The notes beneath the pieces are model-generated. The model did no database searches and was not told where the DNA came from. It saw only the letters and a program-made list of their open reading frames with translations. Both the position numbers and the translations under genes were made by a program. A stretch of 35,269 bases of DNA, from NCBI RefSeq assembly GCF_030604225.1, contig NZ_JAUVWH010000013.1:1-35269 (forward strand), given 5' to 3'. Within the stretch, counting starts at the first letter, position 1; each line of letters begins with the position of its first letter. The stretch comes from Geoalkalibacter sp. GTDB taxonomy: Bacteria > Desulfobacterota > Desulfuromonadia > Desulfuromonadales > Geoalkalibacteraceae. Below are positions 1 through 35,269 of the stretch, piece after piece.

Positions 1-154
1 CGAAAGCCTCCATCTCCATGGCGGCCTTGTCCGTTTCGATCTCGGCGATGATGTCGCCCTTCTTGACCTTCTGCCCTTCCTTGATGCGCCACGCCAGGAC
101 GGTTCCCTCTTCCATGGTGTCGCTAAGCTTGGGCATCTTTATTTCCTGGGACAT
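1..154 (-). CDS. Pyruvate dehydrogenase E2 (dihydrolipoamide acetyltransferase), 5' part only
   Basis: This is the first 51 codons of a 2-oxo acid dehydrogenase E2 subunit; the rest lies beyond the window edge. The translation starts [19 protein letters not shown] and continues into a typical lipoyl domain with the ETDKA motif, whose lysine (about residue 44) would carry lipoate. A GGAG-type ribosome binding site sits just upstream of the ATG at 154. It follows the E1-alpha and E1-beta genes on the same strand, so it should be the E2 core that accepts the acyl group from E1 and passes it to CoA. The lipoyl sequence and context favour pyruvate, but acetoin or branched-chain substrates cannot be excluded from this fragment. 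Confidence 0.9.
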
Positions 155-183
155 GGGAGATCTCCTAGAGGGTTTAACGGCAA

Positions 184-276
184 CCACGAATGACACGAAT
201 GAACACGCATTCTTTCTTTCATGGAAATCCTTGGGCCAAGGGGTTTGAGATTCGTGCCTATTCGTGTCATTCCTGG
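184..276. repeat. Imperfect inverted repeat (27-bp arms) in the E1-beta/E2 gap
   Basis: The arms are 184-210 and 250-276. They match at 22 of 27 positions as reverse complements and are separated by a 39-bp loop. Each arm contains the unit ACGAAT repeated at about 9-10-bp spacing (GAATGACACGAAT is shared exactly). The base composition is more AT-rich than the flanking genes. The ACGAATGACACGAATGAACACG style of unit resembles dispersed intergenic repeats that I recall from many environmental genomes, but no search was possible. It occupies nearly the whole 135-bp gap between E1-beta and E2, so it would form a long hairpin in the pdh mRNA. Confidence 0.75.
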
Positions 277-289
277 CTCCAAAAAGGAT

Positions 290-1267
290 TCAATACCTCA
301 TCACCTCGCGCACCCGCGCCATCACCCGCGCCACATCGGGAATCGCCGCGTCTTCCAGCGCCTTGTTGTAGGGCATGGGCACATCGGCCGAAGCCACGCG
401 CAGCACCGGCGCGGCCAGGGCGGCAAAGGCGTGCTCCATGATGAGAGCGGCGATCTCGCCGCCCCAGCCGCCGGTCAGCCAGCACTCCTCGACGGTGACG
501 GCGCGGCCGGTCTTGGTCACGGAATCAAGAATCGCCGGCAGATCCAGGGGATTGAGCCCGCGCAGGTCAAGTACTTCGGCATTGATGCCCTCCTCGGCCA
601 ACTTCTCCGCCGCTTCCAGGCATACATAGACCATTTTCGACAGGCAGATCAGCGTCACATCCTTGCCCGGGCGTTTGACGTCGGCGACGCCCAGGGGGAT
701 GGTGTAGTCGCCCTCGGGAACCTCGCCCTTGACGCCGTAGAGCCCTTCGTGCTCGACGAAAAACACCGGATCGTCGCTGCGGATCGCCGACTTGAGCAAG
801 CCTTTGGCGTCGGCGGGCACCGAGGGCACCACCACGCGCAAGCCGGGGCAGTGCATGAGCATGGCCTCGATGGAGTGGCTGTGCTGGGCGCCGAGCTGAT
901 TGCCCGCGCCGCCCGGCGAGCGGATGGTGAGGGGCACCTTGACCCGGCCGCCGAACATGTAGCGGATTACCGCCACGTTGTTCATGATCTGATCCAGGGC
1001 AACGATGCCGAAGTTGACCGTCATGAGTTCGACGATGGGCCGCAGGCCAACCATGGCCGCGCCGCAGCCCAGTCCGGTGAAACCCGCCTCGGCGATGGGC
1101 GTGTCGATGACCCGCTTCTCGCCGAACTTGGCGAGCAATCCCTTGGTCACCTTGAAGGAGCCTTCGTAGAGGGCGACGTCCTCGCCCAGGATGAACACGT
1201 TGGGATCGCGCTCCATCTCTTCCTGCAGGGCCTGATTGATGGCGTCACGACAAGTGATCAGCGGCAT
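290..1267 (-). CDS. pdhB: Pyruvate dehydrogenase E1 component, beta subunit
   Basis: This 325-residue protein is the beta subunit of a heterotetrameric thiamine-diphosphate E1 enzyme that decarboxylates pyruvate and acylates the E2 lipoyl group. It has the family landmarks FILGEDV (about residues 25-31), DTPIAEAGFTGLGCGAAM (about 54-71) and the GAQHSH segment. The transketolase C-terminal domain carries VTVEECWLTGGWGGEI. I chose the ATG at 1267 (MPLITCRDAINQ) because CGGAG lies 6 nt upstream; a longer frame opening at 1297 has no such site and adds unrelated residues. It lies 33 bp after E1-alpha and 135 bp before E2. An acetoin dehydrogenase (AcoB-like) assignment is the main alternative. 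Confidence 0.9.
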   Translation of the reverse strand: MPLITCRDAINQALQEEMERDPNVFILGEDVALYEGSFKVTKGLLAKFGEKRVIDTPIAEAGFTGLGCGAAMVGLRPIVELMTVNFGIVALDQIMNNVAVIRYMFGGRVKVPLTIRSPGGAGNQLGAQHSHSIEAMLMHCPGLRVVVPSVPADAKGLLKSAIRSDDPVFFVEHEGLYGVKGEVPEGDYTIPLGVADVKRPGKDVTLICLSKMVYVCLEAAEKLAEEGINAEVLDLRGLNPLDLPAILDSVTKTGRAVTVEECWLTGGWGGEIAALIMEHAFAALAAPVLRVASADVPMPYNKALEDAAIPDVARVMARVREVMRY

Positions 1268-1300
1268 GGCGAACTCCGTTCGGCGGAGAAGTTGCAAGAT

Positions 1301-2287
1301 TCAGGATGCGACATAGACATCGGTCCAAAGGTCCTCGGGGCCCGGGTCGGGACTCTCTTCGGCAAAACGGATGGCCTCGGCGATGAGCTCTTTTTCCTCC
1401 GCATCGATGGTTTTGAGGTCGGTGTCCTTGACCTTGCCCTCGCTCACCAGCCAGCGGCCGAAGTTGGGAATGGGATCGCGCTCCTTCCACAGCTTTTTCT
1501 CCTGCTCGCTGCGATAGGTGCCGGGATCGGAAATGGAATGGCCGCGAAAGCGGTAGGTCAGGGCCTCGATGTAGGTCGGCCCCTCCCCGGCGCGCGCCCT
1601 GGTTGCCGCCTGGCGCACCGCCTCGTAGACCTTGAGCACGTCCATGCCGTCGACCTTGACGCCTGGGGTTTCGTAGGCGCAGCTCTTTTTGTAGAGCTGC
1701 TCGACGGCGCTGGCGCGACCGACCGCCGTGCCGATGCCGTACATGTTGTTCTCGCAGACGAACACCACCGGCACCCGATAGAGGGCCGCCATGTTCATGG
1801 CCTCGTGAAACACGCCCTGATTGGTGGCGCCGTCGCCGAACAGGCAGACCACGACCTCGTCCTTTTCCTGATACTGGATGGCGAAGCCCATGCCCACCGC
1901 CAGGGGCAGATGCCCGCCGACGATGCCGTAGCCGCCCATGAAGCGCACCTCGGGATCGAACATGTGCATGGAGCCGCCCTTGCCGCGGCTCACCCCCGTC
2001 GCCTTGCCGAACAGCTCGGCCATCACCGGACCGGGCGGCGTGCCCTTGGCCAGGATCAGCCCATGCTCGCGGTAGGCGCCGATCATGTAATCCTCTTGGT
2101 GAATGGCGCGCGCCACCCCCACGCCCACGGCCTCCTGGCCGCTGTAGAGATGCAGGAACCCCCCCATCTTGCGCTGGCTGTAGAGCGCGGGGCAGGCTTC
2201 CTCGAATTCACGGATGCGCACCATGTCGCGGTACATGGCCAACAGCTCGGTCGATTGCAGTTGCGATGCTTCCTTGCGTTCCTTCAT
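1301..2287 (-). CDS. pdhA: Pyruvate dehydrogenase E1 component, alpha subunit
   Basis: This 328-residue protein is the thiamine-diphosphate-binding alpha subunit of E1. The ThDP/Mg motif runs from GDG (residues 151-153) to NN (180-181), with ATNQGVFHEAMN between them. The phosphorylation-loop-like segment YRFRGHSISDPGTYR is present, as are FLHLYSGQEAVGVG near residue 44 and RGKGGSMHMF near 101. The length is usual for the family. It is the first visible gene of the pdh operon and is divergent from the fadJ-like gene with a 169-bp gap. E3 is not adjacent here; a lipoamide dehydrogenase gene lies about 12 kb away at 13848-15248. Confidence 0.92.
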   Translation of the reverse strand: MKERKEASQLQSTELLAMYRDMVRIREFEEACPALYSQRKMGGFLHLYSGQEAVGVGVARAIHQEDYMIGAYREHGLILAKGTPPGPVMAELFGKATGVSRGKGGSMHMFDPEVRFMGGYGIVGGHLPLAVGMGFAIQYQEKDEVVVCLFGDGATNQGVFHEAMNMAALYRVPVVFVCENNMYGIGTAVGRASAVEQLYKKSCAYETPGVKVDGMDVLKVYEAVRQAATRARAGEGPTYIEALTYRFRGHSISDPGTYRSEQEKKLWKERDPIPNFGRWLVSEGKVKDTDLKTIDAEEKELIAEAIRFAEESPDPGPEDLWTDVYVAS

Positions 2288-2391
2288 GACGAGCCCTTTC
2301 CGCTGGGATGAAGCGCCGGGGCGCTGCTGCTTCTCAATGTTAGCAACTCCCCCTGGCTTGGCAACCGGCGAAGGCCTGCCAATTTTCTTTC

Positions 2392-2419
2392 TTGCCCTGG
2401 GCGAAGGGCGCGATATCCT
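2392..2419 (+). promoter_or_regulatory. Weak sigma70-like promoter candidate upstream of the fadJ-like gene
   Basis: TTGCCC at 2392-2397 and TATCCT at 2414-2419 are spaced 16 bp apart, each matching four of six consensus positions. The -10 lies about 38 nt before the ATG at 2457. The 169-bp divergent gap (2288-2456) must also hold the promoter of the leftward pdh operon unless that operon is read from within another gene. I see no convincing leftward promoter or operator. Confidence 0.25.
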
Positions 2420-2456
2420 TTAGAAAAAAATGCAACGCGCCAGACAGGAGGACGGC

Positions 2457-4568
2457 ATGGCCAATTTCATCACCCATACCCTCGCCGACGGCATCGCCCA
2501 AGTGAGGCTCGATGCCCCGGACAGTCGGGTCAACATTCTCAACGCCGATTTTCTGCGGGAGTTGGAGCAGACCGCGGAGATGCTCGCCGCCGACAACGAG
2601 GTGCGCGGCGTGGTGGTGAGCAGCGCCAAGGAGGCGGGATTCATCGCCGGTGCCGACATCGGTCAGATTGCCGCCGTCGCGGATGCCGCCGAGGGTGAGC
2701 GCCTGGCCCGCGAGGGGCAGCGCATCTTCGAGCGATGGGCACAGCTGCCCTTTCCCGTGGTGGCGGCGGTGCACGGCCACTGCATGGGCGGCGGCACCGA
2801 GTTCATCCTCGCCTGCCATTACCGCATCGCCGCCGAACAGGCGAGCATCGCCCTGCCCGAAGTCAAACTCGGCCTGTTTCCCGGCTTCGGCGGCACCCAG
2901 CGACTGCCGCGCCTCATCTCCCTGGAAAAATCCCTCGACCTGATTCTCACCGGCCGCAGCCTCTCCGGCATCCAGGCCCTCAATCTGGGTCTGGCGGACG
3001 AATGCGTCACCGCGGCCGGCCTGGCCGAGGCCGCGCTGGCGCTGCTGCGCCGCGTCATCGTCGATCCCAAGCCGGTGCTTAAAAAGCGCCGCGACAAGAA
3101 CTCGGGCTGGCGCATCTGGCTGCTGGAGAAAAATCCCCTGGGCCGCGCCTTCCTGTTCCACCAGGCGCGCAAGAAGCTGCAAGCCCGAACCGGCGGGCAT
3201 TATCCCGCGCCCCTCAAGGCCTTGGAGGTTATCCGCCAGGGCCTGGAACGCGACCTCCCCGCCGGTCTGGATCTGGAAGCCCGCGAACTGGGGCGCATTT
3301 TGCTGACCCCGGCGTGCAAGAACCTGGTGCACGTCTACCATCTCAACCAACGGGCGAAGAAGGCTCCGGGCCTTGACGCCCAGCCCCTGCCCGTCCGGCG
3401 GGCGGCGGTCATCGGCGGCGGCGTCATGGGGCGCGGCATCGCCGGACTGCTTGCCGCGCAGGGCGTGCCGGTGGTGCTGCGCGATCTCAAGGAAGACATT
3501 ATCTCCGCCGCGCTTGACGACCTGCGCGGGCGCTTCGAGCGTCAAGCGCGCAAGAAGCAGCAGGGCAGCGACGCCGCCGCGGAAAAGCTCGCCCGCATCC
3601 AGGGCACGACCCGCCTGGAGGATCTCGCCGATGCCGACCTAGTCATCGAGGCGGTGCTGGAAAAAATGCCGGTCAAGCAGGCGGTGCTGGCCGAGGTCGA
3701 ACCCCTGCTGGCCGACACGGCAGTCCTGGCCACCAACACCTCGGCGCTTTCGGTGAGCGAATTGCAGCACAGCGCGCAACGGCCTGGCAATCTGGGCGGC
3801 CTGCACTTTTTCAACCCCGCCGAGAAAATGCCCCTGGTCGAGGTGATCCGCGGCGCCGCGACCTCCGAGCAGACCCTGGCGACCCTGTTCAGCGCCGCAC
3901 TCAAGCTCGGCAAGACGCCCATCGTCGTCGCCGACCGGCCGGGTTTTCTCGTCAACCGCCTGCTCATGGCCTACCTCAACGAAGCCTGCCTCATCGCTCA
4001 GGGCGGCGTCGACTGGCTCAACCTCGACGTGCGCGCCACTGGCTTCGGCCTTCCCATGGGGCCGTTTCGCCTCATGGACGAGGTGGGGCTGGACATCGCC
4101 GCCGAGGTCGGCACCACCCTCTGCGCGGCCTTTGATTATCTGGAGAAAAGCTCCCTTCTCCACCAGGCCGCCGCCCAGCCCGACCTCGGGCGCAAGACCG
4201 GGCGCGGGTTCTACCGCTACCAGGGCGAGCGCACCATCGGCCGCAATCAGGCCCTGGCCCAGCTTCTCGGCCTGCACGGCACACGCGGCGCGACCCGCGC
4301 CGATCTGCGTCGCATGCTGCTGCTCATGATCAACGAGGCGGCGCGTTGCCTCGAAGAGGGGGTGGTGGCCGCGCCGGAGGATGTAGACACGGGCATGATT
4401 TTCGGCACCGGTTTCCCGCCGTTTCTCGGCGGGACGTGCCGCTGGGCCGACAGCCAGGGACTGCCGTCCCTGGTCAGGGAGCTGGAAAAACTCGCCGCCG
4501 CCCACGGCCGCCGGTTCGCGCCGGCGGCTTGGCTACGGGACAGGGAAAGGTTTTACGGGGAGGGCTGA
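2457..4568 (+). CDS. fadJ: Bifunctional enoyl-CoA hydratase / 3-hydroxyacyl-CoA dehydrogenase (FadJ/FadB-type)
   Basis: This 703-residue fatty-oxidation alpha subunit hydrates 2-enoyl-CoA and then oxidises the L-3-hydroxyacyl-CoA with NAD. The N-terminal crotonase domain (about 1-190) has FIAGADI and GGGTEF for the oxyanion hole and first glutamate, and LPEVKLGLFPGFGGTQRLPR with the second. The dehydrogenase domain begins near residue 313 with VIGGGVMGRGIA, a GxGxxG nucleotide-binding turn, followed by TNTSALSVSEL and LHFFNPAEKMPLVEVI with the catalytic histidine near 449. The C-terminal domains end with GTGFPPFLGG. The ATG at 2457 is supported by AGGAG six bases upstream. No thiolase or acyl-CoA dehydrogenase is next to it. 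It ends 13 bp from the convergent DUF4197 gene with no terminator visible. Confidence 0.92.
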   Translation: MANFITHTLADGIAQVRLDAPDSRVNILNADFLRELEQTAEMLAADNEVRGVVVSSAKEAGFIAGADIGQIAAVADAAEGERLAREGQRIFERWAQLPFPVVAAVHGHCMGGGTEFILACHYRIAAEQASIALPEVKLGLFPGFGGTQRLPRLISLEKSLDLILTGRSLSGIQALNLGLADECVTAAGLAEAALALLRRVIVDPKPVLKKRRDKNSGWRIWLLEKNPLGRAFLFHQARKKLQARTGGHYPAPLKALEVIRQGLERDLPAGLDLEARELGRILLTPACKNLVHVYHLNQRAKKAPGLDAQPLPVRRAAVIGGGVMGRGIAGLLAAQGVPVVLRDLKEDIISAALDDLRGRFERQARKKQQGSDAAAEKLARIQGTTRLEDLADADLVIEAVLEKMPVKQAVLAEVEPLLADTAVLATNTSALSVSELQHSAQRPGNLGGLHFFNPAEKMPLVEVIRGAATSEQTLATLFSAALKLGKTPIVVADRPGFLVNRLLMAYLNEACLIAQGGVDWLNLDVRATGFGLPMGPFRLMDEVGLDIAAEVGTTLCAAFDYLEKSSLLHQAAAQPDLGRKTGRGFYRYQGERTIGRNQALAQLLGLHGTRGATRADLRRMLLLMINEAARCLEEGVVAAPEDVDTGMIFGTGFPPFLGGTCRWADSQGLPSLVRELEKLAAAHGRRFAPAAWLRDRERFYGEG

Positions 4569-4581
4569 AAAAAGGAAGCGC

Positions 4582-5337
4582 TCACTGCTGCCCGAGGGCC
4601 TTCTTGAGCAACTCGACATCCTGGAACAAGGGATTGCGGCGGATCTTTTCCTCCTCGGCCCCCACCATTCGGAACAGCCCGGAGACCGCCTGTTCGGTCA
4701 CGTAACGCTCGAACTCTTCCGCGGGCGGCAAGGGTTCCTCGGGCACCGCCGGCAGATCCTCGGGGGGTTCGGGCGCGACCAACTGCAAGGCACGAAACCC
4801 CTCGGCCAAATCCGCGTACTCGCCCAAGGCGCCCAACTGACCGAGATTGGCCGTCACCGCCGGTTGCAGCTGTTCCAGCAGCGCATCGGCGGTTTTTTCC
4901 TTGAGGTAATCGGTAAAGGCCGTGCGGCCGGCGGTGAGCAGGGTGCGCGCCTCGCTCAGGGGCAAATCCTCCAGGGCCTGCCCGAGAATCGGCGCCGCCG
5001 TCGGAATGGCCGCGGAAACCGCCTGATTCATGGCCTTCTCCAACCGCTCGCGGGGATCGCCGGCCTCCTCGTCGAAGAGCATGCCCACCCCCTGGAGCAG
5101 CTTGATGGCCAGGGTGACCTGCGGCGGCACCAGCAGGCGCACCAGGGGATTGTCGAAATAGCCGCCCGGCTCGGCCAGCTGCGCGATAACGTGGCGCACG
5201 CTCAGGCCCAGGGCCTGCTTGAGGTCGCGGGCCAGGCGGTCGGCGAGAGCCTGCTGCATGAGGGGCAGGGGCGAGGTGGTGCAGGACGAGAGAAACAAAC
5301 TGAGCACGACCAGCATGAGGACGAAACGGCGGGACAT
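4582..5337 (-). CDS. DUF4197 family lipoprotein
   Basis: This 251-residue protein has a lipoprotein signal peptide: a basic start (MSRR), a hydrophobic core and the lipobox LSSC with the lipidated cysteine at residue 19. The mature part is helical and matches what I recall of DUF4197, with DLKQALG near the start, a middle segment AMNQAVSAAIPTAAPILGQA, FTDYLKEKT, and a C-terminal YVTEQAVSGLFRMVGAEEEKIRRNP-like block followed by LLKKALG. An insert of about 20 acidic and proline-rich residues precedes the last block. The ATG at 5337 is chosen because the signal peptide starts there; the frame stays open to 5469 but codes for nothing recognisable. Family function is unknown; a periplasmic or outer-membrane location is inferred. 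Confidence 0.82.
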   Translation of the reverse strand: MSRRFVLMLVVLSLFLSSCTTSPLPLMQQALADRLARDLKQALGLSVRHVIAQLAEPGGYFDNPLVRLLVPPQVTLAIKLLQGVGMLFDEEAGDPRERLEKAMNQAVSAAIPTAAPILGQALEDLPLSEARTLLTAGRTAFTDYLKEKTADALLEQLQPAVTANLGQLGALGEYADLAEGFRALQLVAPEPPEDLPAVPEEPLPPAEEFERYVTEQAVSGLFRMVGAEEEKIRRNPLFQDVELLKKALGQQ

Positions 5338-5434
5338 GAACGGTGGTGATCCTTCCAGGGAAAGTTTCGCTCGCAACGAAAAAAGCCGCCCCACACAGGG
5401 ACGACCCGCAACCGACCTAAAAAAATATTCGCGA

Positions 5435-5440
5435 ATTATA
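5435..5440 (-). promoter_or_regulatory. Perfect -10 hexamer upstream of the DUF4197 gene
   Basis: On the minus strand this reads TATAAT, about 100 nt upstream of the ATG at 5337, in a locally AT-rich patch (5418-5460) unusual for this window. No good -35 lies at 16-18 bp spacing. A 10-bp palindrome, ATTCGCGAAT (5427-5436), abuts and overlaps the hexamer by two bases and could be an operator. Confidence 0.4.
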
Positions 5441-5491
5441 CTTCGGCAATCAAAAAAATGATAGCGCAACCTTTCCCTTGCCGCGCTCGCT

Positions 5492-5713
5492 TCAGCGTCC
5501 GCTGAAGGCCAGGGTCAGCGCCAATCCGACAAACACGGCGCCGGCGACCCGGTTGAGGCCCCGCTGAACACTCTCGGATCGGTTGAGCCAGGCGCCCAGG
5601 GTGCCGGCGAGCAGGGCGATGCCGCCAAACACCAAAAGGGTGGCCAGGATGAAGAGTGCACCGAGCAGCAGGATCTGCACGCTTTGGGCAACCGTCCCAA
5701 GGTCATTTGACAA
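5492..5713 (-). pseudogene. LysE/RhtB-family exporter, C-terminal remnant
   Basis: The 73-residue frame has two hydrophobic segments (about residues 11-35 and 54-70) joined by LAGTLGAWLNRSESVQRGLNR. This is the typical C-terminal third of LysE/RhtB amino-acid exporters, which are normally about 200 residues. The N-terminal membrane segments are absent. The only start in range is TTG at 5713, and the sequence upstream quickly runs into the start region of the divergent P460 gene. The open frame continues to a stop at 5792-5794 without exporter-like residues. I read it as a decayed or truncated gene whose 5' end was lost; a short expressed two-TM protein is the alternative. Confidence 0.55.
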
Positions 5714-5784
5714 GCCTCGATAATCCGCTAATTTTGCATTGTCCGCGCCGCGAATCGGCCCTTGCCGCCAAAGGAGAGCGCCCC

Positions 5785-6291
5785 ATGCCCATCAAGCTGA
5801 TCCTTGTTCCCCTGCTCCTCATCGCCCTCGCCTGCCCCGTCCATGCCGAATCAATCGTCCCGCCCGCGCCCAACGGCATCACCCTGCCCGGCGGCTACCA
5901 GAACTGGCGACTGATCAGTTCCAGCTACCGCGAGGACAACAAGACCCTGCGCGTCATCCTCGGCAACGACCAGGCCGTGGAAGCGGCCCTGCGCGGGCAG
6001 ACCAACCCCTGGCCCGACGGAGCGATCCTCGGCAAGCTGGTGTGGAAGGAAGCCCGCCACCCCCAATGGCCGGCGGCCCTCATCCCCGGCGAGCTCAGCC
6101 ATGTGGAATTCATGATCCGCGACCAAGAGAAATACGCCGACACCGTCGGCTGGGGCTTCGCCCGCTGGCTGGGCATGGATCTCAAACCCTACGGCGCCGA
6201 CGCCGACTTTGCTAGGGAATGCGTCGCCTGCCACACCCCGGTCAAGGACAACGACTACGTCTTCACCAAATTCTCGACCTTGCCGCGCTAG
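5785..6291 (+). CDS. Cytochrome P460 family protein, secreted c-type heme protein
   Basis: This 168-residue protein has a Sec signal peptide (residues 1-21, cut after VHA) and a single c-heme attachment motif CVACH at 146-150 near the C-terminus. The body matches the P460 fold family: LPGGYQNWRLIS near 34-45, ILGKLVWKEA near 81-90 with lysines that could be the heme-crosslinking residue, and YADTVGWGFARW. P460 enzymes in ammonia oxidisers act on hydroxylamine or NO. Many relatives in iron reducers and other anaerobes have no assigned substrate, so only a periplasmic redox role is inferred. ATG 5785 follows AAGGAG at an 8-nt spacing. It is 21 bp upstream of the next small gene and probably co-transcribed with it. 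Confidence 0.82.
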   Translation: MPIKLILVPLLLIALACPVHAESIVPPAPNGITLPGGYQNWRLISSSYREDNKTLRVILGNDQAVEAALRGQTNPWPDGAILGKLVWKEARHPQWPAALIPGELSHVEFMIRDQEKYADTVGWGFARWLGMDLKPYGADADFARECVACHTPVKDNDYVFTKFSTLPR

Positions 6292-6312
6292 CCTTGCCGA
6301 AGGAGTGACGCC

Positions 6313-6579
6313 ATGAGGTTGTCCTTTTTTCTTGCCATCCTTTTCACGGCCACCCTGGCACTTGCCCAGCAACCACCGGCGGCCCCGGAAAAACAACCTC
6401 CAATGGCACCCGCGCCGCCGATGCCGACACCACCCAAGCAAGCTCCGGGTACGTCCGCCCTCGGCGATGAGAACCTGCTTGAGCTGCTGCAGGCGCAGAC
6501 CGCCGCCATCAAGGCGCTGAATGAAAAAGTCGGGGAGTTGGAAAAGCGCATCGAGCGCATCGAGGAAGGAGCTCCCTGA
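6313..6579 (+). CDS. Small secreted proline-rich coiled-coil protein, function unknown
   Basis: I do not recognise this 88-residue protein. It has a clear Sec signal peptide (1-18, cut after ALA), then a proline/alanine linker (about 19-46), then a charged helix (about 53-86) with a heptad-like LLELLQAQTAAIKALNEKV pattern that should form a short coiled coil. There is no lipobox cysteine. AAGGAG precedes the ATG by 7 bases. Its stop codon shares a base with the ATG of the next gene (TGATG), so the two are translationally coupled and may act together in the envelope. An oligomerising periplasmic spacer is a guess only. Confidence 0.75.
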   Translation: MRLSFFLAILFTATLALAQQPPAAPEKQPPMAPAPPMPTPPKQAPGTSALGDENLLELLQAQTAAIKALNEKVGELEKRIERIEEGAP

Positions 6580-6947
6580 TGGCCTCGAATACCGAATCGG
6601 CCATGGCCGCCCTGGAAGCGGCGCAAAAAGCCATCGACGAAAAAGGGGCGGACGCCTCCGCCGGTTGGGTGCAGCCCTGGTCCCATGAGTTGGTGTCCTT
6701 CCTGTCCATCAGCATTCTGGTCTTCTCCCTGATCGCCCTGATCATGGCCACCATCCTGCTCTGGCGCACCAGCGCCCAGCCCAGTCAAATCCTGCGGGTT
6801 TTCGGCATACTGACCATCATCGGCTTTTCCGCCTTCCTGCTCGTCGTCGGCTACAGCAACGAACAGCTCACCCCCATCATCGGTCTCTTCGGCGCGATTG
6901 CCGGATACCTCCTGGGCAAGGATTCCAAAGCAGGCAAGGAGGAGTAG
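6579..6947 (+). CDS. Small three-TM membrane protein, function unknown
   Basis: This 122-residue protein has a soluble amphipathic N-terminus (about 1-35, alanine and glutamate rich) and three hydrophobic segments at about 39-62, 70-91 and 95-112. It ends in a charged tail (KDSKAGKEE). The last segment reads TPIIGLFGAIAGYLLGK, a glycine-rich pattern I associate with small integral membrane proteins of unknown role. The ATG overlaps the previous stop by one base, and the AGGAG site lies inside that gene's last codons. With its secreted neighbour it makes a two-gene envelope unit; no enzyme motif is present. Confidence 0.75.
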   Translation: MASNTESAMAALEAAQKAIDEKGADASAGWVQPWSHELVSFLSISILVFSLIALIMATILLWRTSAQPSQILRVFGILTIIGFSAFLLVVGYSNEQLTPIIGLFGAIAGYLLGKDSKAGKEE

Positions 6948-7097
6948 GTGGCCGCAACCCGGCGCAACCCACCGGGAAAGATCCAGGCGCGAGGTTTGTT
7001 CCGCCGAGGGGCTTTGCTATGCTTGGGGGGAGAAGGCCCGCGGGGAGGATCGACGTCGACCGAAGCTGACCCGCGTTTTTCAGGCGGTGAGAGCCTC

Positions 7098-7577
7098 ATG
7101 CCCAATTTCTGGCAGGACATGGATGAAGTCCAGACCCTGAGTCGCATCTTCCTGGCGATTTTTGTCCTCATCGGCCTGGTCCCTTTCTTCAAAAGGAGCT
7201 TTAGGCGACTGTACGACACCCTGAAATCCCTGGGGCCTTGGCGCAAGACCATCATCGTGCCGGTCCTCGGAGAAATGGAACCCGGTGCGGCCGACCCTTC
7301 CAAACTGAGCGACCTGGAATACCTCGTATTCCTGCACCTTGCCCAGAGCGGTGCCAAGGGCCTGTCGCTGCCGACCCTGGCCCAGGGCCTGCACATGGAA
7401 TTCCAGAGCATCGCCGAGGCTCTGCGCTCCCTCAACCAAAGGGGCCTGGTTGCCATCGCCCCGGGGTTTGCCCTCATCAAGAGGTTTTCCCTGAGCAGGA
7501 AGGGACGGACCCTGGCCCTGGAAAAAGGCGTGAGTGTCCGCATGTCCGCGCGAGAGAAAGGGACCATCATTCCATGA
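7098..7577 (+). CDS. Membrane-anchored winged-helix protein
   Basis: This 159-residue protein has one hydrophobic segment near the N-terminus (about 15-31) followed by a basic stretch (KRSFRRLYDTLK), suggesting an inner-membrane anchor with the rest in the cytoplasm. Residues about 70-143 look like a MarR/PadR-type winged helix: SDLEYLVFLHLAQ, GLSLPTLAQGL, a recognition-like helix FQSIAEALRSLNQRGLV, and a wing ending FSLSRKGRTLALEKG. I chose ATG 7098. The frame is open from GTG 6948, but 6948-7097 uses rare codons (CTA, CGA, TCA) and gives no plausible protein. The stop overlaps the next ATG by four bases (ATGA), so it is coupled to the hydrolase-OsmC gene. DNA binding is inferred; the domain could instead be a protein-interaction fold. 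The 150-bp gap upstream contains no other gene. Confidence 0.7.
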   Translation: MPNFWQDMDEVQTLSRIFLAIFVLIGLVPFFKRSFRRLYDTLKSLGPWRKTIIVPVLGEMEPGAADPSKLSDLEYLVFLHLAQSGAKGLSLPTLAQGLHMEFQSIAEALRSLNQRGLVAIAPGFALIKRFSLSRKGRTLALEKGVSVRMSAREKGTIIP

Positions 7578-8800
7578 AACACGAAACCCTGAGCTTCCCC
7601 AACCAAGAGGGCGAACAATTGGCCGCCATCCTCAATCTGCCCGAGGATGAGCGACCCCTGGCCTACGCGATCTTCGCCCACTGCTTCACCTGCGGCAAGA
7701 ACAGCCTCGCCGCCGCCCACATCGCCCGCGCCCTGAGCCGGCGGCGCATCGCGGTGCTGCGCTTTGATTTCACCGGCCTCGGAGACAGCGAAGGCGATTT
7801 CGCCGCCACCGGTTTCAGCCACAACGTGCGCGACCTGCTCGCGGCGGCGCACTTTCTGGCGGAGCACTATCAGCCGCCGGCCATTTTGCTTGGCCATTCC
7901 CTCGGCGGCACGGCGGCGCTGCATGCCGCCGCCGAGCTTGCGTCGGTCAAGGCGGTGGTCGCCATCGCCTCGCCCTTTCATCCCCGGCACGCCGGCAAGC
8001 TGTTCGGCGAAGCGCGGGCGGCCATCGACGTGCAGGGCGAGGCGCGGGTCGACATCGACGGGCGCCCCTTCACCATCCGCAAGGATTTTCTCGATGACCT
8101 CGAAAACCAGGATCCCGCCGAGAGCATCGCTCGCCTCAAGGCAGCCCTGCTCATCATGCATTCGCCTCGCGACGCGATCGTGGCCATCGACAACGCCCGC
8201 GAGATCTACGACGCGGCCCGGCATCCCAAGAGCTTTGTCTCCCTTGACCCCGCCGACCACCTGTTGACGCGCAAGGAGGATGCCCGCTACGCCGCCGAGC
8301 TCATCGCCACCTGGGGCATGCGCTATCTTGACCTCGCGGAGGAACCCGAGCGCCGCCCCGCGGCCCTCGATAACCGTGTGACGGCGCGCACCGACGCGCA
8401 AGGCTTGCGCACCGAGATTTTCGCCGGCGGCTATTCCTTGATGGCCGACGAACCGGAGAGCTATGGCGGCGAAGGCCTGGGTCCATCGCCCTACGATCTG
8501 CTCCAGGCCTCCTTGGGCGCCTGCACCACCATGACCTTGCAGATGTACGCCAGGCGCAAACAGTGGCCGCTGGAATCGGCGGTGGTGCGGCTGCGTCACG
8601 AGAAGATTCACGCCAAGGATTGCGAGAACTGCGAGGAAAAAAACGGCAAGATCGTCCATTTCGAGCGCGAACTGGAGTTGCACGGCCGGCTCTCCGCCGA
8701 GCAGCGCCAACGCCTTCTGGACATCGCCGAACGCTGCCCGGTGCATAAGACCCTGCACGGCGAGGTCAGGATCGCCACTCGCCTGCGGGAGGAGGACTGA
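7574..8800 (+). CDS. Alpha/beta hydrolase - OsmC fusion protein
   Basis: This 408-residue fusion has an alpha/beta hydrolase in residues 1-250 and an OsmC/Ohr-like domain in about 265-405. The hydrolase has the nucleophile elbow GHSLGG (Ser109), a likely acid at Asp200 (HSPRD) and a catalytic histidine at His229 (DPADHLLT). The OsmC part has the two expected redox cysteines, Cys317 in LGACTTM and Cys388 in ERCPVHKTL, as in thiol peroxidases of this family. This architecture is known in many bacteria; its substrate is not settled, with detoxification of organic peroxides or of small acyl compounds the usual proposal. Its start lies within the stop of the winged-helix gene, which may therefore regulate or accompany it. 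Confidence 0.9.
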   Translation: MKHETLSFPNQEGEQLAAILNLPEDERPLAYAIFAHCFTCGKNSLAAAHIARALSRRRIAVLRFDFTGLGDSEGDFAATGFSHNVRDLLAAAHFLAEHYQPPAILLGHSLGGTAALHAAAELASVKAVVAIASPFHPRHAGKLFGEARAAIDVQGEARVDIDGRPFTIRKDFLDDLENQDPAESIARLKAALLIMHSPRDAIVAIDNAREIYDAARHPKSFVSLDPADHLLTRKEDARYAAELIATWGMRYLDLAEEPERRPAALDNRVTARTDAQGLRTEIFAGGYSLMADEPESYGGEGLGPSPYDLLQASLGACTTMTLQMYARRKQWPLESAVVRLRHEKIHAKDCENCEEKNGKIVHFERELELHGRLSAEQRQRLLDIAERCPVHKTLHGEVRIATRLREED

Positions 8801-8832
8801 AAAAGTGGCCGCGCCCCTTGCTAATAACCCCT

Positions 8833-8860
8833 TTGGTCCGGCGCGGGAAAGTGATATAAA
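8833..8860 (+). promoter_or_regulatory. Promoter candidate for the HDOD gene
   Basis: A -10-like TATAAA at 8855-8860 sits about 60 nt before the ATG at 8921. The best -35 at 16-bp spacing is TTGGTC (8833-8838), a poor match. The AT-rich GTGATATAAAAGG context stands out in the 120-bp gap between the OsmC-fusion gene and the HDOD gene. Confidence 0.35.
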
Positions 8861-8920
8861 AGGGGCTTCACCGTTTCACCATTCATGAAATCAGGCCGGC
8901 AAGGTGCGCGAGGGGATACC

Positions 8921-9919
8921 ATGCTCGATCAGGTTCGTATTGAAGAGGTTCTGGAGGCCGAAATCCTGCCCAGCCTGCCGGCGGTCGCCGTCAAGGTGCT
9001 GGCACTGGATCCCGAAACCGGCGCGGCGGATATGGCGCGCATTATTTCGGCGGATCCCTCGCTCTCGGCCCGCATCCTCAAAGCCGCCAACTCCCCCCTT
9101 TACGCGCCCCTGTCCCCCGTCGGCAGCATCAAACGCGCCATCGCCCTGCTGGGAGATCGCCAGGTTCGCACCCTGACCCTGGCCTTTTCCCTCGTCCCCC
9201 TGCAAAACGCCCTGCTCGATTTCTCCCGCTTCTGGGAGCACTCCCTGGCAACGGCCGCGGGCACGCGCCAACTGCTCAGGATTTTCAGTCCCAAACAGGC
9301 CGAGGACGGCTTTACCGCCGGCCTGCTGGCCAACATCGGCGCGATTTTGCTGGCCGGGGCCCAACCGGCCAAGTATCAAGCGGTTCTCAAGAGCTCCCTG
9401 CGCAAGGGCATCACGGCCAAGGACGTCGAGCGGGAGGTGTTCGGTTTCGATCATACGGAGTTGGGCTCAGCCGCGGCACGGCGCTGGAAGTTTCCCGGCA
9501 GCTTTCAGGCCGTCATCGCCCACCATCATGACCCGGAGCGGTTTCAGGGCAACGATGAGACGCGCAACGTCGTGCAGGCTGTCCACCTCGCGGGGATTTT
9601 TGCCGACATGTTCCACACCGAGCGGCCCGAACTGCCCAAGGCCAGGTTCCAGCACGCCCTCAAGGAGAATGCAAACCTCAAGGGTCTGGTCTTGGAGGAT
9701 TTTGCCCGAAATGTCGAGGAGGAAACCAAGGAAGCCTCCTCCTGGCTGGGAATTCATCTGAGCATCGACCGCTCCCTGGCCGACATCCTTGAACAGGCCA
9801 ACAAAAAGCTCGTCGCCATCAGTGCCGAGTACGAGGAAGCGATCCAGTGGCTTTACCGCACCCAAATCGACCTGATCCAGCTCGCCAAGGATGGTCCGCC
9901 GATGCGCAACTCCGAATGA
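8921..9919 (+). CDS. HDOD domain protein
   Basis: This 332-residue cytosolic protein belongs to the HDOD group, a catalytically degenerate relative of HD-domain phosphohydrolases used in signalling. The opening EAEILPSLPAVAVKVLAL, the block IISADPSLSARILKAAN and SIKRAIALLGDRQVRTLTL are diagnostic. The middle helical block carries HSLATA, AGLLANIGAILLA and later FPGSFQAVIAHHHDPE. The C-terminal 80 residues are helical (ILEQANKKLVAISAEYEEAIQWLY), as in HDOD proteins of chemotaxis-like pathways. ATG 8921 has AGGGG upstream. It appears to be monocistronic: its own promoter candidate precedes it and a strong terminator follows. Confidence 0.88.
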   Translation: MLDQVRIEEVLEAEILPSLPAVAVKVLALDPETGAADMARIISADPSLSARILKAANSPLYAPLSPVGSIKRAIALLGDRQVRTLTLAFSLVPLQNALLDFSRFWEHSLATAAGTRQLLRIFSPKQAEDGFTAGLLANIGAILLAGAQPAKYQAVLKSSLRKGITAKDVEREVFGFDHTELGSAAARRWKFPGSFQAVIAHHHDPERFQGNDETRNVVQAVHLAGIFADMFHTERPELPKARFQHALKENANLKGLVLEDFARNVEEETKEASSWLGIHLSIDRSLADILEQANKKLVAISAEYEEAIQWLYRTQIDLIQLAKDGPPMRNSE

Positions 9920-9922
9920 CCA

Positions 9923-9964
9923 AAACGCGAAAGAGGCCGGTTGCCACCGGCCTCTTTCGCGTTT
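9923..9964. terminator. Strong bidirectional rho-independent terminator
   Basis: A perfect 18-bp stem (9923-9940 with 9947-9964) closes a 6-base loop. The core is GAGGCCGG/CCGGCCTC, and the outer AAACGCG/CGCGTTT gives T runs on both strands. It begins 4 bp after the HDOD stop and also faces the leftward zinc-ribbon gene, so it likely serves the converging transcripts from both sides. Confidence 0.9.
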
Positions 9965-10007
9965 AGCCTTAATTTTTTCTACCTATCAACTCACAACACC
10001 ACAGGCC

Positions 10008-10163
10008 TCAGCCGATGTACAGGTTGTGATTGCGGGCGCGATTGGCGAGGATGGTCGGGTCGAGAACCTCCCCGCAGGAGCAGCATTTCCAGGCCTCGAA
10101 GGCGCGAACGAAATCATAGAATTTCTCGGCGTACATTCTTCCTTTGCATTTGGGACATTTCAT
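10008..10163 (-). CDS. 51-residue zinc-ribbon protein
   Basis: This short gene starts at the ATG at 10163, with an AAGGGGG site eight bases upstream. The protein begins MKCPKCKGRMYAEKF and ends NRARNHNLYIG. Two CxxC knuckles (Cys3/Cys6 and Cys27/Cys30, with an extra Cys28) form a rubredoxin-like zinc ribbon. Similar stand-alone peptides of about 50 residues occur, as I recall, in Geobacter-type genomes without a known function; protein or RNA contact is possible. It follows the HhH gene after 152 bp, an AT-rich stretch with a T-rich plus strand (10259-10292) and no clear terminator, and is followed by the bidirectional terminator at 9923-9964. Confidence 0.85.
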   Translation of the reverse strand: MKCPKCKGRMYAEKFYDFVRAFEAWKCCSCGEVLDPTILANRARNHNLYIG

Positions 10164-10315
10164 GGAGAGTTCCCCCTTTCAGAGAATGAATGGAACACAC
10201 GGCTTCAAGCTTGCCATTCAACCCTATTTCACCAGACATGCCAGTTTCGACAAAAAGTCAAATTTTTTTCTCTCTCTTTTTTTCTCAGAAGATTTTCCCA
10301 CGATACGTCAAACAC

Positions 10316-10872
10316 TTAGGAACCAGAAAAATAACTTTCCCAGTCACGAATTCGCTTTGGTCCGATTCCGGACACCCGCTGCAAAGCCTTTAAGGAACCA
10401 AAATCGCCATTTTTTTGACGGTCAAGTTCAATACGTTCAGCAAGACGCGGACCGATGCCGGGCAAGGATTGCCAATCCTCAAGGGTCATCCGGTCGGGAT
10501 GCAAAAGAATGCCAAGGGCCATGCGTTTCGCGGCGCTCATCCACGAGACGGAAATATTTAATAAATTCGAATCACTACAAGAAAGATCAAGCTTCGTGCC
10601 GGCTGCCGGAAAGGCCATCCCGGCAGATTCGCCCGCCAGATTCCTGGCGCAATCCAGAGTCGTCAACGAAATGACGGCCTCCCAGAGAGAAGCGTCAGAA
10701 AATTGATACACCCCGGGGCGAACAAAACCCTGGCCTAACTCGACAAAGAGGACTTCGCTTTCGGCAAGCAAAACGGCCGGCGGTCTTTCGCGGGGAAAGA
10801 CCTGCCGGCCGATATTGAACGCCAGGAGCAACAAAACCAGGAGCACCAGGGGCAGGGCCCCGGCCGCTTCTT

Positions 10873-10876
<4 letters not shown>
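10316..10876 (-). CDS. Membrane-anchored ComEA-like helix-hairpin-helix protein
   Basis: This 186-residue protein has an N-terminal membrane segment (about 8-23) and no lipobox, an unfamiliar middle region (about 30-120), and a C-terminal tandem helix-hairpin-helix domain. The two hairpins are [12 protein letters not shown] and [12 protein letters not shown]. Such domains bind DNA backbone non-specifically, as in ComEA, but here the protein is longer than ComEA. The start is a GTG at 10876 that shares four bases with the cimA stop (GTGA), so it is coupled to cimA. A periplasm-facing DNA-binding role is inferred; natural transformation is not shown. Confidence 0.8.
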
Positions 10877-12450
<1,574 letters not shown>

Positions 12451-12472
12451 GCGTTTCATCCCCATTACAGCG

Positions 12473-12496
12473 CGGGGCGCAGCATGCTGCGCCCCG
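12473..12496. repeat. 24-bp perfect palindrome in the lysC-cimA gap
   Basis: The sequence is perfectly self-complementary over 24 bp, centred on GCATGC and bounded by CGGGGCG/CGCCCCG. It lies 22 bp upstream of the cimA start and 58 bp after the lysC stop. No T run follows on the minus strand, so it is not a standard intrinsic terminator. It could be an operator for a dimeric regulator or an mRNA hairpin separating lysC from cimA expression. Confidence 0.7.
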
Positions 12497-12554
12497 AAGG
12501 TTCCCCGAGTATCGACGACGGCCGGGAGGCCGCCGGCCCTATGAGCGAAACGGC

Positions 12555-13787
12555 CTATTCGGCCTTGATGTCCTTTTTCGCAAGACCGAAGGCCTCGTGC
12601 AGCACGCGTACGGCCAGTTCGGTGTATTTGCTGTCGATGATGCAGGAGATCTTGATTTCGCTGGTGGAAATCATGTGAATATTAATGCCCTCCTGAGCAA
12701 GGGTCTGGAACATCTTGCTCGCCACCCCCGAGTGGGAGCGCATGCCGACGCCGACGATGCTGACCTTGGCGATGCTCTCATCGCCCTTCACGCCGCTGGC
12801 GCCCACGTCCTTGGCGGTTTCCTCGACGATCTTGATGGCTTTTTTGTAATCGGCCTTGGGCACGGTAAAGGTCAGATCGGTGAACCCCTCATGGGAGACG
12901 TTCTGAATGATCATGTCCACGGTGATGTTGGCATGGGAGAGGGGCGAGAAAATCTGCGAAGCGATCCCCGGCTTGTCGGGCACCCGGAACACGGAAATCT
13001 TGGCTTCATCCTTATTGTAGGTAATTCCCGAAACGAGAACGGCTTCCATATCGGCATCCTCCTTCATCACCAGGGTTCCTGGATTATCGTTGAAACTCGA
13101 CCGGACATGAACCACAACGCCATATTTCTTGGCAAATTCCACCGAGCGGATCTGCAGCACCTTGGAACCCAGGGACGCCATCTCCAGCATTTCGTCGTAG
13201 GAGACCTTGTCCATCTTGGAGGCCTCGGGCACGATGCGCGGGTCGGTGGTGTAGATGCCGTCGACGTCGGTGAAAATCTCGCAGACGTCGGCCTTGAGTC
13301 CGGCCGCGACCGCGACCGCCGAAGTGTCGGACCCGCCGCGCCCCAGGGTGGTGATGTTGCCCTCATGGTCGATGCCCTGGAAGCCTGCAACCACGATGAT
13401 GGTGCCGTTCTTCAGATCTTCGCGGATCTTCTTGTCGTCGATCTTCTCAATGCGCGCCTTGGAAAAGGAGCTGTCGGTCACGACCGGAATCTGGAACCCG
13501 CAGTAGCTTTTGGCCTTGTACCCCATGGACTGCAGGCACATGGCCAGCAGGGCGATGGACACCTGCTCACCGGTCGACACCAGCACATCGTACTCGCGCT
13601 CGCTGGGGAACTCGCACATTTCGTTGGCCAGCGCCACCAGCTTGTTAGTTTCGCCGGCCATGGCCGAAACCACCACGATGACGTCGTTGCCGTCATCGTA
13701 GGTCCGGGCCACCCGCCGCGCGACGTTGCGAATGCGTTCGATGGTGCCGACCGAGGTCCCTCCGTACTTCTGTACCACCAAGGCCAT
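12555..13787 (-). CDS. lysC: Aspartate kinase
   Basis: This 410-residue enzyme phosphorylates aspartate, the first step to lysine, threonine and methionine. The kinase domain opens with QKYGGTSVG (residues 6-14) and has [18 protein letters not shown] and [15 protein letters not shown]. Two ACT domains follow from about residue 265 ([18 protein letters not shown] and [20 protein letters not shown]), the usual feedback-binding site in the fused alpha form. GGAGGAG lies nine bases upstream of ATG 13787. The length matches monofunctional kinases. It lies between lpd and cimA, but short hairpins on both sides suggest partly separate control. Confidence 0.95.
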
Positions 13788-13810
13788 AGCTGTCTTCTCC
13801 TCCGTTGTTG

Positions 13811-13831
13811 AAAACGGGGCCCACGCCCCGT
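13811..13831 (-). terminator. Short hairpin with T run between lpd and lysC
   Basis: On the minus strand a 7-bp GC stem (ACGGGGC/GCCCCGT, 4-base loop) ends in TTTTC. It lies 16 bp after the lpd stop and before the lysC ribosome site. The T tract is short, so it may only attenuate transcription entering lysC. Confidence 0.45.
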
Positions 13832-13847
13832 GATGCCTGTCGTCGGA

Positions 13848-15248
13848 TCAGCGATCGCGCTTGCGCCCGGCTTTGTGGATCGCCAGGCCATGAACGTCCT
13901 CGGCTGCTTCCATGAGCATTTCGGGCAAGCTCGGATGGGCATGAATGGTGCGCCCCAGGGCTTGAGCCGTCATTCCCGCCTGCATGGCCGCCGCGGCCTC
14001 CGCCACCAGCGCCGAGGCGTCTTGCCCGACGAAAGAGGCGCCGAGGATGCGGTCATCGTCAGCCGCCGCGAGAATCTTCACCAGCCCGCGCGTCTCACCA
14101 TCGCACAAAGCCTTGCCCGAGGCCTGGTAGGCAAAACGGCCGATCTTCACGGCAAGACCCTGTTCCTTGGCCTCGTCCTCGGTGAGCCCGACCTGGCCGA
14201 TCTCGGGCAGGGTGAAAATGGCGCTGGGCACCACCCGGTAGTCGGCTTTGGCCTCGCCGCCCAGGGCGTTGGTCACGGCAATGCCTGCCTGGTAGGACGC
14301 CACATGAGCCAGCTGAATGAGGTTGGTCACGTCACCGATGGCGAACACATTCGACCGGGAGGTGCGCATGCCTTCATCGACCAGGATCGCGCCCTTCTCA
14401 TCGGTGCGCACGCCCGCCTCTTCGAGGCCGAGCCCGGAACTGTTGGGGCTGCGCCCCACGGCCACCAGCACTTTTTCCACCTCGAGTTCCCGACCGCCGG
14501 AGAGCTTAACCAGCACCCGCCCGTCGGCGACCTCGAGGCTTTCCACGGTGGTCTCGGTCTGCACCCGGACCCCGAGTTCCTTGAAGGATTTTTCCACCTC
14601 GCGGACCGCCTGCCGGTCGGTTCGGGCAAGCAGCGTCGGCAGTTGCTCAACGACCGTGACGCGGGTGCCGAAGGTGGCAAAAATACTCGCGAATTCACAG
14701 CCGATATAGCCCCCGCCAATGATCAGCAGGCTCGCGGGAAGCTCTTTAATAGCAAGGATTTCGCGGCTGGTCAAAACATTTTTCCCGTCCACGGCAAAGG
14801 CTTGCGGACGCAGGGAACGGCTGCCGGTGGCGATGATGATGTTTTTCGCGCGCAGGTGGGCGGTCACGTCGGGACGCCGGATGCGCACCCGCCCCTCGGC
14901 CGCCAGGGAGGCCTCGCCACGATAAACGTCAACGCCCTGCGCCTTGAGGAGTTGTTCGATGCCGCCGACCAGTTTGCGCACCACCTCGTCCTTGCGCGCC
15001 ACGGCCTTGGCGAAATCCAGGCGCGGCGCGGCGACGTCAATGCCATGGGCCGCCGCCCCCTGTATCCGCTGGAGCAAAAGGGCCGTGCTGTAGAGCGCCT
15101 TGGTGGGGATGCAGCCGCGATTCAGGCAGGTACCGCCGACGTCCCCAACTTCGATGAGGCAAGTGCACGCGCCCTGCTGGGCCGCGCGCAAGGCCGCGAC
15201 GTAGCCGCCGGGGCCGCCGCCGATCACGGCGATATCGTACTCGGTCAT
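13848..15248 (-). CDS. lpdA: Dihydrolipoyl dehydrogenase (E3)
   Basis: This 466-residue flavoprotein reoxidises dihydrolipoyl groups of 2-oxo acid dehydrogenases or the glycine cleavage system using NAD. The FAD-binding site is IGGGPGGYVAALRAAQ (residues 9-24). The redox-active disulfide is GGTCLNRGCIPTK with Cys41 and Cys46. The NAD site is LIIGGGYIGCEFASIFATFG. FAIGDVTN and the C-terminal HAHPSLPEMLMEA with the catalytic His complete the family. ATG 15248 overlaps the tsaE stop by four bases and has AGGGAG eight bases upstream; a longer open frame to 15407 is only shadow sequence within tsaE. It may supply E3 to the pdh operon 12 kb away, which shows none next to E1. Confidence 0.92.
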   Translation of the reverse strand: MTEYDIAVIGGGPGGYVAALRAAQQGACTCLIEVGDVGGTCLNRGCIPTKALYSTALLLQRIQGAAAHGIDVAAPRLDFAKAVARKDEVVRKLVGGIEQLLKAQGVDVYRGEASLAAEGRVRIRRPDVTAHLRAKNIIIATGSRSLRPQAFAVDGKNVLTSREILAIKELPASLLIIGGGYIGCEFASIFATFGTRVTVVEQLPTLLARTDRQAVREVEKSFKELGVRVQTETTVESLEVADGRVLVKLSGGRELEVEKVLVAVGRSPNSSGLGLEEAGVRTDEKGAILVDEGMRTSRSNVFAIGDVTNLIQLAHVASYQAGIAVTNALGGEAKADYRVVPSAIFTLPEIGQVGLTEDEAKEQGLAVKIGRFAYQASGKALCDGETRGLVKILAAADDDRILGASFVGQDASALVAEAAAAMQAGMTAQALGRTIHAHPSLPEMLMEAAEDVHGLAIHKAGRKRDR

Positions 15249-15739
15249 GAGGGGTTCTCCCTGCGCCAGGCGTCGAGCAGACGCGCCACCAGATCCGGCG
15301 GAACCTTGTCGCCGGCATGCAGTTCGATGCGCCGGCGATTCTCGTCGAGCGTCGTCAGGCGAATTCGCAAGCCCCCGCCTTCCAACTCCCCGAAGCGATC
15401 GGCCCACTCCACCACGGTGACGCCGTCGGTGTCCAGATAGGAGGCAAAATCCAGATCATCCAGGTCATCAATGCGATTGAGGCGATAAAGATCGAAATGA
15501 AAGAGGTTCATCCGCCCCCGGTATTGATTCATCAGGGTATAGCTGGGACTGGTGACCGGCTCATCGGCGGGGATGTCCAACCCCAGGGCGAGGCCCTGGG
15601 TCAGGCAGGTTTTTCCCGCGCCGAGATCACCGGCCAGCCAAATGAGCAGGGGCGCGCTCAGCAGAGCGCCAAGGATGCGCCCGAAAGCGCGGGTCTGTTC
15701 GGGGGACTCGGATACAATCCCTGTGACCCCTGCCCTCAT
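15245..15739 (-). CDS. tsaE: tRNA threonylcarbamoyladenosine biosynthesis ATPase TsaE
   Basis: This 164-residue P-loop ATPase works with TsaB and TsaD to make t6A37 in ANN-decoding tRNAs. The Walker A motif is GDLGAGKT at residues 37-44. SPSYTLMNQYRG and LFHFDLYRL follow, then VVEWADRFG, all typical of the family. The start ATG at 15739 shares four bases with the CBS gene stop, and the stop overlaps lpdA, so it is coupled on both sides. The usual neighbours tsaB and tsaD are absent here. The upstream nnrD-tsaE pairing is common in bacteria. Confidence 0.92.
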   Translation of the reverse strand: MRAGVTGIVSESPEQTRAFGRILGALLSAPLLIWLAGDLGAGKTCLTQGLALGLDIPADEPVTSPSYTLMNQYRGRMNLFHFDLYRLNRIDDLDDLDFASYLDTDGVTVVEWADRFGELEGGGLRIRLTTLDENRRRIELHAGDKVPPDLVARLLDAWRRENPS

Positions 15740-16185
15740 CGGCCCATGGCCCGAATGATGTCGAGACGCGCCACAACCCCGACCACCTGGCCGTCCTCCA
15801 CCACGGGGATGAGATGCGCCTTGTTTTCCGTCATGAGCTGGGCGATTTCCGCAACGGACGTCTCGGGCGAGCAGCTGACCACGTCGGTGACGCAGATTTC
15901 CCCGACCTTCTGCGCGGTAATCTTTTCCACCTCCGCCTTGAAGTCCTTCTGGCTTTGCAGATAGATCACCCAGTCGAAAATGGCGATGACCGTCGGGATG
16001 TGCAAGGGGCGATCCTGGGAGACCAGGTCCGTCTCCGTAACGATGCCGAAAAGCTTGCCGCCGTCGGTGACGACGGGCATGGCGCTGATGTTCTTTTCCA
16101 TGAACAGGCGCGCCAGTTCCTCGACCCCGGTTTCGGGGGTCACGGAAATAACCTCGCGGGTCATGATATCCTTGGCTTTTAACAT
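15736..16185 (-). CDS. Stand-alone CBS-pair protein
   Basis: This 149-residue protein consists of one CBS pair: motif one at about 1-55 (MLKAKDIMTREVISV through LFGIVTETDLV) and motif two at about 95-147 (VTDVVSCSPETSVAEIAQLM through VVGVVARLDIIRAM). Between them is a helical insert of about 35 residues (IPTVIAIFDWVIYLQSQKDF). CBS pairs bind adenosyl ligands such as AMP, ATP or S-adenosylmethionine, and sometimes c-di-AMP, to sense energy or nucleotide state. There is no attached effector domain, so its partner is unknown. AAGGAG lies six bases before ATG 16185. It overlaps nnrD by seven bases and tsaE by four. Confidence 0.88.
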   Translation of the reverse strand: MLKAKDIMTREVISVTPETGVEELARLFMEKNISAMPVVTDGGKLFGIVTETDLVSQDRPLHIPTVIAIFDWVIYLQSQKDFKAEVEKITAQKVGEICVTDVVSCSPETSVAEIAQLMTENKAHLIPVVEDGQVVGVVARLDIIRAMGR

Positions 16186-17744
16186 AGCGAACTCCTTGAG
16201 AGCAGATCGTGACGCGCGGCGGGCAGGTCCCGCAACAGGTCGGTTGCGGCCAGGCCGGAAGTACCCAGCTGTCGGGCCAGGCGGTCGGCGGCATGGCCGT
16301 GGAGGAAAACCGCCAGGGCCGCCGCCGCGGCCGGCTCCATGCCTTGGGCGAGAAACCCGCCGATCAGGCCGGTCAGGACATCCCCCATGCCGCCCGAGGC
16401 CATCCCCGGATTGCCGCTGGCGTTGATGAAGACGCGCCCGTCGGGCGCCGCCGTCAGGGTGCGCGCCCCCTTGAGAACCAGAACCGCACCGGTCTGGCTT
16501 GCGAATCCGCGGGCGAAGGCCACCCGATCACCCTGAATCTCGGCAATGCTCACGCCGGCCAGCCGAGCCATTTCCCCGGGATGGGGCGTCAGCACCCGCG
16601 GAAAGGACGCGCCTTCCACAAGCACGTCAAGGTGCCCGGCGAGGGCATTGATGCCGTCGGCATCAATGACCAGGGGTGGCGCGCATTCACGCACCAGGCG
16701 GCGCACCAGCGCCTGGGTTTCCTCGGCCTGACCGAGCCCGGGGCCCAAGGCCAGAGCCTGCTTGTCGCGCGCCAGATCCAGAAGCGGTTCCAGGGCCTGC
16801 AGACTCAGGGCGCCGGCCACCTCGGGCAGGGCGACGGTCATGGGTTCGGTGGTCTTGATTTCAAGAATATCATGGATGCCGGCAGGACAGGCGAGGGTCA
16901 CCAGGCCCGCCCCGGAACGCACCCCGGCATCGGCGGTCATGGCTGCCGCCCCGGATTTGCCGGGAGAGCCGGCGACAACCAGCAGGTGCCCAAAGGTTCC
17001 CTTGTGCCCCTCCGCGGGCCGCGGCGGCACCAAGGACAAGGCTTCCTCGGCATCGACCCAGAAATGGGCGGGCCGCGCCCGGCTGATGAACTCAGGCGGG
17101 ATGCCGATCTCCACCGTTTCCAGGGTGCCGACCAGAGCGGCGCCGGGAAACACTAGATGACCGACCTTGGGCCGGGCAAAGGTCAGGGTCAGATCGGCGC
17201 GCACGGCGCATCCGAGAATCCGCCCGTTGTCGGCATCGACGCCCGAGGGGATATCCACCGCCACCACCGGTCGCCCCTGCGTGTTGAGCCAGTCCACCGC
17301 CCAGGCATGGTGACCTCCCACCTCGGCGCTCAGCCCCGTGCCGAAGAGGGCGTCGACAACCAGCCGATGTTCCTGGTTTTCCCGCAACGCGGCTTCCAGA
17401 CTTGGCGCATCGGGCACGAAGGTCACCAGGGCACCGAGGCGCAACAGCACCTCCAAAAAGAGACGCGCATCGCCGCCGACGGCCGCGCGCTCCGCCAAAA
17501 CCAGGGTGCGCACCTGCCAGCCCTGCTCCAAAAGGCAGCGAGCCATGACCAAGCCATCGCCGCCGTTGTTGCCCTTGCCGGCCAGGACCAGGACCGGCCC
17601 CGGAAACAGGCCGCGATAATGCTTGACCAGGCGGCGGGTCGCGCCGCGTCCGGCATTCTCCATGAGCACGGCTCCCGGAATGCCGATGTCCTCGATGGTC
17701 CGGCGATCCAGCTCGCGCATCTGCGCGGCGCTCAGCACCTTCAT
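16179..17744 (-). CDS. nnrD: Bifunctional NAD(P)HX epimerase / ADP-dependent NAD(P)HX dehydratase
   Basis: This 521-residue fusion repairs hydrated NADH and NADPH. The N-terminal YjeF_N epimerase (about 1-215) shows GIPGAVLMENAGRGA, VLVLAGKGNNGGDGLVMAR and VAVDIPSGVDADNG. The C-terminal ribokinase-like dehydratase (about 225-510) shows LVVAGSPGKSGAAAMTADAG, VIDADGINALAG, LTPHPGEMARL and the GMASGGMGDVLTGLIGGF active-site loop. This is the fusion also called NnrE/NnrD or YjeF. It starts within the acpS stop (four-base overlap) and ends inside the CBS gene start, placing metabolite repair next to ACP activation as in many bacteria. Confidence 0.94.
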   Translation of the reverse strand: MKVLSAAQMRELDRRTIEDIGIPGAVLMENAGRGATRRLVKHYRGLFPGPVLVLAGKGNNGGDGLVMARCLLEQGWQVRTLVLAERAAVGGDARLFLEVLLRLGALVTFVPDAPSLEAALRENQEHRLVVDALFGTGLSAEVGGHHAWAVDWLNTQGRPVVAVDIPSGVDADNGRILGCAVRADLTLTFARPKVGHLVFPGAALVGTLETVEIGIPPEFISRARPAHFWVDAEEALSLVPPRPAEGHKGTFGHLLVVAGSPGKSGAAAMTADAGVRSGAGLVTLACPAGIHDILEIKTTEPMTVALPEVAGALSLQALEPLLDLARDKQALALGPGLGQAEETQALVRRLVRECAPPLVIDADGINALAGHLDVLVEGASFPRVLTPHPGEMARLAGVSIAEIQGDRVAFARGFASQTGAVLVLKGARTLTAAPDGRVFINASGNPGMASGGMGDVLTGLIGGFLAQGMEPAAAAALAVFLHGHAADRLARQLGTSGLAATDLLRDLPAARHDLLSRSSLC

Positions 17745-18124
17745 GAAGCCTCCAGGACAACCACGGCCTGCGCATAGTCGCCGTCGTGGCTATAGGACAG
17801 GTGAACCCTGCTGACGGCGCGCTCCCGGCAGAGCTGCTCCGCTTGGCCCCTAAGGTGCAGGGACGGCTTGCCCAACTCGTCGCGCACCACCTCCATGTCC
17901 TGCCAGGTAAGGCCGCCGCGCAGGCCAAGCCCCAAAGCCTTGAGAAAAGCTTCCTTGGCGGCAAAGCGCGCCGCCAGATGGGGCGCCGGATCTTTCTTGG
18001 CCAGGGCGTAGGCCCGCTCCTGCTCGGTAAAAATCCGCACCAGGACCGCCGCTTTTTCTCCCGCGAGCAGGCGGCGAAAACGGCCGACCTGCGCCAGATC
18101 GGTGCCGAGGCCGACCACCGCCAC
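17741..18124 (-). CDS. acpS: Holo-[acyl-carrier-protein] synthase
   Basis: This 127-residue enzyme transfers 4'-phosphopantetheine from CoA to the serine of apo-ACP. The Mg-binding residues are visible as Asp9 in GLGTDLAQVGRF and Glu58 in FAAKEAFLKALG. The C-terminal LSYSHDGDYAQAVVVL matches the family. The start is GTG 18124, two bases after the pdxJ stop, with GAGG overlapping that stop. The length is normal for the trimeric AcpS type. pdxJ-acpS adjacency is widely conserved. Confidence 0.95.
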   Translation of the reverse strand: MAVVGLGTDLAQVGRFRRLLAGEKAAVLVRIFTEQERAYALAKKDPAPHLAARFAAKEAFLKALGLGLRGGLTWQDMEVVRDELGKPSLHLRGQAEQLCRERAVSRVHLSYSHDGDYAQAVVVLEAS

Positions 18125-18126
18125 CC

Positions 18127-18849
18127 TCAGCCGCCCTCGATGAGCGTCACCATCTCGCGCACCGCCCGCTCCATGCCCACCAGCACGGCCCGCGACACGA
18201 TGCTGTGGCCGATGTTGAATTCCTCGATGCCGCCCAGGGCCACCACGGCACGCACGTTGTGGTAGTTAAGGCCGTGGCCGGCATGCACCGCCAATTCAAG
18301 CTGCCGGCCGATGCGCACCGCCTGCTCGATCTTGACCAACTCGCTGGCCTGCTTTTGCGGCGTTTTTGCGTCGCAATACAGGCCCGTATGGATTTCGATG
18401 GCGTCGGTGCCGGTTTTTTGCGCGGCGCCGATCTGCGCCAGATCCGGATCGACGAACAGACTGACGAAAATCCCCGCCGCGCGCAGGCGCTCCACCGTCG
18501 CGGTCAGGGCCGCGGCCTGGCCGATCACGTCGAGGCCGCCTTCAGTGGTGAGCTCCTGGCGTTTTTCCGGCACCAGGGTCACGCAATCGGGGCGCACGCG
18601 CAAGGCAATCCCCACCATCTCCTCGGTGGCGGCCATTTCCAGATTCAGGCGGGTCTGCACCGTGCGGCGGAGCACTTCGAGATCCCGATCCTGAATGTGG
18701 CGGCGATCCTCGCGCAGATGCACGGTAATTCCCCCGGCGCCGGCCAGTTCCGCCAGGGCGGCGGCGGTTACGGGGTCAGGCTCGGTGGTGCCGCGCGCCT
18801 GACGCACGGTGGCCACATGATCGACGTTGACGCCCAGTCGCGGTATCAT
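18127..18849 (-). CDS. pdxJ: Pyridoxine 5'-phosphate synthase
   Basis: This 240-residue TIM-barrel enzyme makes pyridoxine 5'-phosphate from 1-deoxyxylulose 5-phosphate and 3-amino-2-oxopropyl phosphate, the last ring-forming step of the DXP-dependent vitamin B6 route. The N-terminus [15 protein letters not shown] contains the conserved substrate-binding Asn, Asp and His residues. [26 protein letters not shown] and [12 protein letters not shown] follow. ATG 18849 overlaps the glmM stop by four bases. The length and motif spacing are as in Escherichia coli. Confidence 0.96.
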
Positions 18850-20219
18850 CCCTTCACCTTCTTTCTCTCGCCCAGATGGCGATCGATTTCCTCGGCGATC
18901 TGATGGGCCAGTTCGGTGATCTGGTACTTGTCTTGTCCCTCGAGCATGATGCGCAGCAGGGGTTCGGTTCCCGAATAGCGGATCAGCACCCGGCCCGTGT
19001 CGCCGAGTTTTTCCCGGGCGTGTTCGATGACGCGGCGGATCTCCGCGATCTCCTCGATATCCTTGCGCTCGGCGACCCGCACGTTGACCAGAACCTGAGG
19101 CAGGGACACCATGACCTGCGCCAGATCGGAGAGCGTCTTGCCGCTGCGCTGCATGATGGCGAGCACCTGCAACGCCGAAACCATGCCGTCGCCGGTGGTG
19201 TTGTGATCGAGAAAGATCAGATGCCCCGACTGCTCGCCCCCCAGATTGTAGCCGCCCTTGCGCATCTCCTCCACCACGTAGCGATCACCCACGGCCGTCT
19301 TGACCACCTGGCCGCCGGCCTTCCTCACGGCGATATCCAGGCCGAGATTGCTCATCACCGTGGCAACCAGGGTGTTGTGGGCCAGACGATTTTCCTTGAG
19401 CATGGTGGTGGCGCAGATGGCCATGATGTGGTCGCCATCGACCTCGTTGCCGAATTCGTCGGTGAAGATGACCCGATCGGCGTCGCCGTCCAGGGCGATG
19501 CCCAGATGAGCGCGATGCTCCTTGACCGCCTCGGCGACGACCTCCGGGTGCAGCGAACCGCACCCCGCATTGATATTCGTGCCGTTCGGCTCGATTCCCA
19601 GAGGAATCACATCGGCGCCCAGCTCGCGCAGCACCGCCGGCGCCACCTTGTACGCGGCGCCGTTGGCGCAGTCGAGCACGATCTTGAGCCCCTTGAGATC
19701 CAGATCGCGCGGGAAGCTGTTCTTGAGAAAAACGATGTAGCGGCCCACGGCATCGTCGATGCGAAAGGCTTTACCGACCTCCGAGGCCACGGGGCGCAGG
19801 GAATCGATCTTGCCGCTGAAGATCAGATCCTCCATCTTGAGCTCAAGTTCGTCGGGCAGCTTGAAGCCGTTGGCGGAAAAAAACTTGATGCCGTTGTCCT
19901 GGTAGGGATTGTGGGACGCGGAAATCACCACGCCGGCGTCGGCGCGCATGGATGCGGTAATGAAGGCGATGCCGGGGGTCGGCAGGGGACCGACCAGCAG
20001 CACGTCGACGCCCATGGAACAGATGCCTGCCGCGAGGGCATTCTCGATCATGTAGCCAGACAGGCGGGTGTCCTTGCCGATGACGATGCGATGGCGGCGG
20101 TTGCCGTCGCGAAAAATGTAGGCCGCGGCCCGCCCGAGCTGCATGGCCGTTTCGGTGGTCATGGGAGGGATATTGGCCACTCCGCGCACCCCGTCGGTGC
20201 CGAAAAGCTTCTTGTTCAT
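18846..20219 (-). CDS. glmM: Phosphoglucosamine mutase
   Basis: This 457-residue enzyme interconverts glucosamine 6- and 1-phosphate on the way to UDP-GlcNAc for peptidoglycan and LPS. It opens with [14 protein letters not shown]. The phosphoserine loop is [13 protein letters not shown]; with the ATG at 20219 its serine is residue 102, the same number as in E. coli GlmM. The metal loop is [21 protein letters not shown] and the phosphate-binding [12 protein letters not shown] complete the four domains. A GTG one codon upstream (20222) is an equally placed alternative start that would overlap the ybbR stop by four bases. It lies directly after cdaA-ybbR, as in many Firmicutes. Confidence 0.96.
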
Positions 20220-20929
20220 CACTGTAAATCCTCGACTTTCTCTGTTTCGTCCAACTCCTCCACCACCGGCGGTGGCGGTGGTGGAGGAGGCGGCAGGATC
20301 TTGACCTGAACCTCGACCGTCTGCTCGGCCTTGAGGCGCGAATAACGCCCCTCGTACCGCAAGGGGACCATGAGCGTGAAGCTTTCCCGAACGTTGCCGA
20401 TTTCCACCGGCTGGGTCGGCACTTCCGCGATATCCTTGATTTCGCCCTCGGCGCCCTCGATCAGCACGCGCTCCGGCGAAATCTTGAAATCACTGAGCTG
20501 ATGCCCCTCGGCCAACTCCCCGGAAAAAACGACGCGAACCGGCACGCTCTTCTCGCCGACACGATCGAGGCGCACATCGACAAAGGAGGGCGAAATGCGC
20601 GTGACCTTGAGGCCGCCGGGGATGTTCAGACGCTCTTCCAGACGCTTGAAGGAGGTCAATCCCGGCTTGAGGTCGATCAGATCGACGGAAAAGCTGATGT
20701 CGCCGGCACTCAGGTTCATCAACAGAGTCCGCGGCCCGGTCAGGCGAATGTCCACCAGATTGGGCACCTCGTTGGCGATGATCATCCCCTCCGGTCGATT
20801 GAGATACTCGATAGGCACGGAAAAGCCCACCTCCACCTGACGCTCGCCGATCACGAAGAACCACAGGACGAGGGCGAACACCAGGGAGACCAGCTTGAGA
20901 ATCCAGTTTTCCGTCAATGCCTTGAGCAT
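20219..20929 (-). CDS. ybbR: YbbR-domain protein, CdaR-like regulator of the diadenylate cyclase
   Basis: This 236-residue protein has one N-terminal membrane helix (about 8-27, [18 protein letters not shown]) and an extracytoplasmic part made of YbbR repeats (for example [12 protein letters not shown] and [14 protein letters not shown]). In Gram-positives the equivalent CdaR binds CdaA and modulates its c-di-AMP output; by position this is the counterpart. The C-terminus is odd: nine consecutive prolines (213-221), then an acidic tail [15 protein letters not shown]. The codons of the Pro run and the next four residues form a DNA hairpin. The gene is four bases from cdaA and shares its stop region with the glmM start. 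Confidence 0.9.
20255..20289. repeat. 14-bp perfect inverted repeat inside the 3' end of ybbR
   Basis: Arms 20255-20268 and 20276-20289 are exact reverse complements around a 7-bp loop. On the coding strand the first arm is Pro codons and the second encodes Val-Val-Glu-Glu. It lies about 35 nt before the ybbR stop and 36-70 nt before the glmM start. Confidence 0.8.
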
Positions 20930-20933
20930 GGCG

Positions 20934-21716
20934 CTACTTCTTCCTGCCGGCGGTGCGCGTTTCGAGCAGGCGCTTGAGCACCCGCCTCAGAGACGCCGAA
21001 TCCAGATCGCGGGTCAGGCGGCCACCGACCACGATGGAAATTTTTCCGGTTTCCTCGGAGACGACGATGGCCACGGCATCCACCAGTTCGGTAAGACCAA
21101 TGGCGGCGCGATGCCTGGTGCCCAGGGCCTTGCTGACATCCGGATTCTGGGTCAGGGGCAGAAAGCAGCCCGCCTGCTTGAGCCGACCCTGTTGAACCAC
21201 CACGGCGCCGTCATGAATCGGTGAATAGGGCAGAAAAATGCTGACCAGCAAATCGCTGGACACCCGGGCGTCGATTTCGGTGCCGACCTCGAGAAAATCC
21301 TTGAGCCCGGTTTCGCGTTCGATGACGATCAGCGCGCCGATGCGCCGGTTGGCCATGACCAAGCAGGCCTTGACCAACTCGTCGATGACCTCGGTTTCCT
21401 CGCGATAGGACAGCCCCGCGAAAAAAGGGTTGCGCCCGACATGCATGAGCGCGCGGCGGATATCATTCTGGAAGATGACGATAATGACGAGGATGATGGA
21501 GGAGAGAAAATTGTCGAGCAGCCAGTGCAGCGTGTATAGGCCGCCGACCTGCGAGGCGACATAGACAATGAGGATCACCGCCAGGCCCAGCAGCATCTGG
21601 ACGGCGCGGGTACCCTTGATGAGCAGGATGATGCGGTAGATAATAAAGGCGACGAGCCCGATATCCAGAAGATCGAGCCAGCGGATGTTTTTCAGTACTT
21701 CGAAGAATCCATCCAT
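20934..21716 (-). CDS. cdaA: Diadenylate cyclase CdaA (DacA)
   Basis: This 260-residue membrane enzyme makes c-di-AMP from two ATP. The three N-terminal membrane helices lie at about 17-33, 38-58 and 68-83. The DisA_N catalytic domain follows, with the DGA motif at residues 169-171 (PYSPIHDGAVVV) and RHR at 201-203 (GTRHRAAIGLTE), both needed for activity. The C-terminus ISIVVGGRLTRDLD is also typical. ATG 21716 gives the usual MDGFFEVLKNIRWLDLLDIG start; the frame is open to 21770, but the extra residues are not family-like and the ribosome site is weak in either case. It forms the cdaA-ybbR-glmM cluster. Confidence 0.95.
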   Translation of the reverse strand: MDGFFEVLKNIRWLDLLDIGLVAFIIYRIILLIKGTRAVQMLLGLAVILIVYVASQVGGLYTLHWLLDNFLSSIILVIIVIFQNDIRRALMHVGRNPFFAGLSYREETEVIDELVKACLVMANRRIGALIVIERETGLKDFLEVGTEIDARVSSDLLVSIFLPYSPIHDGAVVVQQGRLKQAGCFLPLTQNPDVSKALGTRHRAAIGLTELVDAVAIVVSEETGKISIVVGGRLTRDLDSASLRRVLKRLLETRTAGRKK

Positions 21717-21738
21717 AACAGGGCCGCCGCCGAAACAT

Positions 21739-22587
21739 TCATTGAGGGGATGAATAGGGATGCACGGCAAAGGCGGTCAGGGCCGCCTCGCGTGCCGGGC
21801 CCACGTCATGCACCCGAAAAATCGTCACGCCGGCGGCAACGCCCAGTGCCACCGTCGCCAGGGTGCCATGAAGCCGCGCCCGCGGATCGGGCTGATGAAG
21901 CAGGGCACCGAGGAAACTCTTGCGCGAGGTGCCCAGCAGCAGCGGCCGCCCCAGGCGGTGAAACTCCCGCAGCCGCCGCAGAATCTCCAGGTTGCCGGCC
22001 AGACTCTTGCCGAAGCCGATGCCCGGATCCAGCGCGATGCGCGACTCCGCGACCCCCGCGGCCTTGGCCAGATCCATGCCCTCCCGCAGATAGGCGCTGA
22101 TCTCGGAAATCAGATCCTGGTAGCGAGTGTCCTCCTGCATGCGCTCGGGACGCCCGCGCGTGTGCATGAGAAAAAGCCCCGCGCCGCTCTCCGCGGCCAC
22201 CCGCGCCATCTCCGGATCAAAACGCAGTCCGCTGACATCGTTGATGAACTCGGCCCCGGCCGCCACCGCGGCGCGAGCCACCGCGGCCTTGGTGGTATCG
22301 ATGGAGATGGGCACCTCGATCTCGCGCACCAGCCGCTCGATCACGGGCACCACGCGTGCGAGTTCTTCCTCGCTGCTGACGCAGGGCGCGCCGGGGCGGG
22401 TGCTTTCCCCGCCGACATCAATCAGGTCGGCGCCCTCGGCAACCATGGCGCGCGCCTGAGTTAAGGCCGCGCCAGGATCCAGAAAGCGCCCGCCGTCGGA
22501 GAAGGAATCGGGTGTGACGTTGAGAATCCCCATGATGCGGGGACGATCCAGTTCGAGGCGACACGAACGCCCAGCCAGAAATTGCAA
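21739..22587 (-). CDS. folP: Dihydropteroate synthase
   Basis: This 282-residue TIM barrel condenses 6-hydroxymethyl-dihydropterin diphosphate with p-aminobenzoate in folate synthesis. Signature blocks are IMGILNVTPDSFSDGG (about 18-33), DLIDVGGESTRPGA (about 55-68), ISIDTTKAAVARAA, INDVSGLRFDP, and IALDPGIGFGKS (pterin and phosphate binding). LLLGTSRKSFLGAL and FRVHDVGPAREA close the barrel. It starts three bases after the ftsH stop. The ftsH-folP-cdaA-glmM order is widely conserved. Confidence 0.95.
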   Translation of the reverse strand: MQFLAGRSCRLELDRPRIMGILNVTPDSFSDGGRFLDPGAALTQARAMVAEGADLIDVGGESTRPGAPCVSSEEELARVVPVIERLVREIEVPISIDTTKAAVARAAVAAGAEFINDVSGLRFDPEMARVAAESGAGLFLMHTRGRPERMQEDTRYQDLISEISAYLREGMDLAKAAGVAESRIALDPGIGFGKSLAGNLEILRRLREFHRLGRPLLLGTSRKSFLGALLHQPDPRARLHGTLATVALGVAAGVTIFRVHDVGPAREAALTAFAVHPYSSPQ

Positions 22588-22590
22588 ATC

Positions 22591-24468
<1,878 letters not shown>

Positions 24469-24563
24469 GTTTCCCCCTGGGTCGGAACTCGATTTTTAAG
24501 CGCCGCCGCAACCGGGCAAGGCCGCGTTAACTATCGAGGAAAAGTACCACAGCCCCCTCGGTT

Positions 24564-25931
24564 TCACAAGCGAAGAGTCTCCATTTTTGCGTCATCAAGA
24601 ACGACGCGCAGAATTTTCCCACCGCCCGCCAGGGGACGCAGGCCCGCGCAGCGACGCACGCCGGCAAGCCACAGAATTTCCTCGCCATGCAACAGCAGCG
24701 GCGCCCGGCTGCGTTCGTCCCGCGACAGTCGCGCCTCCGCGAAGAGATCCTTGATTTTCTTACGTCCCGTCATACCCTCAAGACGCATGCGGTCTCCGGC
24801 GCGCCAGGAGCGCGCCCGCAAGGGAAAGCCGAGCGCCTCGGCGGCATATTCAACGGCCCGCGGCGACTCCCCTCGCGCTCGATCCTCGAGGGAGAGGCGC
24901 AGGCATCGGCCGTCGGGCAGCCGATAAACCCCCGGCGCGGGGATGTCGAGGCAAAAGGCCGGGGGCACCTCCGGCAACTCAGGGAGAAGCCGCAGCCAGC
25001 CCCTCTCGGCCACCAGCCACAGGCCGGGCAGATGGAAGTCCTTGCGTCCCCGCCCGGATTTTTCCAGCAGGTGCGCGGCGGCGGCCACATGCTTGTCCTC
25101 GATCCCGCGCAGGTCGCCGCGGGCCCGCAGCATGGCCTGCCGCAACACCCGATCGCGCAACGCGGGATGCAGGGCCGCGGTTTCGGCAAGGGGCAGGCGC
25201 ACCTCGCCGAAGGATTCCACCAGGGGCTCCACCTGCAGCCGCCAGTAGTCCTCCTCGCGGGCGAAACGCTCGGCCAGGCGCGCCAGGCCTTCCTCGACGC
25301 GCGGGTTGAAGGTTTCCAGCAGCGGCAGGACAAGATGACGCAGGCGATTGCGGGTCAGGCCAAGATCCTGGTTGCTGGGATCCTCGACCCAGCCGATGCC
25401 CCGCTCTTGGAGGTAGGCGAGGATCTCGCCCCGCGCCACCCCCAGCAGCGGGCGGATTAAACGCCCATTTCGCGGCCGCATTCCGGCCAAGCCCGTCGGA
25501 CCGGCGCCGCGCACCAGGCGATGCAGGAGAGTCTCCGCCTGATCGCCCCGATGATGCCCCAGGGCGATGAGATTGCAGTCCGCCTCCATGGCGGCTTGGG
25601 CCAGGAAGCGATGGCGCACTTCCCGGGCCACCTGCTCCACGCCGCCACATCCCCGCTCCAGATGATCCGGCACGGCGATGCGCGCGACGTGCAGCGGCAC
25701 CGCGAGATGTTCACAGAAGGAGCGTACGAAATCGGCCTCGGCGGCGCTTTGCGGGCGCAGGGCGTGATCGAGGTGGGCGGCGCGCAGAATCACGCCAAAA
25801 TCCTCGCGCAGGGACCAGAGAAGGTGCAGCAGCGCCATGGAATCGCCGCCCCCGGACACGGCGACCAGCACCCGATCCCCGGCAACCATCAAGCGATGGC
25901 GATGGATATATTCGCGGACCTTATCCAGCAT
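24564..25931 (-). CDS. tilS: tRNA(Ile)-lysidine synthase
   Basis: This 455-residue enzyme attaches lysine to C34 of tRNA-Ile2 (CAU), converting a Met anticodon to one that reads AUA. The N-terminal PP-loop is VLVAVSGGGDSMALLHLL with SGGGDS at 26-31. HLDHALRPQSAAEADFV and LIALGHHRGDQAETLLHRLVRGAG follow. The C-terminal TilS domains include GRKKIKDLFAEARLSRDERS. No good ribosome site precedes ATG 25931. It lies just downstream of two CAU-anticodon tRNA genes and their terminator, so it must have its own promoter or depend on read-through. Confidence 0.94.
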   Translation of the reverse strand: MLDKVREYIHRHRLMVAGDRVLVAVSGGGDSMALLHLLWSLREDFGVILRAAHLDHALRPQSAAEADFVRSFCEHLAVPLHVARIAVPDHLERGCGGVEQVAREVRHRFLAQAAMEADCNLIALGHHRGDQAETLLHRLVRGAGPTGLAGMRPRNGRLIRPLLGVARGEILAYLQERGIGWVEDPSNQDLGLTRNRLRHLVLPLLETFNPRVEEGLARLAERFAREEDYWRLQVEPLVESFGEVRLPLAETAALHPALRDRVLRQAMLRARGDLRGIEDKHVAAAAHLLEKSGRGRKDFHLPGLWLVAERGWLRLLPELPEVPPAFCLDIPAPGVYRLPDGRCLRLSLEDRARGESPRAVEYAAEALGFPLRARSWRAGDRMRLEGMTGRKKIKDLFAEARLSRDERSRAPLLLHGEEILWLAGVRRCAGLRPLAGGGKILRVVLDDAKMETLRL

Positions 25932-25946
25932 GGGCGGCAGCGCACG

Positions 25947-25988
25947 AAAAAAGGAAAGCCCCCTCCGAGACCGGAGAGGGCTTTCCTT
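25947..25988 (-). terminator. Rho-independent terminator of the tRNA operon
   Basis: On the minus strand a 17-bp stem (25972-25988 with 25951-25967, one G-U-type mismatch, 4-base loop) is followed by six T residues. It begins six bases after the CCA end of the second tRNA and ends 16 bp before the tilS start. Confidence 0.92.
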
Positions 25989-25993
25989 GCGTT

Positions 25994-26070
25994 TGGTGGC
26001 GGTGCAGAGATTTGAACTCCGGACACTGCGGATATGAGCCGCATGCTCTAACCAACTGAGCTACACCGCC
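25994..26070 (-). tRNA. tRNA with CAT anticodon, elongator Met (or Ile2)
   Basis: A 77-nt cloverleaf including encoded CCA: acceptor GGCGGTG/CACCGCC, D stem GCTC/GAGC, anticodon stem TGCGG/CCGCA with loop CTCATAT, and T stem CGGAG/CTCTG with TTCAAAT. The anticodon CAT fits either elongator Met or the lysidine-modified Ile2. The acceptor lacks the C4-G69 and C5-G68 pairs known as TilS determinants in E. coli tRNA-Ile2, which favours Met, but the adjacent tilS gene keeps Ile2 possible. Confidence 0.93.
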
Positions 26071-26107
26071 GAAAAAGGACAAGCTTCCCGAGGGAAGCCA
26101 TGAGGAT

Positions 26108-26185
<78 letters not shown>

Positions 26186-26198
26186 TCACGGAATCAGG

Positions 26199-26227
26199 AA
26201 GGTATCCAAAATCGCCGGGCAAGTCAA
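26199..26227 (-). promoter_or_regulatory. Promoter of the tRNA operon
   Basis: On the minus strand TTGACT (26227-26222) and TACCTT (26204-26199) are spaced by 17 bp, and the -10 lies 13 bp before the fMet tRNA 5' end. The gap to the SPOR gene (26186-26308) is otherwise featureless except for GC-rich self-complementary stretches without a clear T run. Confidence 0.6.
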
Positions 26228-26308
26228 GAGATTTTTTCGGGGGTTTTGGCCCGCCGGTCAATACCTTTTCGCCCTTCCCGTGCCGGCCCCCGCCAAGGAA
26301 CAAGCCCC

Positions 26309-27064
26309 TTAGCGGCCCGCGACGAAGGCATCGATGCGCTCCTCGCTTTTCAGGCGCGCCACGACGCTTTGCGCATCGGCCGATTCGGCATAGGGCCCGA
26401 TGCGCACGCGGTACCAGATGCCCTTGGCCCCCAAATCGGCCTGTTGAACGAAGGCGGGAAAATTCTTGCCCTTGAGGCGGTCGCTGAGATTGCGCGCATC
26501 CTCGGCGGAACGAAACGACCCAACCTGGACCACGTAGCGCCCATCGGCCGCTGTCGGCGCTACCTTGAGGGGTGCGACCGGCGCCGACGCGCGGGCCGCC
26601 GGGGAGGCTGCCGGCAGTGACCCGCTCGGGCGCAGCACCGCCGTCGTTGCCGGCTCCGCCTCGGAAGCTCCGGCGCTGGTCGCGGTTTGCGGGCCGGAGG
26701 CGGCCGGTGCCCGGTTGATGCCGCTGCCCAGGGGTGTTTCCTGGCCCTTGGGCAGGGTGTCGAAAAAGGTCAGCGGCGGCTTTTCCGCATCGGGCGCGCC
26801 CTCCGGCGCCGGCGCCGCCACGACGGGCTCCTGAGTCGGTGCGGCCGGGGGCGCCGCCGGCGGGGACGGCTCTTCCTTGGTCACCTGGATGCGAGCTGGC
26901 TCGCTTTTGGCGACCGGCGGCACCGCCGGCGGAGAACCGCTCTTGCCGACCATGACCCCGAGGGAAAAGCTCACCAGGGACACCGCAAGCATCAGCACCA
27001 GCAAAACCAGGGCCTGCTTTTTCTCCAGACGTCGCTGGCTTCGGGATTTCACGTCGCGCGTCAT
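26309..27064 (-). CDS. SPOR domain protein, inner-membrane anchored
   Basis: This 251-residue protein has a short basic cytoplasmic tail (MTRDVKSRSQRRLEKK), one membrane helix (about 18-40) and a long proline/alanine-rich periplasmic linker (about 43-170). A C-terminal SPOR domain (about 174-250) starts YVVQVGSFRSAEDARNLSDRL and includes WYRVRIGPYA. SPOR domains bind denuded septal peptidoglycan, so a role at the division site like FtsN or DedD is likely. No FtsN-type essential motif can be identified. It follows argS by 18 bp, an arrangement common in Geobacter-like genomes as I recall. Confidence 0.9.
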   Translation of the reverse strand: MTRDVKSRSQRRLEKKQALVLLVLMLAVSLVSFSLGVMVGKSGSPPAVPPVAKSEPARIQVTKEEPSPPAAPPAAPTQEPVVAAPAPEGAPDAEKPPLTFFDTLPKGQETPLGSGINRAPAASGPQTATSAGASEAEPATTAVLRPSGSLPAASPAARASAPVAPLKVAPTAADGRYVVQVGSFRSAEDARNLSDRLKGKNFPAFVQQADLGAKGIWYRVRIGPYAESADAQSVVARLKSEERIDAFVAGR

Positions 27065-27082
27065 CTTCGTCGGACCTCCTGA

Positions 27083-28747
27083 CTACATCCGTTCCGGAGC
27101 GGAAACGCCCAGCACCCTGAGGGCATTGCGCAGCACGATGCGCACGCAGTTGGCCAGGTAAAGGCGCGCCCGCGTGGTCTCCGGGTCATCGGTGATCACC
27201 CGGTTGCGATTGTAGTAGCTGTGAAACTGGGCGGCGAGTTCCTGCATGTAGAATACCACCCGATGGGGCGCAAAGCTCTGGGCGGCCGCGGCGATGGTCT
27301 CGGGAAACTGGGCAAGGCGCTTGGCGAGGACCAACTCCTCGTCCAGCACCAGGCGGTCGAAATCGACCTCGCCCAAGGCGGGCGGCTGCATTCCCTGCTC
27401 CTGGGCGGCGCGATTGATGCTGCACACCCGCGCATGGGCATATTGCACGTAGAACACCGGATTGTCGTTGCTCTGCTGCTTGGCCAATTCCAGATCGAAG
27501 TCAAGCTGGCTGTCCGAGCGACGCATGAGAAAGAAAAAGCGGCAGGCATCGCGCCCGACCTCGTCGATCACCTCGCGCAAGGTGACGAATTCGCCGCTGC
27601 GGGTGCTCATCGCCACTTGCTGGCCGCCGCGCAGCAGGTTGACCAACTGCACGAGAATCACCTGCAAGTCCTCGGGATCGCGCCCCAACCCGGTCATGAC
27701 CGCCTTCATGCGCGGCACGTAACCGTGGTGGTCGGCGCCCCAGACATCGATGACCAGATCGTAGCCGCGGTCGAACTTTTCCTTGTGATAAGCCACGTCG
27801 GACGCGAAGTAAGTGGTGGCCCCGTTGGAGCGGACCATCACCCGATCCTTGTCGTCGCCGAAGGCGGTGGTGCGAAACCACAGGGCGCCGTCCTGCTCGT
27901 AGGCCAGCTGCCGTTCGCGCACCAGTTCGATGCCCCGCTCCACTTCGCCGCGATCATAAAGACTCTGTTCGCTGTACCAGCGGTCGAAGCGCACGCCGAA
28001 AGCCTGCAAGTCGTCGTCGATCCCCGCCAGGATGCGCTCGCCGCCGAAGCGCGCGAAATGCGCAACCGCTTGCTCCTCGGTCAGATCGAGGAGCCGCCGC
28101 CCCTCGCTTGCAACCACCTCCGCGGCCAGGTCGCGAATGTAATCGCCCTGATAGCAGTTGGCGGGAAAGTCCAGGGTCTCGCCCAGCAACTCGCGGTAGC
28201 GCAGGTAGAGGGAGAGGCCCAGGGTATTCATCTGATTGCCGGCATCGTTAATGTAATATTCCCGATCCACCGCATAGCCGGCGTGTTCAAGCAGCGAGGC
28301 CACCGCATCGCCCGTCGCGGCTCCGCGGCCGTGACCGATGTGCAACGGCCCGGTGGGATTGGCGCTGACGAATTCAACCTGGACTTTTTTGCCCGCCCCC
28401 AGGTGGCAGCGGCCGTAATCCTCGCCGGCGCGCGCGATGTCGTCAAGCACTCCGTACCAGCAGCGGTTGCTGAGGAAAAAGTTGATGAATCCCGGCCCGG
28501 CGATTTCGACCTTTCGCCACAGGCCATCCCCCTCGCCCAGCGCGGCCATCAACTCCTCGGCAATCTTGCGCGGGGCTATTTTCTCGGCCCGGGCGAGAAG
28601 CATGGCGACATTGCAGGCGAAATCGCCATGTTCGGCATGGGAGGGAACGTCGAGCTGGATCTCGGGCACCTCGCCCGAGTGCAAACGCCCCTGGGCGTAA
28701 CACTGCCGCAGGGCCTGTTCAAGGTGACTTTTTAAACGATTCTTCAT
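27083..28747 (-). CDS. argS: Arginyl-tRNA synthetase
   Basis: This 554-residue class I enzyme charges tRNA-Arg. The HIGH signature lies in SANPTGPLHIGHGRG (128-142). The N-terminal Add1 domain contains HAEHGDFACNVAMLLA. The KMSKS-equivalent is the divergent VAMSTRSGEFVTLREV, as often in ArgRS. The C-terminal DALR anticodon-binding domain includes QFPETIAAAAQSFAPHRVVFYMQELAAQFHSYYNRNRV. The ATG at 28747 gives the normal start; the frame opens at 28810, but that segment is the promoter region. The ribosome site is weak. The next gene encodes a SPOR protein. Confidence 0.96.
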   Translation of the reverse strand: MKNRLKSHLEQALRQCYAQGRLHSGEVPEIQLDVPSHAEHGDFACNVAMLLARAEKIAPRKIAEELMAALGEGDGLWRKVEIAGPGFINFFLSNRCWYGVLDDIARAGEDYGRCHLGAGKKVQVEFVSANPTGPLHIGHGRGAATGDAVASLLEHAGYAVDREYYINDAGNQMNTLGLSLYLRYRELLGETLDFPANCYQGDYIRDLAAEVVASEGRRLLDLTEEQAVAHFARFGGERILAGIDDDLQAFGVRFDRWYSEQSLYDRGEVERGIELVRERQLAYEQDGALWFRTTAFGDDKDRVMVRSNGATTYFASDVAYHKEKFDRGYDLVIDVWGADHHGYVPRMKAVMTGLGRDPEDLQVILVQLVNLLRGGQQVAMSTRSGEFVTLREVIDEVGRDACRFFFLMRRSDSQLDFDLELAKQQSNDNPVFYVQYAHARVCSINRAAQEQGMQPPALGEVDFDRLVLDEELVLAKRLAQFPETIAAAAQSFAPHRVVFYMQELAAQFHSYYNRNRVITDDPETTRARLYLANCVRIVLRNALRVLGVSAPERM

Positions 28748-28839
28748 GGAGTTTTCAGTCTTTCTCAAAAAAAATGGGATCTCGGCCGGGCGTACGGCCG
28801 TAAAGCGCACGGCGGTCCTGCACCACTCGGGAATCGGTT

Positions 28840-28869
28840 ATGCTAGCGCCGACCCGGACGATCTGTCAA
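28840..28869 (-). promoter_or_regulatory. Promoter upstream of argS
   Basis: On the minus strand a perfect -35 TTGACA (28869-28864) is followed after 18 bp by TAGCAT (28845-28840, four of six matches), about 93 nt before the argS ATG. The leader between them is GC-rich and includes the palindrome TACGGCCGTA and a run of eight T near 28771-28778 on the transcript strand. Confidence 0.65.
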
Positions 28870-28890
28870 GCACTGGAAAAGACACGGGAA

Positions 28891-29247
28891 TCACTGCTCG
28901 CCCACGGCCTCGGGCGGGGACGCGATGGTCGGCCGAGCGGGAGTGGGAAACTGATAGACCAGTTCATCCTCCTTGACCATGCCCAGGTCCCTGCGCGCCA
29001 CGCCCTCAAGGTAGCGGCCATCGTTGCGCAAAGCGTCAACCTCGCGCCGCAGCTTGGTGTTTTCCGCTTCAAGTTCCGCGATTTTTTCCTGCAAGGACTC
29101 CTTGTGCTGGAGCATGCGCCAGGTGTTGAGAACGCCCTTGTCGCCAAACAGGGCCGCCCCCAGCAGGGCAAGCACCAGCGCGATCATCCACAGGGGCGGG
29201 CGCAACCGGTTGCGGACCACAGGAACGTCTTTTTCGTCGGCAGCCAT
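28891..29247 (-). CDS. ftsB: FtsB/DivIC-type septum formation initiator
   Basis: This 118-residue bitopic protein has a short cytoplasmic start, one membrane helix (about 19-36) and a periplasmic coiled coil (about 45-76, KESLQEKIAELEAENTKLRREVDAL). It then has the conserved block RNDGRYLEGVARRDLGMVKEDELVYQF seen in FtsB and DivIC, here starting near residue 74. With FtsL and FtsQ these proteins activate septal peptidoglycan synthesis. The proline-rich tail is about 15 residues longer than usual. The gap upstream (29248-29346) contains a 7-bp GC hairpin (29262-29281) close to the start. Confidence 0.88.
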   Translation of the reverse strand: MAADEKDVPVVRNRLRPPLWMIALVLALLGAALFGDKGVLNTWRMLQHKESLQEKIAELEAENTKLRREVDALRNDGRYLEGVARRDLGMVKEDELVYQFPTPARPTIASPPEAVGEQ

Positions 29248-29346
29248 GGCTCGGGGTCCAACGGCCGCGAGGATGCGGCCGCAAGCAGGGGTGACAAAAG
29301 AAAAAAGCTGGGGGAAGGAGAATGGGGGAGCGGGCCGGCTGTTACC

Positions 29347-29643
29347 TTAGTCGACGGTTACCTGGCTGCGAATCCGCTCCAGGGTCGCCGCGCCGATTCC
29401 CTCCACCGCCAGCAGGTCGTCCACGCTGGTGAAGCGTTTAGCTTCGCGATGGGCCACGATTTTCTGGGCCTTGACCGCACCGATGCCGGGGAGGGTTTCC
29501 AACTCCTGGGCCGATGCGGTGTTAACGTTGATCAGGGCGGCCTGAGCCACCTGCTGTCCGGCCGCTGACTGAGCCAGAGCCGGAGCGCCCGCGCCCAGCG
29601 CGATCATCAAAACCAATACGAAAGAATAAACGAGTTTTTTCAT
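29347..29643 (-). CDS. Secreted ComEA-like helix-hairpin-helix protein
   Basis: This 98-residue protein has a Sec signal peptide (about 1-24, cut after ALA). A compact ComEA-type tandem helix-hairpin-helix domain follows: INVNTASAQELETLPGIGAVKAQKIVAHREAKRFTSVDDLLAVEGIGAATLERIRSQ, from about 37 to 94. ComEA binds DNA in the periplasm during natural transformation; many short homologues occur outside competent species. The start ATG 29643 has GGGAGA nine bases upstream. No comEC or pilus gene is next to it, so competence is not shown. Confidence 0.9.
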   Translation of the reverse strand: MKKLVYSFVLVLMIALGAGAPALAQSAAGQQVAQAALINVNTASAQELETLPGIGAVKAQKIVAHREAKRFTSVDDLLAVEGIGAATLERIRSQVTVD

Positions 29644-29742
29644 GACAACAAATCTCCCATGGAAAACAAACAACAAATAAGTCAAAAAAACATCCGGCCC
29701 CTCCCGACGCTAAGGAGTAACACAGCAGGCCATCAGGGTCAA

Positions 29743-29760
29743 CGCTGTTTGCGCTGTTTG
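29743..29760. repeat. Two tandem copies of a 9-bp unit upstream of the ComEA-like gene
   Basis: CGCTGTTTG occurs twice head to tail (29743-29751 and 29752-29760), followed by CGCG. On the minus strand it immediately precedes TTGACC (29742-29737), a good -35-like hexamer with no strong -10. The unit may be a regulator site. The rest of the 146-bp gap (29644-29789) is AT-rich. Confidence 0.5.
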
Positions 29761-29789
29761 CGCGGGAAGATCGCGAGGGAAGAGGGAGG

Positions 29790-31877
29790 TTATTGAGCGC
29801 CGCCGAAAACGCCGCCGTATTTTCCCACCCGGCCCACCCCGGTGAGCGCGAAGGAGACCAGATAGCGGGTTTCCTCGGGCCGGTCATGGAGGGTCAGAAA
29901 GAGGCTCCAGCATTGGGAGCGATATTCGAGGTCATACACCGTTTCCAGGGTCCGCGCCGTCACCAGATCATGGCGGTACAGGATCTGGGCGTAAAGCGGC
30001 CGCAGCAGGGCCGTGCTCAAGGTGGCATCCAGGTATTCCAGGTCGTCGCGCAAATAATGGTAGCCGAGGGACAAACCGTTGCCCCGGCCATCGTTGATGC
30101 CCAGGGCGGTGCGCAGGTCGGTGAAGCCCGAGGTCTTGCTGTCGCGCATTTGCAGGGCGTAGCGCCCATCCATGTCCAGGGACAGCCAGCGGGTGGGGCG
30201 CACCAGCAGTTCCGCACGCACGTCGGAGAAAGGCCGCAGATTGTCGCGAGGGTTGAGCGGATCGCCGGCCGATTCGCGGAAATCGTAATCCTGGGACAGA
30301 CGAAAATAGACAAATTCGTGATAGAACGCGGCGCCGTCCGCCGGCTGAATAAGCGCGGTCAAACGGTTGGTGAGGCTGTAGCGCAGGCGATGCGCGGGGC
30401 CGATGCGATCCTCGGCGTCGAATTGCGGCAGACGCTCCTGGTCGGTTTGCGGGATGTATTCATAGGCGACTTCCGGGGCCAGGACATGCTGGATGCGCCG
30501 CACGCTCCGGCCCGCGACGCCATACACCCGGGCTAAGGCGGACGAAACACGGGTGGTGAATTCGACCTGGCCCTTCTGACTAAAGTCTTCCTCCTCGCCC
30601 GAGACAGTGTAAAAACGCTGCCGAAAAGCCACTTCGGGAGAAATTTCCAGCAGCCCGCCCACCTGAAAGGGTGCGGCCAGGGTGGGACGCAGGCTCAGGC
30701 GCTGGCCCTTGGTCCCCTCTTGCCGCCAAAAGTAGTCGTAATCGCCATCGAAGCCGTAAAACAGCGGGGTTTCGCCGAAACGGCGCGGACTCGCCGCGAA
30801 ACGCACCTGCGGCAGGCGCTGCAACGTTTCGTCATTGGTCCCGTAGAGATCCTTGAGGTACTTGACTTGGCCGCCGAGATTGTTTTTGCCCCAAGCGCGG
30901 CTCAGGAAGATCTTCGACTCGGTCTTGTCGAGGTTGTACTCCCCGGCCACCTCGCCAAAGCGGTCGAAATAATCGCGCTCGCTGACATACCGCACATCGG
31001 CGCCAAGCCGTACCTCGCCCGGCAACTGTCCGTCGTTGCGCCATTCCACCAGAAAGGCGTCCGCCTCCTCGTTGAAACCATTGACGTGGTAGAGCTTCGC
31101 TTCGCCTTCCTGGGCGTCGAACAGATAGCGGTACTCCACGCCCTTGCCCAGACCCAGATCGGTGAGGTAGTCCAGATAGAGGGTGGCGTCCTGGTTGCGG
31201 GCGATCACCTGGTAATAGGCCAGGGACAGCTCCCAGCCGCGCCGATCCGAGTAGCCGTAACGCGGCATGAGCAAACCGGACTCGCGTTCGGTCTTGGCCG
31301 GATAGAGAAAATAGGGGAAATAGAAGAGCGGCAGATCCTTGAGATAAAAGCGGGCATGGCTACCGCGGGCAAAGCCGCCGAGGGTCACCTCCAGATCGCG
31401 GGCGCGAAACTGCCAGTCGGGGGACTCGCCCTCGCAGGTGGTGAAACTGCCGACCCCCAGGCGATAGCGCTGCGCACTGAGGCGCTCGATCTGTTCACCC
31501 TCCACGTAGAGCTGCCGCTCGGCCAGGAAAAACCGGCCCCGGGCCAGGCGCCCGACCCCGGTTTCCAGATTGATCTCCAAATCCTCGCCGGCGAGGGTGC
31601 CTTCGGCATCGCTGACCGTCACCGGACCCGGCACCCAGGCATCGCCGGTTGCGGGATTGTACTTGACCTCATCGGCAAGCAGGGTCAGTTCGCCCTGCTC
31701 GATGCGCACATTGCCGCGCGCCTCATAGAGCCCCGTGGCACGATCGGCGCTGAGCTGATCGGCCTCGATGCGCACCGGCGCCTGCTGCTCTACAGAGGCC
31801 TGTCCCCAGGCCACGCCGGCGGCCGCCGCCACCAGAACGGCCGCCAAGCCGGACAGTATAAGCCGAAGCACGCTCAT
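29790..31877 (-). CDS. lptD: LPS-assembly protein LptD
   Basis: This 695-residue outer-membrane barrel inserts LPS into the outer leaflet. It has a signal peptide (1-26), a periplasmic OstA-like domain (about 34-130, RIEADQLSADRATGLYEARGNVRIEQGELTLLADEV) and a C-terminal beta-barrel that includes LPLFYFPYFLYPAKTERESGLLMPRYGYSDRRGWELSLAYY. It contains only two cysteines, Cys148 and Cys656, which sit where the E. coli Cys173-Cys725 pair is expected. It overlaps the folC stop by four bases. LptE is not nearby. Confidence 0.93.
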   Translation of the reverse strand: MSVLRLILSGLAAVLVAAAAGVAWGQASVEQQAPVRIEADQLSADRATGLYEARGNVRIEQGELTLLADEVKYNPATGDAWVPGPVTVSDAEGTLAGEDLEINLETGVGRLARGRFFLAERQLYVEGEQIERLSAQRYRLGVGSFTTCEGESPDWQFRARDLEVTLGGFARGSHARFYLKDLPLFYFPYFLYPAKTERESGLLMPRYGYSDRRGWELSLAYYQVIARNQDATLYLDYLTDLGLGKGVEYRYLFDAQEGEAKLYHVNGFNEEADAFLVEWRNDGQLPGEVRLGADVRYVSERDYFDRFGEVAGEYNLDKTESKIFLSRAWGKNNLGGQVKYLKDLYGTNDETLQRLPQVRFAASPRRFGETPLFYGFDGDYDYFWRQEGTKGQRLSLRPTLAAPFQVGGLLEISPEVAFRQRFYTVSGEEEDFSQKGQVEFTTRVSSALARVYGVAGRSVRRIQHVLAPEVAYEYIPQTDQERLPQFDAEDRIGPAHRLRYSLTNRLTALIQPADGAAFYHEFVYFRLSQDYDFRESAGDPLNPRDNLRPFSDVRAELLVRPTRWLSLDMDGRYALQMRDSKTSGFTDLRTALGINDGRGNGLSLGYHYLRDDLEYLDATLSTALLRPLYAQILYRHDLVTARTLETVYDLEYRSQCWSLFLTLHDRPEETRYLVSFALTGVGRVGKYGGVFGGAQ

Positions 31878-33145
31878 GCGCTCACCTGCGGGTTCTTCAT
31901 CAGCCAGTCGCGCACCTCAGCCACCAGATAAAGAGATCCGGCAACCACCACCAACGGCGCCCGCGGCCACTCGGCGAGAGCCTGTTGCAAGGCCGCCGTC
32001 GGCGAGACACAAGGCGTCGCCGCGCATCCCTGGCCACGCAGATAATCACCAATGTCCTCGGACGCCACCGCCTTGTCGACACCCGGCTCCGCCACATAGG
32101 CCGCGGCCAGATGGGGCAGCCAAGGGCCACAGATATTTTCCGGTCGGCGCTTGCCGCTCAGCCCCAGAACCCAAGGCAACTTCCCCAGGCGGCACTCGGC
32201 CAGATAGGCGGCGAGAGCCTCGGCTCCGGCGCGATTGTGCGCGCCGTCGAGCAGCACCGGCGGCACTCCCGGCCAGCGCTCCAGGCGACCCGGCCAGTCG
32301 ACGTTCTCGATGGCGCGGCGCACGGCCTGCTCATCGAGGGCGGTCCCCTGCTCGCGCAGCAGGTCCACCACCGCCAGCACCACGCCGAGGTTGTCGCGTT
32401 GGTGCGCCCCGGCCAGCCGCGGCAGCACATCGGTCAAGCGCAGGCCTGAACCCAGGAAGTCGAAGGCTTCGCCCCGGCGGACCACGTGGAAATCGCGTCC
32501 CGCCCGGCGCACCGGTGCGTCCATGTTCTGGGCCAGGCGTTCGATCTCGGCCAGGGCCTCGGGGGCCTGGGGCGCGAGCACCAAGGGCACGCCCGGCTTG
32601 AGGATGCCGGCCTTCTCCCGGGCGATGGAGGCCAGGTCGGGGCCAAGATGCTCGGCATGATCCTCGGACACCGGCGTGATCACCGTGATACGCGGCTGTA
32701 CCACGTTGGTCGCGTCGAGACGCCCGCCCATGCCGACCTCGAGCACCATGAAATCGACCCGCTGCTCGCGAAAATAGTGCAGCGCCATGGCGGTGGTGAA
32801 CTCAAAGAAGGTCAGGGGCAGATCGCCCGCGCACTGCCGCAGCGCGCCGGTCAGACACACCACCTCGGCTTCGCTGATGCAACGTTCGTCAACGCGGATG
32901 CGTTCGGTAAAGCTATGCAGATGGGGAGAGGTGTAGAGGCCGACCCGCAAGCCGGCCTCGCGCAGCACCCGCGCCAGGCCGGCGCAAACCGACCCCTTGC
33001 CGTTGGTGCCGGCCACATGGATGACCGGAGCGCAACGCTCGGGATGGTCGAGGCGCTCCAGCAGCCGCTGGGTATTGTGCAATCCCAGCTTGATGCCGAA
33101 ACGCTGCAGCCCGAAGAGATAATCGAGAGTCTCGCGGTAGATCAC
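31874..33145 (-). CDS. folC: Bifunctional folylpolyglutamate / dihydrofolate synthase
   Basis: This 423-residue Mur-ligase-like enzyme joins glutamate to dihydropteroate and extends folate polyglutamates. The P-loop is HVAGTNGKGSV (43-53, GTNGKGS 46-52). YTSPHLHSFTERIRVDERCIS, MVLEVGMGGRLDATNVV, ITPVSEDHAEHLG and LDGAHNRAGAEAL follow in order. The start is GTG 33145, three bases after the accD stop. The end overlaps lptD. accD-folC is a common operon in bacteria; the other folate gene in the window is folP at 21739. Confidence 0.94.
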   Translation of the reverse strand: MIYRETLDYLFGLQRFGIKLGLHNTQRLLERLDHPERCAPVIHVAGTNGKGSVCAGLARVLREAGLRVGLYTSPHLHSFTERIRVDERCISEAEVVCLTGALRQCAGDLPLTFFEFTTAMALHYFREQRVDFMVLEVGMGGRLDATNVVQPRITVITPVSEDHAEHLGPDLASIAREKAGILKPGVPLVLAPQAPEALAEIERLAQNMDAPVRRAGRDFHVVRRGEAFDFLGSGLRLTDVLPRLAGAHQRDNLGVVLAVVDLLREQGTALDEQAVRRAIENVDWPGRLERWPGVPPVLLDGAHNRAGAEALAAYLAECRLGKLPWVLGLSGKRRPENICGPWLPHLAAAYVAEPGVDKAVASEDIGDYLRGQGCAATPCVSPTAALQQALAEWPRAPLVVVAGSLYLVAEVRDWLMKNPQVSA

Positions 33146-33148
33146 CGC

Positions 33149-33997
33149 TCAGCTCTTGGTGAAAATGCGCAAAACCTGGGAAAGACGCGCCTTCATTTCC
33201 TGACGGCGCACGATCATGTCCACCATGCCGTGTTCCAGCAGGTACTCGGAACGCTGAAACCCCTCGGGAAGCTTCTGGCGGATGGTCTGTTCGATCACCC
33301 GCGGACCGGCGAAGCCGATCAGGGCCCGCGGTTCGGCGATGTTGAGGTCGCCGAGCATGGCAAAACTGGCCGTGACCCCGCCGGTGGTCGGATCGGTGAG
33401 AATGGAGATAAAGGGAATGCCCGCCGCCTTGAGCTTGGCCAGGGCGGCGCTGGTCTTGGCCATCTGCATGAGCGAAAGGATGCTCTCCTGCATGCGCGCG
33501 CCACCCGAGGAAGAAAAGAGCAGCACCGGCTTGCGGGTCTCCAGGCCTTTCTCGATGGCGCGGGTGATCTTTTCGCCGACCACCGAACCCATGCTGCCGC
33601 CCATGAAGCCGAAATCGAACACCGCCACCACCACCGGCAGCCCGTCGATGGCCCCCTCGCCGCAGACGATGGCATCGGACATGGCGGTTTTCTTCATGGT
33701 CGCCTTGATGCGCTCCTTGTATTTCTTGCTGTCCTTGAAGTCGAGAAAGTCCACGGAGTGCATGCCGGCATCCATCTCGACGAAGGTGCCCGTGTCGAGC
33801 ACCAGATCAATGCGCTCGCGCGCACTGATGCGGAAATGGTAGTCGCATTTCGGGCAGACGTTGTGATTGCGCTCGATTTCCTTGCTGTAGATGATTTCGT
33901 TGCAGTTCTTGCACTTGGTCCAGACTCCCGCGGGCATCTGCACCTGCTTTTCTTCCACGGGCGCGATGGGCGCCTTCTTCTTCAGAAACCAGGCCAT
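33149..33997 (-). CDS. accD: Acetyl-CoA carboxylase, carboxyltransferase subunit beta
   Basis: This 282-residue subunit carries the N-terminal zinc ribbon (Cys29, Cys32, Cys48, Cys51; [16 protein letters not shown] and VCPKCDYHF) and the crotonase-fold carboxyltransferase core with [17 protein letters not shown] and [21 protein letters not shown]. With AccA it transfers the carboxyl from biotin to acetyl-CoA to make malonyl-CoA. GCAAGGAG-like GCCGGCGAGGA lies before ATG 33997. It is preceded by a terminator-like hairpin after trpA and followed by folC at three bases. Confidence 0.96.
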
Positions 33998-34040
33998 GAA
34001 TTTATCCTCGCCGGCAAGGTAACGGCTGTGAGTGACAGGG

Positions 34041-34067
34041 AAAAACCCGCCCGCCGCCCATGGCGGG
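34041..34067 (-). terminator. Terminator candidate after trpA
   Basis: On the minus strand CCCGCC (34067-34062) pairs with GGCGGG (34051-34046) across a 10-base GC-rich loop, followed directly by TTTTT. It lies nine bases after the trpA stop. The stem is only six pairs, and alternative pairings within the loop exist. Confidence 0.5.
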
Positions 34068-34075
34068 AAGGTTGC

Positions 34076-34879
34076 CTAAGAACGCGCGGGGAGCGCCCGC
34101 TTGAGGGCGCCGACAAAGGCCGCGGCACGCGCGTGCAGGTCGGGCGCCCCGGAATGTTCGGCGATGAGCTTCACCAGGGCGCTGCCGACCACCACGGCAT
34201 CGGCGTTGCGCCCGATGGCGGCCGCCGCTTCGGGGGTATTGATGCCGAACCCCACCGCCACCGGCACCGGGCTGACCTGCCGCAGGTTCTGCACGAGCGG
34301 CGCGATGGCCTCGGCATCGACCTGCTGCGCCCCGGTCACCCCGGTCATGGACACGAAATAGAGAAACCCTTCGCCTTGGGCGGCCAGAGCCTCCATGCGC
34401 GCCTGCGGCGTGGTGGGCGCGATGAGTTGGATGAAGTCGACGCCGACGCGACGCAGATGCGGGTGAATTTCCTCACGCTGCTCCGCCGGCAGATCGACCA
34501 GCAGCACCCCATCGACGCCGGCGGCCGCGGCGGCTTCGGCAAAGCGCGCGCAACCAAAACGAAACACCGGGTTGAAATAGCCCATCAGCACCACGGGGAT
34601 CTGGGTGTGGCGACGGACGCGCGCCACCAGGTCGAGAATCCCCGCCAGGGTTGTTCCGGCCGCCAAAGCCCGCTCACTGGCCGCCTGGATGGTCGGCCCG
34701 TCGGCCATGGGGTCGGAAAACGGCACCCCCAGCTCGATGAGGTCGGCACCGGCCTCGGCGAGGCTCAGCAACAAGGCCTCGGTGGTCGCGAGATCCGGGT
34801 CGCCGGCGGTGAGAAAGGGAATCAGGCCGACTTCCCCGGCCGCCCGGAGGCGTGCAAAAGTCTGTGCGATGCGGCTCAT
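34076..34879 (-). CDS. trpA: Tryptophan synthase alpha chain
   Basis: This 267-residue TIM barrel cleaves indole-3-glycerol phosphate to indole, which passes to TrpB. The catalytic residues are Glu49 (LIELGVPFSDP) and Asp60 (ADGPTIQAA), numbered exactly as in the E. coli enzyme. The start IPFLTAGDPDL and the phosphate-binding region VGFGINTPEAA also match. AAGGA lies before ATG 34879. trpB does not precede it directly; the neighbour is an SRPBCC-like gene separated by a terminator-promoter arrangement. Confidence 0.95.
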   Translation of the reverse strand: MSRIAQTFARLRAAGEVGLIPFLTAGDPDLATTEALLLSLAEAGADLIELGVPFSDPMADGPTIQAASERALAAGTTLAGILDLVARVRRHTQIPVVLMGYFNPVFRFGCARFAEAAAAAGVDGVLLVDLPAEQREEIHPHLRRVGVDFIQLIAPTTPQARMEALAAQGEGFLYFVSMTGVTGAQQVDAEAIAPLVQNLRQVSPVPVAVGFGINTPEAAAAIGRNADAVVVGSALVKLIAEHSGAPDLHARAAAFVGALKRALPARS

Positions 34880-34911
34880 GAAAATCCTTGGAACGGTGAT
34901 GGGGCGACTTT

Positions 34912-34940
34912 TTTATAAAAAAAATCCGCGCGCTTTGCAA
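34912..34940 (-). promoter_or_regulatory. Promoter candidate for trpA
   Basis: On the minus strand TTGCAA (34940-34935) and TATAAA (34917-34912) are spaced 17 bp apart, 33 nt before the trpA ATG. The -35 falls within the 3' arm of the preceding terminator stem and the spacer includes its T run, so termination and initiation signals overlap. Confidence 0.5.
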
Positions 34941-34956
34941 CGCCCTTGTTGCAAGG
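34917..34956 (-). terminator. Terminator of the SRPBCC-like gene
   Basis: On the minus strand a 9-bp stem with one G-T mismatch (34956-34948 with 34941-34933, six-base loop) is followed by CGCGCGGA and then eight T (34924-34917). The eight-base gap between stem and T run is unusual for a strong terminator, but it lies eight bases after the gene stop. Confidence 0.5.
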
Positions 34957-34964
34957 ACGCTTGC

Positions 34965-35269
34965 TCAGGAACCAGGCGCGACCGGCGCAACCTCCGGCGC
35001 GTCCGCACTCAGCCGCTGACGCAGGGCATCAAGCACCGCCTGCTGATAGGCCCCAAAGTGGTCCTGGCTGGTGAGGCGCGCCAAAAAGGCCTGGGGACCG
35101 CGAATGCTGCTTTGCATGACAATCAGCGTTTCGCCCTCCACGGGCGTCAGGCGCAGGCTGGTGCGGGTGGTGCTGCCCAGCACCCCGTCGCGCACCCAAC
35201 TGAGCTTGCGCTCGGCCACCACCGTCTCGATGATGGCCGGCTTCTTGCCCGGATCCCCTTGCAGGGACA
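34965..35269 (-). CDS. SRPBCC/START-like protein, C-terminal part
   Basis: The frame enters from the window edge and runs 100 codons to the stop at 34965. The pattern SWVRDGVLGSTTRTSLRLTPVEGETLIVMQSSIRGPQAF alternates strands as in the second half of an SRPBCC (AHSA1 or polyketide-cyclase-like) ligand-binding fold. It is followed by a C-terminal helix (FGAYQQAVLDALRQRL) and a proline-rich tail. Such proteins bind hydrophobic ligands. The family call rests on pattern only, and the start lies outside the window. Confidence 0.5.
   Translation of the reverse strand, partial: SLQGDPGKKPAIIETVVAERKLSWVRDGVLGSTTRTSLRLTPVEGETLIVMQSSIRGPQAFLARLTSQDHFGAYQQAVLDALRQRLSADAPEVAPVAPGS

Follow-up and report, generated by a model that had tools for sequence, protein, structure and literature searches.

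A compact envelope gene pair with widely but patchily distributed relatives lies beside a cytochrome P460 gene in Geoalkalibacter

Class I holins are proteins with three transmembrane (TM) helices, an N terminus outside and a charged C terminus inside. Two-component spanins (Rz/Rz1) are encoded by overlapping genes for a small, secreted, Pro-rich protein with a cysteine in a lipobox and for a membrane partner with a long periplasmic coiled coil. The two-gene, membrane-associated conflict system EACC1 is System 4 of PMC7159879; in it, a small conserved membrane protein with one Gly-rich TM helix and alpha+beta extensions forms a constant unit with the caspase protein itself, and caspases and many variable enzymes accompany the system.

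The locus described here lies in Geoalkalibacter sp. The window, i.e., the whole stretch of DNA analyzed (35,269 nucleotides), is one whole contig (G000:C51). An initial annotation had grouped four plus-strand ORFs at 5785-7577 as a possible one-component system sensing envelope or nitrogen-oxide stress. All four ORFs were recovered at the same positions, and the region is organized as follows:

5492-5713, minus strand: C-terminal remnant of a LysE-type exporter (73 aa, covering positions 131-192 of the 193 of profile PF01810); outside the cassette
5785-6291, plus strand: P460 gene, encoding a periplasmic cytochrome of 168 aa (Pfam PF16694, PDB 6hiu)
6313-6579, plus strand: Pro-rich gene, first of the cassette; an ORF of 88 aa with heptads, whose homologues lie 5' of the membrane gene elsewhere
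6579-6947, plus strand: three-TM gene (TM3); an ORF of 122 aa with a TGATG overlap, short form of an unnamed family
6948-7073, plus strand: segment of ~126 bp without similarity to the congeners G041, G042, or G043 (blastn)
7098-7577, plus strand: winged-helix gene (159 aa), with a single TM segment and a cytoplasmic MarR-like winged helix; outside the cassette
7574-8800, plus strand: alpha/beta hydrolase-OsmC fusion gene (Pfam Hydrolase_4, 2.7e-17; OsmC, 4.9e-16)

The row of four genes in one direction stands, but it does not end at 7577: the hydrolase-OsmC gene, omitted from the initial annotation, overlaps the winged-helix gene by ATGA. On the other side, the LysE-type remnant adjoins the start of the P460 gene; the exporter is full length (207 aa) in G041 and apparently also in G042 and G043. 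No convincing terminator was found between the genes (6 terminator-like sites versus 4.0 +/- 2.0 in shuffled sequences; one weak 5-pair stem at 6998-7012), and no sigma-70-like promoter site was found between them. Further along, positions 10008-10163 (minus strand) encode a CxxC protein of 51 aa that G041 and G042 also carry in near-identical form.

The first protein of the row is indeed a periplasmic P460 cytochrome: it matches PF16694 at E 6.5e-37 and PDB 6hiu, the Methylococcus capsulatus protein (McP460), at E 3.9e-56. Its CxxCH heme site occupies residues 146-150 (CVACH at 146), and, counted from the 6hiu alignment, Lys84, Arg56, Arg49, and Glu108 align with Lys78, Arg50, Arg43, and Asp102 of McP460. 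The two proteins share the fold family, CxxCH, the heme-cross-linking lysine (Lys84 opposite Lys78), the cap arginine (Arg56 opposite Arg50), and the arginine corresponding to Arg43; they differ in the distal carboxylate, which is Asp102 there and Glu108 here. P460 of Nitrosomonas europaea also has a distal Glu (Glu96; PMC6427953), and our residue roles and numbering agree with the passages of PMC6427953 and PMC11928373 that treat them. The lysine motif was found in 12 of the 14 homologues examined (the search string missed two), and the c'-beta-type sequences in the alignment (7ead, 6hih, and one variant) lack the lysine. Since lysine, carboxylate, and arginine cap are all in place, the protein is a predicted hydroxylamine (NH2OH) oxidase that keeps the residues of an active enzyme. 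Judged by its residues, a likely active P460 is thereby added to a lineage of this order.

P460 was detected in 17 of 136 genomes of the order, with 14 matches at E 1.6e-49 or better and three at E 7e-6 to 4e-5. The winged helix is present in 34 of these genomes, and the Pro-rich and three-TM proteins are in three and two, respectively, one of the Pro-rich matches being marginal (E 8.8e-4). Matches to hydrolase-OsmC at E <= 0.001 occur in 89 of the 136 genomes, many via one domain only; the idea that this protein is an effector missing from the pair was rejected, given its presence in so many genomes, and it was not noticed beside the pair elsewhere. The initial annotation had named repeated co-occurrence of at least three of the four genes as support for a system. 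Such co-occurrence was seen in one other genome (G043) among the 135 others of the order, which is also the only one with all four genes nearby. Strong P460 and winged-helix matches are co-present in nine genomes of the order. Outside the genus, the two are found together somewhat more often than expected by chance: the winged helix occurs in 5 of 10 genomes with P460 versus 25 of 122 others (Fisher p 0.047, uncorrected for kinship), and in those five (G003, G016, G017, G018, and G075) the two genes are located on different contigs. Within the genus, they lie within ~4 kb of each other in all four genomes.

The gene orders of the congeners differ from that of the window and from each other. 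In G041 and G042, the P460 and winged-helix genes lie within ~3 kb of each other with other genes between them and no cassette. G041 has P460, hydrolase-OsmC, a 156-aa secreted-type ORF, the winged helix, and a RecQ-like gene (by eye). G042 has P460, a 625-aa protein, which we take to be an aldehyde ferredoxin oxidoreductase, a secreted-type protein common to G041, and the winged helix. This conserved secreted-type protein of ~136-156 aa (L065 7803-8273, plus strand; L066 7080-7490, minus strand), which has no Pfam match, directly precedes the winged-helix gene in G041 and G042 and is absent from the window. In G043, the P460, Pro-rich, and three-TM genes are followed by a gene for a secreted-type protein of 179 aa, by Xre and RES (Pfam), by a methyltransferase-like ORF of 265 aa (by eye), by a winged-helix gene of 103 aa, and by hydrolase-OsmC. 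The cassette and the winged-helix gene are thus separated by ~2.7 kb of other genes, which include the RES toxin and Xre/MbcA antitoxin (L067 8250-9139, minus strand). When window positions 5301-8900 were compared with the three congeners by blastn, similarity ended at 6946 (G043) and resumed at 7074 (G043) and 7076 (G041). The idea that the pair was simply inserted at a single site was rejected, as G041 and G042 are rearranged too.

The winged-helix protein matches Pfam MarR_2 at E 0.0022, below the Pfam cut-off; its AF2 model has the arrangement HHH-bb-H, and Foldseek returned 13 PDB chains at E <= 0.001, MarR proteins. The predicted fold agrees with the earlier description of a one-TM protein with a cytoplasmic winged helix and is that of MarR-type regulators, from which the protein differs by its single N-terminal TM anchor and sub-threshold Pfam score. 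Only ~12 of its residues are outside the membrane, and the protein therefore has no periplasmic sensor domain. In G043, the gene (L067 6991-7302, minus strand) carries an in-frame deletion of residues 56-118, and the product that is left is a natural membrane anchor without a DNA-binding core. This deletion led us to reject the protein as a regulator of the pair. Outside the genus, the gene lies among unrelated genes, with no constant neighbor in the clustered loci. Because the core is lost in G043 and constant neighbors are lacking outside the genus, we conclude that the winged-helix gene is a lineage-wide orphan: the pair does not require it and is not tied to it.

A four-gene one-component sensor of envelope or nitrogen-oxide stress would fit the common direction of the four genes and the proximity of P460 and the winged helix within the genus. 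Given that the genes are distributed independently, that P460 and the winged helix are unlinked outside the genus, that the only other genome carrying the pair has lost the winged-helix core, and that the tethered protein has almost no periplasmic part, we consider such a system very improbable and do not retain that part of the initial annotation. As the distributions of the units in the order are independent, the region consists, with high confidence, of three independent units: P460, the two-gene cassette, and the winged-helix gene overlapping hydrolase-OsmC. What remains of the proposed module is the coupled pair of small envelope proteins, now on firmer ground than before. In place of a tempting but false sensory operon there is now a compact pair of genes that can be tested and whose membrane motif is nearly invariant.

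The Pro-rich protein has, as had been proposed, the features of a secreted coiled-coil peptide: a signal-peptide-like N terminus, a Pro-rich stretch, and C-terminal heptads with hydrophobic residues at a and d. The TGATG overlap that couples it to the three-TM gene is present at 6579. By hydropathy, the latter has TM segments at ~38-56 and 71-89 only, the third being weaker; the AF2 model (pLDDT 70.9, moderate) shows an N-terminal helix followed by three long helices at 36-64, 68-90, and 94-113. The third helix carries the conserved motif QLTPIxGLFGAIAGYLLGKD. The pair could be assigned to no family, as noted in the initial annotation: neither protein has a match above cut-off in Pfam or NCBIfam, and the TM3 model gave nothing at E <= 0.001 in a Foldseek search of the PDB. 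When 27 long forms and partners (see below) were compared with Pfam and NCBIfam, scattered matches appeared in one or two members only. PADLOC returned no model match for the Pro-rich, three-TM, or winged-helix protein. TM3 and its relatives were found in none of the phage and plasmid records and in none of the E. coli genomes searched, and viral contigs searched with one sequence contained no TM3 relative. The papers listed for P460/Geobacter, caspase/papain conflict systems, spanin-type pairs, anchored winged helices, and clostripain/caspase/GDSL clusters yielded nothing on the pair. Across these topics and the family libraries Pfam, NCBIfam, PHROGs, and PADLOC, the pair is undescribed.

Relatives were recovered with profiles. 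A scan with two near-identical sequences gave nothing, its patterns having fallen in the variable N terminus; a two-row TM3 profile found four relatives besides the window in 395 genomes of the phylum, and alignment A2 of those relatives led to 65 loci in named genomes. Twelve of these loci encode short forms like that of the window, in Variovorax, Nitrotoga, Zoogloea, Chromatiaceae, Sterolibacterium, Pseudomonas, Polaromonas, a gamma symbiont, a MAG labeled Verrucomicrobiaceae, two Curvibacter, and Yersinia proxima. A Pro-rich/coiled-coil secreted partner is encoded just 5' in 11 of the 12, as in the window and G043; the Zoogloea locus (L160) has none. A stop/start overlap of 1 or 4 nt joins the two genes in 10 of the 11 partnered relatives and in the window and G043, i.e., in 12 of 13 pairs (the overlap in L172 was taken from the junction sequence, its ORF extending further upstream). 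Each of the 12 short-form genomes has one copy of the cassette, and in beta- and gammaproteobacteria the two genes recur as a unit. Of 300 genomes of the Curvibacter order, four match, seed included; these include L195, a long form with the partner upstream, and L193, with the partner downstream. In the latter locus (1167-1869, minus strand), the order is reversed: the TM gene comes first and overlaps a gene for a secreted coiled-coil protein, and a Peptidase_M15_3 gene precedes both.

At most other loci, the family protein is a long form of 148-206 aa that itself bears a signal peptide, and the gene just 5' encodes a small secreted protein of another kind. A small signal-bearing ORF lies just upstream of 48 of 60 family genes versus 34 of 266 control plus-strand genes from the same loci; one criterion was used for both sets, and the p value of 4e-24 is nominal, the loci being related. 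This count omits L118 and L141 (little flank), L163 and L176 (no ORF), L151 (duplicate), and viral loci; of the 49 upstream ORFs collected, two look spurious or duplicate (L162 and L151). Profile A9, built from 21 long forms, recognizes the window TM3 at E 3.6e-15 and, in the order, otherwise only G043; the other 134 genomes of the order lack TM3, also when searched by the long-form profile. The window TM3 is 66-69% identical to the copies of Nitrotoga, Curvibacter (L175), Sterolibacterium, and the MAG of L171. In the tree, the 12 short-form rows group at 100/99 support with the window and G043 nested inside; the bootstrap is not fully settled, several branches are long, and short, duplicate, and viral rows were omitted. 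Tree nesting and this identity to betaproteobacterial copies together indicate that the pair most likely reached part of the genus by horizontal transfer.

These loci also bear on a link between the pair and its P460 neighbor. The pair might have been recruited as an operon partner that aids P460 in anchoring, electron transfer, or heme insertion. The P460, Pro-rich, and three-TM genes are indeed co-directional in the window and G043, with P460-Pro-rich gaps of 21 and 37 nt. Such a redox module is quite unlikely, as no P460 was seen beside the pair among the genes listed for the 12 short-form loci (L167 in part), all 12 other strong-P460 genomes of the order, G041 and G042 included, lack TM3, and the pair has, by its sequence, neither a heme motif nor a cysteine. 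Nevertheless, P460 and the cassette lie so close together in two species that they may be functionally tied.

One short-form cassette (L165 5435-7273, = IMG/VR UViG_2808606379) is part of a Mu-like Pseudomonas prophage; it is surrounded by head genes and adjoins a reversed 276-aa gene without a Pfam match, a typical cargo position. The main rival to our reading of the pair is that TM3 is a class-I-type holin or pore controlled by the secreted partner, through which neighboring hydrolases are released or exported. The size and predicted topology of TM3 fit this idea, as does the prophage copy, and two loci place the family near lytic functions: in L171, genes for GTA_holin_3TM and Amidase_2 proteins precede the pair, and in L193 a Peptidase_M15_3 gene adjoins the relative. 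Yet none of the 14 short forms had a PHROG match at E 0.01, and 50,697 phage records searched with three different family members as queries gave no match. The prophage cassette has no recognized lysin adjoining, most loci lack a peptidoglycan hydrolase, and L171 already has a holin of its own. We therefore regard a holin-like pore as unlikely.

Relatives of the pair are often encoded near caspases, clostripain, lipases, peptidases, MBL, or TIR proteins. Neighbors picked by hand include caspase C14, papain C1, clostripain C11, patatin, lipase_3, GDSL, MBL, metallophosphatase, and TIR proteins; they were chosen mostly for their enzyme-like look and are not a sample. Patatin, lipase_3, and papain-like C1 occur at long-form loci. 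Effector-type neighbors are found in only a minority of the short-form loci: L159, where a TIR gene directly follows the short-form gene; L164 (GDSL at 23.5 bits, below Pfam's 32.9); L161 (AAA_21); and L171, with RES-Xre further along in G043. No effector-type gene adjoins the window cassette. More systematically, 126 proteins encoded within 2.5 kb included three each of caspase C14, MBL, and GDSL and two each of clostripain C11 and Trypsin_2; among 101 proteins beyond 3.5 kb, none of these five families is among the 25 families listed, beyond which single-member families may lie. Response regulators, kinases, and transporters were present in both sets. The sets derive from 46 of the 65 loci after near-duplicates and short-flank loci were removed by hand, and omit proteins of <120 or >1000 aa, with X, or with a weak codon signal; removal of seven partner proteins reduced the near set from 133 to 126. 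Genes were called by codon-position GC, a method for GC-rich DNA that drops AT-rich genes, so that, e.g., the L159 TIR gene and the L148 caspase are missing from the 126-protein set.

Several other neighbors had no usable Pfam match (L117:1381, L133:7075, L148:2727, L165:6446, L167:6280, L173:4007, L066:7083, L067:9256, and a 331-aa neighbor in L193, which we read as trypsin-like by motif only), and L122:7682 is an ordinary pyruvate formate-lyase-like enzyme. In Nitrospira (L133, L134, and L136), large lipoprotein-like proteins of 1004-1379 aa are encoded behind the long-form cassette; that of L133 had no usable match in Pfam.

Taken as a whole, the region is probably best explained as a chance neighborhood of three units, in which the cassette may have an effector-linked role. 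That role, taken from the neighbors, is in itself tentative. We read the cassette as a mobile membrane/periplasm unit with sporadic spread. Judging from basic residues in its first loop and at its C terminus, TM3 would be an inner-membrane protein with its N terminus outside and its C terminus inside, an orientation consistent with a periplasmic N-terminal part in the long form, which bears a signal peptide. The heptads of the partner may form an oligomeric coiled coil on a Pro-rich arm, and the periplasmic tail of TM3 could engage this secreted coiled coil. The resulting membrane-periplasm complex, as sensor or gated pore, would be the part in the envelope that stays constant, and a toxic or lytic enzyme encoded next door would be the variable part and the output. 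In the window, the enzyme would be missing or elsewhere, and the cassette itself may be orphaned and share a transcript with P460. More broadly, and speculatively, the secreted partner and the Gly-rich TM hairpin could be a cross-phylum device, the constant sensor or gate of undescribed polymorphic cell-suicide or conflict systems, into which caspases, clostripains, papain-like peptidases, lipases, TIR, or MBL enzymes would be plugged; the window copy would then be orphan or newly recruited.

How does the pair compare with described systems? With two-component spanins it shares overlapping genes, a small, secreted, Pro-rich protein, and a coiled coil. It differs in the lack of cysteine and lipobox in the Pro-rich protein and in the build of the membrane partner, which spans the membrane with three TM helices and lacks a long coiled coil in the periplasm. 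We rejected a spanin assignment, since residues 1-88 of the Pro-rich protein contain no Cys and thus no lipobox. EACC1, as far as the published description of System 4 goes, is the nearest described design. It is likewise a constant two-gene unit, its conserved membrane protein is also small and has a Gly-rich TM segment, and caspases and many variable enzymes accompany it; it differs from the pair in fold and partner. The cassette has three TM helices in place of one with alpha+beta extensions, its constant partner is small and secreted, not the caspase protein itself, and its enzymes are separate and optional. Membership of TM3 in EACC1 was rejected on its three TM helices (in the model), on the lack of an adjoining caspase in the window, and on a Pfam scan up to E 1, in which EACC1 was not among the families listed; Pfam presumably holds an EACC1 model. 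The pair has a wide but patchy spread and neighbors typical of bacterial programmed death or conflict. Should it gate such enzymes, there would be, besides EACC1, a second design by which the state of the envelope is coupled to the release of effectors.
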